Below are positions 1-64,000 of a DNA stretch of 64,000 nt, in pieces. The first letter of the stretch is position 1. Each line of letters starts with the position of its first letter. The notes under the pieces were generated by a model that was not told where the DNA came from, did not search any database, and saw only the letters and a list, made by a program, of their open reading frames with translations. Source of the stretch: Pseudoalteromonas ulvae UL12 (lineage in GTDB: Bacteria > Pseudomonadota > Gammaproteobacteria > Enterobacterales > Alteromonadaceae); contig NZ_AQHJ01000035.1 of NCBI RefSeq assembly GCF_014925405.1, positions 620,001 to 684,000 of the forward strand, read 5' to 3'. The position numbers and the translations under genes are program-made.

Positions 1-18
1 AAACAGATCAAGCCTTTG

Positions 19-669
19 TTAAGCCTGATCATTGTGACTGTCATCGAGTAATTGAGGGTCTATATTTGGTTTTGCGTAACATAGTCGCCCAAGTTGCTTG
101 GTTGTGTGATAACCATCTAGCCCTGATATAGCAACAGTTTGTGCCGCTTCAATATCAATATAGCCATCAGGTTTTATAAGCTCCTCATTGACATGAATAT
201 CGATAATTTCACCAATGACCAGCTGAGTGCCGTTGACGAGCTCTTGGCTGCTTTGCAGCTCAACGGAATATTTAATCCGGCTTTGTTTAACAAAAGGGGC
301 GTTACATTCATTGAGATAATGCGCTGTTAGCCCAACTTCGTCGAACTCAGATTGGTTAGCATCGTAGCGAGCTGATGTTTGATGGCTTTGTTGCCAAATA
401 TCCGCATTCACATGATTTAAGGTATAAACACCGGTTGCTAGAATATTTTCTAAGCTATCCCGTTGTACTGTATGCGGGCGCATAATAAAGCCCACTAAGG
501 CAGGATCGGCACCTAAGTGAAACACAGAGCTAATAATTGCCAAATTGGTGTGCCCATCTAAGTTACACGTGCCGAGTAAGTTGGCACTTTTAAAACCCGA
601 TAGCGAGTTAACCAACATGGCACGATAGCGAGAGTCTAGCTGTGAGCGTTGCGTTTTATTTATCATCAT
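19..669 (-). CDS. Flavin reductase family protein (FMN-binding split barrel)
   Basis: The 216-residue product resembles the flavin reductase-like domain family (PF01613 type), which binds FMN in a split beta-barrel and either reduces flavin with NAD(P)H or acts as a flavoprotein oxidoreductase. The N-terminal half carries the family pattern of a small-residue strand (NLLGTCNLDGHTNLAIISS) followed by a segment with FIMRPHTVQRDSLENI. No signal peptide or membrane segment is visible. It is the last of three minus-strand genes (DUF393 protein, SDR, this gene), 41 bases after the SDR, so cotranscription is likely. The two start ATGs have only a weak ribosome binding site. Its substrate cannot be read from the sequence. 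Confidence 0.8.
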   Translation of the reverse strand: MMINKTQRSQLDSRYRAMLVNSLSGFKSANLLGTCNLDGHTNLAIISSVFHLGADPALVGFIMRPHTVQRDSLENILATGVYTLNHVNADIWQQSHQTSARYDANQSEFDEVGLTAHYLNECNAPFVKQSRIKYSVELQSSQELVNGTQLVIGEIIDIHVNEELIKPDGYIDIEAAQTVAISGLDGYHTTKQLGRLCYAKPNIDPQLLDDSHNDQA

Positions 670-710
670 AAGGGAAGTCTTTCATAAAAGTAGTAATAAT
701 AGGTGCATCT

Positions 711-1448
711 TTACCAGTGGATCGGTTTTCCTGCCCAATCTATGTAAGATAAAGTGCCATCTGGTCGGGTATTACTGAGGATAGTGAGTAATGAGCGAGC
801 AACAAAACTGGGTGTAAATAATTGACCCTCAGCCAGATTGTTTTGGAACGGTTTGGATAGGGGGGTATCAGTTGTGCCGGGATGAAAGGCCACTAATTTA
901 ATGTTTTTTGCTCGGCGCGCATATTCAATCGCTGCCGTTTTTAATCCCATGTTCAAGGCTGCTTTCGACATTCTGTAGCTGTACCAGCCCCCAAGACGAT
1001 TATCGCTAATACTGCCCACGCGTGCAGAAAGCACCACGATGTGACAAGTGTGCTCAGATTTACACAGGGTAATTAAATGTTGAATCCATAACATGGGGAT
1101 GACAGTGTTTGATGTTAAAAGCTGGCTCAATTGATTTTGATTGATATCTTCTAGTTTTTTTTCTGGCATGAATTGATCAGAGTGCAATACACCATTGCAA
1201 ATAAACACGTCGGAAAAATAGCCGGGCAATTCTTTCAAATCGCTGGTAATTTTTTTGATATTTTGTTCGCAATAATCTGTCTGTATTGCCGTGTAACGAT
1301 AGTGTTTAATGGTTTGTGCCTGCCCAGAGACCCCATAAATATGGCTGACCGTTTCATCATCTAGCAAAGTATCGATTAACGCCTTTGCAATGGCACTTGA
1401 TGCGCCAATCACCAATACCTGTCTGTGTGTATTGCTTTGACTTGTCAT
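711..1448 (-). CDS. Short-chain dehydrogenase/reductase (CsgA/C-factor-like SDR)
   Basis: A 245-residue classical SDR. An N-terminal nucleotide-binding motif GASSAIAKALI follows the first beta strand, FICNGVL stands at the usual NAG position, and the catalytic pair appears as YSYRMSKAALNMG (YxxxK). The open frame extends 18 codons further upstream, but the ATG at 1448 has an AAGGA sequence just before it and overlaps the stop of the upstream DUF393 gene by four bases, typical of translational coupling, so I chose it. The proline-glycine step after the active site (AFHPGTTDT) also fits SDRs. It probably reduces or oxidises a small carbonyl or alcohol compound; the substrate is unknown. Confidence 0.85.
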   Translation of the reverse strand: MTSQSNTHRQVLVIGASSAIAKALIDTLLDDETVSHIYGVSGQAQTIKHYRYTAIQTDYCEQNIKKITSDLKELPGYFSDVFICNGVLHSDQFMPEKKLEDINQNQLSQLLTSNTVIPMLWIQHLITLCKSEHTCHIVVLSARVGSISDNRLGGWYSYRMSKAALNMGLKTAAIEYARRAKNIKLVAFHPGTTDTPLSKPFQNNLAEGQLFTPSFVARSLLTILSNTRPDGTLSYIDWAGKPIHW

Positions 1449-1864
1449 GTATTTTTCCTTGATGATTTTGTTGCGGGTAGTTGACATTGCCCGCTTTGAC
1501 AACGGCGCTGGCCAAGCAACAAAAATGAAATACGGTAACGGTGCTTAGCAAAAAATAAATAACACCAATCTGCAATGTATCGCACCAATGGCCAACGCAA
1601 AACAACTAACCAATTATGTTTGTTGACTAATTTCCACGCAGTCACGGTGACATCCAATCCAAGTATCACTTGCTCGTTAGTCCATTGCCCATGCAAGATG
1701 GTGTTTGCTTGCTCAGGATCAATGTGTGGATAACGTTGCTGAAAATCTTCTTGATAGATGTCTGCAAAAACAAGGGATTGTTGGTGGTTGTAGCGAGCGA
1801 GTTTCGTCATTTCTGCCACACATAATGGGCACGTCCCATCATAAAAAATAGTAAACTGTTTCAT
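1445..1864 (-). CDS. DUF393 / DCC-family thiol-disulfide oxidoreductase-like protein
   Basis: The 139-residue protein begins with MKQFTIFYDGTCPLC, the hallmark of the DUF393 (DCC) family: a short strand, the DG(T)CP motif, and a thioredoxin-like CxxC pair at C12 and C15. The family is thought to have a thioredoxin-like fold and to act in thiol redox reactions, but its substrates are not established. A hydrophobic stretch around residues 83-112 may be membrane-associated. It is first in the minus-strand trio with the SDR and flavin reductase genes, overlapping the SDR start by four bases. Its promoter would lie in the gap shared with ppc. Confidence 0.8.
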   Translation of the reverse strand: MKQFTIFYDGTCPLCVAEMTKLARYNHQQSLVFADIYQEDFQQRYPHIDPEQANTILHGQWTNEQVILGLDVTVTAWKLVNKHNWLVVLRWPLVRYIADWCYLFFAKHRYRISFLLLGQRRCQSGQCQLPATKSSRKNT

Positions 1865-2003
1865 TAAACCTCGCTGAAGTATTCGTTACTGTAACCACTA
1901 CGATTGAACTACAAAATCGATCTTTCTTATTCAATAAAATATCTTGTCACTGAAGATAAAGCTCTGTACTTTCAGTTGTATCTTTATTGTTTAGGAATAC
2001 GGA

Positions 2004-4625
2004 ATGAGTGATTACAGTGCATTAAAGTCAAACGTTAATTTATTGGGCCAACTCTTGGGTAAGACGATTAAGGAGGCGCAAGGAGAGGCGGTCTTAGCGA
2101 AGGTTGAGCAGATCCGAGCGTTATCTAAAGCCTCTCGAAATGAAGAGGGAAGCAGTCGCGATGAACTCATCGAAGTATTGCATCAATTAACCGATGATGA
2201 GTTATTACCTGTAGCACGCGCCTTTAATCAATTTTTGAATTTAGCTAATGTGGCCGAGCAATTTCACACGATTTCTCGACAAAATGATAAAAATAATCAC
2301 CCATTAATCGAATCCTTACACCAGATAAAGTCCGCCAATTTAGCCGCAAAAGAAGTACAAGATGCGATCTTGAACTTAAACATCGATTTAGTACTAACGG
2401 CACATCCAACTGAAATTACTCGCAGAACACTTGTGCACAAGCATCGTGAGATGAATGAATGCTTAGGCGCACTTGAGCTAGATAGCTTATTACCATCGGA
2501 GCAAACCTATCTAGTTAACCGCATTGAGCAGTTAATTTGCCAGGCTTGGCACACTAATGAAATTCGTCAGCAACGCCCAACGCCCGTGGATGAAGCTAAA
2601 TGGGGGTTTGCGGTAATTGAAAACAGCTTGTGGCAGGCAGTACCTGATTTTATTCGTGATTTCACAGCTCAAGTTGATCGAACCTTCTCTTTTTCTTTGC
2701 CTCTTGATTACAGCCCGGTGCAGTTCACATCATGGATGGGGGGGGATCGTGATGGTAATCCATTTGTAACTGCCAAAGTCACTGAAGAAGTGCTCGATTT
2801 AGGCCGTTGGATGGCGATAAACCTATATTTACGAGATATAGAAAAGCTCAGCAGTGAATTATCCATGAATCGATGTGATGACGCACTTAAGTCTTTAAGC
2901 CAAGGCGCGCACGAACCTTATCGGTATGTGTTAGGCAAGCTCAGAGAGCAACTACGTGAAACAGAACATCATTTAACCGCAAAAGTGAAAGGGCACCAAA
3001 GTGATGCCCGTGATTTAATTACCGATATTGCACAGCTCCAAGGCCCTATCGAAGCATGTTACCGCTCATTACATGGCAGTAAAATGGGCCAAATAGCCGA
3101 TGGGTTACTGCTTGATGTGATGCGCAGAATTCATTGCTTTGGACTATATCTAAGTAAATTAGATATCCGACAAGATTCAGAGCGACACAGCGATGCTTTG
3201 GCTGAGTTAACGGCATTTTTGGACTTAGGGGATTACAACGCTTGGTCTGAAGCACAAAAACAGCAGTTCTTATTGAGCGAATTACAATCTAAGCGGCCAT
3301 TAATCCCAAGAAATTGGCAACCGAGTGCACCTGTGCAGGAGGTGCTCGATACCTGTAAAGTGATTGCTAACACCGACCGCCAACGTTTTGGTATTTATAT
3401 TATTTCCATGGCCAGAACGGTTTCAGATGTATTAGCTGTCCATTTATTGCTTAAAGAGTCGGGTTGTCCGTATGTGTTACCAGTTGCCCCTTTGTTTGAA
3501 ACATTGGATGATCTTAATGCGGGGCCTGATGTAATTGCGCAATTGTTTAGCCTGCCATGGTATCAACAACAAGTTAATAATCAGCAGTATGTGATGATAG
3601 GTTATTCTGACTCAGCCAAAGACGCAGGCATGATGGCTGCGGGTTGGGCACAGTATGAAGCCATGGATAAAATGGTTAAATTTACCCAAAAACATGCTAT
3701 CGATTTAATTTTATTTCATGGGCGCGGTGGCACAGTCGGTCGCGGTGGTGCGCCTGCGGCACAAGCGCTTCGTTCGCAACCACCGGGTTCACTAAAGTCA
3801 GGCTTACGAGTAACAGAACAAGGTGAAATGATCCGCTTCAAATTTGGTTTACCCCAAGTGGCAGAGCAAAGTTTAGCCTTGTATGCAGGTGCGGTGCTTG
3901 AAAATAATTTGCTGCCTCCGCCAAAGCCGCAGGCGATTTGGCAAGATGTGATGGCGCTGATCAGCGAACGTTCATGCGCCCATTATCGCAGCATTGTTAA
4001 TGAAGAGCCGTCATTTGTGCCTTATTTTAGAAGTGCGACGCCAGAACAAGAATTAGCGCAACTGCCTTTAGGTTCAAGGCCTGCAAAGCGAAAAGTGGAT
4101 GGAGGGGTAGAGAGTTTACGCGCGATCCCTTGGATATTTGCTTGGAGCCAAAATCGACTTATGTTGCCAGCCTGGCTTGGTGCGCTAAGTGGGTTACAAG
4201 CTGCGGAAAATCGCTTTGGTAAAGAAACTTTAGAAGCAATGAACCGTGATTGGCCTTTCTTTCGTACTCGTATAGAAATGCTTGAAATGGTATTTTGTAA
4301 AGCTGATCCTTGGCTGAGTGAACATTATGATCAGCATCTCGTCAGCCCACAGCTGAGAGTGTTAGGTCAACGATTGAGAACCGAATTAATTCAAGCAATC
4401 GAATGGGTAAAAGGATACTGCGAAAATCAGACTTTACTGGCCGCTCAACCTTGGGTGCAACAGTCGATTGAATTACGTAACCCCTATACGGATCCGCTTA
4501 ACGTGTTACAAGTTGAGTTGCTGCGCCGTTCTCGGGAGGAGTCCCATTTGGATGATAGCGTCCTTAATCAGGCATTAATGATCACTATGGCTGGTATCGC
4601 GGCAGGCATGCGCAATACCGGTTAA
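2004..4625 (+). CDS. ppc: Phosphoenolpyruvate carboxylase
   Basis: The 873-residue product is a full-length bacterial PEP carboxylase, which makes oxaloacetate from PEP and bicarbonate to refill the TCA cycle. The catalytic histidine sits in [12 protein letters not shown] (H134, equivalent to E. coli H138). The second active-site signature appears as [13 protein letters not shown] near residue 575, [16 protein letters not shown] marks the middle of the barrel, and the protein ends in the conserved MRNTG. The gene stands alone, divergent from the DUF393 operon across a 139-base gap, with an AGGAATACGG ribosome binding region. Nothing is missing or unusual. Confidence 0.98.
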
Positions 4626-4695
4626 TAGAGTAAGTATGAGATCACAATATATTTGCTGCCTGTTCATCGGGCAGTCGCGAGGTTAAAAGGTAAAA

Positions 4696-5058
4696 ATGAG
4701 TCAATATAAACAACTAACACCACAAGAGCAGTATGTGATTGAGCAAAAAGGGACAGAACGTCCGTTTACTGGCCAATATACAGATTTAATGGCGCAAGGG
4801 CTCTACATCTGTAAACGGTGTGAAGCGCCTTTGTACACCTCTGAGCATAAATTTCTGTCACATTGCGGCTGGCCAAGTTTTGATGATGAAATCGCAGGGG
4901 CGGTGAAACGAGTCCCTGATGCCGATGGTCGACGAATAGAGATTGTTTGCGCTAATTGTGATGGGCATTTGGGGCATGTGTTCGAAGGTGAGGGGCTGAC
5001 AGATAAAAATATTCGCCATTGTGTTAATTCGATTTCGATGAGCTTTATCTCAGCCTAA
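4696..5058 (+). CDS. msrB: Peptide methionine (R)-S-oxide reductase MsrB
   Basis: A 120-residue cytoplasmic MsrB, which reduces the R epimer of methionine sulfoxide in proteins. Two zinc-binding CxxC pairs are present, C39/C42 (CKRC) and C85/C88 (CANC). The catalytic cysteine is C109 in RHCVNS, and HCGWPSF and GHLGHVF are family signatures. It follows ppc by 70 bases in the same direction, with its own AAAAGG ribosome binding site. The gap holds a small dyad (CTGCC/GGCAG near 4656-4674) without a T-run, so readthrough from ppc is possible. Confidence 0.97.
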
Positions 5059-5383
5059 CAAGAGTGCCACTAAAAGCTAACTAACTGTTTGCTAGGTGTT
5101 TGCTAAGCTTTTTAAAGGTGGTTGATTTTTTTATAACTGTGTAAGCGCCAGTGCCACAGGCTCAGAACACCAGTGCAGGCAAGGAATTTGAGTATTGACT
5201 CTAAAATCGTTGCCTGTATCATGTCCTCGCAAGTCAAAGGCAAGGTATTTGAAAAAATACTCACGCAAAGCTTCAGATCTAAGGGGAAACCTAAGATAGC
5301 TGGGCTACCAAGCAATAGTGTTTCCTTCTCTTCTTTGAATTTGCCGTTCACCTTTTTCTAGCTTTAGAGGTTTTAAGCAAATT
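5059..5383. other. Intergenic stretch without a convincing gene
   Basis: About 325 bases separate msrB from the SpoIIAA-like gene. Short open frames exist on both strands (roughly 5173-5361 plus and 5112-5351 minus), but neither has a recognisable domain, a good ribosome binding site or a coding-like composition, and they overlap each other. I see no strong terminator after msrB. The last 20 bases carry TAGAGGTTTTAAGC as the likely ribosome binding region of the next gene. Confidence 0.5.
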
Positions 5384-5755
5384 ATGTCAGATATAATTAC
5401 CAGTATTAGTTACGATGAATCATTACACCTTGTGTTGGTCAAGTTAACCGGCACAGCATCATCCACAGACGTGATCCGCAATTACGATGTGATTACACGT
5501 TATGCACATGCGCGCCAATGCCAAAAATTATTGATTGATGTCACTGAGCTTCGTCATCGTTATGCGGCCGTCGAAGTCATCGATGTTATTTTAGCCATTA
5601 AAGATAAACTGGCTGGCTATGCTGTTGCACGAGTTGTAGGATTTGATGGTTATTTGCACGATTTATTGATACAAAATGCCAAGCGCTTTTCGTTAAATGC
5701 AGAAAACTTCGAATGTTTCAAAAAAGCGAAAAACTGGTTAGAAAAAGCGGCATAA
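5384..5755 (+). CDS. SpoIIAA-like / STAS-SEC14-type domain protein
   Basis: A 123-residue soluble protein matching the SpoIIAA-like family (STAS or SEC14-like alpha/beta fold). The beta strand LHLVLVKLTG, the helix following SSTDVIRNYDVI, the strand KLLIDVTELR and the amphipathic C-terminal helices are the features seen. Members are small cytoplasmic proteins of mostly unknown function, some proposed to bind lipids or protein partners. It stands between msrB and cdd, 65 bases from cdd, with no obvious functional link to either. Confidence 0.65.
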   Translation: MSDIITSISYDESLHLVLVKLTGTASSTDVIRNYDVITRYAHARQCQKLLIDVTELRHRYAAVEVIDVILAIKDKLAGYAVARVVGFDGYLHDLLIQNAKRFSLNAENFECFKKAKNWLEKAA

Positions 5756-5819
5756 TTAGTTTAAATACGGATGAAAATCACATAGACTGTCTGGCCATTT
5801 TAAAAATGACAACAACAAT

Positions 5820-6728
5820 ATGTGTAAAGAACAAATAACGTCAGAATCATTCTTATCTGAACAACAATTTTCTGAGATTCTCTCGCAAGTTAAAGCAAAT
5901 AAAGGCGTCCTGTGCGCTGACCAAGTTGCACATTGGGCCGTGCAGCTCTATGGTAGTCAAGACGAGCTAATGGAAGCATTGCTTCCGGTTGCTGCTAGTT
6001 TTTCTCGAGCGCCGATTTCGCAATTTAATGTTGGTGCAATCGCTGTTGGGGATGCTAACGAAGAGGGATATTGTGACTTTTACTTTGGGGCGAATTTAGA
6101 GTTTCCTTCACAAGCTCTCAGTCTTGTTGTACATGCTGAACAAGCTGCAATTAATAATGCGTGGTTAAATGGGGCAAGGAAAATAACTAAGCTTGCCATA
6201 ACTGATGCACCGTGCGGTTATTGTCGGCAATTTATGAATGAGCTGGCAGATGCAGAGACATTAATCATTAGCTTAAATGGCGAGCATCATGCCTTTAGTG
6301 AATTTTTACCTATGCCATTTGGCCCTAAAGAGTTAGATAATCCGACGGCTTTAATGTCCCATCAACGGGCAAATCTTACATTAGATGACGCAAGCTTTAA
6401 AGTCTCTCAATTAGTCCAGCACGCTGAGCACAGTTACGTCCCTTATACAGACAATTTTGCAAGTAGTATGATAGTTTGTCACGATGGCAGTAAGTTTTAC
6501 GGGCGTTATGCCGAAAACGCCGCTTACAGCCCAAGTTTGTCACCGCTGCAAAGCGCTATCAGCCAACTGATATTAGCTGGCAAAGACTTTAATCAAGCAA
6601 CCATAAAAGCGGTCTATTTAGCCCAGATGAAAGGGCAAGAAAACCAAACAGGTGTCGCAAAAGCCGTGCTTGATAGCTACGATTTTAGTGTGCCGCTACA
6701 TTTAGTGGCTTTAAAATCAGGCGTTTAA
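5820..6728 (+). CDS. cdd: Cytidine deaminase, long (E. coli-type) form
   Basis: The 302-residue enzyme is the dimeric two-domain cytidine deaminase of enteric type (E. coli 294 residues), which converts cytidine and deoxycytidine to uridine forms in pyrimidine salvage. The zinc ligands and proton shuttle are visible as HAEQ (H105, E107) and PCGYC (C132, C135). The C-terminal half is the pseudo-catalytic domain without zinc ligands, as expected. The chosen ATG has a weak ribosome binding site, but no better in-frame start is seen. The udp gene for the next salvage step lies nearby on the opposite strand, and the convergent GGDEF gene overlaps this one by four bases. Confidence 0.95.
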   Translation: MCKEQITSESFLSEQQFSEILSQVKANKGVLCADQVAHWAVQLYGSQDELMEALLPVAASFSRAPISQFNVGAIAVGDANEEGYCDFYFGANLEFPSQALSLVVHAEQAAINNAWLNGARKITKLAITDAPCGYCRQFMNELADAETLIISLNGEHHAFSEFLPMPFGPKELDNPTALMSHQRANLTLDDASFKVSQLVQHAEHSYVPYTDNFASSMIVCHDGSKFYGRYAENAAYSPSLSPLQSAISQLILAGKDFNQATIKAVYLAQMKGQENQTGVAKAVLDSYDFSVPLHLVALKSGV

Positions 6729-7576
6729 GGTTGAAAATCAAACATATTAACGATAAAGCGACTACGATTAGCCTCTTTATCGATATACATTTTTTGATCG
6801 GCTAAATGCAATGCATGGTCAGGATCGTCTCCTGATTTCAGGCATTGCATACCAACACTAACAGAAACCATATATTTCACTAAAGGTTGGTCAAGTTGCT
6901 GCTTAAACAACTCGATGTCATCGATTAATTCACTACAAATTAAGACAAATTCATCGCCTCCTAAACGATAGGCTTTATCATTGGGATAAAGCCTACTAAG
7001 GGAATGAGAAAAGGTCGCTAATAATTCATCACCAATGTGGTGGCCATATTTGTCGTTGGCATTTTTGAAATTGTTTAAGTCAAAGTAATAAAGGTAGGCT
7101 TGATCGAAATGTTGTTGCTCGAAATGCTCAAAAAAAGCACGTCGGTTAAATAATCCTGTCAGTTCATCGTGGTAAGCTAAAAATCGTAAGTCTTTTTCAA
7201 GTGTGATACGCCGTTCAATTTCGACTCGCAATTGCTCTATTTTGCTAAGCCGACTCTTGGCGATTCTTAATAGACAATAACAAATTAAAATTAAGCCAAT
7301 ATGTTTAATGGGGGTGTCGAGAACATTAATTATCGGGAAACTACTTGCGAAGTATGAATCGAGAATATCGAGCAGTAACCCTAGACTAAAAAAAGCAAAA
7401 GAAAATACAAAGAAAGGCTTTTTAACACAACTGCATATTTCAATAAAGAAAGATAAATAAATGCCAAACCAGATGACTTCTTCACAGTCAGCCCAAGAGG
7501 CATCCAGCTGAATTAACGTAACAAAAATGATCAGCATTGCAGTCCAAACAATGCCATGAAGTAGCCATCGACTCAT
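6725..7576 (-). CDS. Membrane-anchored diguanylate cyclase (GGDEF domain)
   Basis: A 283-residue protein with an N-terminal hydrophobic region of several predicted membrane segments (about residues 1-105), a short coiled linker (LSKIEQLRVEIERRITLEKDL) and a C-terminal GGDEF domain. The active site is intact as YRLGGDEFVL, and the metal- and substrate-binding segment LNNFKNANDKYGH is present, so it should make cyclic di-GMP. I do not see the RxxD inhibitory site five residues ahead of GGDEF. The membrane part resembles seven- or five-helix sensor modules, but its ligand is unknown. It lies between cdd and udp and overlaps the end of cdd by four bases tail to tail. Confidence 0.88.
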   Translation of the reverse strand: MSRWLLHGIVWTAMLIIFVTLIQLDASWADCEEVIWFGIYLSFFIEICSCVKKPFFVFSFAFFSLGLLLDILDSYFASSFPIINVLDTPIKHIGLILICYCLLRIAKSRLSKIEQLRVEIERRITLEKDLRFLAYHDELTGLFNRRAFFEHFEQQHFDQAYLYYFDLNNFKNANDKYGHHIGDELLATFSHSLSRLYPNDKAYRLGGDEFVLICSELIDDIELFKQQLDQPLVKYMVSVSVGMQCLKSGDDPDHALHLADQKMYIDKEANRSRFIVNMFDFQP

Positions 7577-7630
7577 TAACTATCCCAAACGCAAGGTATT
7601 TGTTAATGAGTATAGACTTAAATGAAGCCG

Positions 7631-8389
7631 TTACTCTGAAAAAATCAGCTTGGCGGCAGCTATGACAACAGCAATACTCTTTGTTTCGATGGCTTGATGA
7701 TCAACAGTCGGGATTTCTTGGCGTGTACGATTAACCAGCACGCCTGCAACACAAGCTGCTTTTAAACCCAGTGATGCGCACATGGTAAATAACGTCGCCG
7801 ATTCCATTTCATAATTCATTACGCCTAATTTTTGCCATTCCTCAAAACTGCCTTGTAATGATTTTGTGACGTAGCCTGAATGGGTATCGTAGCGCTCTTG
7901 ACCGGGATAAAAAGTATCTGATGAAGCAGTTATTCCAATATGGAAAGGGATGTTTTGTGTATTACATGCCTTGACGAGTGCTTGGGTGGTGAAAAAATCA
8001 GAGACTGCTGGGTAGCAAAGGGGAGCAAAATGTTGACTGGCACCGTCTAATCTGACCGATGCATTGGATATTAAAATATCGCCTTCATTAATATGAGGTT
8101 GAATTGCGCCAGTTGTACCGATACGTAGAAAAGTCGTAATCCCCAACTGAGCTAGTTCTTCCACGGCGATTGAAGTCGACGGTCCACCAATGCCTGTTGA
8201 ACAAATAATAATATTATTTCCAGAAAGTTTGCCAAGGTAAACATGAAACTCTCGGGTTTTGACTAAACACGTTGCATTGTCGGTTTGTTGTGCAATCCGA
8301 TAGGCACGATCAGGACAACCAGGAACAATCGCAAGTGTAGCGCCTTGTACATCCGATTTATTAAGGCCTAAGTGAAAAACCGTTTTCAT
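7631..8389 (-). CDS. udp: Uridine phosphorylase
   Basis: A 252-residue member of the PNP/UDP family that splits uridine into uracil and ribose-1-phosphate. The family signatures [38 protein letters not shown] and [10 protein letters not shown] are all present, and the length matches E. coli Udp (253). The open frame runs 20 codons further upstream, but [17 protein letters not shown] is the conserved N-terminus and the ATG at 8389 is preceded by AAGGGGATGTT, a good ribosome binding site. With cdd it supplies a cytidine-to-uracil salvage route. It is divergent from the operon starting at 8660. Confidence 0.95.
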
Positions 8390-8511
8390 AACATCCCCTT
8401 GAGTGTTAATTGTATTTGTTTTGATAAAGCGACTGAGTACCACATCCAATTTAATAATATCGAATGAACGTAAATAAGTACCTATTGTTAAAATTTATGA
8501 TGACACTCGTA

Positions 8512-8527
8512 CAGGACCAATGTCCTG
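8512..8527. promoter_or_regulatory. Perfect inverted repeat in the udp/hemolysin-operon divergent gap
   Basis: CAGGAC and GTCCTG are perfect 6-base arms around CAAT, in the 270-base gap between the divergent udp gene and the ten-gene operon at 8660. The position would suit an operator for either promoter. No known regulator can be assigned from sequence alone. Confidence 0.3.
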
Positions 8528-8659
8528 CTTGTTAACAACATAGTAAACTTTAAAGAAAATTTTTCTTTTCGTGTTGTTTCACAATTTTTTTGTTTCTTAA
8601 GATTCCTTTAAGTTTGACGGTTTATCTTTCTATCAACGCTGTTTAGAAGGGGTCAAACG

Positions 8660-9322
8660 ATGCAATCTTTATTAGAAAAAAACCACGAGGTTCAAGTCCA
8701 GCATTCACCTTTAGTTGGCTTTACGGTTGCATTAAATGGGCAGCCACCACGTCAATCTGTTGAGCATTTCATAGCGCAAGGTTTTTATAAGGCATATGGC
8801 GCATCTATCAGCCATTTTTTACCCTTATTAGTGCATTTGGGGCAAGTGAATCAAGGCGCCGCTTTGGGTTTAAGTTCAGCCAAAACAGCGCTGTTTATTG
8901 AGCAATATCTGCCTCTGCCCATTGAAACATATTTACCAAAGGCAGTTGCACGTGAACAAATAGCAGAGCTAGGTAATTTATTTTCAAATGCACGGCATAT
9001 GACTGTGCCACTTTTTATGATCAGTGCGGTGAGCCTATACAAGCGCGGTTTTCGCTATTTAAGCTTTTGTGGTACGGCGCAAGTTCGTGAAATTTTGGCC
9101 AAATATGCTGTGCCATTCACTGTAATCGCACAAGCTCGTTCTGGTGCTCTAGGGGAACAAGCAGCACTCTGGGGCACTTATTATCATAACCTGCCGCAAG
9201 TATGTGTCTTGGATTTGAATGATGTGATGCATTTAATTGAGACTCATCCATTTCATTTAAAAATCATGGCTAAGTTAACGGATCAAATCGCGCAACTTTG
9301 TAAAGAATTGGTGAATTTATGA
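8660..9322 (+). CDS. Thermostable hemolysin family protein (possible acyltransferase fold)
   Basis: The 220-residue protein resembles the thermostable hemolysin family (PF12261 type) named from Vibrio. There is no signal peptide and no membrane segment, which is odd for a secreted lysin. The middle shows AELGNLFSNARHM followed by a helix, then YKRGFRYLSFCGTAQVREIL, a layout like the (E)xxRL, helix, 'GF-strand' core of LuxI and GNAT-type acyltransferases. I infer it may be an enzyme rather than a toxin. It is the first gene of a ten-gene operon and overlaps the adenylating-enzyme start by four bases. AAGGGG before the ATG is a good ribosome binding site. Confidence 0.75.
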   Translation: MQSLLEKNHEVQVQHSPLVGFTVALNGQPPRQSVEHFIAQGFYKAYGASISHFLPLLVHLGQVNQGAALGLSSAKTALFIEQYLPLPIETYLPKAVAREQIAELGNLFSNARHMTVPLFMISAVSLYKRGFRYLSFCGTAQVREILAKYAVPFTVIAQARSGALGEQAALWGTYYHNLPQVCVLDLNDVMHLIETHPFHLKIMAKLTDQIAQLCKELVNL

Positions 9323-10809
9323 ACCCTATTATTACATCGAACCGACATGTGTTAGATGATATTGCGTTGTGTGATCACAATGTGATGCTTACCTATCAGA
9401 TGATGTTAGAAGAAGTAGATAAACGTGTTGCGTTTTTAAAGCTGCACCACATTCATTGTTTAGCGATAGCGTTAGATAATTGTCTTGAATGGATTTTATT
9501 TGATTTAGCTGCACAGCAGTTACAGATTACTGTGGTGCCTATGCCGACATTTTTTAGTGACGATCAACGTGAACATGTTCTCAATCAGTCTGCTTGTGAT
9601 TATCTACTAACAACCGATGCCCATTTTTTCGCAGCGATCACTCAGCTTAAATTTTCACAAAATAGTGAGCTCGTGTTTTATCGAATCGCTTCATCTTCAT
9701 TGGGTGCTCGTCCAAAAGAGACCCAAAAAGTGACGTTTACATCGGGTTCTACGGGCATGCCAAAGGGAGTCTGTTTATCAATAGAAAACCAATGGCGGGT
9801 TGCTCAGTCTTTGGCGAACGTGCTTGATATTAATAAACCACGTCACCTTTGCTTACTGCCATTATCGGTGTTACTCGAAAACATCGCCGGTGTTTATGCA
9901 CCTTTACTTGCTGGCGGCACAGTCACCGTGATTGGTTTAGAAACGCTTGGTTTTACCGGTTCGCAATTAATTCAGCCTGAAAAGCTACTACAGGCCGTGT
10001 CTGATCATCAACCAGATTCTCTGATATTGGTCCCGGAACTGTTGATGCTATTGGTACGTGCGGCGCAAAGTGGTTGGGTGGTTCCGCGATCATTGAAATT
10101 TATCGCCGTGGGTGGCGCCCATGTTCCAGAGGCATTGTTGCATTGCGCGCACCAGCTAGGGTTACCTGTGTACCAAGGGTATGGATTATCTGAATGCGGT
10201 TCAGTTGTGAGCCTCAATACGCCTGGAAACGATCAATTAGGTAGCGCAGGGCATATTTTACCCCACTGCACAGTGGTTGAAGAAGAGGGAGAATTAGTCA
10301 TTCAGGGCAATTGTCAATTAGGCTACCAAAATGACCCCGCCTCTTGGTATCCCGAAGTGATTAAGACCGGCGACCTTGGTAAGGTAGTCAATGGGACGTT
10401 AACTTTGTTAGGCCGTAAGAAAAACGTCATTATTTCAAGTTTTGGTCGTAATATTCAACCAGAATGGCCTGAAGCATTACTACTATCAAGTGGCTTAATA
10501 AAACAAGCGGTCATTATAGGCGATAGCCGACCTTTTTGTTGCGTCTTATTAGTGATTTACCCAGGCGTGACCCCAGAACAGGTTGACCAATTGTTAAGTA
10601 AAATCAATCTGTCATTACCCGATTATGCACAACTCAAACAGCGGCTGATTTTAGCCCATGACATGACGGCTGAACAGGGACTCTATACCCTCAATAATCG
10701 GCCTAAGCGTACAGAAATAGCGCACTATTATTCTGAGAAAATTGATGCGCTTTATCATCCATCCTATTTATCTAGTAACCCACAGACATGTGTGGAGGAA
10801 TTATTATGA
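9319..10809 (+). CDS. AMP-binding adenylating enzyme (acyl-CoA synthetase/ligase-like)
   Basis: A 496-residue ANL-superfamily enzyme, which activates a carboxylic acid as acyl-AMP and usually transfers it to CoA or a carrier thiol. The motifs appear in order: the phosphate loop TFTSGSTGMPKGV, the A5-like YQGYGLSECG, the A7 aspartate in KTGDLGK, the hinge GRKKNVIISSFGRNI, and a C-terminal lysine region NNRPKRTEI. It is somewhat short but has both N- and C-terminal subdomains. No carrier-protein domain is fused, and none is encoded next door. It overlaps both neighbours by four bases (ATGA), so it should be made together with the hemolysin-family and di-iron oxidase proteins. Its acid substrate is unknown; a fatty acid is plausible. 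Confidence 0.88.
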   Translation: MNPIITSNRHVLDDIALCDHNVMLTYQMMLEEVDKRVAFLKLHHIHCLAIALDNCLEWILFDLAAQQLQITVVPMPTFFSDDQREHVLNQSACDYLLTTDAHFFAAITQLKFSQNSELVFYRIASSSLGARPKETQKVTFTSGSTGMPKGVCLSIENQWRVAQSLANVLDINKPRHLCLLPLSVLLENIAGVYAPLLAGGTVTVIGLETLGFTGSQLIQPEKLLQAVSDHQPDSLILVPELLMLLVRAAQSGWVVPRSLKFIAVGGAHVPEALLHCAHQLGLPVYQGYGLSECGSVVSLNTPGNDQLGSAGHILPHCTVVEEEGELVIQGNCQLGYQNDPASWYPEVIKTGDLGKVVNGTLTLLGRKKNVIISSFGRNIQPEWPEALLLSSGLIKQAVIIGDSRPFCCVLLVIYPGVTPEQVDQLLSKINLSLPDYAQLKQRLILAHDMTAEQGLYTLNNRPKRTEIAHYYSEKIDALYHPSYLSSNPQTCVEELL

Positions 10810-11504
10810 GCTTTTATCAACAATTAGTGGCGCAGACCACCGCAGAGCAACAGTACTTACTTTCAGCGCCGATCATCGAACGTTGTATGACAGATCAGTT
10901 CGAACTCGATGATTATGTAGCATTCTTACAGCAAGCCTATCATCACGTTAAACATACCACCCCTTTGTTAATGTCTGTAGGCAGCCGTTTACCCGAGTCG
11001 CAAGAATGGTTACGTAATGCCGTCGCTGAATATATTGAAGAAGAACTAGGCCACCAAGAATGGGTATTAAATGATATTGCAGCGTGTGGCTATGATAAAG
11101 AGCAAGCGCGTGGTTCAGAGCCATTATTTGCAACTGAGTTGATGGTGTCTTATGCCTATGATGCTATTGCACGAATTAACCCGCTGTGTTTCTTTGGCAT
11201 GGTGCATGTATTAGAAGGAACAAGCATTGCTCTGGCGGATAATGCAGCAGCAAAAGTACAAGGTAAGCTGGGTTTACCTGAGAAAGCATTTAGCTATTTG
11301 CGTTCACATGGATCCCTAGATCAAGAGCATGTTAAGTTTTTTATTAGTTTGATGGATAAAATAACTGACAGCGACGAGCAGCAATTAATCATTAACAGTG
11401 CGAAACGTTTTTATCGTTTATATGGCGATATGTTTCGTGCATTAAGTCCTGATCATGGGCTTACGGTTCTTGAGCAGACTCAATCAATGGAAGGTGCAGC
11501 ATGA
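10806..11504 (+). CDS. Haem-oxygenase-like di-iron oxidase (iron-containing redox enzyme family)
   Basis: The 232-residue all-helical protein matches the TenA/PqqC-like iron-containing redox enzymes (HDO superfamily, which includes UndA, SznF and CADD). Likely iron ligands sit in three helices: EEELGHQEW (E80, H83), HVLEGTS (E137) and LDQEHVKFF (D172, H175). HDOs carry out N-oxygenation, oxidative decarboxylation or C-C cleavage with O2. The ATG at 10806 follows GGAGGAATTATT and overlaps the upstream stop; an earlier in-frame start at 10788 lacks such a site. Flanked by an adenylating enzyme and an SDR, it is probably the key oxidative enzyme of the cluster. Confidence 0.85.
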   Translation: MSFYQQLVAQTTAEQQYLLSAPIIERCMTDQFELDDYVAFLQQAYHHVKHTTPLLMSVGSRLPESQEWLRNAVAEYIEEELGHQEWVLNDIAACGYDKEQARGSEPLFATELMVSYAYDAIARINPLCFFGMVHVLEGTSIALADNAAAKVQGKLGLPEKAFSYLRSHGSLDQEHVKFFISLMDKITDSDEQQLIINSAKRFYRLYGDMFRALSPDHGLTVLEQTQSMEGAA

Positions 11505-12289
11505 GCAACCCTGCACTGTGTGTGTTAACGGGGGCGAGTGGTGGGCTTGGCCATGCCATGGCAAACGCACTGGCTAAAGAGGGGTTTCGATTATTGCTGG
11601 TGGGTCGTAACGAAATCAAGCTCAAGCAACTCAATAATCAATTAGGCAGTCTGCATGGCCACTTAGTCGCTGATCTCACTACTGAGCAAGGACGACATGA
11701 CTTGGTGAGCTTGGCTGAACAACTAGGTGGTGCAGATGTGTTGATTAACAATGCAGGAGTGAATGCATTCACCGCTTTTTGCGAGCAATCGACGCTTGAT
11801 ATTTCAAAAACACTCGAAGTTAATTTATTGGTTCCGATGCTAATTACTCATGCATTTTTGCCACAAATGCGTAATAAATCCCATGCTAAGTTAGTCAATG
11901 TTGGCAGTGCATTTGGCAGTATCGGGTTTCCTTATCACAGTAGCTATTGTGCGAGTAAATTTGGTTTAAGAGGGTTTACTGAAGCCCTAAAACGAGAGCT
12001 CAGTGATCAAGCATTAGAAGTGTTGTATATCGCACCTCGCGCAACGGATACCGACATTAATGGCAGGACTGAACGAGCGATTAATTCTGCGTTAGGTAAT
12101 CAGATGGATTCACCAGACAAGGTGGCTCAACTATTAATTAAACAATTAAAAACAGGCGAATCTCGCAATGTGATAGGTTTTCCAGAAAAGCTGTTTGTGA
12201 AATTAAACGGCCTCTTTCCATCATTAATTGATAGTGCGATAGCCAAAAAATTGATCGTGATGAAACGTGTATTAAACGAACTTAATTGA
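11501..12289 (+). CDS. Short-chain dehydrogenase/reductase of the hemolysin-family operon
   Basis: A 262-residue classical SDR with TGASGGLGHAMA as the cofactor loop, NNAGV at strand 4 and catalytic YCASK within HSSYCASKFGLRGF. LVGRN at the end of strand 2 suggests NADP(H) preference. The C-terminus has a hydrophobic stretch seen in SDRs of lipid metabolism. It overlaps the di-iron oxidase gene by four bases, so it likely works on that enzyme's product or on the activated acid. The substrate is not known. Confidence 0.88.
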   Translation: MSNPALCVLTGASGGLGHAMANALAKEGFRLLLVGRNEIKLKQLNNQLGSLHGHLVADLTTEQGRHDLVSLAEQLGGADVLINNAGVNAFTAFCEQSTLDISKTLEVNLLVPMLITHAFLPQMRNKSHAKLVNVGSAFGSIGFPYHSSYCASKFGLRGFTEALKRELSDQALEVLYIAPRATDTDINGRTERAINSALGNQMDSPDKVAQLLIKQLKTGESRNVIGFPEKLFVKLNGLFPSLIDSAIAKKLIVMKRVLNELN

Positions 12290-12299
12290 GGACATGATG

Positions 12300-12953
12300 A
12301 TGAAAAAATTAGCCGTTATCTCTTTGTTGTTGGCCAGCTGCGCCAGTTATTCATTTAATGTAGTAGCCGATATGCACAGTGAATTACTCGACATTCAGCA
12401 CCAGTGGGTCACAGTCAATTATGAACTCACTGATAAAGCCCAACAAAAAGGGTTTGAGCAGTTAGTCACCGAAATAACACAATTTCAGCAGACATACTCG
12501 GATAAAGCTGAGGGGTATATTTGGCTTGGCATTATTAAATCAAGCTATGCCGGAGCAAAAGGGGGCTTGGGTGCACTTGGGCTTGCCAAAGAAGCCAAGA
12601 GCGCCCTTGAAAAAGCACTGCTGTTAGATGCAACTGCACTGGATGGATCAGCGTATACCAGTTTAGGGACTCTTTATAGTAAAGTGCCAGGCTGGCCAAT
12701 AGGGTTTGGTGATGATGAAAAAGCCGCTGAACTATTAAGCACAGCCATAAAAATAAACTCAAAAGGCATTGATCCTAATTACTTTTATGGCCAATATCTT
12801 TATGATGAAAAAAAATATTCCGACGCTAAAATATATTTAGAAATTGCCAATCAAGCACCTCCAAGAGCTGAGCGGCCATTAGCAGATCAGTATCGTCATC
12901 AAGAAATTGATCAACTATTGGTAAAAGTGAATAAAAAACTGAAGAAGAAATAA
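12300..12953 (+). CDS. Exported TPR-like protein of the operon
   Basis: About 217 residues. The N-terminus KKLAVISLLLASCAS is a signal peptide, either with a lipobox (LASC, anchored lipoprotein) or cleaved near VVA. The rest is helical with TPR-like segments (EGYIWLGIIKSSYAG, AYTSLGTLYSKVPG, NYFYGQYLYDEKKYSDA), suggesting a periplasmic adaptor. Three ATGs stand in a row; the third (12300) is best spaced from GAGGA. It overlaps the response-regulator start by one base, and it separates the enzymatic half of the operon from the signalling and envelope half. Confidence 0.7.
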   Translation: MKKLAVISLLLASCASYSFNVVADMHSELLDIQHQWVTVNYELTDKAQQKGFEQLVTEITQFQQTYSDKAEGYIWLGIIKSSYAGAKGGLGALGLAKEAKSALEKALLLDATALDGSAYTSLGTLYSKVPGWPIGFGDDEKAAELLSTAIKINSKGIDPNYFYGQYLYDEKKYSDAKIYLEIANQAPPRAERPLADQYRHQEIDQLLVKVNKKLKKK

Positions 12954-13612
12954 TGAGAATACTGATAGTTGAAGATGATCAACTGCTGGCACAAGGCTTA
13001 TTGAAAACATTGCGCCATGAAGGTTACACGGCTGATCATTGTGCCAATGGGCGCTCAGCATTAATCGCAATCGATATGGCTGAATCTGATCTGGTCATTC
13101 TAGATTTAGGGTTACCAGATATGGATGGTATTGATATTCTCAAACATATTCGAAAACGCCAAGCCATGTTGCCGGTGTTAGTCTTGACAGCGAGAGATAG
13201 CACCGATGATAAAATTAAAGGACTTGATTTAGGGGCTGATGATTATTTAGTAAAACCGTTTGAAGTCTCTGAATTATTAGCGCGTTTACGAGTGATGACG
13301 CGTCGTAACGGTCAATTTGCCAGCTCGCAATTAGTCATTGGCGATGTGGTACTTAATTTGGCCGCCAATACTGTGGCTGTTAGGGAAGAGCAATTAGAAT
13401 TGCCCCGAAAAGAATATATGGTGTTAAAAGCATTGATGGAAAACCCTGGGCGGATCCAATCGCGAGAGCAACTTGAAACAAAACTTTATCAGTGGGGGGA
13501 AGAGGTCAGCTCGAATGCGGTCGAAGTGCATATCCATCATTTACGAAAGAAATTGCCTGATAGCTTTATCAAAACAGTGCGTGGCATCGGTTATATTGTT
13601 GGCAAAGCCTAA
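12953..13612 (+). CDS. OmpR/QseB-family response regulator
   Basis: A 219-residue two-domain regulator. The receiver has the acidic pocket E7/D8/D9, phospho-acceptor D51 (VILDLGLPDMDG) and lysine in YLVKPF. The C-terminal winged helix has NAVEVHIHHLRKKL and VRGIGYIV, typical of the QseB/PmrA group. It overlaps the upstream TPR-like gene and the downstream histidine kinase by one base each (TAATG), so the pair is cotranscribed with the enzymes. It probably controls this operon or genes for the envelope proteins; no operator repeat was identified. Confidence 0.95.
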   Translation: MRILIVEDDQLLAQGLLKTLRHEGYTADHCANGRSALIAIDMAESDLVILDLGLPDMDGIDILKHIRKRQAMLPVLVLTARDSTDDKIKGLDLGADDYLVKPFEVSELLARLRVMTRRNGQFASSQLVIGDVVLNLAANTVAVREEQLELPRKEYMVLKALMENPGRIQSREQLETKLYQWGEEVSSNAVEVHIHHLRKKLPDSFIKTVRGIGYIVGKA

Positions 13613-14949
13613 TGTCCTTACGAGCCCATTTAATTATGGTGTTGCTGGCGAGTATTGTACTGGTTTGTTTCGGTGCCGCTATTGCTGGTTATAAGTCGAG
13701 TATGCAACAGGCTGATGAACTGTTTGACCAAGAGTTGGTCTCATTAGCTCGTGCGATGAACCCATTAGTTGGCAGTGTGCATGGACCTATGCTAGAGCAA
13801 GCATCGGTTCAATTTAATAATTATGCGATTCAGATTTGGGTGAACGAAAAGCTAATGCTCAATCTCGTGCCCGCTAGCCAACATAAAAAGCCGATTGTTG
13901 CTTTTAAAGCGGGTTTCGCACATTCAAACTTTGCCGGCCAGCGTTGGCGTACCTTTAGCCACCATCAAGACAATGCTTGGATCTTAGTTGCTCAACCACA
14001 ACGCTATCGGTTTGAATTAGCCGAAAATATGACTCTTGCAGCGGTCACTCCCCTTATTTTAAGCATGCCGTTATTAGCGTTAATGATCAGTATTTTGGTG
14101 AAACACAGCTTAAACCCACTCATTCGCTTAGCAGATAAATTACAGACTAAACAAGCAGATGATTTTTCTGCAGTGACGCTTAGTCGGGACTCTTTTGAAC
14201 TGAGGCCCGTTGTCGAGACATTAAACAGATTGTTGGAGCGGGTTCAAGGGGCTTTTTTACGTGAAAAACATTTTGCGTCTGACGCTGCTCACGAATTGCG
14301 CACGCCATTAAGTATTTTAAAAATTTCAATGCACAATCTTATGAGTGAGCAAGGAGATCCCAAAGAGAATCTCCAAGCATTAGAGCAAGGTGTTCAGCGG
14401 ATGTCTCACGTGGTCGAGCAAATGATGTTATTAAATCGCACTCACCCTGAACAGTTCAAAAATCAATTTCAACTTATTGCATTAAAAGGCGTGATACAAG
14501 ATGCTGTAGAGTCACTTTACAATCAGGTTTTAGAAAAAAACCATGATCTTAGTTTTGAGGGGGATGATGTTGTTTTACCTGTTGATCAGTTTACCATTAT
14601 GACGTTATTACAAAACTTAATTGGTAATGCGATTAAATATACCCCCGATAACGGTCAAATCCACATTAGTTTGAAACAGACCACGCAAAGGGTGACGCTA
14701 AAAATCGAAGACTCAGGGCCTGGGATCCCCACAGAAGAACGCACTCGTATTTTTGACCGGTTCTATCGTGTGGGTGGTGATGGGCATCACTCGAACGTGA
14801 TCGGTTGCGGCTTAGGGCTCGCCATCGTGAAACATATTATTACATTATATCATGCACAGATTACATTAGATGAAAGTGATTTAGGTGGGTTAGCGATTAC
14901 CGTTTGTTTTAAAAACTCCCAATTAGTTGAGGAGGTTAAAGGTGATTAA
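13612..14949 (+). CDS. QseC/PmrB-like sensor histidine kinase
   Basis: A 445-residue membrane kinase with an N-terminal segment near residues 5-25, a periplasmic domain of about 120 residues, and a second segment near 143-163. The dimerisation box is HFASDAAHELRTPLSIL with phospho-acceptor H227. The ATP-binding part shows N (LQNLIGNAIKYTP), G1 (EDSGPGI) and G2 (GCGLGLAIV) boxes. All catalytic parts look intact. It partners with the response regulator just upstream. The signal it senses is unknown, but because it is embedded with a cupredoxin and an FTR1-like protein, a metal, redox or cluster-product signal is worth considering. Confidence 0.95.
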   Translation: MSLRAHLIMVLLASIVLVCFGAAIAGYKSSMQQADELFDQELVSLARAMNPLVGSVHGPMLEQASVQFNNYAIQIWVNEKLMLNLVPASQHKKPIVAFKAGFAHSNFAGQRWRTFSHHQDNAWILVAQPQRYRFELAENMTLAAVTPLILSMPLLALMISILVKHSLNPLIRLADKLQTKQADDFSAVTLSRDSFELRPVVETLNRLLERVQGAFLREKHFASDAAHELRTPLSILKISMHNLMSEQGDPKENLQALEQGVQRMSHVVEQMMLLNRTHPEQFKNQFQLIALKGVIQDAVESLYNQVLEKNHDLSFEGDDVVLPVDQFTIMTLLQNLIGNAIKYTPDNGQIHISLKQTTQRVTLKIEDSGPGIPTEERTRIFDRFYRVGGDGHHSNVIGCGLGLAIVKHIITLYHAQITLDESDLGGLAITVCFKNSQLVEEVKGD

Positions 14950-15298
14950 AAGGCGTTTGATAACTTACTCCGTCGTATTTAGTGGGTTATTTCTACCGCT
15001 GTGGGCCTATGCTAAACACGAGGTAGAAGTTATTCTGAAAGATCACTTGTTTTATCCTGCACAGATAGAAGTGCCTGCATATAAAAAGATCAAATTGATC
15101 ATTCGAAATCAAGATAATACCCCTGAAGAATTTGATAGTTTTGACTTAAATCGTGAAAAAGTTATTTTTGCTAATCGTGTGGCCTCTATTTTTATCGGGC
15201 CTTTGCAGCCAGGCGAATATCATTTTTTTGGCGAATATTCTCCAAATACAGCACAAGGGGTTGTGATTGCGGTTGAGTCTAAAGAAGAGCAACCATAA
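14942..15298 (+). CDS. Periplasmic cupredoxin-like protein lacking obvious copper ligands
   Basis: A 118-residue exported protein. A signal peptide ends at AYA before KHEVEV, followed by a single Greek-key domain of the Cupredoxin_1 type. The pattern EEFDSFDLNREKVIF and LQPGEYHFFGEYSPNTAQG is typical of the cupredoxins found beside FTR1-type iron permeases. The ligand positions near the C-terminus, usually C..H or a His in EFHP, read G and S here, so copper binding is doubtful. GTG at 14942 is preferred because AGGAGG stands six bases ahead; it overlaps the kinase end by eight bases. Confidence 0.75.
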   Translation: MIKRRLITYSVVFSGLFLPLWAYAKHEVEVILKDHLFYPAQIEVPAYKKIKLIIRNQDNTPEEFDSFDLNREKVIFANRVASIFIGPLQPGEYHFFGEYSPNTAQGVVIAVESKEEQP

Positions 15299-16101
15299 TG
15301 TTACTTAATACCGTTATTATCGCCTTAAGTGATGCCTTGCCGATTTTCATCTTATGTGTTTTGTTATTGCTATTTTGGCAAAATCATTTAGCTTCGCTTG
15401 CTCAAACAGCATCATTCACAAGGCCAGTATTGAAGGTGGGGGGAACAATTGGTTTTGGATTAATTGGAGCGGTATTTTATGTCCAACAAAGCGCGCAAAT
15501 TAGTGAATGGTTTGACTTTAATGGACTTGAGTGGATGACGATTGCCTTGCGCTGCTTACTGTATGTGGCCTGTGTGTTGAGTATAATTGCGTTTAATTGG
15601 TCAATACGAAGTCGATTTAACTTTTTGATGCTAGGTTTGTGTGCGGCTTTGATTCTAAATGGCAGTGACTTTTTAATATACATACTCGGTTATTGGAGCC
15701 AGTCAGATAATACGAACGCGCTCATTGTTGGTGCAACCCTAGGGTTAGGTGTGTGTTTAAGCTTTAGTATTTTGTATTACTTTTTACTTTATCAGTTGAG
15801 CTTACGGATCCCATGGTTGATTACTCTGTTACTGACTCTTTATTTAGTTGGTCAGATCATCCCCGTTGTAAATGTACTGGTACAAATTGATTATATTCCT
15901 GCACAACAGGCACTTTGGAACATAAATAACGTGATTGATGAAAGCTCCGAAGTCGGTCGTTTAATGCGTGCTTTGTTTGGTTATGAAGCAACACCTATGT
16001 TGTGGGAGCTGATGTTATTTTTATTTTTAACAGGCGTACCAATGGCAAGTTATTTTTATCATATCAGTCAAAAGCCGCATAAAGCTAAGGAAACGCTATG
16101 A
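15298..16101 (+). CDS. FTR1-family permease-like membrane protein with altered REGLE motifs
   Basis: The 267-residue protein has about seven hydrophobic helices. The end, WNINNVIDESSEVGRLMRAL then FGYEATP, is a clear FTR1/EfeU-family signature. In iron-transporting members helices 1 and 4 carry REGLE-type motifs; here the equivalent places read ALSDALPIF and LNGSDFLIYI, so the paired Arg/Glu residues are gone, although one Asp remains in each. It may therefore have a changed ion specificity or a non-transport role. It overlaps the cupredoxin stop by one base and the next start by four. Confidence 0.75.
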   Translation: MLLNTVIIALSDALPIFILCVLLLLFWQNHLASLAQTASFTRPVLKVGGTIGFGLIGAVFYVQQSAQISEWFDFNGLEWMTIALRCLLYVACVLSIIAFNWSIRSRFNFLMLGLCAALILNGSDFLIYILGYWSQSDNTNALIVGATLGLGVCLSFSILYYFLLYQLSLRIPWLITLLLTLYLVGQIIPVVNVLVQIDYIPAQQALWNINNVIDESSEVGRLMRALFGYEATPMLWELMLFLFLTGVPMASYFYHISQKPHKAKETL

Positions 16102-16799
16102 ATTATAAATTGTTCACGTTTTTAGGGTTTACGATGATGATGCATACCGTCGCCAATGCGGATGGTATGGTGGTAGATAAAGTCTATCACCCTTATGTTC
16201 TCCCCTATGAGCAAGAGTTTGAGTGGCGACTTCTTTCACGTCAAATTGAGGATAAAAACTATCTTTTTCAACGAATTGGTTATGGTAAAGCGCTCAGTGA
16301 TACTTTTGCTGTAGAAGGGTATTTAATTGGTCAACGTGATAATAGTGATGATTATGGTTTACACGCCTATGAAATTGAAGCTCGTTGGCAACTCGTTGAA
16401 CAAGGACAGTACTGGGCTGACTGGGGCGCTTTGGTTGAAATAGAAAAACAACACCAAGTTGATATCTGGGAACTGACATCAGGGTTGATTTTTGAAAAAG
16501 AAATTAATCGTACTAGCTTAACAATGAATTTATTTGTCGTTTATGAATGGGGTAATACCATCGACAATGAACTTGAAACCGAGTTTAGAGCACAATATCG
16601 CTATCGCTGGTTACCGCAAGTCCAGCCATCAATTGAGCTTTTTATTGGCGAGGATTTCGTTGGCATAGGACCTGGATTTATGGGACTGCAGCGGTTTGAT
16701 GGGCAAAAACAGTTAAAATGGGAAGCTGGATTTATCACAGAGGTGAGCCATAGGGGGAAAGATCACAGTTTTCGTATTGCACTCGAATACGAGTTTTAG
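16098..16799 (+). CDS. Putative outer-membrane beta-barrel protein
   Basis: A 233-residue protein with an N-terminal signal (cleavage near ANA before DGM) and alternating amphipathic strands (EFEWRLLSRQIE, FAVEGYLIGQRDN, IEARWQLVEQG, FRAQYRYRWLP). It ends in EYEF, a terminal aromatic residue typical of outer-membrane barrels. I cannot assign it to a named family. It is the last gene of the ten-gene operon and overlaps the FTR1-like gene by four bases. It could be a porin or a receptor linked to the exported parts of the system. Confidence 0.6.
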   Translation: MNYKLFTFLGFTMMMHTVANADGMVVDKVYHPYVLPYEQEFEWRLLSRQIEDKNYLFQRIGYGKALSDTFAVEGYLIGQRDNSDDYGLHAYEIEARWQLVEQGQYWADWGALVEIEKQHQVDIWELTSGLIFEKEINRTSLTMNLFVVYEWGNTIDNELETEFRAQYRYRWLPQVQPSIELFIGEDFVGIGPGFMGLQRFDGQKQLKWEAGFITEVSHRGKDHSFRIALEYEF

Positions 16800-17169
16800 T
16801 TCGATTAAATTGTCACTAATCACAGATTAAACTTCAGGTATGTAAAGGTCACAATTATCTTATTAATAATTAAACCTTAGTGATTCAATACATTCCGAAC
16901 CTTTTTTAGCGTCTGTGATTATCCATTCAAACATTTATGCAGCGCAAGCGCATAGACAGTCATTATACGGCGTTGGACAAATATGCCTTGGTTTGACTTG
17001 CGCCCTAATCCGGTATATTGCTAACTCAATAGGTATTTATGCAAAGTGTTTTGATTACCTAAATATACCATTTCGTCAATAATCTGATTTTAACAAGCTG
17101 ATATATATGCTTATTTTTATTGTTTAGCGATATGTCTTTTACTGATGTGAGGTGGTGTCTTTGTCAATC

Positions 17170-17186
17170 ATGTGTGAAACACACAT
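17170..17186. promoter_or_regulatory. Perfect palindrome ATGTGTG-AAA-CACACAT
   Basis: Seven-base arms around AAA, about 85 bases upstream of the arginase start and 20 bases ahead of the ARG-box-like site. The symmetry and position suggest an operator. It departs from the CRP consensus (TGTGA-N6-TCACA), so the binding protein is unknown. Confidence 0.4.
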
Positions 17187-17206
17187 TTTTTTAATTCTTT
17201 TTCTTT

Positions 17207-17220
17207 TGCATAAATAGTCA
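17207..17220. promoter_or_regulatory. ARG-box-like ArgR operator
   Basis: TGCATAAATAGTCA matches the ArgR consensus TGNATWWWWATNCA at all but one position. It lies 52 bases upstream of an arginase gene whose neighbour is an argR homologue, which supports the call. No second box at the usual 2-3 base spacing is apparent, so confidence is moderate. Confidence 0.5.
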
Positions 17221-17272
17221 GGTTAGTTCGTACAGTTAATATAAAACTATACGCCTCAAATTGGAGCAAGTT

Positions 17273-18382
17273 ATGAGTCATGATTGGTTAGATACAAAAA
17301 GTAAATTCTCACAGTGTTTATGCCCACCTGGAAATGGCGTATTTACCGTCAATACTGCACAGGAAAGAAAAGCGGCCTTGCATCAAAAATTATACGGCCA
17401 AACAGATAATATCGATGTGTTATGGCAAGCGTCTTTAGATCAATTACCTGCAAGTGAACATAAAGCTGCAATTCTTGGGATTAGCTCTGATTGCGGTGGC
17501 GGTATTTTACGCGGCGCAAACTGGGGGCCTTTATTCCTAAGAAGTGCCTTGATAGAGCAACAACCGTCAACGACCTGCTTTGATTTAGGTGATGTCCGTG
17601 TCATTCCTCATTTATTACATGATAAATACCTTAACGAAGGGACAATCGCCAATTGCCAAAAAGCCTTGTATCAAAACCAAGATTCAGCCTATTTTGTCAG
17701 CCCATTATCGATTACTGAAGATGTATGTGATGACTTCTATGCACAATTTCCAGATAAAGGTATTTTTGGGATCGGTGGCGACCACTCAATCAGCTATCCA
17801 CTGACCAAGTCTTACCTAAAAGCCAAACGTGAGCGTGGTATTCGCACCGCGATTATTCACTTCGATGCCCACACTGATTTATTGGTTGAGCGTCTAGGCA
17901 TTGATTTATGTTTTGGTTCTTGGTGTACACATATACTCGAATTTTTACCTGCTCCACATCATTTGATTCAGTTTGGTATCCGCTCAAGTGGTAAACCTAA
18001 GTCTCATTGGGAATCAACATTTGGCGTGAAACAACATTGGGCTCATGAAATCCGCGAAAAAGGCGCGCAGGCAATTGTCGATGAGGTGATTGCTCAACTC
18101 AAAGCCGATCAGGTCGATGAATTGTATGTCAGCTTTGACATTGATGCACTGGATGCAAAATATGCATCTGCAACGGGCACGCCTGAATACGACGGCATGA
18201 CACCAGATGAATCGATGTTGATCCTAACAGAACTCAATAAACACTTCCCAATCACTGGGGCGGATATGATGGAGATTGCGCCGTTTACTGATAGTTCATT
18301 ACAAGGAAAAGTGAGCTCAGAAACAACCCTAAAAGAAGGCGCTGCATTGTCGGCTTTTCTTATCGATGCCATGAATCGATAA
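17273..18382 (+). CDS. Arginase/agmatinase-family ureohydrolase
   Basis: A 369-residue ureohydrolase with the manganese-binding motifs GIGGDHS, DAHTDL and SFDIDALDA. These enzymes hydrolyse arginine, agmatine or formiminoglutamate. It is longer than typical arginases (about 300) because of an N-terminal extension of some 70 residues. The ATG at 17273 follows GGAG with a six-base spacer; a TTG twelve bases earlier lacks a site. The argR homologue begins two bases after its stop, and an ARG-box-like site lies upstream, so arginine is the most likely substrate. Confidence 0.85.
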   Translation: MSHDWLDTKSKFSQCLCPPGNGVFTVNTAQERKAALHQKLYGQTDNIDVLWQASLDQLPASEHKAAILGISSDCGGGILRGANWGPLFLRSALIEQQPSTTCFDLGDVRVIPHLLHDKYLNEGTIANCQKALYQNQDSAYFVSPLSITEDVCDDFYAQFPDKGIFGIGGDHSISYPLTKSYLKAKRERGIRTAIIHFDAHTDLLVERLGIDLCFGSWCTHILEFLPAPHHLIQFGIRSSGKPKSHWESTFGVKQHWAHEIREKGAQAIVDEVIAQLKADQVDELYVSFDIDALDAKYASATGTPEYDGMTPDESMLILTELNKHFPITGADMMEIAPFTDSSLQGKVSSETTLKEGAALSAFLIDAMNR

Positions 18383-18383
18383 G

Positions 18384-18845
18384 ATGAAAAAACAAAGCCC
18401 GCTTATCCAAACAATTAAAGAGCTGTTAAAGACTGAGCAAATTCGCAGTCATTATGAACTGGCTTATTTTTTGGATGAGCGGGGTTTTGAAAATGTCAGT
18501 CAGCCACAGATATCCCGTATTCTGAATCAAATAGGGGCTGTAAACCTTAAAAATTCACAGGGACAGGCGGTTTATGTGTTAAAACGTGAACTGATCATGC
18601 CGACCTTAGATACACAAGTGAATGAATTGGTGGTTGGGGTGCATGCTAATGAAGCGTTGGTGGTGGTCGAAACCTTGCCTGGTAGCGCGGATATTGTGTC
18701 TCGCGTACTTGAGAAGCAAAGTAAAAAGTTTCATATCCTCGCTGCTATTGCCGGTGATGATAGTGTGATGATTTTACCCGTTCGTACGAATGATATTATG
18801 GCCTTAACTAAAAAAATCAAAATGTTGTTTGATGTGAAAAGCTAA
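18384..18845 (+). CDS. argR: ArgR-family arginine-responsive repressor
   Basis: A 153-residue protein with the N-terminal winged-helix domain (QTIKELL, then VSQPQISRILNQIGAVNLKN) and the C-terminal hexamerisation and arginine-binding domain. The arginine-contact segment reads AAIAGDDSV where most ArgR proteins have GTIAGDDTI; the two aspartates are retained. It sits one base beyond the arginase stop, so the two are one operon and the protein probably regulates that operon in response to arginine. The genome may also have a separate biosynthetic argR elsewhere, so this could be a dedicated catabolic paralogue. Confidence 0.9.
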   Translation: MKKQSPLIQTIKELLKTEQIRSHYELAYFLDERGFENVSQPQISRILNQIGAVNLKNSQGQAVYVLKRELIMPTLDTQVNELVVGVHANEALVVVETLPGSADIVSRVLEKQSKKFHILAAIAGDDSVMILPVRTNDIMALTKKIKMLFDVKS

Positions 18846-18985
18846 GCTAAAAAAATAAAGTTATTCATCTTAAGATCAGCTTGTTACCGTAATTGACCAC
18901 CTGTTTGTCTTATTGTTTTTTTTGAATTTTTCTCCCATACTCTCTCTTTGTTTTTCGTGGCAAATGTGCCTAATATGATGCCATC

Positions 18986-19034
18986 TAGTGATAAAAAGCC
19001 AGTTTCAGTAATAAACGGCTCTGAATTATCACTA
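18986..19034 (+). repeat. Long imperfect inverted repeat in the chemoreceptor leader
   Basis: Outer arms TAGTGATAA (18986-18994) and TTATCACTA (19026-19034) are perfectly complementary. Inside them AGCC pairs with GGCT and GTTT with AAAC. Together they make a hairpin of about 17 base pairs ending 38 bases before the chemoreceptor ATG. It has no T-run, so it is not an ordinary terminator; a leader structure or an operator is possible. Confidence 0.5.
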
Positions 19035-19072
19035 TGAAAGCGCATTATTTTTTATTATTTCAAGGTTTCCCC

Positions 19073-20602
19073 ATGCGTCGTAATCAAACAACAATCAATG
19101 AAGAAGTTGTTTTTAATGCCTCAGAGCAGTTGATTTCAATCACCGATCCTCGTGGGATCATTACTTATGCAAACGACGGATTTTGTCGAGTTGCAGGGTA
19201 CACAGAAGATGAATTAGTCGGTAAAAATCATAATATTGTTCGCCACCCTGATATGCCTAAAGCGGCATTTAAAGATTTATGGGATTGTTTAAAATCAGAA
19301 AAACCTTGGCGTGGGGCGGTAAAAAACCGCTGTAAAGATGGGCGATACTATTGGGTTGATGCTTTTGTGACTCCGTTATACGAAAATAACAAATTAACAG
19401 GTTTTCAATCGGTTAGAACAGTATTAAAACCTGAGTTCAAGCGTAACGCTGAGCAGTTATATGCAGCTATCAATCAAAATAAAGGGTCGTTGTTTCCAAC
19501 CTTAACCGTAATGCATAAGCATATATTGATGATTACGCTTTCACTGATTATTTTTTATGGTGTGTTGCAAAATCCTTTTATTGCTCTGATCTTGCCTTGT
19601 CTATTTGCGCTCATTTATCAACAAGAACTCTTTAAAACACCTCAGTACTTTCATCAATTATCCAGTCAGTATGACAGTGTGTCTCGGCAGGTCTTTAGTG
19701 GTGAAAAGGCCCATAGCTTTGCTGATTTTCATATCAAAATCAATGAAGCCAAAGTCAATACAATTTTAGGGCGCCTTGAAGATAATGCGGCTAAATTACG
19801 CACGGCCACTCTCACCCTTGAACAAGCGGCCAACTCGACTATCACTGGGGTTCAAGAGGAGTCAGACCAACTTCATCAAGTATCGACAGCTGTGGAAGAA
19901 ATGGTGGCGACTATCACAGAAGTTGCAGGCAATACCGTGACTACGGCAGAGCGTTCTCGTTCCGCTCAAGAAGCGTGTAATAAAGCTAAAACTGCCATGA
20001 CTCGCACCATGGGACAAGTGTCAGAATTAGCGGTTGAAGTTGCTAATTCTGCTAATTCAGCGCATCAATTGTCAGATGAAGCTGAAAAAATTGGTGGGAT
20101 TATGCAAGAGATCCAAGGCATTGCCGATCAAACAAACTTACTGGCACTGAATGCTGCCATTGAAGCTGCAAGAGCGGGTGAGCATGGACGTGGATTTTCT
20201 GTTGTTGCAGATGAAGTTAGAGCATTATCAAGCAGAACTCGCAGTGCGACAGAGCAAATTCATACCTCAATTAAAGAAATTCAGAGTACGTTATTGTCTT
20301 GGTCAAAAGTGATGGCAGAAGGTAAACAATCTGCTGAACTCTGTGTGGAAGAAACACGCCAAACTCAACAAGTGATCGATTCTGTTTATGAATCAATTAC
20401 GGATATTTCAGATTTAGCCACTCAAATCTCTACTGCGTCAGAAGAGCAAAGCATGGTCGCCAACGAAATAAGTCAAAATATAATTAATATCAGCGAGTTG
20501 TCTCAGAATAACCTATCGCAAGCAGAACTACTTCAATTGGAAAACATTAAAATTGAAAGCCAAGCGAAGGAGTTTGAGCTGATCCGCCGCTCGTTTAAGT
20601 AA
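19073..20602 (+). CDS. aer: Aer-like PAS-domain methyl-accepting chemotaxis protein
   Basis: A 509-residue receptor. The N-terminal PAS domain resembles E. coli Aer closely ([46 protein letters not shown]), and Aer binds FAD to sense redox and oxygen. Hydrophobic segments follow near residues 160-190 with no periplasmic domain. The signalling hairpin tip is present ([32 protein letters not shown]). No CheR-binding pentapeptide ends the protein. The ATG at 19073, with AAGG upstream, starts the conserved part; an ATG at 19034 lies inside a hairpin. It probably drives energy taxis through CheA/CheW. Confidence 0.92.
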
Positions 20603-20614
20603 ACGAACATACTG

Positions 20615-20640
20615 AACAAGGAGCAAGTCTGCTCCTTGTT
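20615..20640 (+). terminator. Terminator-like hairpin after the chemoreceptor
   Basis: AACAAGGAGCA and TGCTCCTTGTT form a perfect 11-base stem with the loop AGTC, 12 bases after the stop codon. The T-rich tail is short (TTTATA). The IS element begins 12 bases downstream. Confidence 0.8.
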
Positions 20641-20652
20641 TATACCTCCTTG

Positions 20653-20677
20653 TGGACTTCCCAGACTTTGCTAGACA
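20653..20677. repeat. Left terminal inverted repeat of the IS
   Basis: Starts TGGACTTCCCAG and ends CTAGACA; 12 outer and 7 inner bases match the right end. Preceded by TTG, the target duplication. Confidence 0.9.
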
Positions 20678-20716
20678 CTTTTAACAGTTACAATGTAACT
20701 TCAAATAGAGGTGTTT

Positions 20717-20995
20717 ATGAGCAAAGGCAAACGGTATACCGAAGAGTTTAAGATAGAAGCAGTCAAGCAAATTACTGAGCGTGGTTATTCAGTTCAGGAA
20801 GTTGCTGATCGGCTTGGTATTTCAACTAAATCCCTCTATCACTGGCGAAGCCAGTTAAGTGGCAATAAAGCCGTTCGCCAGTCATCTGATGATTCGGTTC
20901 GAATTGCTAAGTTAGAGGCAGAGTTGAAGCGGGTCACGGAGGAAAGGGACATCTTAAAAAAGGCCGCAAGGTACTTTGCAAGCCAGCTAGAGTAA
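20717..20995 (+). CDS. IS3-family transposase OrfA
   Basis: A 92-residue helix-turn-helix protein (KRYTEEFKIEAVKQIT, then SVQEVADRLGISTKSLYHW) with a leucine-zipper-like C-terminus (RIAKLEAELKRVTEERDILKKA). It binds the IS ends and, by frameshifting, supplies the DNA-binding part of the OrfAB transposase. The ATG at 20717 follows AGAGG; a GTG six bases earlier is less likely. The slippery sequence AAAAAAG lies near the 3' end. Confidence 0.93.
   Translation: MSKGKRYTEEFKIEAVKQITERGYSVQEVADRLGISTKSLYHWRSQLSGNKAVRQSSDDSVRIAKLEAELKRVTEERDILKKAARYFASQLE
20956..20962 (+). other. Programmed -1 frameshift site (A AAA AAG)
   Basis: The heptamer AAAAAAG is placed in the orfA frame as A AAA AAG, the classic -1 slippery site. 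Shifting there joins orfA to the orfB frame, which stays open from 20962 to 21864, giving a fused OrfAB transposase. Stimulatory structure was not evaluated. Confidence 0.8.
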
Positions 20996-21033
20996 AGTAC
21001 GCCTTTATCCGAGATCACCAGAAGCAGTTCTCT

Positions 21034-21864
21034 GTGTTATCCATGTGCCGTGTATTAAAAATCAATCGCAGTGGCTTTTATGCATGGCTTAAACAGCCGT
21101 TGAGCACGAGAGCGATTGAAGATAATCGCCTGCTCAAGCGGATAAAAGAGTTCTATATTGCCAGCGGCGGAACATATGGTAGCCCTTGGATACATCGTGA
21201 TCTTCGTGAAGCGGGCGAGTCTTGTAGCGTGCACCGTGTTGCTAAAATTATGCGACTGAACAACCTTAGAGCGCAGATTGGTTACAAGCGCAAATACATC
21301 AAAGGCGTTAAGCCATCACGGATTGCAGATAACGTATTGGAGCGTGATTTTGCCCCAGACTCACCTAATACTGCGTGGGTGAGTGACATCACGTATGTGC
21401 GAACGTATGAGGGTTTTCTGTACTTAGCGACAGTTATCGACTTGTTCTCACGACGCGTTGTCGGTTGGTCGATGGATAAAAACATGGATAAGCATTTGGT
21501 TATCCGGGCATTATTAATGGCCGTTTACCAACGTCGGCCAGAACAATCTGTGTTGGTACATAGCGATCAAGGCAGTCAGTATGGCAGTGCAGATTATTTA
21601 GCGTTTATGAAAGAGCATAATCTTATTCCTTCCATGAGCCGCAGAGGAAACTGTCATGATAATGCGGTTGCTGAGAGCTTTTTTGCTACGTTTAAAAAGC
21701 GCGTGATCAGAAAGAAGATATATTCGACCAGAGTCGAAGCGAAGACAGAGATATTTAACTTTATAGAAATGTTTTACAATCCAAAAAAACGCCACTCGCA
21801 TACAGGCGGTATATCACCTGCTAAATTCGAAGAAGCGTATTTTTTGAAACAACAGACTGTCTAG
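21034..21864 (+). CDS. IS3-family transposase OrfB (DDE catalytic domain)
   Basis: A 276-residue rve/DDE integrase-like domain with catalytic residues in WVSDITYV (D), HSDQGSQY (D) and DNAVAESFFATFK (E), plus the N-terminal HTH_21-like helix SGFYAWL. The functional form is probably the OrfAB fusion made by -1 frameshifting; read from 20962 the frame adds about 24 residues before this start. The stop lies inside the right inverted repeat. No truncation is visible. Confidence 0.95.
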   Translation: MLSMCRVLKINRSGFYAWLKQPLSTRAIEDNRLLKRIKEFYIASGGTYGSPWIHRDLREAGESCSVHRVAKIMRLNNLRAQIGYKRKYIKGVKPSRIADNVLERDFAPDSPNTAWVSDITYVRTYEGFLYLATVIDLFSRRVVGWSMDKNMDKHLVIRALLMAVYQRRPEQSVLVHSDQGSQYGSADYLAFMKEHNLIPSMSRRGNCHDNAVAESFFATFKKRVIRKKIYSTRVEAKTEIFNFIEMFYNPKKRHSHTGGISPAKFEEAYFLKQQTV

Positions 21865-21882
21865 TGAGAGCTGGGAAGTCCA
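21858..21882. repeat. Right terminal inverted repeat of the IS
   Basis: Reads TGTCTAG at the inner side and CTGGGAAGTCCA at the outer side, the complement of the left end. Followed by TTG, the target duplication. Confidence 0.9.
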
Positions 21883-22017
21883 TTGTTCCTATCTAGCTTC
21901 TTCACCTTTAATTTAAACCGGAATGTTTACATCAGTTAACATAATGTAGATTTATCAATTGTGATCGATTCCATTGACTGTCAAAATTATCGGCACTTAA
22001 AGTTTAGGTCACACGTT

Positions 22018-25000
22018 ATGAAAACATTTATTCTTCTTGGGATGCTGTTTTGCTTCTTTGCTGCAACTCATTCAAGTGCAATGCAACCCCCTACTAAAAA
22101 ACAACTTGAAAAATATAAGCAAGATGGCTCACTTGCCAAGCGAATCGACGACGCGAAATCTAAGGGCAATCATATTATTGCGCCTCAATTACTACAGCGC
22201 TCTCGGCAAGTTCTTAATCAGTACTTAACGCATCCTTTACAAAATACGAATGCGCAATTGTCTGCTATTCCTGGACATTTAGGTTTACCAACCACAGGAA
22301 CAGTGAAGACATTTACGCTGTTGATTGATTTCTCGGATGCCCCAGCACCGAGTCATCAAAGCAAAGAGGTACTTTATAATCATATTTATGGTGAAGGGTT
22401 ACCTGAACGATATCCTTATGAAAGTCTAAAGAATTTTTATCAACGCTCATCTTATGATCAATTGACCATTACAGGTGATGTCGTGGGCTGGTATCGATTA
22501 TCAAAGCCCAGAGCAGAGCAAGATGATGCACGCGAGATGATCAAAGAGGCGCTGACGGCACTTGAGCAACAAGGCCATGATTTCAGCCAATATGACAATG
22601 ATGGTGACGGATATATCGATTACTTTTCTGTGGTGTGGACTGGAGAGATCGGTGAATGGTCATCCCTTTGGTGGGGTTGGCAAAGCAGTTTTAATGAACC
22701 GGAATACACATTATCTGGTAAGCAGCTTGCGGCTTTTTCTTGGCAGTGGCTAAGTGGTAATAATGCAACAGATGAATTCGATCCTTTAACGCTTATCCAC
22801 GAAACAGGGCATGGCCTAGGGCTTCCTGATTTCTACGATTATGATGATACTGTGGGGCCACAAGGCGGTACGGGCGGCTTAGATATGATGGATGCCACGT
22901 TGGGTGATCACGGTGCATTTTCGAAGTTCATGCTAGGTTGGATCACACCACAAGTTGTGGGCTCTAGTAGCCACGATATTGAATTAGCGCCCAGCAGCCA
23001 AAGTAAAGACGCACTGATCATTATGCCTAATTTGACGCTCAACGATGCGTTGAGTGAATATTATGTTGTACAACATAGGGATAGACAAGGTAATGATTCC
23101 CACATGTACAATACAGGCTTACTTATTTGGCATGTTGATGCCAAGGCTAACGAGTATGGTTTCAGCAATAATAATAGTTACACCGAACAAAAATTAATTC
23201 GTTTAGTTGAAGCGGACGGTTTAGAAGAAATAGAGCAATTGCTCGGAGCCGACGCGGATGATTATTTTCAGACAGGGCAAACATTCGCATCAGGCACAAC
23301 GCCGAGTAGCTTAGGGTATCAAGCTGCGACTGAATCTGTTTCAATCAGCTCCATGGTGATTACTGAACAGTCGAGTAAGATTAAGGCCGAAATTTCGTCT
23401 TTACCTGTATTTAGTGTGTTAGGGATCACAGAACAGCAAATCATCAGACAGACACAGCCAATTACAGTTCAATCTGAACTGGACTTAGCGAAGGTTGCGT
23501 TGTATATCAATGGTGAATTAATTCAAGAAGATAACAATGCACCGTTTGAGTTCTCACTGCCGTACTCGGGTTTGACATCTGGCGAAAATCAAGTGCAAGT
23601 CAATGTTTATACCCATGCACAAACGATGAATGTGGCTCAGTTGACAGTCTATCAATTCCCAACCGAAGCAATTCCATTAGTTGTGAGTCTACAATCGCGA
23701 GAGAGTGCTTTGGCTATTAGCCAAACGTTACTGCAATTAGGTTATAATTCACTCTCACTGACCGATGTGCCCGCGTTGCAAGCAACGGATACTCCTGTGG
23801 TATTTATTGATAACACATCGCAAAGTGCCCTCACTGCAACGCAAAATGAGCATATATTAAGTTATATAAGATCTGGCGGTCATGTGTATTATGAGAATTT
23901 TGAATGGTTTTGGACATCGACACCAGAGTTTACAGATTTCACCGCTCAGATAGGTATCAGCTATGGTGATAACTGGAGTCAAGACTCAGCTTCACTGATT
24001 GGTCATGAAGGAAGTGAGCAGTTTGGGCTTTCTTATACACCAGAATATAAAAACGATTATATTCTCTATACTCATTTAACTTCTTTGGATCCAAAGGCAA
24101 AGCCTATCTGGCACGTCGACCAATTAGACGTGGACGTCACGCTAAGTAACCAAATTGAATTGGGTTCAGTAATAGCCTCGACAGCGAGATTCTCTGAAAT
24201 ACCGGCTTCGTTAAGAGGCGTGATCTTAACGAATTACCTAACAGAATTATCCTTTACAAAAGAGCCTGCACCGTTAGCGATTGAGTTTTCAAATAATGCA
24301 GTGTCGCAATCAGAAGCGATGGATTCGTTTGAAATCACCGTGACAAGAAATATTATTGACGCGAACAATCGGGATTTTGTGCTCCATACAGAAGCGATGG
24401 ATGCTCAAGAAAATGTAGACTTTGTTGCAATCGGGCCTGTCAATTATCAATTTGATGAAGGGCAACTGACGAAAACGGTCACTGTTTCGTTAATTGATAA
24501 CCAGACGGTAGATGGCAGCCGACAATTCAAATTGTTGTTAACAGGTGAGAATATCGGTGAGCAAAAAGAGTTAATTGTGACGATTACCGATAACGAAATC
24601 AGAGGCACCATTGAATTTAATACCACTGCAATGGTCGTGAATGAAAATCAACAAACCATGAATGTCGAGATTAAGCGTGTCAATGGTGCAGATGATACCC
24701 TAGCTTATTCAATCAAAACCATCGATGGTAGCGCAAAAGCTGGTGTTGATTATGAGTTACTTGAGACAGCTACAGAGTTGCAAAATGGTGTCGTGAGCCA
24801 TAGTTACACGATTAATATTCTAGATAATTCGGTTGTGGATGGTACTCGTCAGTTCAGTATCACCTTGTTCAGTGATTATTTAAGTACTGAGCCACAAGTG
24901 CTGATCGTGAGTATTGAAAATGATGACGTCAAAGTGATTGAGCCTCCAATTGTCGTGCCTCCTAAAAAGGAAGAATCGTCAGGTGGGACCTTGTATTGGT

Positions 25001-25044
25001 TCATTGTCATGCTAATGGCATGTGCTATTAAACGTCGTTACTAA
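22018..25044 (+). CDS. Secreted M6-family metalloprotease with GlyGly-CTERM tail
   Basis: A 1008-residue exported protease of the immune inhibitor A-like M6 family. A signal peptide ends near SSA. The zinc site is HETGHGLGLPD (H261, E262, H265), and the downstream GGLDMMDATLGDHGAFSKFM fits the M6 Met-turn region. Two Calx-beta-type repeats follow near residues 750-950. The C-terminus has GG, a hydrophobic helix and the basic end KRRY, the GlyGly-CTERM signal cut by rhombosortase in bacteria with type II secretion. The ATG at 22018 starts the signal peptide; an earlier GTG frame start does not. The IS ends 135 bases upstream and could affect its promoter. Confidence 0.92.
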   Translation: MKTFILLGMLFCFFAATHSSAMQPPTKKQLEKYKQDGSLAKRIDDAKSKGNHIIAPQLLQRSRQVLNQYLTHPLQNTNAQLSAIPGHLGLPTTGTVKTFTLLIDFSDAPAPSHQSKEVLYNHIYGEGLPERYPYESLKNFYQRSSYDQLTITGDVVGWYRLSKPRAEQDDAREMIKEALTALEQQGHDFSQYDNDGDGYIDYFSVVWTGEIGEWSSLWWGWQSSFNEPEYTLSGKQLAAFSWQWLSGNNATDEFDPLTLIHETGHGLGLPDFYDYDDTVGPQGGTGGLDMMDATLGDHGAFSKFMLGWITPQVVGSSSHDIELAPSSQSKDALIIMPNLTLNDALSEYYVVQHRDRQGNDSHMYNTGLLIWHVDAKANEYGFSNNNSYTEQKLIRLVEADGLEEIEQLLGADADDYFQTGQTFASGTTPSSLGYQAATESVSISSMVITEQSSKIKAEISSLPVFSVLGITEQQIIRQTQPITVQSELDLAKVALYINGELIQEDNNAPFEFSLPYSGLTSGENQVQVNVYTHAQTMNVAQLTVYQFPTEAIPLVVSLQSRESALAISQTLLQLGYNSLSLTDVPALQATDTPVVFIDNTSQSALTATQNEHILSYIRSGGHVYYENFEWFWTSTPEFTDFTAQIGISYGDNWSQDSASLIGHEGSEQFGLSYTPEYKNDYILYTHLTSLDPKAKPIWHVDQLDVDVTLSNQIELGSVIASTARFSEIPASLRGVILTNYLTELSFTKEPAPLAIEFSNNAVSQSEAMDSFEITVTRNIIDANNRDFVLHTEAMDAQENVDFVAIGPVNYQFDEGQLTKTVTVSLIDNQTVDGSRQFKLLLTGENIGEQKELIVTITDNEIRGTIEFNTTAMVVNENQQTMNVEIKRVNGADDTLAYSIKTIDGSAKAGVDYELLETATELQNGVVSHSYTINILDNSVVDGTRQFSITLFSDYLSTEPQVLIVSIENDDVKVIEPPIVVPPKKEESSGGTLYWFIVMLMACAIKRRY

Positions 25045-25050
25045 GTATTA

Positions 25051-25085
25051 AAAAACAGCCCACGCATTCGGTGGGCTGTTTTTTT
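25051..25085 (+). terminator. Strong rho-independent terminator after the M6 protease
   Basis: Arms AAAAACAGCCCAC and GTGGGCTGTTTTT around GCATTCG, followed by further T residues. The flanking A-run makes it usable on both strands, serving the convergent thioesterase gene as well. Confidence 0.95.
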
Positions 25086-25121
25086 ATCTTTAAGGCAGTG
25101 TCTTATTAATAAGAGAACCTT

Positions 25122-25913
25122 TTACGCAAAAATGGCCACTGTTTGACGTGAGAGTGCCACTAGTTGCCCTGCTTCACTCCAAATTTTAGCATCTTCAATC
25201 GCATACCCATCTGAACTATGGTGAGTAATTGCTTCAAAACCTAACCACTGTGTGCGCTCCAATTGCGGCTCACTTAAAAACTCAATATACCAAGACATTG
25301 AACTTGCGGGGGCGGCTTGTTTGAACATTTGCAGCATAGTGGGTGGCCATGCATCGGTTAATGCCAACACGTGAGCGACACTGAACTGGGTTGGTGGTAT
25401 TTTAAATTTCATCCACCCACCTAAGTGTGAGGTGTCAGCGCCGGTAAAAGGCATGGCCCCTTGCTGAGGGCTGAGATCAATATGCTGAAAAAACTCCGGA
25501 CTCACGCCAGAGTGATAAGGGATCACAAACGAAGGGTCGACAGGGCGTAAGTCACATTGCTGATTATTTTCAACCGAAAGATCAGACGGACGGTGTTTGG
25601 CAAAACAAATTTGTGCCATGACACACGTTTGCGACTGCTGAATAGCACGGGCCAATATTTGGCAGCTACTTTTTCCTTGTCTGAGCACTTCTATCTCAAT
25701 GTGAAAGTCGGTGTCTGCTAATAAAGGCCCGATAAAGTTGGTGCTCATAGATAACAAACGAAACTCATGACTGACTTTGCGCTGCGCGGCGGCTAACAAC
25801 ATGGCAGCGGAGATCCCACCAAATGCCGTTCGGCCTTGGCACCAGCTAGTTGGAAACGTAAGGGGAGTGGCAGAGTCAGTAGCAGTTTGCGCTAATAATT
25901 GATCAAAATTCAT
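25122..25913 (-). CDS. TesB-like acyl-CoA thioesterase
   Basis: A 263-residue double-hotdog thioesterase, which hydrolyses acyl-CoA to free acid and CoA. It has the N-terminal FGGISAAMLLAAA helix region, the strand SMSTNFIGPLL, and a C-terminal hotdog with SMSWYIEFL and DGYAIEDAKIWSEAG. The length agrees with 4HBT_3/TesB-like members. A perfect FadR-core-like palindrome 55 bases upstream suggests fatty-acid control, fitting the predicted role. The gene is divergent from dnaK. Confidence 0.85.
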   Translation of the reverse strand: MNFDQLLAQTATDSATPLTFPTSWCQGRTAFGGISAAMLLAAAQRKVSHEFRLLSMSTNFIGPLLADTDFHIEIEVLRQGKSSCQILARAIQQSQTCVMAQICFAKHRPSDLSVENNQQCDLRPVDPSFVIPYHSGVSPEFFQHIDLSPQQGAMPFTGADTSHLGGWMKFKIPPTQFSVAHVLALTDAWPPTMLQMFKQAAPASSMSWYIEFLSEPQLERTQWLGFEAITHHSSDGYAIEDAKIWSEAGQLVALSRQTVAIFA

Positions 25914-25967
25914 AGCTAACGATCTTCAAAATTAATATAAGAAGGCATTTTATAACACAAAGACTTA

Positions 25968-25978
25968 TGGTCAGACCA
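25968..25978. promoter_or_regulatory. FadR-like operator upstream of the thioesterase
   Basis: TGGTCAGACCA is a perfect palindrome matching the core of the FadR consensus (TGGTC-N-GACCA). It lies 55 bases upstream of the acyl-CoA thioesterase start. A second, less symmetrical FadR-like site lies in front of fadE. A hairpin, ACCACT-TTG-AGTGGT, overlaps it on the right. Confidence 0.45.
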
Positions 25979-26089
25979 CTTTGAGTGGTGTATTTTTACT
26001 CGTTTGAGCTTTTCATTGCTGTAAAAATACACGAAAAAGACTGTTTTGATAAAAAACACCACTTTTTTAAAAAAAATTTAGTTTCTTCT

Positions 26090-26117
26090 ATTGAATTCAA
26101 CTCCAGCCACCCCTATT
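26090..26117 (+). promoter_or_regulatory. Sigma-32-type heat-shock promoter of dnaK
   Basis: ATTGAAT, a 13-base spacer and CCCCTATT closely match the sigma-32 pattern (CTTGAAA, 11-16 bases, CCCCATnT). It lies 50 bases before the dnaK ATG. Confidence 0.75.
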
Positions 26118-26167
26118 AACTAGTCAACAACCGAATTAACAAAGTTTTTAGATGTAGGAGAAGATTC

Positions 26168-28090
26168 ATGGGTAAAATTATTGGAATCGATTTAGGTACG
26201 ACGAACTCGTGTGTATCAGTATTAGAAGGTGGTAAGCCACGCGTAATCGAAAATGCGGAAGGCGATCGTACCACTCCTTCAATCATCGCTTATACAGCTG
26301 ATGGTGAAACATTAGTAGGTCAACCGGCAAAGCGCCAAGCAGTGACCAACCCTCAAAACACATTATTCGCAATCAAGCGTTTAATTGGTCGTCGTTTTGA
26401 AGATGAAGAAGTACAACGTGATATCGGTATTATGCCGTTTAAAATCGTTAAAGCTGATAATGGCGATGCATGGGTAGAAGCTCGTGGTGAAAAACGCGCA
26501 GCTCCTCAAATTTCAGCTGAAGTGCTGAAAAAAATGAAGAAAACAGCAGAAGACTACTTAGGTGAGCCTGTGACTGAAGCGGTCATCACAGTACCTGCTT
26601 ATTTTAACGATTCACAACGTCAAGCAACGAAAGATGCTGGCCGTATTGCGGGTCTTGAAGTAAAACGTATCATCAATGAGCCAACAGCCGCTGCACTTGC
26701 ATACGGTATTGAGCGTAAGCAAGGTGACAATGTTGTTGCTGTTTACGACTTAGGTGGTGGTACATTTGATATCTCAATCATTGAAATTGATGATGTTGAA
26801 GGCGAGCAAACATTTGAAGTACTTGCAACTAATGGTGACACGCATTTAGGTGGTGAAGATTTCGATAACCGCGTTATCAATTACTTAGTTAGTGAGTTCA
26901 AAAAAGACCAAGGTATCGATTTAAAAACAGATCCTTTAGCCATGCAACGTGTAAAAGAAGCGGCAGAAAAAGCGAAGATTGAATTATCTTCAGCGCAATC
27001 GACCGAAGTAAACTTACCGTACGTGACTGCTGATGCGACGGGTCCTAAGCACATGAACGTGAAGTTATCTCGTGCAAAACTAGAATCTTTAGTTGAAGAT
27101 TTAGTATTGAAATCACTTGAGCCACTTAAAAAAGCCCTTGCAGACTCTGATTTATCAGTAAGCGATGTGAATGACATTATCCTTGTGGGTGGTCAAACAC
27201 GTATGCCAATGGTACAAAAAGCGGTGGCTGACTTCTTTGGTAAAGAACCACGTAAAGATGTTAACCCAGATGAAGCCGTTGCGATGGGTGCAGCAGTTCA
27301 AGGTGGTGTATTAGCGGGTGACGTAAAAGACGTACTATTACTAGACGTGTGTCCTTTATCACTTGGTATCGAAACAATGGGTCAGGTAATGACTGCATTA
27401 ATCGAGAAAAACACTACTATTCCAACGAAGAAATCACAAACGTTCTCTACAGCTGAAGATAACCAGTCTGCGGTAACGATTCATGTACTTCAAGGTGAGC
27501 GTAAGCGTTCAAGCGATAATAAGTCTTTAGGTCAATTTAACCTAGAAGGTATTCGTCCTGCGCAACGTGGTGCACCACAAATCGAAGTAACATTTGATGT
27601 GGATGCAGATGGTATCTTACATGTATCAGCAAAAGATAAAGATACAGGTAAAGAGCAAAAAATCACCATTCAAGCTAATTCAGGTTTATCAGATGATGAA
27701 GTTGAAGCGATGATCCGTGATGCAGAAGCAAATGCTGAATCAGATAAAAAATTCGAAGAGTTAGTGGCGATTCGTAACCAAGCCGATGCGATGGTACATG
27801 GTACACGTAAGCAAGTTGAAGAAGCCGGTGATGACTTACCTGCTGAAGATAAAGAAGCAATCGAAGCGGCTGTAGTTGAATTAGAAGCTGCCATTAAGAG
27901 TGACAATAAAGAAGAAATCGAAGCTAAAACTCAGGCCTTGATGGAAAAGTCACAAAAATTAATGGAAATTGCTCAAGCTAAAGCACAAGCTGGCCAACCA
28001 CAAGAAGGCGAGCAGGCACAATCATCAGCTAAGCAAGATGATGATGTTGTTGATGCTGAGTTTGAAGAAGTGAAAGACGACAAGAAATAA
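26168..28090 (+). CDS. dnaK: Hsp70 chaperone DnaK
   Basis: The 640-residue chaperone has all the Hsp70 signatures: [12 protein letters not shown] (phosphate 1), [12 protein letters not shown] (phosphate 2), [10 protein letters not shown], the linker [12 protein letters not shown], the substrate-binding domain and a C-terminal lid ending in [17 protein letters not shown]. It refolds proteins with DnaJ and GrpE; grpE is not next to it. The ribosome binding site is TAGGAG and the promoter looks heat-shock controlled. dnaJ follows after 159 bases. Confidence 0.99.
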
Positions 28091-28101
28091 ATCGTTTTTC
28101 G

Positions 28102-28136
28102 AAGGGCGCGCAGGTCTGAGGATCTAACGCGCCCTT
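28102..28136 (+). terminator. GC-rich hairpin between dnaK and dnaJ
   Basis: AAGGGCGCG and CGCGCCCTT are perfectly complementary 9-base arms around a 17-base loop. No long T-run follows, so it is more likely a partial attenuator or mRNA-stabilising structure that lowers dnaJ relative to dnaK than a full terminator. Confidence 0.5.
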
Positions 28137-28249
28137 AGTCTATGTAAAATTTGAGATTGAAGGGCTGTTTTTACCCGCATCTAGCTTGGGTAATGAGGCA
28201 TCGAAATAGCCAAATGCCCTCGGGCTGAGAAAGGGTAGAGTTGTAAATT

Positions 28250-29383
28250 ATGTCAAAACGCGATTATTACGAAGTACTCGGTGTAGCAAAAGACGCCAGC
28301 GAACGTGACATCAAAAAAGCCTACAAACGTTTAGCGATGAAATACCATCCAGATCGTACTGCAGGTGATAAAGACTTAGAAGCTAAATTTAAAGAAGTAA
28401 AAGAAGCGTATGAGATCTTAACTGATAGTCAAAAACGTCAAACTTACGATCAATACGGCCATGCTGCTTTTGAACAAGGTGGCGGTCATGGTGGCTTTGG
28501 CGGCGGTCAAGGTGACTTTGGTGATATATTTGGCGATGTATTCGGTGACATCTTTGGTGGCGGAGGCGGGCGACGCCAATCGCGCCAGCAACGTGGCGCA
28601 GATTTACGTTACAACATGGAGTTGAGCTTAGAAGAAGCTGTTCGTGGCAAGAGTGTCGAAATTAAAGTACCAACATGGGTTTCGTGTGATCCATGCGATG
28701 GCAGCGGTGCAAAAGCGGGTTCTAAACCGACAACTTGTGGCACGTGTCATGGTTCTGGTCAAGTTCAAATGCGTCAGGGCTTTTTTGCCGTGCAGCAAAC
28801 GTGTCCAACGTGTAACGGACGCGGGCAGATTATTTCTGATCCATGTAACAAATGTCATGGCCAAGGCCGAGTTGAGAAAACCAAAACCCTGTCTGTAAAA
28901 ATTCCTGCTGGCGTCGATACAGGCGATCGTATTCGATTATCAGGTGAAGGTGAAGCTGGACTTAACGGCGCGCCTGCTGGTGATTTGTATGTTCAAGTGT
29001 CTGTTCGTGAACATGCTATTTTTGTGCGCGATGGCAATAATTTATATTGCGAAGTGCCAATCAGCTTTACGACTGCGGCGCTTGGCGGTGATGTCGAAGT
29101 GCCCACATTAGACGGGCGCGCAAAACTCAAAATACCTTCTGAGTGTCAGACCGACAAAATGTTCCGTTTACGAGCAAAAGGAGTGAAGTCTGTTCGAAGT
29201 GGCTCGGTAGGTGATTTAATTTGTAAAGTTGTGATCGAAACACCTGTTAATCTAAACGAACGCCAGAAAGAATTATTGCGTGAGTTAGAAGAAAGTATGG
29301 GCGGTGATAGTGCAAAAAACCGACCTAAGCAACAGGGCTTTTTTGATGGTGTGAAAAAGTTTTTTGATGATTTAACTAAGTAA
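28250..29383 (+). CDS. dnaJ: Hsp40 co-chaperone DnaJ
   Basis: A 377-residue type I J-protein. The J domain has the HPD motif (MKYHPDRT), then come a Gly/Phe-rich stretch near residues 75-108 and the zinc domain with four repeats ([32 protein letters not shown]), then the substrate-binding C-terminus. It stimulates the DnaK ATPase and delivers clients. It probably shares the dnaK heat-shock promoter. Confidence 0.99.
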
Positions 29384-29398
29384 CACGATTGTTTTTTG

Positions 29399-29428
29399 AA
29401 AAGCGCTGATTTATCAGCGCTTTTTTTT
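29399..29428 (+). terminator. Rho-independent terminator after dnaJ
   Basis: AAGCGCTGA and TCAGCGCTT pair around TTTA, followed by a run of eight T residues including the arm end. Confidence 0.95.
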
Positions 29429-29547
29429 GCTTTTTTTTGCTTTTTATTTGAGTTTTGGTTCTATTGAGTTTTATGAAATAAAAATTTGCAGTGTCAAAGT
29501 AACGTAGTACTATCAATTGTCAGCGCTGTCATTTTTTTGGAGGTTAC

Positions 29548-30288
29548 TTGTTAGAAATTGTAAAAACAAAGCTTATCAAGCGGACAAAAATGGATTTAAT
29601 CGCATTAGGGGCCATGTTTATTATATGCTTCTTAATATTTGCCCAATTTGATTTTTTAGAATCTATTTACTCATACTCTCGCCAGTTTGAGTTTCTTGAG
29701 CTAGATGAAGTATTTTCAGCCATCTTCTTAATGGTGTTCTTTTTTGCTATTTTTGCGTACCGTCGCTGGCAAGATACGAAGTTGATGTCTTTGTATTGTG
29801 AAGAGCTTGCGATGGTTGATCCCATTACACAATTGCCCAACCAACGCGCATTAGAGCGTTTGGTGGTGAAAATGAAGTGCCAATCCGATTACCCTTGTTC
29901 TTTTTTACTGATTGATATTGATGGCTTAGAGTCGTCAAAAAATGAGCTTGGCTTAGCTGCAACAGAGCAAGTCGGTATAGAAGTATTGTACAAATTGTCC
30001 CAAGTGCTCGATTGTGATCAGGTGCTTGCTTATCGCAATGGATATCAATATCTCGTCCATTGCCCCAACACCAATCAACATGCCGCGAATGATTTAGTTG
30101 CCAAATTGAATAAAATAAATTTATCCAGTCGCTATGAAACCTATAATTGGATAAACATCAATATTGTTTCAACCACCATTACTCGATACACAGAGCTCAG
30201 TGATATATTTGAATACTTAGATGATGAATTATTACAATTGAGATTAAATAAAGGGACTCAATTGCATGCCGTTGCGAGTAATCACTAA
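29548..30288 (+). CDS. Membrane protein with degenerate GGDEF domain
   Basis: A 246-residue protein with two hydrophobic segments (about residues 16-34 and 54-73) and a GGDEF-like domain. The fold markers AMVDPITQLPNQRALERL and FLLIDIDGLE are present, but the catalytic GGDEF position reads RNGYQYLV, and the substrate-binding segment is also changed. It is therefore unlikely to make cyclic di-GMP and may be a sensor or partner protein. A TTG at 29548 with GGAGG four bases ahead is the likely start; an ATG 42 bases later has a poorer site. It lies just after dnaJ. Confidence 0.7.
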   Translation: MLEIVKTKLIKRTKMDLIALGAMFIICFLIFAQFDFLESIYSYSRQFEFLELDEVFSAIFLMVFFFAIFAYRRWQDTKLMSLYCEELAMVDPITQLPNQRALERLVVKMKCQSDYPCSFLLIDIDGLESSKNELGLAATEQVGIEVLYKLSQVLDCDQVLAYRNGYQYLVHCPNTNQHAANDLVAKLNKINLSSRYETYNWININIVSTTITRYTELSDIFEYLDDELLQLRLNKGTQLHAVASNH

Positions 30289-30344
30289 GTATTTCAGCTA
30301 AGTATCGATAGCTGTCAGTGAATGAGCTGTTTTGAAACAGCCTC

Positions 30345-30584
30345 CTAATTTAACACTAAAAAAACCACTTCTTTGGCTTGGCAACGACATTGCTCTTCTT
30401 TGTGCTGAGTTTGAGAGTGACTAAGGTAAACACACTTGCCAAAACCTAGAGAATCACATTTGGCTTGGCAGGCTAATTTTTGAGTCCAATCGGTATATTC
30501 AGAACTGAGTAAATGTAAAGAAAACAGTGTTAGAAAAGAAATCCCCGTTAGCTTAAAAATCAAATGTGCTTGTGATGTTTTCAT
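30345..30584 (-). CDS. Small cysteine-containing exported or membrane-anchored protein
   Basis: A 79-residue hypothetical protein with an N-terminal hydrophobic segment (LIFKLTGISFLTLFSLHLLSS) and five cysteines (CQAKC, KC, CRC) in its small tail, which suggests disulfides in the periplasm or metal binding. The inner ATG at 30584 follows GGGGTG and gives a proper signal-like start; the longer frame adds eight residues. No family is recognised. Confidence 0.5.
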   Translation of the reverse strand: MKTSQAHLIFKLTGISFLTLFSLHLLSSEYTDWTQKLACQAKCDSLGFGKCVYLSHSQTQHKEEQCRCQAKEVVFLVLN

Positions 30585-30849
30585 AATAATCACCCCACCG
30601 ACAATCAAATAGCACCTAAGACTAAAGTCTAGTATAGAAATTTAAGCGGCTGATAATTTAAAGCGATAACACAATAACAAATATGTATATCACTGCCTCA
30701 TTTTGGGTCAAATTTGCACTTATATGAACATTAAAATGGATTTATACGAGAATTAAAAGATATTTAATTCAATAAAAACAATCGATTAAATATTTTATTT
30801 GCTGTGGCATAAAAGTTGTTTATTAATGGTTTTAGTTAGGAGAATCGTT

Positions 30850-30978
30850 ATGAAGCTATGGTCAGATATCCCCCACTTAATTTATGACTACTTTTATACT
30901 TTGTATTCAATCGACATCAGCCAATGGCCTGTTGGTGAAGATGGTGTTAAAGAAGATGCTCAAGGTGAAAAAAGATGA
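30850..30978 (+). CDS. 42-residue small protein, first of a two-gene unit
   Basis: A short frame starting MKLWSDIPHLIYDYFYTLYS and ending in a charged, lysine-rich tail (VKEDAQGEKR). AGGAG stands seven bases before the ATG, and the stop overlaps the next start as ATGA, strong signs of a real, coupled gene. It is rich in aromatic residues in its first half. No known family. Confidence 0.6.
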   Translation: MKLWSDIPHLIYDYFYTLYSIDISQWPVGEDGVKEDAQGEKR

Positions 30979-31190
30979 GTGTGTCGATAGAGCAACAACA
31001 AGCAGCAATCAACGAAGTGCTCGTGAACAAACGTTTAATTTCAGATGTTGCATCAGAATTTGGGTTAGCAAAGCGAAGCTTGTATTCTTTGATCCAAGCC
31101 AGACAAAAGCCAAACAAGGTCAAATTAAGCTTACTCAAGCAGCAGCTGAACTTAATTGAGCAACAAATAGAACTACTATCTATTAATTGA
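30975..31190 (+). CDS. 71-residue helix-turn-helix-like protein
   Basis: The first half, AAINEVLVNKRLISDVASEF then GLAKRSLYSLIQARQ, resembles a homeodomain-like helix-turn-helix as in transposase OrfA or Psq/Sigma-region 4 proteins. The second half (VKLSLLKQQLNLIEQQIELL) looks like a short coiled coil, good for dimerisation. It could be a small DNA-binding regulator. It is translationally coupled to the 42-residue gene upstream. No catalytic domain is attached and no IS ends were seen around it, so it is not clearly a transposon remnant. Confidence 0.6.
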   Translation: MSVSIEQQQAAINEVLVNKRLISDVASEFGLAKRSLYSLIQARQKPNKVKLSLLKQQLNLIEQQIELLSIN

Positions 31191-31629
31191 AATTAAGAAA
31201 TCTAGTTGCTGATTAAAATGCAAAAAATATGATTGCTTGCACCTTATTTTACTGGGGTGAGCGTCAAGCAGTGTACGACAAATTGAGCTCACTGGAATTA
31301 TTATCTAAAAATGTAGCGGCTTCTACCATAACGGTATTGGTAGCTTCAATTTGGGTAACATCAAATATTTAAATGCATGTACTCATGCAAAAATAGAGTG
31401 GCACTGAGACCAAGGTGTCGGTAGAAAGTTAATAGTAACTTTACTTCCTAGTTGTGCTGTTCAATTTGAGTGATTTTCAAAGTGCCTGATTGCAAGGTTT
31501 GTGTCGCGAGATGATTGACGAAGCGTTCTGTGCAATAGAGTAAAGATTCCGGTTTTTAATCTGATTTAGCTTGAATCGAAGGTGAGATTGACCTAAGTTC
31601 AGCGTGTTAAATCTTAAACTGGAGTAGAT
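31191..31629. other. Long intergenic region before the MgtC-family gene
   Basis: About 440 bases. The only candidate is a 47-codon frame at 31229-31372 (starts MIACTLFYWGERQAVYDKLS, with a hydrophobic end) lacking a good ribosome binding site; it may be chance or a remnant. The rest could be a long leader for the MgtC-family gene, but I found no recognisable riboswitch. Confidence 0.4.
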
Positions 31630-32112
31630 GTGCAAATTTTCGAGTTATTATCTATCGCGCCATTTCATTGGAGTAAAGTGGGCAGTGCGATTTTATGTGG
31701 GCTGATTGTTGGTTTAGAAAGGCAACTGAGGGGGAAACCTGTTGGAATTCGAACCTCCGCTCTCATTGTGTTAGGCACATATTTGTTTATCGCTGCATCA
31801 AATTCTTTAAATAATGATATGACAGACACCTCTCGGATCATTGGCCAGGTCGTGACAGGAGTTGGATTTTTAGGGGCGGGTGTGATGCTTGCAAAAGATG
31901 GTATTGTGGTAGGGGTCACATCTGCAGCCACTATCTGGGTCCTCGCTGCGATTGGAGTCTCGATTTATGTTGCTGGTGAACTAACAGCAATCAAAATATC
32001 TGTGTTGGTTGTGGCAATTCTTTATGGTGTGGATGTGATGGAAGAATATTTTGCCTCTTTAACGCGCGGCGTGCACAGCAAATTTAATAGCTGGAAAAAC
32101 AAACAAAAATAA
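31630..32112 (+). CDS. MgtC/SapB-family membrane protein
   Basis: A 160-residue inner-membrane protein of the MgtC family with four to five hydrophobic helices. The family core is clear: AILCGLIVGLERQLRGKPVGIRTSAL, VTGVGFLGAGVML (split here as signatures), then GVTSAATIWVLAAIGV. MgtC proteins act in low-magnesium adaptation, in Salmonella by inhibiting the F1Fo ATPase. This one lacks the extra C-terminal domain of Salmonella MgtC and is closer to YhiD/SapB forms. The start is a GTG at 31630 with GGAG five bases before. Confidence 0.9.
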   Translation: MQIFELLSIAPFHWSKVGSAILCGLIVGLERQLRGKPVGIRTSALIVLGTYLFIAASNSLNNDMTDTSRIIGQVVTGVGFLGAGVMLAKDGIVVGVTSAATIWVLAAIGVSIYVAGELTAIKISVLVVAILYGVDVMEEYFASLTRGVHSKFNSWKNKQK

Positions 32113-32119
32113 TTCTAAT

Positions 32120-32141
32120 TATAGAGCCTTTTTTGGCTCTA
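32120..32141 (+). terminator. Hairpin after the MgtC-family gene
   Basis: ATAGAGCC and GGCTCTAT pair around TTTTTT. No T-run follows the stem, so its terminator role is uncertain. Confidence 0.45.
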
Positions 32142-32310
32142 TGTCTTAATGGTAATTACTTCTATTTCTATCTTTACTTGCTTATTTTATAAACTCTGCT
32201 TATCGTACTTTTTACTGCTAAACGTTCTAACAAATTCATTTAAAACAAACAGATAACTGCTAAGCTGTTAAGACAAATAAATAGCGCGTCTTCTAATGTA
32301 TGGGGTTATC

Positions 32311-32781
32311 ATGAAAGGTTCACCAACAATACTATCTATGTTAAATCAGGTGCTTACATCTGAACTAACGTCTATCAACCAGTATTTTTTACATGCTCGA
32401 ATGTATAAGAACTGGGGCTTAGACGAGTTGAATGAAAAATCTTATAAAAAATCCATTAAAGATATGAAACAAGCCGATGACTTAATTGAGCGAATTTTAT
32501 TTCTTGAAGGCTTACCAAATCTTCAACAACTCGGAAAGTTATTAATCGGAGAAGAAACAGCAGAAATGCTGCAATGTGATCTTGATTTTCAAACCGATCA
32601 AATTACCTTGTTACGCTCAGCTATTGCGCTGGCAGAGCAAGAACAAGACTATGTTAGTCGAGAATTATTGAATGATATTCTGGAATATGAAGAAGAGCAT
32701 GTTGATTGGATAGAAACACAGCAATCCTTAATTCACAATATCGGCTTAGCGAATTACTTACAAAGTATGATGGAGGAATAA
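32311..32781 (+). CDS. bfr: Bacterioferritin, haem-type subunit with disrupted ferroxidase centre
   Basis: A 156-residue bacterioferritin subunit. Counting from MKGSPTI, the haem ligand M52 is kept. Of the ferroxidase ligands, E18, E127 and H130 remain, while E51 is D, H54 is Q and E94 is Q, and E47 is K. It should bind haem between subunits but oxidise iron poorly. The complementary subunit starts two bases after its stop. The inner ATG at 32311 follows GGGG and gives the conserved N-terminus; the ATG at 32296 would add five non-conserved residues. Confidence 0.93.
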   Translation: MKGSPTILSMLNQVLTSELTSINQYFLHARMYKNWGLDELNEKSYKKSIKDMKQADDLIERILFLEGLPNLQQLGKLLIGEETAEMLQCDLDFQTDQITLLRSAIALAEQEQDYVSRELLNDILEYEEEHVDWIETQQSLIHNIGLANYLQSMMEE

Positions 32782-32782
32782 C

Positions 32783-33268
32783 ATGAAAGGCCATCAAAAT
32801 ATAATCGATTTACTGAATAAGCAGCTAACACTCGAATTAACATCGATGGATCAGTATTTGGCTCATAGTAAATTGTATGAAGATTGGGGTATTGAAAAAC
32901 TCCATCAGCAACTTAGTCACGAATACGAAGAAGAGCTCGATCATGCAAAGCAAATCATTGAGCGCATTTTGTTTCTTGAAGGGAAGCCAGATACGGCATC
33001 GCGAGCACCGATTCATGTCGGAGATAATGTCGAGCAAATGCTCAAAAATGATTTAGCAGCAGAGCAAGTTGTCGCTGAAAGTTTAAGAAATATTATGACA
33101 GTGTGTGAGCAGCAACAAGATTATGTGACCCGTGATATGTTGCAAGCACTCTTAAATGATACAGAGACAGATCATATATATTGGTTAGAGCAACATCTTG
33201 GATTAATAGATAAAATTGGCATCGCTAATTATATCCAATCTCAAATGAGTGCAGGTACACCGGGTTAA
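32783..33268 (+). CDS. bfr: Bacterioferritin, ferroxidase-type subunit without haem methionine
   Basis: A 161-residue ferritin subunit related to the BfrA/FtnA branch (LNDTETDHIYWLEQHLGLI). The ferroxidase residues E18, E51 and H54, the Glu equivalent to E94, and the ExxH pair near the end are all present. The haem methionine position 52 is leucine. With the preceding gene it forms a pair that could assemble a mixed 24-subunit cage, one subunit for haem and the other for iron oxidation. A perfect 13-base-stem terminator follows. Confidence 0.93.
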   Translation: MKGHQNIIDLLNKQLTLELTSMDQYLAHSKLYEDWGIEKLHQQLSHEYEEELDHAKQIIERILFLEGKPDTASRAPIHVGDNVEQMLKNDLAAEQVVAESLRNIMTVCEQQQDYVTRDMLQALLNDTETDHIYWLEQHLGLIDKIGIANYIQSQMSAGTPG

Positions 33269-33276
33269 AGCAATCG

Positions 33277-33317
33277 ACTGAGTCAATAATTGCAATCTTA
33301 TTGACTCAGTTATTTTT
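33277..33317. terminator. Bidirectional terminator between bfr and the NTF2-like gene
   Basis: ACTGAGTCAATAA and TTATTGACTCAGT form a perfect 13-base stem with an 8-base loop, then TATTTTT. It serves the bacterioferritin pair and the convergent gene. Confidence 0.92.
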
Positions 33318-33744
33318 AACTACTGTGATCTATAATAATTTTCCATTGGCCATCAATTTTTTTCCACAACAAAGTATAAAAGCCTGAAACATCTTGTGTT
33401 TCTTTGTAAAGAGTCCATTTTCCAAGTACAAACGCTGTTTTTTCAGTTGTCTCAACAGATAATATTTCAAATTTAAGCTGACCCATTGCCTCTTTTGTCG
33501 GATAACTGAGTTTGTAGTTATCTAACGTCGCTTGCCATCCATATTTAATGCCATTTTTACCAACAAACTGAAGCTTTTCTGATTGCCAATACCCTGCCAT
33601 ATACTGCTCTAATTGCCCCTTATTCCACGCCGTTTCTTGCGCTGTCATGATCGATATTATTTCATCTTTATCAGTATTTGCTTGTACGAAAAAAGCCAAA
33701 AACATGCTGGAAAGAATAATAAACAAGTGTTTGTAGTTGGTCAT
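33316..33744 (-). CDS. Exported NTF2-like (DUF4440/SnoaL-type) protein
   Basis: About 142 residues. An N-terminal signal peptide (KHLFIILSSMFLAFFVQA, cleaved before NTDKD) leads to one cone-shaped alpha/beta domain (DEIISIMTAQETAWNKGQL, then GFYTLLWKKIDGQWKIIIDH). This is the DUF4440 pattern, used by enzymes and binding proteins of many kinds. The ATG at 33744 has GAGAG before it; a start four codons earlier does not. No partner gene suggests a role. Confidence 0.75.
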   Translation of the reverse strand: MTNYKHLFIILSSMFLAFFVQANTDKDEIISIMTAQETAWNKGQLEQYMAGYWQSEKLQFVGKNGIKYGWQATLDNYKLSYPTKEAMGQLKFEILSVETTEKTAFVLGKWTLYKETQDVSGFYTLLWKKIDGQWKIIIDHSS

Positions 33745-33865
33745 TTGTACTCTCATTAAGTGAAGTCGAGTTGATTTTACCGTATTGAAAGCAGAATCAA
33801 GTAATAAAATACAGTCAATCTTAGTTAGCTAACATACTGATATAAATAACAAATGCTCATTTAGA

Positions 33866-33890
33866 TTACATTTAATTAAATTAAATGTAA
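33866..33890. repeat. AT-rich 25-base palindrome upstream of fadE
   Basis: Arms TTACATTTAATT and AATTAAATGTAA around one central A, followed by an A-run. It could be a cruciform, an operator or a bend. It lies about 80 bases ahead of fadE. Confidence 0.5.
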
Positions 33891-33950
33891 AAAAAATTAT
33901 TTAGAGTAATTGATCTAATCACAAAATTATGACGTAATAGTGTTAATTAA

Positions 33951-33967
33951 ATCTGGTCGGATGAGTT
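33951..33967. promoter_or_regulatory. FadR-like operator overlapping the fadE start region
   Basis: ATCTGGTCGGATGAGTT agrees with the E. coli FadR consensus AGCTGGTCCGAYNTGTT at 13 of 16 defined positions and lies 5-21 bases before the fadE ATG. Location and target gene both suit a repressor of beta-oxidation. Confidence 0.5.
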
Positions 33968-33971
33968 GATT

Positions 33972-36212
33972 ATGAGCTTAAGAACTACATTAAAAAAAGT
34001 ATTACCAAGTATCTCTATTACAGAGCAAGAAGCACTTGATGCGGGCGATGTTTGGTTAGAAGGATCTATTTATCAGGGTAAACCTGATTTTTCTGCGTTA
34101 CGCGCTGTACCAAAAGCTGAGCTGTCTGCTGAAGAGCAAGCTTTTTTGGATGGCCCAGTCGCTGAGCTATTAGAGCTAATTGATGATACTGAAATCCAAA
34201 ATGGTAAACACTTACCTGATTATATTTTAGATTTTTTGAAAAAAGAGCGTTTCTTCTCATTAATCATTCCAAAAGAATTTGGTGGCCGTGAATTTAGTCC
34301 GTATGCAAATTCGACCATAGTTGCAACAATCGCAACGAAAAGTTCAGGTGTTGCGGTAACTGTAATGGTACCAAACTCATTAGGCCCTGGTGAGCTACTT
34401 ATGCACTACGGTACTGATGAGCAGCGTGCATTTTGGTTGCCTCGTTTATCAAACGGCACCGATATACCTTGTTTTGCATTAACAAGCCCTGAAGCGGGTT
34501 CAGATGCTGGTGGCATTCCTGATATTGGTGTGGTCACAAAAGGCATGTATGAAGGTAAAGAAGTCCTTGGCTTAAATGTTACTTGGGACAAACGTTATAT
34601 TACACTTGCGCCAATTGCGACGGTATTAGGCCTTGCGTTTAAAGTGCGTGACCCAGATGGTTTACTTGGTGACAAACAAGATCTCGGAATTACCTGTGCT
34701 CTTATCCCTAAACAACATCCTGGTGTTGAATTAGGCAACCGTCATGATCCGATGGGGATCCGTTTTTATAACGGAACAACTCGTGGAAATAATGTATTTA
34801 TTCCGATGGAATTTATCATCGGTGGCCAAAAGAATATCGGTCGTGGTTGGCAAATGCTAGTGAGTTGTTTGGGTGCGGGACGTGGTATTTCGTTACCGGC
34901 CTTAGGATGCTCAACAAGCCACGTGGCATTAAAATCTGCCAGTGAATATGCAGCGGTGCGAGAGCAATTTGGTTTATCAATTGGTCAATTTGAAGGTATC
35001 CAAGAAAAACTTGCAGACATTGCAGGCAAAACATTTTTACAAGAATCGATGCGTGTTTTGACGACTGAAGGGCTAGGGTTAGGTTTGAAACCGTCAGTTG
35101 TTACCGCGATAGCTAAATACCACATGACAGAAATAGGCCGTGATACCCTTGATTCTGCAATGGATATCCAAGCAGGTAAGGCAATTCAGTGTGGTCCTCA
35201 AAATACTCTTGCAAAAGGGTATGTGGCGCAACCAATAGCAATCACTGTTGAAGGTGCCAATATCTTAACGCGTAATTTGATGATTTTTGGTCAAGGTGTA
35301 ATGCGTTGTCATCCTTATCTGCAATCTATGGTTGAAGCAATTCACAGCGATGATAAAAATGCAGATAAAGAATTTAACAAAATCTTCAGAAAGACAGTGG
35401 GATACAGCGTTTCAAACAGCCTACGATCGTTCCGTTTAGGCTTATTACCATTTTCTGCCGGTGCAACGTCAGCATTAGCTGAAGTCAAACCATATGAAAA
35501 ATCAGTGCAGCAATTAGCGTCCAAATTGGCGGTGTATGCAGATTTCTCTTTGTTGGTACTCGGTGGCAAGCTTAAGCAGGCAGAGTTACTTTCTGCACGT
35601 TTAGGTGATGTTATGAGTTACTTGTATGCAGCGATGGCGTGTATTCGTTTTTACGAGCAAAAAGTAGATGCTGAAGAGCGAGCTCAAGCTGCACCGTATT
35701 TTCATTACGCAACACGTTGGGCGTTGATGAATGCAGAAAACGCTTTACTGGCGTTTTTGGATAACTTCCCATCAGGTGCTACACGTAAGTTTATGCGCTT
35801 AATTACAGTGACTTACAGTGCAAAAATGCCAAAAATATCAGATGATTTAATTCGTGAGCTTGCTGAGCAAGCGCAGCTTGATACACGTTTTAAGAAAAAA
35901 CTAACACATTTAGTTAAATCTGTTCCTGGTGACGGTCATTACATCAATGAGCAAGCATATAAAGCGAAACTTGATTGTTTAGACTTACTTAAAACAGTTA
36001 AAAAGGCATTACGCAGCAAAACAATACAGGCAGGGGTTCGTTTTTCACAAACCCTAGAAAATGCCTTAGCTGCTAATGTGATCAATGCTGATGAGCACAA
36101 AAAGTTAGTCGATTACAATCTTAAGCGTGAGCGCGCAATTCGCGTCGATGAATATGATTATGATCTCAATATTTTAGCTGAACACTCTGAGTTAAAAGTA
36201 GCGAACCAGTAA
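33972..36212 (+). CDS. fadE: Acyl-CoA dehydrogenase FadE
   Basis: A 746-residue acyl-CoA dehydrogenase of the large FadE type (about 750-815 residues), which catalyses the first, FAD-dependent step of fatty-acid beta-oxidation. Family signatures include PKEFGGREFSPYANS, CFALTSPEAGSDAGG and GRGISLPALGCSTSH. The extra C-terminal region is the DUF1974 domain characteristic of FadE. The ATG at 33972 is preferred over a TTG two codons earlier. The FadR-like site overlaps its ribosome binding region. Confidence 0.95.
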   Translation: MSLRTTLKKVLPSISITEQEALDAGDVWLEGSIYQGKPDFSALRAVPKAELSAEEQAFLDGPVAELLELIDDTEIQNGKHLPDYILDFLKKERFFSLIIPKEFGGREFSPYANSTIVATIATKSSGVAVTVMVPNSLGPGELLMHYGTDEQRAFWLPRLSNGTDIPCFALTSPEAGSDAGGIPDIGVVTKGMYEGKEVLGLNVTWDKRYITLAPIATVLGLAFKVRDPDGLLGDKQDLGITCALIPKQHPGVELGNRHDPMGIRFYNGTTRGNNVFIPMEFIIGGQKNIGRGWQMLVSCLGAGRGISLPALGCSTSHVALKSASEYAAVREQFGLSIGQFEGIQEKLADIAGKTFLQESMRVLTTEGLGLGLKPSVVTAIAKYHMTEIGRDTLDSAMDIQAGKAIQCGPQNTLAKGYVAQPIAITVEGANILTRNLMIFGQGVMRCHPYLQSMVEAIHSDDKNADKEFNKIFRKTVGYSVSNSLRSFRLGLLPFSAGATSALAEVKPYEKSVQQLASKLAVYADFSLLVLGGKLKQAELLSARLGDVMSYLYAAMACIRFYEQKVDAEERAQAAPYFHYATRWALMNAENALLAFLDNFPSGATRKFMRLITVTYSAKMPKISDDLIRELAEQAQLDTRFKKKLTHLVKSVPGDGHYINEQAYKAKLDCLDLLKTVKKALRSKTIQAGVRFSQTLENALAANVINADEHKKLVDYNLKRERAIRVDEYDYDLNILAEHSELKVANQ

Positions 36213-36276
36213 TACATTTCAACAATGATTGAACGCTATGGTTGTCGATGAGAATTGCATAGCGTTATTTATTTCA

Positions 36277-36304
36277 AGCCTCGCCACTTTGGTGAGGCTT
36301 TTTT
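36277..36304 (+). terminator. Rho-independent terminator after fadE
   Basis: AGCCTCGCCA and TGGTGAGGCT pair with one G-T wobble around CTT, then six T residues. Confidence 0.93.
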
Positions 36305-36380
36305 GATTATGTAAAGGGGCTTTACACTTGGTTGTCTGCTTGCCTTAGCTTATAATTGCCGCTCAATCATGAGGGGATGT

Positions 36381-36761
36381 ATGAAATATTTGATTTTAGT
36401 CTTGATACTGGTGAGCCAATCGCTGGTCGCTCAGAACAATGATTTGTCATTAACAATGAAAAATATGGGACTGAGTTATAAAAATGCAATTCAAGCGACA
36501 GATCCCGAATCATTAGAAACCCATTTAATTGATATGCTCGGTTATCTCAAACAAAGTGAGCAATTTAGCTTTAACGATAAAAAAGAAGCCTCTTTGGAAG
36601 GTCTTAAAAAAGTTGCGAATATTGTCAAACAAGCTCAAGCGTTTAATCAAGCAGGAGAGTTTGATAAAGCTATTTTACATCTTAAACCGATTGATAAATT
36701 GCGGAAAAAATACCATAAGCTTCATGAGCCAAGTTTTTGGGATTTATTGTTTGGTCAGTAG
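36381..36761 (+). CDS. Cytochrome b562-family periplasmic protein
   Basis: A 126-residue exported four-helix protein. A signal peptide ends at LVA before QNNDLS. The mature part resembles cytochrome b562, with candidate axial methionine in LTMKNM (M26 or M29) and histidine in KKYHKLHEP (H112). Haem would be non-covalently bound in the periplasm, so it may carry electrons. The ATG at 36381 follows AGGGGA; an earlier ATG four codons upstream is less likely. The similarity is moderate and haem binding is inferred. Confidence 0.7.
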   Translation: MKYLILVLILVSQSLVAQNNDLSLTMKNMGLSYKNAIQATDPESLETHLIDMLGYLKQSEQFSFNDKKEASLEGLKKVANIVKQAQAFNQAGEFDKAILHLKPIDKLRKKYHKLHEPSFWDLLFGQ

Positions 36762-36795
36762 TAGGCACGCAATTATGCCTACTATTTATTGTTGA

Positions 36796-36936
36796 TCAGC
36801 GCTTCTTTTTTTTCCCTTGCACTGCTTTAAAACGAGGCTCCGTTTTACAGATCACGTAAACTCGACCTTTACGTTTTACCACTTGGCAATCTCTATGGCG
36901 AGATTTAGCACTTTTAAGCGAACTTAATACTTTCAT
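36796..36936 (-). CDS. rpmJ2: Ribosomal protein L36, zinc-independent paralogue (YkgO type)
   Basis: A 46-residue protein, too short for most gene finders, starting [17 protein letters not shown] and ending in [10 protein letters not shown]. It closely resembles E. coli YkgO, the form of L36 that lacks the complete zinc site (two of the usual cysteines and the histidine are replaced). It starts four bases after the L31B stop, so they are one operon. Such pairs replace zinc-containing ribosomal proteins when zinc is scarce. Confidence 0.95.
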
Positions 36937-36940
36937 ATTC

Positions 36941-37189
36941 TTAACTCACTATATTCTTAAAACGACGATTAAACTGAGCCACTCGGCCATCTGATTTAGT
37001 GAGCTTTTGTTTACCAGTATAAAAAGGGTGTGATTCACTAGACACATCAATTGGATAGTACGGGTATGTCACGCCATCGATATCAATTGTGCGATCTGTT
37101 GCTATTGTTGATCCTACGATAAAGTATTTATCAATGGCGGTATCATGAAATGCCACTTGCTGATAAGCAGGGTGAATATTGGGTTTCAT
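36941..37189 (-). CDS. rpmE2: Ribosomal protein L31 type B (YkgM type, no zinc)
   Basis: An 82-residue L31 of the cysteine-free B type; no cysteine occurs anywhere, while the zinc form has a CxxC. The pattern [12 protein letters not shown], then [19 protein letters not shown] and [10 protein letters not shown] is diagnostic. It replaces zinc-bound L31 on the ribosome and frees zinc. It is first in the operon with L36B. A Zur-like box lies 16 bases upstream and a Fur-like box further out. Confidence 0.97.
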
Positions 37190-37204
37190 AGTGCTGCTCT
37201 ATAT

Positions 37205-37219
37205 TGTTACAAGATAACA
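37205..37219. promoter_or_regulatory. Zur-like operator of the L31B/L36B operon
   Basis: TGTTA-CAAGA-TAACA is a palindrome of the gammaproteobacterial Zur type (consensus around TGTTATATTATAACA), 16 bases from the L31B start. Zur repression of ykgM/ykgO homologues is well established in other species. Confidence 0.65.
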
Positions 37220-37240
37220 TAACTATAAGTTACTTATTAA

Positions 37241-37255
37241 TGAGAATCAATATCA
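37241..37255. promoter_or_regulatory. Fur-like box upstream of the L31B/L36B operon
   Basis: TGAGAATCAATATCA matches the 7-1-7 Fur consensus TGATAATNATTATCA at 12 of 14 positions. It lies 52 bases upstream of L31B and also upstream of the gene at 37510, so either could be iron-responsive. Fur-family sites resemble one another, so it could be a second Zur site. Confidence 0.5.
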
Positions 37256-37509
37256 TTTTCATAAATATGTAAAAAGACTGAGTTACCTTATAAATCGAGC
37301 AAAGGATGCTGCCATAAAATAGATTAATCGTATCGCCCAACACGCCCTAGTTTGGTGTTTCTATGTTTGTTTGGTTGATTTCAAATGCAGAAGAATTATA
37401 AAAGTGTTTACTTTAGCAGCAAACAGTGTGTCTAAAGCGAAATTAGACTGGCTAATTCATGTAACACTGGTATAACAAGATAAGTAACACTTGTTAAGGA
37501 GCATGTGAG

Positions 37510-37773
37510 ATGAACAAACAAAGTACAGAACTTAACTCGACTTGTTTAGCTGCAATTAAAGCCCAAGATGAAAAGCTCGATGTATTTGCTCAAATCAATG
37601 AAGCTAATATTTCAGCTGAAAATTTAATTAACTTATTAGCGCACTATCAATCTATGAGCGAAAATGATGACGATGATATGGTTGATGCGTGGTTAGATAA
37701 TCTATCTGATTTAGATAAAAAAATACTTCAGGCATTTGAAATTAGCCGCGGCCGTTTTGAACACAGCCACTAA
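37510..37773 (+). CDS. Hypothetical 87-residue acidic protein
   Basis: A soluble, acidic, helical protein with no signal peptide. The middle has ISAENLINLLAHYQSMSEN and a run of aspartates (DDDDMVDAWLDNLSDLDKKI). AAGGAG eight bases before the ATG supports the start. Its stop overlaps the end of the convergent DUF6058-like gene. Function unknown. Confidence 0.6.
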   Translation: MNKQSTELNSTCLAAIKAQDEKLDVFAQINEANISAENLINLLAHYQSMSENDDDDMVDAWLDNLSDLDKKILQAFEISRGRFEHSH

Positions 37774-38420
37774 GCTTTTAAGTTATATAATTTTATCGTG
37801 TCATCGATAAATCGTTTACGATAACTGGTATCTCGTTCATGAGGTGCGAAATGGCTTAAAGATTTATTCAGCTTTTTGACGGCTGTGCGAATAATCTGTT
37901 TTTCATCTGAATCTAACTCTGGCTTAGTGTGTAACTGAGTAATGTCTGAGATAAGGCTGATCGCAACTTCCATTTCGACAATTTCTTCAATAAACCCATT
38001 TTGTGTCAGTAAGCCAAATTTACCATTTAGAAAATATTGCCATTGATTTTGTACATGCTCAGCGAACTCTTCATTGAAAGATTCATCCGAGCAGCTCATG
38101 CCTTGTTGCGCCAGTGTACTTAGGTGCTGGCCGTATTGGGTAAAAAACAGCTCAAATGCTTGTGATGAAGTGAGTTCAGGTTTGCTATTGAGTACTTTTG
38201 CCCACTTAACATAACCTCTTGGGTAATAATCCCAGTATTCAGTGCACTGATGTAGCCCATAGTAAGAACTACACTCAATCTGACTCTTAAGTCTATATGC
38301 CGGTTTAGGGAATAAGCCCTTGTCTTGCCAATTGATCAGCGTGTCTTCATCAATCTGACAGCTTTGTAATAAAGCTGATTGATCAAAATAATAATTAGAA
38401 AGATATTCAAATAAACTCAT
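37770..38420 (-). CDS. DUF6058-like protein
   Basis: A 216-residue cytoplasmic protein. The N-terminus (LIQ-type helix, then IDEDTLINWQDKGLFPKPAY and YRLKSQIECSSYYG) looks like a short MerR-like DNA-binding or recognition motif. The rest is helical and acidic. It resembles the uncharacterised DUF6058 family sometimes labelled as natural-product associated, but no such cluster is next to it here. Convergent with the gene before it, overlapping by four bases. Confidence 0.5.
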   Translation of the reverse strand: MSLFEYLSNYYFDQSALLQSCQIDEDTLINWQDKGLFPKPAYRLKSQIECSSYYGLHQCTEYWDYYPRGYVKWAKVLNSKPELTSSQAFELFFTQYGQHLSTLAQQGMSCSDESFNEEFAEHVQNQWQYFLNGKFGLLTQNGFIEEIVEMEVAISLISDITQLHTKPELDSDEKQIIRTAVKKLNKSLSHFAPHERDTSYRKRFIDDTIKLYNLKA

Positions 38421-38614
38421 ATTGTACTCAATAATAAATACTGTTTTTATATACAGTATTTATTTTGGCAAAGGCTACTGATTTTTACAACCTCTATTTA
38501 TCTCAATTGACATTTTATTTACTGAATTAACCCACTTTATTTGTTCAAGGGCTCGGAAATAAAAGTGAATTATGGTAAAACGTGTGCAGTTTTTACTTGG
38601 ATAGAATATTAATC

Positions 38615-39532
38615 ATGCGCTCAATCGAACAACTTAAAAATGCGTCACTCATCACAGCAATTAAAACACCTTACTTAGAAAATGGTGAGATAGACCTTCC
38701 AACGTACGATGCGTTAGTCGAAAGTCAAATCAGCGCAGGAGTGGATGGTATTGTTGTCGGTGGCACAACAGGTGAAGGGCAGTTAATGAACTGGGAAGAG
38801 CATTTAATGCTTATCGCCCACAGTGTCGCTCAGTTTTCATCGCGGATTATTATTGTAGGTAATACTGGCAGTAATAATACACGTGAAGCGATAAAAGCGA
38901 CTGAGTATGGTTTTGCTACTGGAATGGATGCCGCTTTACAAATTAATCCTTATTATGGTCGTTCATCACTGACTGGCGTAACAGAGCATTTAACTCGTTT
39001 ACTCGATATTGGACCTGCGTTTATCTACAACGTTCCAGGTCGAACAGGGCAAGACTTAACGCCTGATTTACTTGTCCCTTTGAGCCAGCATCGCCATTTT
39101 ATCGGCATCAAAGAATGTGCAGGGAATGAACGCATCGCAGAATATGAACAACAAGGCATTGCCTGTTGGTCAGGCAATGATGATGAATCACACGATAGCC
39201 GCCATCTGCACGGTTCTCATGGAGTGATTTCTGTCACATCAAACATTATTCCCGCGGTGATGAGACGCCTGATGGATGAACGCAATGATGAGCTGAATCA
39301 ACAATGCCAGTCGCTCATGTCGTGGTTGTTTTGTGAACCTAACCCCATTGCGATTAACACTGCTTTAATGATGACATCAGCAGTTAAACCTGTATTTCGA
39401 TTGCCTTATGTGCCGTTAAGTGATGTACAGATTGAGCAAGGTTTGTCGCTGCTAAACGGGTTTGCCGCGGAGCAATTAGTCGGTACTCGCGCAACCATAC
39501 TCAAACAAGCCAATTTTATCCTGTCAGCATAG
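38615..39532 (+). CDS. dapA: Dihydrodipicolinate synthase DapA, plant-like type
   Basis: A 305-residue DapA, which condenses pyruvate and aspartate semialdehyde in lysine and peptidoglycan synthesis. The Schiff-base lysine lies in GIKECAGNERIAEYE and the catalytic Tyr in FIYNVPGRTGQDL. The motifs VVGGTTGEGQLMNWEEH, GNTGSNNTREAI, CWSGNDDESHDSRHLHG and CEPNPIAINTAL resemble plant chloroplast DHDPS more than E. coli DapA. The ATG at 38615 gives a normal N-terminus; an upstream frame start adds 11 residues. The gene is alone, not with other lys genes. Confidence 0.88.
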   Translation: MRSIEQLKNASLITAIKTPYLENGEIDLPTYDALVESQISAGVDGIVVGGTTGEGQLMNWEEHLMLIAHSVAQFSSRIIIVGNTGSNNTREAIKATEYGFATGMDAALQINPYYGRSSLTGVTEHLTRLLDIGPAFIYNVPGRTGQDLTPDLLVPLSQHRHFIGIKECAGNERIAEYEQQGIACWSGNDDESHDSRHLHGSHGVISVTSNIIPAVMRRLMDERNDELNQQCQSLMSWLFCEPNPIAINTALMMTSAVKPVFRLPYVPLSDVQIEQGLSLLNGFAAEQLVGTRATILKQANFILSA

Positions 39533-39686
39533 AGTTTTGGGGCTATGCCCCAACCATCAAAAAAATGGTCAATTAACCAATAACAGCGTTTTATAAAAGA
39601 TAACTTGGGACATAGACTTATTATTCAAGTATAATTTGCGGCCAAATTTTCATCTTTGCGGTGAAATACTGCGTTAGGAATACACA

Positions 39687-40994
39687 ATGAATTTTAAGTC
39701 TTTTAGTTTTGCTCCTGAAATATTACGAGCAATTGATGAATGTGGTTATACCGAGTTAAGCCCAATCCAACAATTGGCTATTCCGCATATTCGTCGTGGC
39801 CATGACGTGTTAGCCAATGCACAAACTGGAACCGGTAAAACAGCTGCATTTGCCTTACCTATCTTACAAAAACTGATTGATAATCCTAGCGAGCGTATCG
39901 CCTCAAATGCAAAAGTATTAGTACTGGCCCCAACTCGCGAATTGGCTGAACAAATCGCGAATAGCTTTGAGCGTTACGGCCAATATTTAGACATAAAAGT
40001 TGCGGCAATTTATGGCGGTGTGAGCCATAAAGGTCAAGCTAATAAGCTCAAAGATGGCGCGGATATCATCGTGGCCACACCGGGTCGTCTTCTTGAACAC
40101 ATCCAAATGTGTAATGTGTCACTGTCTCACGTTAACTTTTTAGTTCTAGATGAAGCTGACCGTATGTTAGATATGGGTTTTATCAACGATATCAAACAAT
40201 TGATGGCAGCCGTCAATGATGAACGCCAAACGCTGCTTTTTTCTGCAACGTACCCAAGTGCGATGAAGAAGTTTTCAGCCTCAGTATTAAAGCAACCCAA
40301 AATTGTACAGGCGACCAAAGATAATACCACCGCAGAAACCGTTCAGCACGTGGTTTACCCTGTTGAAGAGCGCCGTAAAAACGAACTTCTGAGTGAATTA
40401 ATAGGGCGTAAAAATTGGCATCAAGTCCTTGTGTTTGTCAATATGCGCGATACGGCTTCAAGTGTAGTTGAAGAGCTAAATCAATACGGGATCACTGCGG
40501 CAATGTGCCATGGTGATAAAACTCAAGGTGCAAGACGACGTGCATTGCGTGAGTTTAAAGAAGGAAAAGTCCGTGTATTAGTGGCCACAGAAGTCGCTGC
40601 ACGAGGTCTTGATATTGAAGGGTTAGAACGTGTCATTAATGTTGATTTACCTTTCTTAGCTGAAGATTATGTCCATCGCATCGGTCGTACTGGGCGTGCG
40701 GGTAAATCAGGTCAAGCGGTGTCATTTGTTAGCCGTGAAGAAGAGCACACACTTGCAAACATTGAAGCACTGATTGGTAATCAAATCCGTCGGATTTACT
40801 ATCCTGGCTTTGAGGTCAGCAACCGCGATGCACTCATTAAGAACATTAACAGTACGCCGGCTCATCGACGCAGAAAAGCTCGGGTGAATAGCCCTGGTGG
40901 TCAAGAGCAAGGTGAAGCGCGGATTAAAAACCGGAAGAAAATCTCGAGTGTTCGTTCAGCGGTCAAAAAAACGAAACTCACTTTGAAAAAATAA
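39687..40994 (+). CDS. rhlE: DEAD-box RNA helicase, RhlE type
   Basis: A 435-residue helicase with the full motif set: Q motif (FAPEILRAIDECGYTELSPIQ), I (AQTGTGKT), Ia (PTRELA), II (DEAD in LVLDEADRMLDMGF), III (SAT), V (ARGLD) and VI (HRIGRTGR). The basic C-terminal tail (HRRRKARV..., KKTKLTLKK) probably binds RNA. It unwinds RNA in ribosome assembly or cold adaptation. It is preceded by a dapA-side hairpin (TTGGGGC-TAT-GCCCCAA, 39537-39553) without a T-run. Confidence 0.93.
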   Translation: MNFKSFSFAPEILRAIDECGYTELSPIQQLAIPHIRRGHDVLANAQTGTGKTAAFALPILQKLIDNPSERIASNAKVLVLAPTRELAEQIANSFERYGQYLDIKVAAIYGGVSHKGQANKLKDGADIIVATPGRLLEHIQMCNVSLSHVNFLVLDEADRMLDMGFINDIKQLMAAVNDERQTLLFSATYPSAMKKFSASVLKQPKIVQATKDNTTAETVQHVVYPVEERRKNELLSELIGRKNWHQVLVFVNMRDTASSVVEELNQYGITAAMCHGDKTQGARRRALREFKEGKVRVLVATEVAARGLDIEGLERVINVDLPFLAEDYVHRIGRTGRAGKSGQAVSFVSREEEHTLANIEALIGNQIRRIYYPGFEVSNRDALIKNINSTPAHRRRKARVNSPGGQEQGEARIKNRKKISSVRSAVKKTKLTLKK

Positions 40995-41016
40995 TCTTAG
41001 TGCTCAATAATGAATC

Positions 41017-41037
41017 AGCCCCGCAAGGGGCTTTTTT
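41017..41037 (+). terminator. Rho-independent terminator after the helicase
   Basis: AGCCCC and GGGGCT pair around GCAA, then a T-run. Confidence 0.93.
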
Positions 41038-41159
41038 AATCCTTAAGTATTAAAGGTTAATATATTGTTGAATTTTCGAGGATCAAACGTTCCAAAAATA
41101 GATAAATCCATTTAGAATTGCGGCAGTTTTTTCGTAACTTACTATTTATATGGAAATTT

Positions 41160-43391
41160 ATGTTTTTTAATGCAAAGACAGCCGTTATTTTTTCTCTCTT
41201 CATTTCCAATTTCATGTTCAATGCTCATGGGAGTATTACTAAGCAGCATTTTGAATTAGTTCATCAATCAGCAGATATCAGCCTCGATGGGCATGTATCA
41301 GAAGCTGAATGGTCTCATGCCACATATATTCCGCTGATTTATCAAAATGAGCCAAATGAGCGTGGCACCCCCCCAGTTAAAACGGATGCGTATTTGTTTG
41401 AAGACGGTGAATATTTATATGTAGCATTTAAAGCCTATGATCCAGATCCGACTAAAATAAGAGCTGCGTTGCGTGACCGGGATGATCTCTGGGCTGATGA
41501 TAATGTGGCACTGATGATCGATACATTTAATGATGAGCGCACAGGTTACGAATTTTATGTCAATCCATTAGGGGCGCAAGGTGATATGCGCATGACAGAT
41601 ATCAATGGTTGGGCTGAGGATGATTCGTGGAATGCGATTTGGGATAGTGCAGCTACCATTACCTCTGAAGGTTATTTTGTTGAAATGCGGATCCCTTTTA
41701 CTGCGTTACGTTTTCCTAAGAGTCAGCAAGCGCAAACTTGGAGTATCGCAGTATGGCGAAATTACCCTCGTGATGTGTTATATCAAACTTCGAATGTAGG
41801 CTTTGACTGGAATGTAGTCTGTAGCTTGTGCCAATTCGACAAAATAACAGGCTTAGAAAACGTTACACCCAGTCGTAATTTGCAACTTACCCCTACTTTT
41901 ACCGCTTTGCGTCATGATGAAAAACAGTCAGTCCCGGGGCCGTGGCAGCAAGGGGATATTGATAACGAATTGGGCCTTGATTTGCGCTGGGGTATTACGC
42001 AAGATGCCGTCCTTAATGCGACCCTAAACCCTGATTTTTCAACCGTTGAAGCCGATTCAGCTCAGCTTGATATTAATACTAATTATTCATTATTTTATGC
42101 TGAACGCCGTGCGTTTTTTCTAGATGGGGCTTCGTTTTTTAATAACAACCATTTTGATTTAGTGTACACCCGTAACATTGCGGATCCGGATGTTGGGGTA
42201 AAAATAACCGGAAAAACCGATGTACACAGTTATGGCTTAATGTTGAGTGATGATAAAAATACCAGCCTTATTTTGCCTTCAAATCAGGGCTCTCTACTAG
42301 TTAATCTAAACGATGAATCAAAAGTTGCGATTGGTAGTTATCAACTCGATATAGGTAATCAACATTCGTTAGGATTAATGGCCACACACCGTGAAACTGA
42401 TGATTATCAGAATTCAGTTTTGTCACTAGGTGGGGCGTATTGGTTCAATCAAACCGACAGTGTTCAATATCAGTTAACCCACAGTAACACCTCTAACTCA
42501 CTGTTTTTACAAGATACCTTTAACTTAGATGAACAACAAAGCGACACCGCCTATAAAGTGGAGTTTTATCGAGAGAATCGTGATTATGAGCTATTTGCGA
42601 GTGTCGAAGAAGTGGGTAAAGATTTTCGAGCGGATCTTGGATTCGTCACTAAAAGTGATTATAAAAAATATTTGGTTGGGGGTGGTCAAACTTGGTATGG
42701 AGATGAAAACAGTCTGCTGACTTCTTGGGAATATGAAACTGATTGGGATAAAACCTATGCGCAAAATGGTGATACATTAGAAGAAGAAGTCGAGCTCTCG
42801 GTGTTATTGAAATCCCAACTTCAATCTTATTTGCGAGTCGGACTGATCCATCGCGATGAGTTTTATTTTAATGATTTCTTTTTACAAAATATTGCTTATG
42901 TACAAGCGGGGTTATCCCCAACAAAAGATTTAAAATTAACCTTATATTCCAGTGTGGGTAATAAAATCGATTACACCAATGCAGAGCTTGGTGATTCTTT
43001 TGAATTTGAGCCTGCAATCACCTGGGATGTGAGTGATCATCTTCAGCTTATTTTGTCTCATCAATATAGCAAATTAGAGACTGATAATCAGCGTGTCTTT
43101 ACCGCCAATGTCACTGATTTACGTGCGTATTATAAATTTAATATGCGTAGTATGCTAAAACTGGTGTTACAGTTTGAAGATATTGACCGTGAGCAAGCAG
43201 CCTATTATTTTCCTGTTGATAAGCGTAATCGTGAATATGGTTCTCAATTAGTTTATTCATATAAAATTAATTCGCAGACACTGTTTTATCTGGGATATTC
43301 AGATGCCGGTTATCAAGATGATTCATTACGCCATTTAGAAAAAGATCAACGAACGTTTTTTACAAAATTTAGTTACGCTTGGCAAATGTAA
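41160..43391 (+). CDS. CBM9-like plus DUF5916 outer-membrane protein
   Basis: About 743 residues. A signal peptide (MFFNAKTAVIFSLFISNFMF then NAHG) leads to a CBM9-like beta domain near residues 30-220 (DISLDGHVSEAEW, LYVAFKAYD, DNVALMIDTFNDERTGYEF). A beta-barrel-like region follows, with the DUF5916 signature YAERRAFFLDGASFF. Members bind carbohydrate-like ligands or are tied to outer-membrane uptake, but the role is not proven. The ATG at 41160, preceded by GGAAA, starts the signal peptide better than a TTG 14 codons earlier. Ends YAWQM. Confidence 0.85.
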   Translation: MFFNAKTAVIFSLFISNFMFNAHGSITKQHFELVHQSADISLDGHVSEAEWSHATYIPLIYQNEPNERGTPPVKTDAYLFEDGEYLYVAFKAYDPDPTKIRAALRDRDDLWADDNVALMIDTFNDERTGYEFYVNPLGAQGDMRMTDINGWAEDDSWNAIWDSAATITSEGYFVEMRIPFTALRFPKSQQAQTWSIAVWRNYPRDVLYQTSNVGFDWNVVCSLCQFDKITGLENVTPSRNLQLTPTFTALRHDEKQSVPGPWQQGDIDNELGLDLRWGITQDAVLNATLNPDFSTVEADSAQLDINTNYSLFYAERRAFFLDGASFFNNNHFDLVYTRNIADPDVGVKITGKTDVHSYGLMLSDDKNTSLILPSNQGSLLVNLNDESKVAIGSYQLDIGNQHSLGLMATHRETDDYQNSVLSLGGAYWFNQTDSVQYQLTHSNTSNSLFLQDTFNLDEQQSDTAYKVEFYRENRDYELFASVEEVGKDFRADLGFVTKSDYKKYLVGGGQTWYGDENSLLTSWEYETDWDKTYAQNGDTLEEEVELSVLLKSQLQSYLRVGLIHRDEFYFNDFFLQNIAYVQAGLSPTKDLKLTLYSSVGNKIDYTNAELGDSFEFEPAITWDVSDHLQLILSHQYSKLETDNQRVFTANVTDLRAYYKFNMRSMLKLVLQFEDIDREQAAYYFPVDKRNREYGSQLVYSYKINSQTLFYLGYSDAGYQDDSLRHLEKDQRTFFTKFSYAWQM

Positions 43392-43397
43392 AAAAGC

Positions 43398-43436
43398 CCA
43401 CACTACTTTACAAATGTACTTTGTGAAGTAGTGTGG
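43398..43436. terminator. Long-stem terminator between convergent genes
   Basis: Arms CCACACTACTTTACAAA and TTTGTGAAGTAGTGTGG pair over 17 positions (one T-G) around TGTAC. On the minus strand it is followed by a T-run (complement of AAAAA at 43391), so it mainly serves the frameshifted gene. Confidence 0.85.
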
Positions 43437-43437
43437 A

Positions 43438-43934
43438 TTAAAATTCATCGATATAAAACACAATACTGCCACCTGCGAGTACACTACCTGTGTGAATATT
43501 GAGACCAATCGCTAAATTAGTAAACCACGTTGTATAGGGACTGACATCAAATAACACCCTGATCCCATATTTATAAAAGTGATCGACATCAAACGCTGCT
43601 TTACTGTCAGCTGCCAAAGCCACACGTTGGGCTTTAAGATAAAAAGCAGGTTGCATATTTATAATGTAACCTAAATCAAACTTAGCTTTCACCCCATTGA
43701 TGATATGCAAACCTTGTGGTTATAAGCATTTACGAGTTTAAAAGTTGGATTAATTATTTCTAGTGGATCAAAGTGGCCATAACTGATAGTGACAGCATCA
43801 CGTTGAGTGAGTAAATGACTTGTGGCGTAGAGTGTTTCGAGCTGCTGTTTAACATACTGCGTTGAATAAACAGGGAATGAATACAAAGCGATAATCAAAA
43901 GATAGGCATAGCTGATATGCACAATACAATCCAT
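43438..43934 (-). pseudogene. Frameshifted gene for a small exported protein
   Basis: Two overlapping frames on the minus strand read as one protein of about 165 residues. The first, 43934 to about 43718, has a signal peptide (LLIIALYSFPVYS before TQYVKQQ) and ends prematurely. The second, ending at 43438, has amphipathic strands (AAFDVDHFYKYGIRVLFDV, GGSIVFYIDEF) like a small barrel. One added C at 43718-43719 (minus strand AACC) would join them as NAYNPQGLHII. It is either a real disruption or a sequencing error. No family is recognised. Confidence 0.6.
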
Positions 43935-43968
43935 AGAAGAATGTTTAGTTGAATTTAAATTAACACGT

Positions 43969-43997
43969 AAAAAAAATGCCAGTTAAAACTGGCATTT
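43969..43997 (-). terminator. Terminator of the AbgT-family gene
   Basis: AAATGCCAGT and ACTGGCATTT form a perfect 10-base stem around TAAA. Read on the minus strand the hairpin is followed by a run of eight T residues. Confidence 0.92.
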
Positions 43998-44003
43998 AAA
44001 TAT

Positions 44004-45587
44004 TTAAGGTTGGTAATAAATAGGGGAATTAGGCCCAACAGGTAATCCTGCAGCGAATACCCAAATATAAAATAGCAGCACCCAGCCAAAGAAAAACACA
44101 ATACTATAAGGCAACATGGTGGCCACTAATGTGCCAATCCCCATATCTTTTTTGTACTTGGTCGCCACTGCGAGTATCAAGCCAAAATAACTCATCATAG
44201 GTGTAATTAGATTGGTTACTGAATCACCGATACGATAAGCCGCTTGAATGGTCTCTGGTGCATAACCAATTAACATTAGCATCGGGACAAAAATGGGGGC
44301 GGTCACGGCCCATTGTGCAGATGAAGATCCCAATGTTAAGTTAACAAGTGCACACATGAAGATGAACAATACAAAGACTTCCGGACCTGTTAAGTTAAGC
44401 GCTTGCAACATGGCCGCGCCATTAATGGCTAAAATTGTGCCTAAGTTTGTCCATTTAAAAAACGCAACAAACTGCGCGGCAAAAAAGACCAACACAATAT
44501 ACATGCCCATTGAGCTCATGCTCTTACTCATGGCATTGATCACATCAACATCATTTTTCATGGTCCCGACAACTTTTCCGTATACAAAGCCAGGAATACC
44601 AAAAGTAATAAAGATGAAGACAACAATCCCTTTTAGAAACGGTGAACCTTTCATCAGTCCAGTTTCAGGGTTGAGCAAGATGCCATCATCTGGCACAACT
44701 GTCCATGCGAGTAAGATAACCATAAATAACAATGCGATACCGGCACTGATCAGACCTTTCTTTTCTAGAGGGCTTAGGTGTTCGATATTCGTTTCGAGTG
44801 GTTCACTTGCTTCATTTTCGTTGTATTTGCCCAGCCTAGGTTCAACAATTTTTTCGGTGACAAGTGTGCCCAAAATAGCAATGAGGAACGTTGAAATCAT
44901 CATGAAATACCAGTTTGCCTCAGGGCTTACTTGGTAGGTTGGATCAATCATTTGTGCTGCAGGGGTGGTGATCCCGGCGAGTAATGGGTCAATCGTGCCG
45001 AGTAATAAATTCGCACTATAACCACCAGATACCCCAGCAAACGCAGCGGCTAAACCAGCTAGAGGATGACGACCTAGGCTATGGAAAATCATTGCAGCGA
45101 GCGGAATGAGGACGACATAACCGAGTTCAGACGCGGTATTTGATAAAATTGCCGCAAACACAACCATGAAGGTGACTAGCCGTTTTGAAGCGCCCATTAC
45201 CATGCCGCGCATTGCGGCGGATAATAAACCAGAATGCTCAGCAACACTGACACCTAGCAGAGCAACAAGCACAGTGCCAAGTGGTGCAAAGCCAGTGAAG
45301 TTTGTAACTAAACCTGTGACTATTTTTTGTAAACCTTCTGCGCTTAATAAACTAACGACTTCAATAACACCATCTGGATCTCGGCCTTTAGCTCCTTCAG
45401 GACGTGGATCAATGGCGCTTAAGCCAAACCAATCTGCGATTCCACTAAAAACAATGATAGCAACACAAAACATTGCAAATAAGGTAATGGGGTGGGGCAG
45501 CATATTGCCCAAATATTCAACGGTTGCCAAAAAACGGTTAAACAAACCACCATTTTTTTGTGCTGGTTGAGGAGTAGTAACAGCCAT
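44004..45587 (-). CDS. AbgT-family transporter
   Basis: A 527-residue inner-membrane protein with about ten hydrophobic segments and the AbgT family pattern (LSNTASELGYVVLIPLAA, SGGYSANLLLGTIDPLLAG, SSSAQWAVTAPIFVPM, YRIGDSVTNLITPMMSYFG). The E. coli member imports p-aminobenzoyl-glutamate; the MtrF and YdaH relatives have been reported to export antimetabolites such as sulfonamides. Which role applies here is unclear; no abgA/abgB hydrolase genes stand beside it. A ribosome binding site, TTAGGCG, precedes the start. Confidence 0.93.
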   Translation of the reverse strand: MAVTTPQPAQKNGGLFNRFLATVEYLGNMLPHPITLFAMFCVAIIVFSGIADWFGLSAIDPRPEGAKGRDPDGVIEVVSLLSAEGLQKIVTGLVTNFTGFAPLGTVLVALLGVSVAEHSGLLSAAMRGMVMGASKRLVTFMVVFAAILSNTASELGYVVLIPLAAMIFHSLGRHPLAGLAAAFAGVSGGYSANLLLGTIDPLLAGITTPAAQMIDPTYQVSPEANWYFMMISTFLIAILGTLVTEKIVEPRLGKYNENEASEPLETNIEHLSPLEKKGLISAGIALLFMVILLAWTVVPDDGILLNPETGLMKGSPFLKGIVVFIFITFGIPGFVYGKVVGTMKNDVDVINAMSKSMSSMGMYIVLVFFAAQFVAFFKWTNLGTILAINGAAMLQALNLTGPEVFVLFIFMCALVNLTLGSSSAQWAVTAPIFVPMLMLIGYAPETIQAAYRIGDSVTNLITPMMSYFGLILAVATKYKKDMGIGTLVATMLPYSIVFFFGWVLLFYIWVFAAGLPVGPNSPIYYQP

Positions 45588-45633
45588 AAATCAGCGCCTA
45601 AATTCAAAAAATTAGCGAAATCTATCACTTATA

Positions 45634-45671
45634 AGCCGTAAGTTCGAGAAAAATACGATGGACTTACGGCT
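45634..45671. repeat. Inverted repeat between phoD and the AbgT-family gene
   Basis: AGCCGTAAGT (45634-45643) and ACTTACGGCT (45662-45671) are perfect 10-base arms with an 18-base loop. No T-run follows on the minus strand. It could end phoD transcripts or be an operator for the AbgT gene. Confidence 0.45.
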
Positions 45672-45730
45672 AACAACGATAAAAATGGTTAGGTGATGAT
45701 TTATTACTCGACCTTGAAAATGCGTCGGGG

Positions 45731-47446
45731 TTAACCTTTCACACGGTAGCCAGCTTGATTGGTATTAACCTGATAATCATTACTGAGCACGTTATCAACA
45801 AACACCCATTGAGTATTTACGAGTTCCTTAGTGAAAGTTAAAGTCATATACCCTCGTTGGCGAATATTACAAAAACGTAAGTCATCAACCAGAAAGTTTA
45901 AGCCTTTTTCAAACGCAAGCGCACTGGGCTCATCTAGGCTAAGGTAGCTTTCAAGTCCAGGGGACGATACCGAAGGTGTAGCAAATTCAAAACCAACTTT
46001 ATCTCCTTGACTATCAGTTAAATCACCGGCCCATGCATTATGGGTATCACCCGCTAAGACGATAAGATTTTTGTTATAGGCTTTTGCTGTTGCTAAAATC
46101 ATTTCTCTTTCAATTGGGTAGCCATCCCACGCGTCTAAATTATAGGGTGCACGTGTATTAATTCGGGCTAAATCGAATTCGGTTAAGCTAGGATCTTGGC
46201 TGAGCTGACGAACTCTCAAGTCTGCTAATTGTTGAAACTGCTGAGCAATCATTGGACTTGGGCTTGCAAGGCTAGCTAATAATTCAGCAGGAATTGCCAT
46301 ACGAGTCATCAGGACTTGTTGCCCTAATACCTGCCATGTTGATTCAGATTGGACGATTTGGCTTTGTAACCAGCTCAATTGTGTTGTGCCAAGGAGCGCA
46401 CGATTGGGATTAGATAAATCCGCTATAAAGCCAGCTTGATCAATTTGACCTGTAACAGGGTCGATATAATCACTGTATTCAAGTTGTGGGCTGCGTGCTT
46501 CAAGCCGTGTATCGAGCATATAAAGCGAGAGCAAATCACCAAATTGAAACTGTCGGTATAACGATTCAGTCTCATTTTGAACAAATGGTCTAATGGGCAT
46601 CCATTCAAAATAAGCCTGCAAGGCGGCCAATTTACGAGTGTGAAAATCGCCTTCTCCTTCATTATGATTTTCAGCACCTTGCTGATGAGCATCATTAGCA
46701 ACTTCATGATCATCCCAAATAGCAATGAAAGGGAGCTGCTGATGTAAAGCTTGCAGTGCGTTATCAGTGCGATAATGGGCATAACGCTTACGGTAATCTT
46801 CTAAAGAGAAAAGCTCACCTTCATTATCCTGGGCTAAACTGCGTCCTATCTCTTGGGCATTGTCAGTGGCATACCCACCCATACCATATTCGTAAATATA
46901 GTCACCTAAGTGGATTACTGCATCAAGATCAGTTTGCACGGCAATATCTGCATAGACATTAAAATGCCCAGCAGGGTAATTAGCACAAGACACAACGGCA
47001 AACTTTGCTTGATTAAGCGCACCGACGGCAAGAGTTGAGAATTGACCTGTTACGGAGGTGGCCGTATTGGTTTTAAAACGATAATAATAGCGAGTGCCAG
47101 CTTCTAGGCCAATTGCATCTAGTTTGAGGGTGTAATCCGAAGAAGCTAACGCAGTGAGTACTTCTTGTATCACTATGGTGTTAAAATCTGCATCAGTGGC
47201 AATGTCTAGGCTGACGAGCACTGATGATGGACTACCTTCTGGCGTGACTCTTGTCCATAAAATTGCCCGATCAGCTAATGGATCGCCACTGGCAACACCG
47301 TGGTTAAAATATGTTTCAAAGTCATTGATGCTGAGTTGCTCATTTACATCATCATTATTACACCCACTTAAAAGTGAAGTAGTTGATACCACACCAAATC
47401 CCATTAATGAGGCTTTGATAAAATCGCGACGGTTTATTGTTGTCAT
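45731..47446 (-). CDS. phoD: PhoD-family alkaline phosphatase/phosphodiesterase, Tat-exported
   Basis: A 571-residue PhoD-like enzyme. It starts with a Tat signal, NRRDFIKASLMGFG, ending in a possible lipobox (LLSGC). The metal-binding residues are in FAVVSCANYPAGHFN, HLGDYIYEYG, WDDHEVANDAHQ and LAGDTHNAW. PhoD enzymes hydrolyse phosphomono- and diesters with iron and calcium in the periplasm or outside the cell, scavenging phosphate. I looked for a Pho box upstream and found only a weak half match. It lies alone between the MFS and AbgT genes. Confidence 0.93.
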   Translation of the reverse strand: MTTINRRDFIKASLMGFGVVSTTSLLSGCNNDDVNEQLSINDFETYFNHGVASGDPLADRAILWTRVTPEGSPSSVLVSLDIATDADFNTIVIQEVLTALASSDYTLKLDAIGLEAGTRYYYRFKTNTATSVTGQFSTLAVGALNQAKFAVVSCANYPAGHFNVYADIAVQTDLDAVIHLGDYIYEYGMGGYATDNAQEIGRSLAQDNEGELFSLEDYRKRYAHYRTDNALQALHQQLPFIAIWDDHEVANDAHQQGAENHNEGEGDFHTRKLAALQAYFEWMPIRPFVQNETESLYRQFQFGDLLSLYMLDTRLEARSPQLEYSDYIDPVTGQIDQAGFIADLSNPNRALLGTTQLSWLQSQIVQSESTWQVLGQQVLMTRMAIPAELLASLASPSPMIAQQFQQLADLRVRQLSQDPSLTEFDLARINTRAPYNLDAWDGYPIEREMILATAKAYNKNLIVLAGDTHNAWAGDLTDSQGDKVGFEFATPSVSSPGLESYLSLDEPSALAFEKGLNFLVDDLRFCNIRQRGYMTLTFTKELVNTQWVFVDNVLSNDYQVNTNQAGYRVKG

Positions 47447-47535
47447 AGTTGTTACCTATTTTATTTATCCCGATATTTTGAACAAACAATATGACATAAA
47501 TATAAACAGGTCGAACCAGCATGACGTAAAAAGAC

Positions 47536-47555
47536 AAAAAGGGGCAAATAGCCCC
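47536..47555 (-). terminator. Terminator after the MFS transporter gene
   Basis: GGGGC and GCCCC pair around a 5-base loop, followed on the minus strand by TTTTT. It ends the decarboxylase/MFS unit and lies in the upstream gap of phoD. Confidence 0.8.
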
Positions 47556-47574
47556 CCAGAAAAGCCTGTAATGA

Positions 47575-48825
47575 TTACTCAATTCGGTATCGTGTTAAGG
47601 CAAAAGAAAAATACAAAATACTCGCAAACATAATCACATACGGCATTCCATCGGTGCCGAGTTTTTCCATCGAAAAACCAATAGCAACAATGCCCAAAGT
47701 TCCACCTATGCTTTCCATGAGTGAATAGCCCGCATTAGCTGCAACAGCTTCATCATCATCTGGGTACTTTTCACCAACCAGTGCCAGAGACACTGAATAT
47801 ATCCCAGCAATAACCCCACCCCAAATAAAGACTAAGATCCAAGCCTGTAAAGGAGTGTAGATAGCAATCGGTAAATAAACAGCGCAGACCATACTGGCAA
47901 ATGAGCACCAGACAATAAAATATCGACGGTCAAAATAATCGGAAAGCCAAGCGATCGGCACTTCTAAAACTAATGAGCCGATCATGAAAGAGGTTAATAA
48001 TAAACTGGCATCATGCAAACTTAAGCCATTTTTCATGCCATAGATTGTTATAAATGCAGCCACACCAAATTGTGACACTCCAGCCATAGCGATTGAGTAC
48101 ATAGCACCTTTACAATTGACTATGGTTTGCCAGATTGTTGCATTACCAGAAAAGCCAACGGTAGGAATAACATGGATCAGAAACAATGTGGGTAATAACG
48201 CTATTGCACTTAATAGCGCTGCAACTACAAATTCTGAAGCATTATCAACAACCGGTTCGTGACCAATTAAAGGAGAAGCTATATTGAGAACGCTTGTCGA
48301 AAAATTAGCGAGTATGTCTGGGTTTTCTTTTAAAAAGTTAACAATCACGGGCCCAAGCGCCAATCCAACAGAAATCGACGTGCTGTAAATGGCAATCATT
48401 AATCCCTTATTCTTTTTAAATGGAATCGAGTTAACCCAAGTTTGTAATAATATAAGCAATGCATAGCAGCCTATGCCATGCAAAAAAACTGTCGGAATTA
48501 ATATATCCAGTGTTGAAAAATAAGGAAAAATAATAATTGTAGGTACTCTTATTAGTCCTGAAAGTAACAAACCGACAGTGAGCCCGAGTCGCCTCAACAT
48601 ATTTGGTAAAAGCAAGCAAATCATTAATGATGCAATGGTTTCAAATGCTAGCGCATTACCGATAGTTGAGTCAGAAAAACTCAAATTTGCTAAATGAACA
48701 GGCACGAGTATCGCGAGCATACCCATTGCTGTACTTGCTATAAATGAGCTGGCAACGTTGGAAAAAAGGCTTAATCCAAAAGATTGTTGTGTCGTTTGTG
48801 TGATTGTCGCTGCTTGATCTGTCAT
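47575..48825 (-). CDS. MFS transporter next to the decarboxylase
   Basis: A 416-residue major facilitator protein with about twelve hydrophobic helices; WLSDYFDRRYFIV is the typical motif between helices 8 and 9. The N-terminus is cytoplasmic (TDQAATITQTTQQ). AAGGA six bases ahead selects the ATG at 48825 over upstream TTG/GTG codons. It lies nine bases after the PLP decarboxylase stop, so it is cotranscribed and may move that enzyme's substrate or amine product. Confidence 0.88.
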   Translation of the reverse strand: MTDQAATITQTTQQSFGLSLFSNVASSFIASTAMGMLAILVPVHLANLSFSDSTIGNALAFETIASLMICLLLPNMLRRLGLTVGLLLSGLIRVPTIIIFPYFSTLDILIPTVFLHGIGCYALLILLQTWVNSIPFKKNKGLMIAIYSTSISVGLALGPVIVNFLKENPDILANFSTSVLNIASPLIGHEPVVDNASEFVVAALLSAIALLPTLFLIHVIPTVGFSGNATIWQTIVNCKGAMYSIAMAGVSQFGVAAFITIYGMKNGLSLHDASLLLTSFMIGSLVLEVPIAWLSDYFDRRYFIVWCSFASMVCAVYLPIAIYTPLQAWILVFIWGGVIAGIYSVSLALVGEKYPDDDEAVAANAGYSLMESIGGTLGIVAIGFSMEKLGTDGMPYVIMFASILYFSFALTRYRIE

Positions 48826-48834
48826 CACCAATCC

Positions 48835-49995
48835 TTATATATAAAATTCTGATAGAGGTTCGAACCCATTAAACCCTCGGCAGACATAGCTATTACTGTA
48901 GGCGCCAGCACAGCAAAACAAAATGCTCTGGCCAATATCTAATTGATTACTTAAATGATGAATATGGTTTTTGTAAGTGAGCATGTCACTACTGTCGCAA
49001 GTTGGTCCGGTTAAAATCGTGGGGACGCGCTCACTGCAAGTGCTTTGAAATTCATACAGCGGATATTTAATGTCTGTCGCTTCAAACAGGCCATTAAACT
49101 TACCAACATCCATATATAACCAAGTTAATTCTTGATCGTTGAGTAGGCGGGTAGAGCGTAAGATGATTTTTGTTTTTACCACACCTGCCTGCGCAACGAT
49201 AAAGCGCCCTGGCTCGCACATAAATTTAAGTTTTGTTTTACTCGTTGTAAAAAGAGCGTCGATGGCGTCTTTGATTTCTTGGGCAAATGCATCAAAATCA
49301 TAATTTATGGATTGATCGTCGTCCGTTAAATAGCCCGATGCTGGATATCCGCCTCCCAAATTAACCAAAGCTAATTCAATCCCCACTTGTTGCAGATCTG
49401 AGAAAATAGACTTGACGTCCTCAAGAGCTCTTGACCATGCTTGAGGATCTTTTTGTTGGGAACCAACATGAAACGATAAACCATATGGATTAATATTCAG
49501 CGATTGCGCTAACACCAGTAATTCAAACGATTGTGCTGGTGAACAGCCAAATTTATTGCATAAACCCCAATGAGCACCTTTACCATCGTTTTTTAAACGA
49601 CACACTACGTTTGAATGGGGGGCATGTTCGGCAATTTTTAGCAATTCCTGCTCGCAATCAAATGCAAAACTGGTAATTCCTAGGGCATGGGCACGTGCGA
49701 TGTCCTCAGTTTTTTTTATGGTATTACCGAAGTGGATATTTTTAGGATCAGCTCCTGCTTCAAGGCAATAGATAATTTCATTAATACTCGCGGCCTCAAA
49801 TTTACTACCAAGTTTGACTAATCTTTTAAGTAGTTCAATTGCTGGGTTAGATTTTACTGAATAATAACAATGTACAAATGATAAAGCAGAATAAAGCTTA
49901 AGGTACTGGCGTTCCACAATGTCCAAATCAACAATGAGAGCGGGAGTCGCAATGTCCTGCGAAGCAAAATCGATCAGTTTATCAGATAAATACAT
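48835..49995 (-). CDS. Fold-III PLP-dependent amino-acid decarboxylase (ornithine/lysine type)
   Basis: A 386-residue alanine-racemase-fold decarboxylase like eukaryotic ODC and the Vibrio L/ODC. Visible residues include the PLP lysine in YYSVKSNPA, the histidine in LSFHVGSQQ, the glycine loop LVNLGGGYP, EPGRF, and the active-site CDSSD in LTGPTCDSSDML. It should decarboxylate ornithine or lysine to putrescine or cadaverine, the exact choice being uncertain. It is in one unit with the MFS gene (9 bases) and behind the Cache protein (44 bases). Confidence 0.9.
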   Translation of the reverse strand: MYLSDKLIDFASQDIATPALIVDLDIVERQYLKLYSALSFVHCYYSVKSNPAIELLKRLVKLGSKFEAASINEIIYCLEAGADPKNIHFGNTIKKTEDIARAHALGITSFAFDCEQELLKIAEHAPHSNVVCRLKNDGKGAHWGLCNKFGCSPAQSFELLVLAQSLNINPYGLSFHVGSQQKDPQAWSRALEDVKSIFSDLQQVGIELALVNLGGGYPASGYLTDDDQSINYDFDAFAQEIKDAIDALFTTSKTKLKFMCEPGRFIVAQAGVVKTKIILRSTRLLNDQELTWLYMDVGKFNGLFEATDIKYPLYEFQSTCSERVPTILTGPTCDSSDMLTYKNHIHHLSNQLDIGQSILFCCAGAYSNSYVCRGFNGFEPLSEFYI

Positions 49996-50039
49996 TGGGT
50001 TTTCCTATCAAATCGTTTTGAGTGGCACGACTGCGGCAC

Positions 50040-50810
50040 TTATTCTGATTTTTCATTTTGTTCCGCCATAAATTTCTCATAAGCTGCAAGGCGCTTTTCA
50101 TTGACAACTAAGCCAAAGTTTCGAGTAAACCAAACGACAGAACCAATTAAAAAAGCAATAAAAAAACCAGCAACCATGGTACGGGTTGTTGCACGCTTGA
50201 TAGGTGCAAGCCGCTCAAAATAGTTTTTAGCTTCAATATCAATACCGAGTACGCCTGAAAAATCCCCTTTAGAATCATAAAATGGGATATAACCGCTCAC
50301 AAACGAGCCCCATCGGTCAGAATATGGCTGCTCTGATACAACAACTTTCTGGTGTTTGAGTGCTTGTATTATTTCTGCACTCGCTTCGGTGTATTCATCC
50401 ATAATATGCGCCTTGTCATCGACACCATCGCCATCAGCATCTCCTTCGGGAGTCGGGTCGAGAATGAAGTACACTTTGTTGTCTCGGATAATTGCGGTAT
50501 ATAAATACTTAATTGAACGATCTGCTTTGAGCGCCGCTTCAAAGGGGCGAATAGAGGTTTTATAAGAATCAGTGTGTTCTTGATTTGGATCGGTAAAGAG
50601 TTTGTGTTGATCGCCATCAATAAATGTAGCAACCACCTGAGCTGTACGTAATAACCCTTCTTTAATTTCGCCTTTTTGCGCATTTAATGCGTGATGATAG
50701 ATAAAATAGGTAGTAAAAAAGATTGCAAAAAAGACAGAAAATCCAATGAAAAGGGCTTCGAATAAAGGAAATATTCTATACTCTTTTCCTTTTAACTGTG
50801 TTGTTTCCAT
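50040..50810 (-). CDS. Membrane protein with periplasmic Cache sensor domain only
   Basis: A 256-residue protein with a membrane segment near residues 15-40 and another near 208-228 enclosing a Cache-type extracytoplasmic domain (SIKYLYTAIIRDNKVYFILD, YSDRWGSFVSGYIPFYDSKG, FSGVLGIDIEA). A loop with DADGDGVDD resembles a calcium-type site seen in related sensors. The cytoplasmic tail of about 25 residues has no output domain, so signalling must go through a partner. Related Cache proteins normally carry GGDEF, kinase or MCP domains. It lies between the decarboxylase and the regulator genes. Confidence 0.75.
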   Translation of the reverse strand: METTQLKGKEYRIFPLFEALFIGFSVFFAIFFTTYFIYHHALNAQKGEIKEGLLRTAQVVATFIDGDQHKLFTDPNQEHTDSYKTSIRPFEAALKADRSIKYLYTAIIRDNKVYFILDPTPEGDADGDGVDDKAHIMDEYTEASAEIIQALKHQKVVVSEQPYSDRWGSFVSGYIPFYDSKGDFSGVLGIDIEAKNYFERLAPIKRATTRTMVAGFFIAFLIGSVVWFTRNFGLVVNEKRLAAYEKFMAEQNEKSE

Positions 50811-50923
50811 ATAATATTATTACCTTATATTATTAATAACTCTATATAAAAAACATTAACAAGAACAAAATCTCAACTAATTTTGAAAAATATAGCTCTG
50901 TTATATTAAATTCGCCCAAATTT

Positions 50924-51178
50924 TTATTGGTGATTAAATTTGATATTTGAAGGGAACAGCTTTACCTCTTTAGTCCCTTTATTCTTGGCTGTTACTTCGA
51001 TATAGCGCTGCCAAAAAAACTGTAAATATAACTCGTTTAGTTCTATTTTAACTACTTGAATAAGTTCCCATCCTTCACCATCAGGCCGAGGTGGAGGAAG
51101 TAATAAATCTGTTTGCTTTAATATGTCCGGTACAACTTTTTGTGCGGTTGTTGCTGTCTCATAATCATACATAGTCAT
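50924..51178 (-). CDS. Small DUF4177-like protein
   Basis: An 84-residue soluble protein. The core GEGWELIQVVKIELNELYLQ FFWQR resembles DUF4177 proteins (a GWELV strand and an aromatic-basic end). AAGGG lies five bases before the ATG and seven bases separate it from the regulator gene, so they are coupled. Function unknown; it may bind the regulator or Cache protein. Confidence 0.55.
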   Translation of the reverse strand: MTMYDYETATTAQKVVPDILKQTDLLLPPPRPDGEGWELIQVVKIELNELYLQFFWQRYIEVTAKNKGTKEVKLFPSNIKFNHQ

Positions 51179-51185
51179 AAGACCC

Positions 51186-51821
51186 TTAATGAATTTGTTG
51201 CTGTTTATTTAGACCATAAGCAATCACTGCGCCTCTTGATGATAGTTGCAATTTACAAAATAGCGATTTGATATGGTCGGCGACAGTGAATGACGAAATA
51301 TTCAGTATTCGTGCAATTTCTTTATTTGATAAACCCTTAGTAACTTGAATTAAAACGTCATTTTCCCTTTTTGTAAGGTTATCTGAGAGCACTTTATTTG
51401 GTTTATTTCTAAGTGAGGCAATTAGATTTTTCAAAACTTGAGGTGACATTGCCGGAATACCAAGCTCAAGATCTCTAAATAACCTAACTAAATGATTGTA
51501 ACTCTCATTTTGTAAAATATAACCATCAGCGCCAAGTGATAGCATTTCAGTGATGGTTTCAGAATTATCAAAAATACTTAATACAATTAATATTGCACTG
51601 GGTTGGTAAGATTTTATTAAGTTAATCTTATTCAATTTAGTGGACGATACTTGGGAAAAGCTAAATAATATAATGTCAAAAACGTTGTTTTTTAAAACCT
51701 TATTTACACCTATAAAGCTAGAGAAATGAATAATGCTGATTTCTGAGTATGAAAAATGTAAGGCATCATTAACTCTGGATAATTCAGAAAGATTATCTTC
51801 AATAATTAAAATCTTTTTCAT
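51186..51821 (-). CDS. NarL/LuxR-type regulator with degenerate receiver domain
   Basis: A 211-residue protein with an N-terminal receiver-like domain and a C-terminal LuxR-type helix-turn-helix (LTKRENDVLIQVTKGLSNKE, then IARILNISSFTVADHIKSLF). The acidic pocket is kept (LIIEDNL), but the phospho-acceptor position in FDIILFSFSQ is serine and the conserved lysine is glutamine (YILQNES). It should therefore be phosphorylation-independent. It is divergent from tssB across 197 bases, so it may control the type VI locus, the minus-strand unit, or both. Confidence 0.85.
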   Translation of the reverse strand: MKKILIIEDNLSELSRVNDALHFSYSEISIIHFSSFIGVNKVLKNNVFDIILFSFSQVSSTKLNKINLIKSYQPSAILIVLSIFDNSETITEMLSLGADGYILQNESYNHLVRLFRDLELGIPAMSPQVLKNLIASLRNKPNKVLSDNLTKRENDVLIQVTKGLSNKEIARILNISSFTVADHIKSLFCKLQLSSRGAVIAYGLNKQQQIH

Positions 51822-52018
51822 TCTTCGACCTTTGGATTCTTGCCCCCCCTACAATTAGGGAAGGAAAATAGAAAACCACTATCTATGATTAATTCAACTT
51901 TAACTATTCGAAATAGTGTTAGACATTACTAGTTTAGAATGAACAATCGGTCAACTTTATGGGCCGTATATTCATATTAACGGTCGTGTTTATTGTCTTT
52001 AATATCACGGAGGCGTTT

Positions 52019-52516
52019 ATGGCATCTCGTTCTAAAGGTGTTGGTTCAGTTGCTCCAAAAGAGCGAATTAACATATCTTATCGACCAGCGACAGGTGCTG
52101 CAAAGGAAGGCATCGAACTTCCCTTTAAAGTACTTGTTCTGGGGGATTTTACTCAAACCAAAGATTCAGAAACCACAGAATCACGTAAGCTGATTAATGT
52201 TAACAGCCACAATTTTGACGATGTCATGGAAGAGTTAAACCTCAAGGTCAATTTCAGTGTACCAAACAAGATGATTTCAGACTCAGATGAAGTGATAGAA
52301 ATCTCGCTTGATATCAATAAATTAAAAGACTTTGAACCGGATCAGATTATTGAGCAGGTAGATGAGTTAAAAAAAATCCTCGAATTAAGAGAAGCCTTAA
52401 AGTCTCTCAAAGGGCCTCTTGGTAACTCTCCTCAAATGCGTCGTCAAATTCAACGTCTGTTGGCCGATGAATCGTCGCGAAATGAGCTAAAAAAAGAAAT
52501 TGGCTTAGTTCAATAA
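52019..52516 (+). CDS. tssB: Type VI secretion sheath protein TssB (VipA)
   Basis: A 165-residue small sheath subunit. Signatures are VAPKERINISYRPATGAA, ELPFKVLVLGDFTQ and LDINKLKDFEPDQI. With TssC it builds the contractile sheath that fires the Hcp tube. The ATG at 52019 with ACGGAGG upstream matches the family; a frame start 20 codons earlier is spurious. First gene of the T6SS operon, followed by tssC after 24 bases. Confidence 0.97.
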   Translation: MASRSKGVGSVAPKERINISYRPATGAAKEGIELPFKVLVLGDFTQTKDSETTESRKLINVNSHNFDDVMEELNLKVNFSVPNKMISDSDEVIEISLDINKLKDFEPDQIIEQVDELKKILELREALKSLKGPLGNSPQMRRQIQRLLADESSRNELKKEIGLVQ

Positions 52517-52540
52517 ATTCAGATTGGCAGGAACAATGTT

Positions 52541-53998
52541 ATGGCAACAACAGCAACGGCAACAAATTCGTCACTGATTGATGGGATACTCGCGTTTAGC
52601 AAAATTCCAGATGACGAAATCAGTTATTCAATCGCTTCAACTGGCATGCACTCATTATTAACCCGCATTTTTGAGCAAGAATCCGATACCAGTGAATTAC
52701 GCGTAGACAAACGATATGTAGAGCAATTGATTGATGAGCTCGATCGAAAGCTAAGTCTGCAAATGGATGAAATACTCCATCATCAGACATTTCAGTCACT
52801 TGAAGCCCCTTGGCGAAGTTTAAAATTTCTTATTGACCGCACTGAGTTTGGTGAAAACATTAAAGTCGAGATCCTCTCTGTCGATCAGGAAGAACTCTTA
52901 ACTGATTTTGAAGACGCCGCAGATATCACCGAAAGTGGTTTATATCGCAAAGTGTACACAGACGCATTTGGACAATTTGGTGGTAATCCATATGGAGTCA
53001 TTATAGGCGACTACAGCCTAACGCATGGTAATAGTGATGTCACACTGATGAGCCATCTGGCAAGCCTCGCAGCGATGAATCACGCACCCTTTATTGCTGC
53101 CGCTGATCCGAGCTTTTTTTGTATCAAAGATTACGCTGAAATTCCTGATTTAAAGCAAATTGAGGCTATGTTTGAAGGGCCGCAATACATTAAATGGCGC
53201 CAATTTAGAGATTCTGATGATGCACGAAATGTGGGTTTGGCGATGCCAAGATTTATGCTCAGACCAACTTATGGCGAAAATATACCCGTAAGAAGTTTTA
53301 ATTATCACGAAGGTATTACAAGTCAAAATCAATACCTTTGGGGCAATGCGGCCTTTGCATATGCGACTAAGCTAACCGACAGCTTTGCACGTTACCGTTG
53401 GTGTCCAAATATTATCGGCCCTCAATCGGGTGGTGAAGTAAAAGATTTGTCTATCAACTTAGTTGATGACAGCGGCACAGCAAAAGTCGTCGGGCCGGTT
53501 GAAGTTCAATTATCCGATCGCAAAGAATTTGAATTATCAGAGCTTGGCTTTATTCCTTTTACACTTCGAAAAGATTCAGATAGTGCAGTGTTTTTCTCGT
53601 CTAATTCGGTACAAATGCCGAAGAAGTTTAGTAATGATGATGAAGGTAGACAAGCCGAACTCAATTACAAACTGGGCACACAATTGCCGTATTTATTTAT
53701 TGTCAATCGCTTAGCTCACTACATCAAAGTATTGCAAAGGGAAAATTTAGGAAGCTGGAAAAGTCGAAGCGACCTAGAAATGGAACTTAATAAATGGATA
53801 CGCCAATACGTTGCAGATCAAGACAATCCTTCCCCTGCAACCCGTAGCCAACGACCACTCAGAAAGGCTTTGTTAACAGTTACTGAAGTTGATACTGAAG
53901 CTGGCTGGTATGAAGTTTCAATGGAAGTGACGCCTCACTTTAAGTTCATGGGCGCGAACTTTACCTTGTCGCTAACCAGTATGCTTGAGCGTGGTTAA
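52541..53998 (+). CDS. tssC: Type VI secretion sheath protein TssC (VipB)
   Basis: A 485-residue large sheath subunit with FRSL-type core LEAPWRSLKFLIDR, AFGQFGGNPYGVIIGDY, LWGNAAFAYATKL and VTPHFKFMGANF. The N-terminal helix SSLIDGILAFSK is in the place where ClpV binds VipB. The full-length form with an intact N-terminus contrasts with the later TssB-TssC fusion at 60796. Pairs with TssB. Confidence 0.97.
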   Translation: MATTATATNSSLIDGILAFSKIPDDEISYSIASTGMHSLLTRIFEQESDTSELRVDKRYVEQLIDELDRKLSLQMDEILHHQTFQSLEAPWRSLKFLIDRTEFGENIKVEILSVDQEELLTDFEDAADITESGLYRKVYTDAFGQFGGNPYGVIIGDYSLTHGNSDVTLMSHLASLAAMNHAPFIAAADPSFFCIKDYAEIPDLKQIEAMFEGPQYIKWRQFRDSDDARNVGLAMPRFMLRPTYGENIPVRSFNYHEGITSQNQYLWGNAAFAYATKLTDSFARYRWCPNIIGPQSGGEVKDLSINLVDDSGTAKVVGPVEVQLSDRKEFELSELGFIPFTLRKDSDSAVFFSSNSVQMPKKFSNDDEGRQAELNYKLGTQLPYLFIVNRLAHYIKVLQRENLGSWKSRSDLEMELNKWIRQYVADQDNPSPATRSQRPLRKALLTVTEVDTEAGWYEVSMEVTPHFKFMGANFTLSLTSMLERG

Positions 53999-54047
53999 TT
54001 AACTAAATGTATTCGATACATTTGTAACGATATTAGAGGAATTTGCA

Positions 54048-54566
54048 ATGCCTACAGAAATTTATATGACTATCAATGATCCTGAAGGATGTCTAACAGA
54101 AGAGTCTTGCTCTAAAGAAAGCATAGGGTCATTTTTTAAATCAGATCATGAGGAAGAAGCATTAGTGCTTGCTTACAATCATAAAGTGTCAGTGCCTACT
54201 AACTCCCTAACAGGTCAAGTAACTGGGACGCGAAAGCACGAATACCTTGAAGTTACCAAGTTTATAGATAAAAGCTCACCGCTATTATTAAACTCTGTTA
54301 CTTCTCCCTCTGAGCTCGAAGTAATTCTGAGATTTTTTAGAACGCCTGATGAAACGAGCGCGGGTGAGCCTGTAGAGTATTACAATATTACTCTACAGCG
54401 TGCGAAAATTGTTAGTATCAATACGATTTCACCAAATATCTTGATTCCTGAAAATGATGGATTAATGCCGTTTGAAAATGTCATTTTTACCTATGGTCAA
54501 ATCCAAGCGGATCATGTTGTGTGTGGTACTACAGCAATTGATGATTGGTCAGGTGAAGGTGAATAA
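54048..54566 (+). CDS. hcp: Hcp family tube protein (TssD)
   Basis: A 172-residue Hcp-type protein that should form hexameric rings of the inner tube. Family features are the N-terminal YMTINDPEG, a long loop, LEVTKFIDKSSPLL, YYNITLQRAKIVSI and the final ENVIFTYGQIQADHV. GAGGAA precedes the ATG. It lies between tssC and tssJ, a normal place for hcp. A second, divergent copy is at 62490. Confidence 0.92.
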   Translation: MPTEIYMTINDPEGCLTEESCSKESIGSFFKSDHEEEALVLAYNHKVSVPTNSLTGQVTGTRKHEYLEVTKFIDKSSPLLLNSVTSPSELEVILRFFRTPDETSAGEPVEYYNITLQRAKIVSINTISPNILIPENDGLMPFENVIFTYGQIQADHVVCGTTAIDDWSGEGE

Positions 54567-54572
54567 ACCAAC

Positions 54573-55310
54573 ATGATAATTAAACTATTGAGTTTGCAAC
54601 GGCTTATATTACTTTTGTTGATGATTGTTTCGTTAACTGGTTGCAGTAGCATTCCTTTTTTTGGTGATGATGCAGCTGCAGGTAATGTAAGCCAAACTGT
54701 TGCTTACGCGGATCCAACCCAAAAAGACCATTGGCTTGAAAATGCTAAGGCTTGGCGGAACTGGGACATAAATCATCCGAATAATCAATTGGTTGAATGG
54801 GTATATAATGAAGCTGCACTCATTATTACTTTATCTGCAAGCAGTGAACTCAATAGTTTTAATGATCTCGCTCATATGACACAAATTAGAGTGATCCAAC
54901 TAAGTGATATCACAGGCTTAACGACGTTACTAAAAACTCAAGATGGGGTGCGAACTGCGATGGTTGAACCTTTAGAAATGCTGCCCAATGCTATATCTAT
55001 CGATACTGTTAATTTAGCGCCAAACCAAACATACACCATTGAGCTTGCGCGTCAGCAAGATGCAAAATTTATTGCTCTTGTTGCTGGATTTGCTCAATCG
55101 CAGCCGCAGCAATCGGTCAGAATAATTACGATACCAGTGATTACTATCAGTCCCCCAGAGGTAGAAAAATCGTGGTTTGATACTCTCACTTTTGGTTTGT
55201 TTTCAGAGGACTCAGAGCCAGAACCAGACATAATACGACCAGCAAAACTTAAAATTGACAGTAAATTAGGTGAAAACGAATTTGAGAAGTTTGTAGCTAA
55301 AGCATTTTAA
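54573..55310 (+). CDS. tssJ: Type VI outer-membrane lipoprotein TssJ
   Basis: A 245-residue lipoprotein with signal peptide ending in LTGC (C24). It has the beta-sandwich pattern VEWVYNEAALIITLSASSEL, IRVIQLSD and an extended C-terminal tail. TssJ anchors TssM to the outer membrane. At about 245 residues it is longer than many TssJ proteins, the extra part lying at the C-terminus. Starts seven bases after hcp. Confidence 0.88.
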   Translation: MIIKLLSLQRLILLLLMIVSLTGCSSIPFFGDDAAAGNVSQTVAYADPTQKDHWLENAKAWRNWDINHPNNQLVEWVYNEAALIITLSASSELNSFNDLAHMTQIRVIQLSDITGLTTLLKTQDGVRTAMVEPLEMLPNAISIDTVNLAPNQTYTIELARQQDAKFIALVAGFAQSQPQQSVRIITIPVITISPPEVEKSWFDTLTFGLFSEDSEPEPDIIRPAKLKIDSKLGENEFEKFVAKAF

Positions 55311-55328
55311 TCATAGGAGTGATCTCAG

Positions 55329-56699
55329 ATGGATCCTTTAAAATCCTTGTTCTGGAATCAAGGCTTATTTCTAAAACCACAGCATTTCCAACATTTATCT
55401 TTGCAAACTTTGGCTCAAGCACACGCGTATAGCTCTATCAAAACAGGAATAGTCTCAGGGATCGCAAGCCTTAATATTGATATTCCTTCGTTGCAAAATG
55501 GTGTAGTACAAATTCATAAACTAGAGGCTGTTTTACCTGATGGAACCTTATTAGTATTTCCAGGTAACTGCTCATTAAACTCTTTATCAATTACTGCCGA
55601 TTTAGCGGACAAAAATAATCTTATATCGATTTATATCGCAGTTTGCCCTATCTCAATCGATAGCAATAATTTAAGTCACCCTAATCGTGGTATTGCTCGG
55701 TATGTCGAAAATGAAGCAGCTGAAGTGATTGATTTATTTGATACAGAAGAGTCAACACAACTGACAACCCTCAACATTGATACGGCACTTATCAGTGAGA
55801 ATGAGCTTGCCAAATATAACCATTGTGCATGCATAAAAATTGCCGCAATATCGAGCCAATCTGGCGTGTTTTGCTTAGATACAGATTTCATCCCACCCGT
55901 AATATCCATCGCGTCTTCGGTTGTTTTACAAGATAACATTAAAGGGCTCAAACAAAGTTTGTTAGCTCGCTTTGAACAGCTTGAAAGTTTTAGTTCCCTA
56001 AAAGGTGGTCAGCATACTGAACTTTCAAGTGCTAGTTTATCGACATTGATGGCACTGAATATAGTTGCGGGCTTTATACCTCAAGTCGCCCATTTTGAAG
56101 AGTGTAAAGAGCAATCTCCACAACAGTTTTACATGCTGTTACGTCAACTTATTGCTCAGTTAAGTTTATTTTCTAGGAATATTTCTGTACTTGGAGAAAG
56201 TGCTGATGAAGGGCATTCCATTATTCCATTCAATCAAAATAACCTCACAGCTTGTTTTTCTAGAGCTTTTAAAATGGCGAGTAAGTTGCTCGATGAATTA
56301 ACCATTGATCCTGAATTACTCATTGAATTAACACAACAAGGTGAATCGAAATTTGTAGCGACTTTACCACCTGAGTTTTTATCTCATACAAACCGGTTTT
56401 ATCTAAGATTAAGAAGTAAAGATAACCTCGAGACACGAGTTGATGAGATTTTGGAATACTCAAAAATGGGTGCTGATGGCCAAGTTGATATTTACATTAA
56501 AAGGGCCTTGCCTGGGGTTAAACTTCACTATTTATCAAGAAAACCTTTAGGTGTCGCCAGTGCACCCAATAGCTATTATTTTTCATTTGATACGCATAGT
56601 TTTGAGTGGCAGAAGGTATTAGAAACTACTCGTGTTGGTTTGATTTGGCCTGATGGTCCAAATGATCTTCAAATAGAAATTATTGCGGTCAAGGGGTAA
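55329..56699 (+). CDS. tssK: Type VI baseplate protein TssK
   Basis: A 456-residue TssK. The N-terminus LKSLFWNQGLFLKPQHFQHL is diagnostic. It links the baseplate to the TssLM membrane complex as a trimer. TAGGAG precedes the ATG, and tssL starts four bases after its stop. Confidence 0.95.
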   Translation: MDPLKSLFWNQGLFLKPQHFQHLSLQTLAQAHAYSSIKTGIVSGIASLNIDIPSLQNGVVQIHKLEAVLPDGTLLVFPGNCSLNSLSITADLADKNNLISIYIAVCPISIDSNNLSHPNRGIARYVENEAAEVIDLFDTEESTQLTTLNIDTALISENELAKYNHCACIKIAAISSQSGVFCLDTDFIPPVISIASSVVLQDNIKGLKQSLLARFEQLESFSSLKGGQHTELSSASLSTLMALNIVAGFIPQVAHFEECKEQSPQQFYMLLRQLIAQLSLFSRNISVLGESADEGHSIIPFNQNNLTACFSRAFKMASKLLDELTIDPELLIELTQQGESKFVATLPPEFLSHTNRFYLRLRSKDNLETRVDEILEYSKMGADGQVDIYIKRALPGVKLHYLSRKPLGVASAPNSYYFSFDTHSFEWQKVLETTRVGLIWPDGPNDLQIEIIAVKG

Positions 56700-56702
56700 T
56701 GT

Positions 56703-57362
56703 ATGAAATTAATCGACGCATTTATTCCTATTTTTTCAGAACTGTCCACTCTTGATCAGAAGCTCGAAGAAGACTCATCTTTGGATATCGAGATGTTATC
56801 AGATCAATTGTCTCAACAGATAGCCCATAGCAAAAACACTTTGTTGGCTGAAGGCTTTGAGATTGACGATTTTGATAAAGCCTTATTTGCATTATGTGCC
56901 CTTATTGATGAAAAAGTAATGAACTCACAATGGGCCTCTCGTGAACGTTGGGCTAAAAACACACTCCAGAAACAATATTTTAAGAGTCAAACTGCAGGGA
57001 CTGTTTTTTTTGAAACATTAGATCAGCTAAATGAGTTTAATGAAGTCGAGCAAAATATTCGTGAGGTTTATTTGTACTGTTTAGCCTTTGGTTTTACAGG
57101 TTGTTATTTTGATGTGGGTCAGCGGAGCCGTTTAGACGAAATTATTCATGCAAACTTTAAACTCTTAAATACACAATCAGAGTTGAGTTTATTTTGCCAC
57201 AAAGTGCCACAAAAAAGGCAACTCTTGGACGACAACCTGCTATTTAGTCAGTTTAAAGATGAAGTATGGGTATGGGGTCCCATTGCTTTTGTTTTAATCA
57301 GTTATTTGTTGTTTAGAAGTGAGTATTTAACTTCATTATCTCAGTTAATCAATCAGCTATAA
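56703..57362 (+). CDS. tssL: Type VI membrane protein TssL (DotU)
   Basis: A 219-residue DotU-like protein: a cytoplasmic helical domain (FALCALIDEKVMNSQW, LYCLAFGFTGCYF) and one C-terminal membrane helix (VWGPIAFVLISYLLF). No peptidoglycan-binding domain is fused, so anchoring must come from other parts of the locus. TssL binds TssM and TssK. tssM starts 16 bases downstream. Confidence 0.95.
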   Translation: MKLIDAFIPIFSELSTLDQKLEEDSSLDIEMLSDQLSQQIAHSKNTLLAEGFEIDDFDKALFALCALIDEKVMNSQWASRERWAKNTLQKQYFKSQTAGTVFFETLDQLNEFNEVEQNIREVYLYCLAFGFTGCYFDVGQRSRLDEIIHANFKLLNTQSELSLFCHKVPQKRQLLDDNLLFSQFKDEVWVWGPIAFVLISYLLFRSEYLTSLSQLINQL

Positions 57363-57378
57363 GCCAAGGTTTTTTAAA

Positions 57379-60300
57379 ATGAAAAGTTTCTTAAAGTTTA
57401 TGTTGGTGATGTTTATTTGGCTCATTGTATTAGGTATTTGTATTACCACAACGGTATTACTTGAACTTGAACTTATGCTGGGTATTTGGGCATTTGTTGC
57501 GGTGTTCGCAACTTGGTATGGCATAAAGTTAATTATCTACTTCTTCAAACGGGTAGCGGCTAAAAATAGAGTTGAAAAACTCATTAATATAGGCTCCAGT
57601 AGTTCATCTAAAAAAACTCTTTCCTCTTTTCAATTTTTATTCAAAAAAGATATCGATAAACACCTCAATAAACTGCAGGCATTTATTAAACGCAGTGATA
57701 TCAGCTCAGCTCACTCCATTAAATGGGTGATGCACTTAAAAGTCGATAATTCTGATGGTAACTGGGTTAAAGCCTCGTCAATTAATAGACCAAAAATCAA
57801 AGACAGCACGTTAACCGAATACCCCTACATCGATTGGCATATATTTAATGACTTTATGATGCTTGATGTCGATGCATATTTGATTTCTCAAGATAATCCC
57901 GCAGCCAAAAGTGAATGGTTGCAATTATTAAATGGTCTGGCAGGCACTAAAAGAGTGTTTCCAATCGACTCTTTATTAGTCTCAATTAATGTCAGTGCTA
58001 TTGAAACCATCATTGAGCAGCAAAAGCTTGCTGATTTAATCAGAACTCAATATGAAGACATCAAAACATACTGCGGTGTAGAGATAAAAATTAATATTGT
58101 GTTGGTTGGTTTAGAGCAATTAAGTGGCATTGATTCTTGGCTAGCTAATTTGGATCCATTTCTCAAGCAAAAAATGTTTGGGTCTATCAATGAAAATCAA
58201 ATCCCAATTGAGCAGTTAGTCAAAGAGCATTTTGCTGAATTAAAAGTAATCTTCAATCAAGGGGCTTTATCACATCTTGTTAATGAGGGGTTTTCTGTTG
58301 AAGCAGCTCAACTTCCTGCTAAGGCAAATGAGATAGAGCAGTCATTGTCCCGGTGCTTAAATCGCTTATTTGCAAACAACTCTTTTCAATCGGCACCGAA
58401 GTGCAATGGCCTTTTTATTGTGATGCGAGAGCACACAGATGATTGTTTTGTTGATGGCTTACTTGAGGGTTGCGCCTTCACTTGGAGTGATGCAGTCAAA
58501 AATAAGGTGATAACACAATCGGATATAGTGAAGCGTAAAAGGTATATCACTTATGCAGGTGCCAGTGCTTTTTTAGTTGGTTTGATTTTTCTTACATTTG
58601 AGCGAAACATCACCACACTGGATGCTGTGTTCGAAGATTATAAAAGTCAGCAGCTGAATTTAGATTCACAATCAGGGCTTTTGTCTGACATTACGCTTCG
58701 TTATTCAATTATTGAGCAGCTAAATTCACTGAATATCAGCCACTGGTTACCGACTGGAAACGATCCGCTTAAGTTGAATCTGATGCGAGCCAATGTAATC
58801 AATAAAATTGAAAATGGGATTATTTCGCCTCTTGATGAAAAGTTTGCTTCCAACATGCAAGGAAGTGAATTGTCACTTGATAAACGAGTCGATTATATCA
58901 ATATTTTATCGAGAAGAATCAATTTGATAAAAGCGGCGCAAAGTGGTGCAAATAATGACGAATTAGCCTTGATGCCGCAGCCCTATGATTCTGGATATAT
59001 CAGCGATATTCCAAATGAAATTTTAGATGATATTAATCAGGTTTATCTTCTGCGTTTTTCGCTTATCTCATCTTCTTTAAATTCACGACATTCAGCCAGC
59101 CTTGAGACTGAAAAGCAGAATTATCAAAAACAAGTCGTTAATTTATTAAGCCAAACAAATGACAATATGGAGTGGTTAGTCGATTGGGTTAACGAAAATC
59201 AATCAATAAAAAATGTGACGTTACAAAGCTACTGGCAAGGCACGTTACCAAATACTTCAGGGATTGAGGTACAAAAAGCGTATACCGTGGCAGGGAAAGA
59301 AGTCATTGATAATTTCTTTAATGATATCACTCAAGCGCTGGGCCAAGATAATGATTATTTACTTAAGTACAAACCGTTATTTGTTCAAGATTATCGGGTA
59401 AATTATTTAGCTAATTGGGGGTATTTTTTATCTGAATTTGAACAAGGTCAATTCACCCTAGCTGATCGCACGCAATGGTTAAAAGTCATTAATAACCTCA
59501 CCACAAGCCGTAATATTTATTTCAAATTATTGAACGATGTGGACTTTCAATTAGCAGCATTCAAAGATGATGCAGATGTACCTAAATGGATGGAGTTTTC
59601 ACTTTATTACCAAGACATGTTGGCGCTGAGTGACGACCAAGTAAATAATAATAAAAAGAAAAATGCTGTTTTAACTAAGCTAGCTTTGAAAGTCATTGGT
59701 AAAACAGGTGCCGTAGGCAAAGCTATTTCAAAATCAGCAAAAAGTGGCTTGAAAACACAGAAAAAGCTCGATAAAGCCAATGGTTCAGGCCCAGGCCCTT
59801 CAGAAAGAGAGCTAAACCTTCAAAAAGCGGCGACTGAGCTTGATAATTACAAAGCAAAATTAGCTGAAATAGTATTTAGCGTTGAGCTAAAACAGTCGTC
59901 CTATACAAGTATAAGTGGGCTTTATTCGAACAGTGATAACCCGATGTCTGCCGGAACATCTCTGGCTGCGGTGCAAACGAGTTTAGCAACCCTACAAGGT
60001 TTAATAGGCAAAGAAGGGCTTGATACCGCACCTTTTTGGAAAGTGTATAAAGGACCCGTCCAATTACTTGAGTCTTTTATGACACAAGAAACAGCGTGTA
60101 AATTGAATGATCTTTGGCAAGAAAAGTTCCTGTTTGAGATTGATGGTGTTCCTGATTATAAATTAGATAGTTACGCCTATGGAGAGACGGGTGTTTTATG
60201 GGGAATGGTCGACAGCAATATCGCACCGTTTTTACGCGCAAAACAAGGGGGAGGATATAGCCACAAGCGCGTAGGAGATAATTACGTTGCGCTAACTCCC

Positions 60301-60792
60301 GCCTTTTTAAATTATCTGACTCGTGTTAAAGATTTTGGGATGAGACAGAAATTTGAGTCGTTTAGCCTCGACATTACAGCTAATCCGACGAGCTTGAATC
60401 CAAGTGCTCTTTTATATGTGAGCCAAACGGACTTGGTTCTCAATTGTGCCTCTGGGCCACAATCATTAGTGAATAATAATTTTATTATTAAAAAACACTT
60501 TGCCTGGGATCAAAGCTGTGGACCGGTTTCTTTATCGTTCACTATCGGGAACAAAAAAATAGTAAAAGAGTATCCCGGTCAAGATGGACTTACTCACTTT
60601 ATGGAAGATTTCAAATCGGGCAAAAAACGTTTCGAGCTAGAAGAATTTCCAGAGTCATTTTATGTGCTAGATCAGTTCAAAATTCGCTATCTGGATGCCA
60701 GTTTTATCTTAGAAGGAGCAGGCAAGCTATTATCATCACTTAATCAGCAGCCACCACAGCCACCTAAATTTATCGCTCAATGTTGGAAATAA
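57379..60792 (+). CDS. tssM: Type VI membrane protein TssM (IcmF) without Walker A motif
   Basis: A 1137-residue IcmF-like protein. Two N-terminal membrane helices (about residues 5-55) come first, then a cytoplasmic domain, a third helix (about 389-407, ITYAGASAFLVGLIFLTF) and a large periplasmic part with the ImcF-related domain near the end. The cytoplasmic NTPase-like domain has no GxxxxGK[ST] loop; WVMHLKVDNSDGNWV stands where it would be expected. It forms the trans-envelope channel with TssL and TssJ. ATP hydrolysis is therefore unlikely for this member. Confidence 0.92.
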   Translation: MKSFLKFMLVMFIWLIVLGICITTTVLLELELMLGIWAFVAVFATWYGIKLIIYFFKRVAAKNRVEKLINIGSSSSSKKTLSSFQFLFKKDIDKHLNKLQAFIKRSDISSAHSIKWVMHLKVDNSDGNWVKASSINRPKIKDSTLTEYPYIDWHIFNDFMMLDVDAYLISQDNPAAKSEWLQLLNGLAGTKRVFPIDSLLVSINVSAIETIIEQQKLADLIRTQYEDIKTYCGVEIKINIVLVGLEQLSGIDSWLANLDPFLKQKMFGSINENQIPIEQLVKEHFAELKVIFNQGALSHLVNEGFSVEAAQLPAKANEIEQSLSRCLNRLFANNSFQSAPKCNGLFIVMREHTDDCFVDGLLEGCAFTWSDAVKNKVITQSDIVKRKRYITYAGASAFLVGLIFLTFERNITTLDAVFEDYKSQQLNLDSQSGLLSDITLRYSIIEQLNSLNISHWLPTGNDPLKLNLMRANVINKIENGIISPLDEKFASNMQGSELSLDKRVDYINILSRRINLIKAAQSGANNDELALMPQPYDSGYISDIPNEILDDINQVYLLRFSLISSSLNSRHSASLETEKQNYQKQVVNLLSQTNDNMEWLVDWVNENQSIKNVTLQSYWQGTLPNTSGIEVQKAYTVAGKEVIDNFFNDITQALGQDNDYLLKYKPLFVQDYRVNYLANWGYFLSEFEQGQFTLADRTQWLKVINNLTTSRNIYFKLLNDVDFQLAAFKDDADVPKWMEFSLYYQDMLALSDDQVNNNKKKNAVLTKLALKVIGKTGAVGKAISKSAKSGLKTQKKLDKANGSGPGPSERELNLQKAATELDNYKAKLAEIVFSVELKQSSYTSISGLYSNSDNPMSAGTSLAAVQTSLATLQGLIGKEGLDTAPFWKVYKGPVQLLESFMTQETACKLNDLWQEKFLFEIDGVPDYKLDSYAYGETGVLWGMVDSNIAPFLRAKQGGGYSHKRVGDNYVALTPAFLNYLTRVKDFGMRQKFESFSLDITANPTSLNPSALLYVSQTDLVLNCASGPQSLVNNNFIIKKHFAWDQSCGPVSLSFTIGNKKIVKEYPGQDGLTHFMEDFKSGKKRFELEEFPESFYVLDQFKIRYLDASFILEGAGKLLSSLNQQPPQPPKFIAQCWK

Positions 60793-60795
60793 TGA

Positions 60796-62490
60796 ATGGA
60801 TAAATATCAGGATATTTCTTTCATCCATAATACTGAGGGTAACTTACCTTTTCGGGTGCTCGTTATTGCTCCGCTTTTAACTGAAAGAGAGAGTGATTAT
60901 CAGCTTATTCCATTTGAAATTTCAGAGGAAAGCTTTTCGAAGGTGATGGCAAGTTTAGACATCTCGATTACTTTAGATTTGGAAATATCGCGTTTATGTC
61001 AATTGTATAATGTTGAAAACCAGTATTTCACAATAGAGTTTGATATTAATAAGCTCAGTGACTTTTCGCCATATTCAATTATTACGAATGAGCCAAACTT
61101 AGCAGAAATACATGACTTGATCGCTCAGATACGCAGTGCGTTACAGCAATCTCATTTTCATTTTTATGCAAAGCAGTTTCATTGCTCACAACTAAAATTG
61201 TCACTATTTAATCAGGTTGAAGTCAAAAGAGCTGAATTAGAATGCTTAGTATGTGAGCTAGAATCTGTTTTATCCGAGATTTTAGATACTATTTTACACC
61301 ATCCTAAATGGCAGAAAATGGAGTCTGCATGGCGAGGGGTTGCTTGGTTAACTCAAGCCTCTTCAGCTGAAGATAATTGTCAGATAGATTGCATCTCATT
61401 TAACCTTGAACAATTGCGTGAAGATGTCTGTGATAGCTCAACTGCAAATGACAGTGATTTATATCAACTACTTTATAGAGACAGTCTTGGTCAGTTTGGT
61501 GGGATCCCCTATGGGTGTGTTTTGCTAGATTATGCTTTTTCACGTAATGGGACAGATATTGATTTTTTAAAAAAAATCAGTGAGGTATGTGCATTAGCGC
61601 ATGTCCCACTTATAAGCGGTGCATCAGCAAGCTTGTTCGGAGCCAATCAATATCAGGATATAACCGAGCACTCGAATTTAACTGAACTGTTTTCCTCACC
61701 TCTGTATATAAAATGGCGTAGCTTTTCACAATCTTTAAGTGCGCGCTATGTTTGTTTGACCTTACCTCGAATTATGATTAGACGACCGTATTCTCAAGAA
61801 GTAACAACTCTAGATTGGTATAAAGAACAAGTGGGTGAAAACTTAGAGAGCTGCTTGTGGACGAATGCTGCTTTTGCTTTTACACATAATTTGATTAAAA
61901 GCTTTATAACACACGGCTTTTGTAGCGCATTGGTTGGGCTTGAAGGCGGCGAAATAACATTACCCCTTCAAACTTGCCCAACTTCGTCATTGCCAGTCGA
62001 ATTAGTGTTATCCGAAACCAAAGAAGCTGAACTGGTTAGTTTGGGTTTTAATCCAATCTGTAGTCGATATTACTCAGGGCAATTACTCTATCAAAGTGCC
62101 AATTCAGTCGCTTGGTATCATGTCAGTCAATCATTTGAGAATCAAACCGCGACTACGATGGCTGAAGCTCAATTACAGTATTTATTTATTGTCTTGCGGA
62201 TCATTCATTGTTTAAAAATATTAACGCGAGAGAATATCGGATCATTTAATACTAAATTGGAGCTCAATAGTTTTATCAATAATTGGCTTCGTCAGTTTGT
62301 TTCAGATGTCGCCTTACCGACTCAAGCGGTTCAGGCTCAGAGACCTTTGAAAGATGCATCAGTGACGGTGAGAGAGGCGACGGATATGAATTGGTATGAT
62401 GTTGACATTGTGCTTACGCCGCATTTTAAGTTTCTAAATGAAACGGTGACCCTTGATGCACAACTTAATATTTCTCATAAGGAGCTATGA
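60796..62490 (+). CDS. Fused TssB-TssC sheath-like paralogue
   Basis: A 564-residue protein covering both sheath subunits in one chain. Residues about 15-125 resemble TssB (LPFRVLVIAPLLTERES, FDINKLSDFSPYSI, then a helix QIRSALQ). Residues about 150-564 resemble TssC (HHPKWQKMESAWRGVAWL, LGQFGGIPYGCVLLDY, CLWTNAAFAFTHNL, IVLRIIHCLKIL, VLTPHFKFLNETV). The separate TssC's N-terminal ClpV-binding helix has no counterpart. It lies inside the locus next to a second Hcp-like gene, starting three bases after tssM. It could form a special part of the sheath, a baseplate-proximal ring or an accessory structure; no function is proven. Confidence 0.85.
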   Translation: MDKYQDISFIHNTEGNLPFRVLVIAPLLTERESDYQLIPFEISEESFSKVMASLDISITLDLEISRLCQLYNVENQYFTIEFDINKLSDFSPYSIITNEPNLAEIHDLIAQIRSALQQSHFHFYAKQFHCSQLKLSLFNQVEVKRAELECLVCELESVLSEILDTILHHPKWQKMESAWRGVAWLTQASSAEDNCQIDCISFNLEQLREDVCDSSTANDSDLYQLLYRDSLGQFGGIPYGCVLLDYAFSRNGTDIDFLKKISEVCALAHVPLISGASASLFGANQYQDITEHSNLTELFSSPLYIKWRSFSQSLSARYVCLTLPRIMIRRPYSQEVTTLDWYKEQVGENLESCLWTNAAFAFTHNLIKSFITHGFCSALVGLEGGEITLPLQTCPTSSLPVELVLSETKEAELVSLGFNPICSRYYSGQLLYQSANSVAWYHVSQSFENQTATTMAEAQLQYLFIVLRIIHCLKILTRENIGSFNTKLELNSFINNWLRQFVSDVALPTQAVQAQRPLKDASVTVREATDMNWYDVDIVLTPHFKFLNETVTLDAQLNISHKEL

Positions 62491-62975
62491 TGGAATGCTC
62501 TGGGTATATGGTTGTCAGTGGTAAGAATCAAGGTCAGATTGATGGTTCGTCTTTAAGGAATAAACGTGAAAATAAAATCAATCTATATTCATTTTCGCAC
62601 TGCGTAAGTGCTCCGTTTCAAACACATAAAAACATTAGTAATGGCTCTGTTGTTCATAAGCCAATTGATATTTTAAAAGAGATTGATAAAAGCACGCCAA
62701 AACTCTATCAAGCTCTAGTAGAAAAAGAAGAATTGGATATAGAGTTTCATTGGTACCGATTTAATGAGCGAGGGGTCGAAGAACTCTATTACAAAGTCAT
62801 CCTGACCCATGCGCATTTGACGGCTATTTCACCTTTTATGCCCAACCCTAATAACGCAAGCAGTGACACAACAAGGTTTATGGAAACAGTCACAATTGCT
62901 TATCAAAAAATAAAATGGGATTGGGGTCCCCACGGCGATATCACATTCGAAACCGATTGGCGGAATGACTCATAA
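62490..62975 (+). CDS. Second Hcp-like protein
   Basis: A 161-residue divergent Hcp. It keeps the Hcp pattern INLYSFSHCVSAPF, VVHKPIDILKEIDKSTPKLY, LTHAHLTAISPFMP and a final YQKIKWDWGPHGDITFETDW, typical of the Hcp core. It differs from the first Hcp in most positions. The second of two adjacent ATGs (62490) is best spaced from AAGGAG; the first overlaps the fusion gene stop. It may be an adaptor or specialised tube ring paired with the fused sheath protein. Confidence 0.85.
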   Translation: MECSGYMVVSGKNQGQIDGSSLRNKRENKINLYSFSHCVSAPFQTHKNISNGSVVHKPIDILKEIDKSTPKLYQALVEKEELDIEFHWYRFNERGVEELYYKVILTHAHLTAISPFMPNPNNASSDTTRFMETVTIAYQKIKWDWGPHGDITFETDWRNDS

Positions 62976-63367
62976 TGCTTCGTTTAACTGAAAGACTTAA
63001 CTTTTTAGACTCACAGCATGATATGTCTGATGATCAACCATTATTGATAGAACAATCGATATGTCATTATTTAGCTAATATTCTCAATACCCGAACAGGC
63101 AGTGTGGCAATTACGCCTCATGTTGGCATGCCAATAATGAATTTAAGTACGGCAGGGAGGCACTCTGATGAGTTAATTGCTTACATCAAAAATCAGGTGC
63201 TAGAGGGTGAATTAAGAATAAAGCAATTTGAAACCATCAGTATATCAAACACTATCAGCAATGCTTTGGTGGCGTTTACCGCTAAAATACAGTGCTATGA
63301 TTTATCGACGTTTAAATGCCAAATTAAAGTCAGGCTCGATAATACAGTTGAGGTCTCGCTACTATGA
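62975..63367 (+). CDS. tssE: Type VI baseplate protein TssE (gp25-like)
   Basis: A 130-residue gp25/TssE protein with SICHYLANILNTRTGSVAIT, a GMP-IMNL core and the helix-strand ending YDLSTFKCQIKVRLDN. It starts sheath polymerisation at the baseplate. It overlaps both neighbours by 1-4 bases, showing tight coupling. Confidence 0.93.
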   Translation: MLRLTERLNFLDSQHDMSDDQPLLIEQSICHYLANILNTRTGSVAITPHVGMPIMNLSTAGRHSDELIAYIKNQVLEGELRIKQFETISISNTISNALVAFTAKIQCYDLSTFKCQIKVRLDNTVEVSLL

Positions 63368-64000
63368 GTTCATTAGATAAGCTATATCAAAAAGAATTGA
63401 AACTACTAAAAAGCTCGGCGCAAGTATTTAGTGAGCAACACCCTGCATTAACTGAACATTTAGCGAGGCAAAGTAATGACCCTGATGTGGAAATGATTCT
63501 ACAAGGGGTTGCGTATTTAAGTGCGCAGTTTAAGCAAGAGGTGGATAATGCATTTCCTCAAGCGATACAATCTTTATCACAAGTGTTAACTCCGACGCTT
63601 ATGCAGCCTTTGCCCAGTGCTGCAATCCTTTCGTTTAAACCAAAGACTAATCTGCTCAAACCCATGCTAATTGAAGCTGGAAAGTGTTTCGATTCTGAAC
63701 CTGTGGGTTACAACACTTCCAAACAACATTGTCGTTTTACAAACAGTTGGCCCATTGAAGTGCTCCCCATCGAACTGAACACGGTGACAACAAAATTAGC
63801 CGATAAACTTCATGACTCGCAAAACCAACGTGTTATCCATTTGAAGTTTGACTTTGATGCCAGTCGCAACGATATTGCAAATTATGAGTTTGGTAAACTG
63901 AGGCTTCATTTAAACCAAGCCTTACCCGATGCCAGTTTATGGTTATTAATGTTTGCCCGAAACGTCAATGGGATCGTTATAAAAGATGATATCGGGGAAC
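63364..64000 (+). CDS. tssF: Type VI baseplate protein TssF, truncated by the window edge
   Basis: The visible 212 residues start MSSLDKLYQKELKLLKSSAQ and include FSEQHPALTEHLARQSNDPD and VDNAFPQAIQSLSQVLTPTL, the TssF (VasA) N-terminal signature. TssF normally has about 580-620 residues and forms the baseplate with TssE, TssG and TssK. The gene runs off the right end. tssG, tssH (clpV), vgrG and tssA are not in the window and presumably follow. Confidence 0.9.
   Translation, partial: MSSLDKLYQKELKLLKSSAQVFSEQHPALTEHLARQSNDPDVEMILQGVAYLSAQFKQEVDNAFPQAIQSLSQVLTPTLMQPLPSAAILSFKPKTNLLKPMLIEAGKCFDSEPVGYNTSKQHCRFTNSWPIEVLPIELNTVTTKLADKLHDSQNQRVIHLKFDFDASRNDIANYEFGKLRLHLNQALPDASLWLLMFARNVNGIVIKDDIGE

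Follow-up and report, generated by a model that had tools for sequence, protein, structure and literature searches.

The sheath of a type VI secretion system (T6SS) is formed by TssB and TssC (VipA/VipB). Both genes are present in the locus at the end of the window (the whole stretch of 64,000 nucleotides of Pseudoalteromonas ulvae UL12 that was analysed), and a further gene of the same locus joins TssB and TssC in one chain. Why would a T6SS with the normal pair keep a second, fused sheath protein?

The operon is arranged as tssB, tssC, hcp1, tssJ, tssK, tssL, tssM, the fusion, hcp2, tssE and tssF, at which point the window ends. Beyond it, as read in locus L016, follow tssG, two vgrG genes, a DUF2169-pentapeptide gene, a pentapeptide gene, DUF3540, a PAAR-like gene and HAMP-SpoIIE. 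The fusion starts 3 bases past the tssM stop and its own stop overlaps the start of hcp2. The separate canonical tssB and tssC reported in the initial annotation are indeed part of this operon, which in the window comprises:

51959..52516, + strand: canonical tssB (Pfam, NCBIfam)
52541..53998, + strand: canonical tssC, N-terminal helix retained (Pfam, NCBIfam, alignment)
54048..54566, + strand: hcp1, presumed main tube, 99% identical in genome G103 (Pfam, identity comparison)
54573..55310, + strand: tssJ (Pfam)
55329..56699, + strand: tssK (Pfam)
56703..57362, + strand: tssL (DotU) (Pfam)
57379..60792, + strand: tssM, divergent (Pfam, NCBIfam)
60796..62490, + strand: TssB-TssC fusion, second sheath protein, 564 aa without internal stop (Pfam, NCBIfam, AlphaFold and PDB profile matches)
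62487..62975, + strand: second hcp (Hcp2), in a clade of its own (Pfam PF05638, TIGR03344, tree)
62975..63367, + strand: tssE (gp25-like), below curated cut-offs (Pfam, NCBIfam)
63364..64000, + strand: tssF, running past the window end (NCBIfam)

The products of tssJ, tssM and tssE miss their NCBIfam cut-offs, a sign of strong divergence. A scan for promoters and terminators gave sites no more numerous than in shuffled sequences. Between genomes G000 and G103, Hcp1 (99%) and the PAAR-like protein (L016:17510-17920, 97%) are nearly frozen; TssB and TssC excepted, the remaining parts are 48-63% identical. In genome G490 (L058:893-14903) the module of DUF2169, pentapeptide-like, DUF3540 and PAAR genes is tandemly doubled, with another VgrG in between.

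The fusion is a single uninterrupted ORF, in which it departs from the two-chain protomer of the T6SS sheath. Its parts are as follows:

60808..60828, + strand: donor arm at the N-terminus, YQDISFI, probably corresponding to the N-terminal strand of TssB (alignment of 10 fusions and 8 TssB; low model confidence)
60832..61131, + strand: TssB/VipA core, residues 13-112 (Pfam PF05591; family profile matches PDB TssB chains)
61132..61212, + strand: stretch found where TssB has its C-terminal GPLGN region and TssC its N-terminal ClpV-type helix (alignments)
61213..62454, + strand: TssC/VipB part, residues 140-553 (TIGR03355 over cut-off; Pfam)
62146..62436, + strand: gp25-like domain and hairpin, residues 451-547, putative acceptor of the arms that the overlying ring sends down (relative constraint equal to that of canonical TssC; geometry from excerpts of PMC5813253 and PMC10457771)
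62437..62475, + strand: C-terminal donor arm, residues 548-560, relaxed (conservation analysis; low model confidence)

Pfam matches VipA/TssB at residues 13-112 (E 1.8e-6, 28.3 bits against a cut-off of 24), VipB at 151-438 (E 4.5e-84) and VipB_2 at 451-554 (E 3.8e-28). Among the NCBIfam models, TIGR03355 for TssC is passed (347.2 against 271.5 bits) and TIGR03358 for TssB matches below its curated cut-off (27.3 against 97.25). Identity to the proteins of the window itself amounts to 27% over 102 columns for TssB and 35% over 431 columns for TssC. A profile built from 30 fusion sequences matches 9 distinct TssB sequences in the PDB (E 1.8e-16 to 1.2e-9), and the AlphaFold model, with a pLDDT of 59 in residues 1-10, supports a predicted sheath fold. 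The gene was initially read as a TssB-like N-terminus followed by a TssC-like remainder (now placed at about residues 140-554), and this architecture, including the TssB fold of the N-terminal part, is borne out. The TssB match stands as well, but the motif quoted for it as ELPF reads NLPFRVLV.

Aligned with the window's TssC, the fusion has nothing that corresponds to the N-terminal TssC segment and its LIDGIL helix, exactly as had been noticed at first sight. The GPLGN motif of the TssB C-terminus occurs in none of 10 fusions against 6 of 8 TssB sequences (the TssB of G579 and G490 reads GPIGN). Overall, the fusion shares with the TssB/TssC pair both domains, the predicted fold and the locus; it differs in being one chain, in lacking the helix and the GPLGN motif and in its faster evolution, and it is present in addition to the normal proteins.

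The linker between the N-terminal arm and the core also differs, being shorter in the window's fusion than in the local TssB. This bears on the possibility that the fusion is an interspersed or inhibitory subunit, tuning the contraction of the ordinary sheath: three residues added to the N-terminal linker of VipA render the V. cholerae sheath non-contractile (PMC5813253, in excerpt). We regard such a role as quite improbable. Linker length varies among fusions, and the shortening seen in the window's lineage is offset by longer linkers in G274, G237, G444, G517 and G1039; moreover, such a role would not account for the link with hcp2 and tssE.

Fusion genes were identified in 10 genomes (G000, G103, G274, G237, G444, G517, G579, G490, G1039 and G1104). 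At genus level 2 of 108 genomes matched both halves, at family level 4 of 295, at order level at least 5 of 394 (among the matches listed), at class level 3 of 369 (where two more had an ordinary TssC match only) and at phylum level 1 of 398. The window's own genome is counted every time and the samples overlap; the counts are lower bounds, with at most three candidates scored per genome in order, class and phylum and at most four in the family. E limits were 1e-75 for the order search and 1e-130 for the class and phylum searches. At least 30 fusions, recognized by length (556-595 aa) and coverage and including the window's own, occur among the 120 protein clusters listed of 392 found, and 29 of the 30 carry a precomputed VipA domain. 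Protein searches with the N-terminal part alone returned 2 and 1 proteins. Two scans of genome contigs, among which near relatives of the window are possibly absent, yielded no fusion, and an ordinary TssC alone was met in an Amphritea MAG. In a plasmid collection, 436 records match the fusion protein, none of them covering 80% of its length. A single match of 1.5 kb (75.6%) in that collection points to Pseudoalteromonas.

The gene order tssM-fusion-hcp2-tssE is conserved in all 10 loci, which answers with yes the initial question whether the fusion always stands beside tssM and a second hcp. A canonical tssC lies in the same locus in nine cases; the contig of the tenth (G1104) starts within tssJ. 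Four sister-type loci (L030-L033, 19-20 kb each) contain no fusion and at most one hcp. In a different T6SS, several genomes of the genus (G050, G039, G048 and others) show two TssC matches with starts approximately 1.5-1.6 kb apart, which are apparently tandem tssC genes.

Trees of the TssC part place the fusions together. In a tree of 33 rows, 8 fusions form one clade and their 8 canonical partners another (100/99 each); the two main subgroups of both clades match, although the finer order differs. In a tree of 55 rows, all 28 fusion rows (10 from the genomes and 18 of the 30 proteins) are found on one side of a branch supported by 100/99, 9 canonical partners are grouped more weakly (81/83), and four single-gene TssB-TssC rows, from other loci, group separately (100/100) outside the fusion clade. 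The 10 Hcp2 rows likewise form one clade (100/100). Because the fusion rows make up one clade apart from the canonical partners, the fusion is, judging by these trees, an old paralogue passed down with its T6SS.

Selection could be measured in a single pair, G579-G490, where dN/dS is 0.096 for the fusion and 0.075 for TssC, which is purifying; in the pair G444-G517 the fusion is saturated. Given the same architecture in 10 genomes and this purifying selection, it is very unlikely that duplicates of tssB and tssC were joined only recently. A frameshift or assembly artefact, the possibility on which the first interpretation could have foundered, is excluded by the full-length relatives in the 10 genomes, by the at least 30 fusions among the 120 listed clusters and by the purifying selection. 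The fast divergence of the fusion might suggest a decaying duplicate without function, but this is scarcely credible: the dN/dS of the measurable pair, the identical position in 10 of 10 loci and the single deep clade all speak against it.

The pace of divergence was compared over eight loci (28 pairs, which are not independent). Slow parts are TssC with a mean identity of 70% and Hcp1 with 67%, together with the PAAR-like protein (80%) and TssB (62%; 21 pairs each for the latter two). Fast parts are the fusion (42%), Hcp2 (48%), TssE (37%), TssF (44%) and TssG (44%), and TssJ, TssK, TssL and TssM are equally fast (39-44%). In all 28 pairs the fusion is less identical than TssC and Hcp2 less than Hcp1; the fusion falls below TssF in 15 of 28 pairs and below TssG in 20 of 28. 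The fusion therefore keeps pace with the baseplate and membrane parts and not with the ordinary sheath and tube. Since TssJ, TssK, TssL and TssM diverge as fast as the fusion, the rate is no pointer to the baseplate in particular; the slow PAAR-like protein, although located at the spike, runs counter to an argument from baseplate rates.

A further comparison concerns the contacts between sheath rings. From each sheath subunit two arms extend to the neighbouring ring on the baseplate side; for the first ring, TssE has been proposed as their acceptor (PMC5813253, in excerpt). In phage XM1 the acceptor is the C-terminal domain of the lower ring (PMC10457771, in excerpt). As the arms run towards the baseplate, a first ring should keep its acceptor and may alter its arms. 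By the same geometry a distal cap should show the opposite, and a complete alternative sheath should keep both.

Conservation was measured within each family over pairs with 40-62% core identity, which are not independent. The ratio of C-arm to core identity is 0.58 for the fusions (28 rows, 136 pairs) against 1.11 for ordinary TssC with the canonical partners counted in (132 pairs) and 1.02 for the partners alone (6 pairs). Within the two stand-alone control groups, of 6 and 2 pairs respectively, it is 1.35 for the single-gene sheaths (leaving out the divergent G323 and truncated G129 rows) and 0.82 for another TssC group. The C-arm is the least conserved stretch of the fusion's TssC part. 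The gp25-like domain shows no such relaxation: its ratio to the core is 1.21 in the fusions, in the canonical partners and in ordinary TssC including these partners, 1.18 in the single-gene sheaths and 1.40 in the other TssC group. The N-terminal stretch, whose alignment is uncertain, follows this tendency: identities are 27% against 30% in the core within the fusions and 70% against 55% in TssB. A drop of the C-arm relative to the canonical consensus was discarded as a test, being equal or larger in stand-alone sheaths (ratio 0.34 for the fusions; the two stand-alone groups compared give 0.22 and 0.34); because this drop is unspecific, only the within-family measure discriminates.

A constrained acceptor combined with a relaxed C-arm is what a starter ring next to the baseplate should show, and agrees less well with a distal cap or a complete second sheath. 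We consider it somewhat more likely than not that the fusion forms the first sheath ring (initiator), with the adjacent hcp2 encoding the matching first tube ring. In this model TssE/TssF would carry six copies of the fusion and hold their arms, and the first ring of canonical TssBC would insert its own arms into the gp25-like domains of the fusion. Hcp2 would seat on the VgrG hub and initiate the Hcp1 tube. With TssB and TssC in one chain, their ratio would be fixed at 1:1 and the ClpV handle would be gone; where a lineage has ClpV, the starter ring would thereby escape the recycling that the shaft undergoes. A point against the starter ring is that TssE is already the initiator in known T6SSs.

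The presence of both a sheath and a tube paralogue, with donor as well as acceptor parts, could also be explained if the fusion and Hcp2 formed a second, alternative complete tail on the same baseplate, the more so as a single-gene TssB-TssC is seemingly the sole sheath gene in other stretches. Such stand-alone sheaths nonetheless keep their C-arm (1.35 over 6 pairs, as opposed to 0.58 over 136 pairs in the fusion family), and each locus shows one set of baseplate and membrane genes. We therefore judge an alternative tail unlikely.

A different suggestion comes from the genes that accompany the fusion. TssA (PF06812, ImpA_N) was found in 0 of 8 fusion genomes tested and in 4 of 4 sister genomes; TssA forms without an ImpA_N domain would escape the model. 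ClpV (TIGR03345) over cut-off gave the same figures, 0 of 8 and 4 of 4; the 8 genomes are related members of one lineage, and one of them (G517) is 82% complete. An Amphritea sister locus has TssA as well as ClpV over cut-off. In the window's genome the best match of the ClpV model is ClpB and no match reaches the ClpV cut-off; a second Clp-type match lies in a frame of 757 aa. An extra Clp ATPase of 828 aa is encoded in G490 (L067:1798-4284; 944.6 bits with the ClpB model and 668.9 with the ClpV model, below both cut-offs), and G579 has a similar match.

These absences would agree with the fusion and Hcp2 acting as a distal cap or terminator in place of TssA. The 8 genomes represent one lineage, however, so that the joint absence of TssA and ClpV may be a single event. 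Moreover, G1039, a basal relative from another order of the class, encodes TssA (TIGR03362, 387.6 against 230.1 bits) and ClpV (1177.7 against 884.95), both beside tssB, tssC, hcp1 and the fusion in one locus. Since fusion and TssA occur there together, the fusion is not simply a TssA substitute; it is compatible with TssA and ClpV, whose loss looks later. Strict replacement of TssA or ClpV as the origin of the fusion is ruled out by the same genome. The donor arms of a cap should also match the sheath ring below, whereas the C-arm of the fusion is relaxed. A cap is consequently an improbable reading. The initial annotation had proposed a baseplate collar or an end-cap; the collar agrees with gene order, rates and the arm/acceptor pattern, and the end-cap is disfavoured by the relaxed C-arm and the TssA of G1039.

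The accompanying proposal of a non-recycled sheath variant survives in part. Escape from ClpV is ruled out as the reason for the fusion in the window's genome, where no ClpV match exceeds the cut-off, but it could apply in G1039, which encodes ClpV and a helix-less fusion. The canonical TssC of the window, G103, G274 and G237 retains the ClpV-type N-terminal helix in genomes with no ClpV over cut-off, where ClpB is a conceivable reader of it. A broader scenario, which we put forward tentatively and at less than even confidence, is a T6SS subtype with a dedicated fused sheath starter and a tube starter, in which the solution of extracellular contractile injection systems (eCIS) would have been reinvented in a membrane-anchored machine. 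With such starters TssA and ClpV would have become dispensable; one lineage would have lost them, and its shaft would be recycled by ClpB or not at all.

In the antifeeding prophage (AFP), afp4 and afp5 are adjacent. With eCIS Cis4 (Afp4/Pvc4) and Cis5 (Afp5/Pvc5) the present pair has in common that an extra sheath paralogue is paired with a second tube protein; the fusion is found instead in a membrane-anchored T6SS. Excerpts of PMC12210884 name Cis4/Pvc4 and Cis9/Pvc9 as sheath initiators, which attach to initiator tubes; deleting any one of these proteins stops particle production. AFP has sheath proteins Afp2-4, tube proteins Afp1, 5 and 7 and the cap Afp16 (PMC12961389, in excerpt). By hypothesis, the fusion/Hcp2 pair may work like Cis4/Cis5. 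Judged by sequence comparison the fusion is not a member of the Cis4 family, and no eCIS sheath chain is among the 19 PDB sequences matched by the fusion-family profile at E up to 10. The early comparison of the fusion, as a specialized minor sheath paralogue, with the multiple sheath proteins of eCIS is thus upheld indirectly, through gene order, rates and arms.

A joined tssB-tssC is not unique to this locus type, as other single-gene TssB-TssC proteins show. Nine such genes occur in T6SS-like loci L034-L036, L039-L041 and L043-L045 (genomes G126, G228, G139, G262, G150, G187, G323, G184 and G129) and encode 520-797 aa, G129 being the one without a VipB_2 match. These share with the fusion that TssB and TssC are in one gene, but here it is the sole sheath gene seen, 7 of the 9 have a nearly full-length TssB match, and the four tested fall outside the fusion clade. 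ClpV and TssA queries found no match in the 20 kb stretches around the nine genes. In loci L037, L038 and L042, TssC measures 630-663 aa and its VipB domain begins at residues 210-247, as against 62 in the TssC of the window; a separate TssB-like gene adjoins.

The Francisella-type T6SS is comparable in that no ClpV is used; it is not known to have a fused second sheath protein. In F. novicida the sheath is disassembled by ClpB (PMC5481754, in excerpt). A natural TssB-TssC fusion is not mentioned in the excerpts of PMC5048182, PMC3840085 and PMC5614524, which cover the literature only partly.

Little is resolved of how the baseplate of a T6SS starts sheath and tube: the map of the V. cholerae baseplate, at 8.0 A, is too coarse for details of the sheath-baseplate connection (PMC5813253, in excerpt). 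Summarizing, the fusion is real, old and under selection, and we infer that it is most likely a baseplate-proximal starter subunit. If so, a natural system with a separate starter ring of sheath and tube would make initiation accessible in isolation, to genetics as well as to structural work. The system would also provide a natural single-chain TssBC protomer, and T6SSs that seemingly work without TssA and ClpV.
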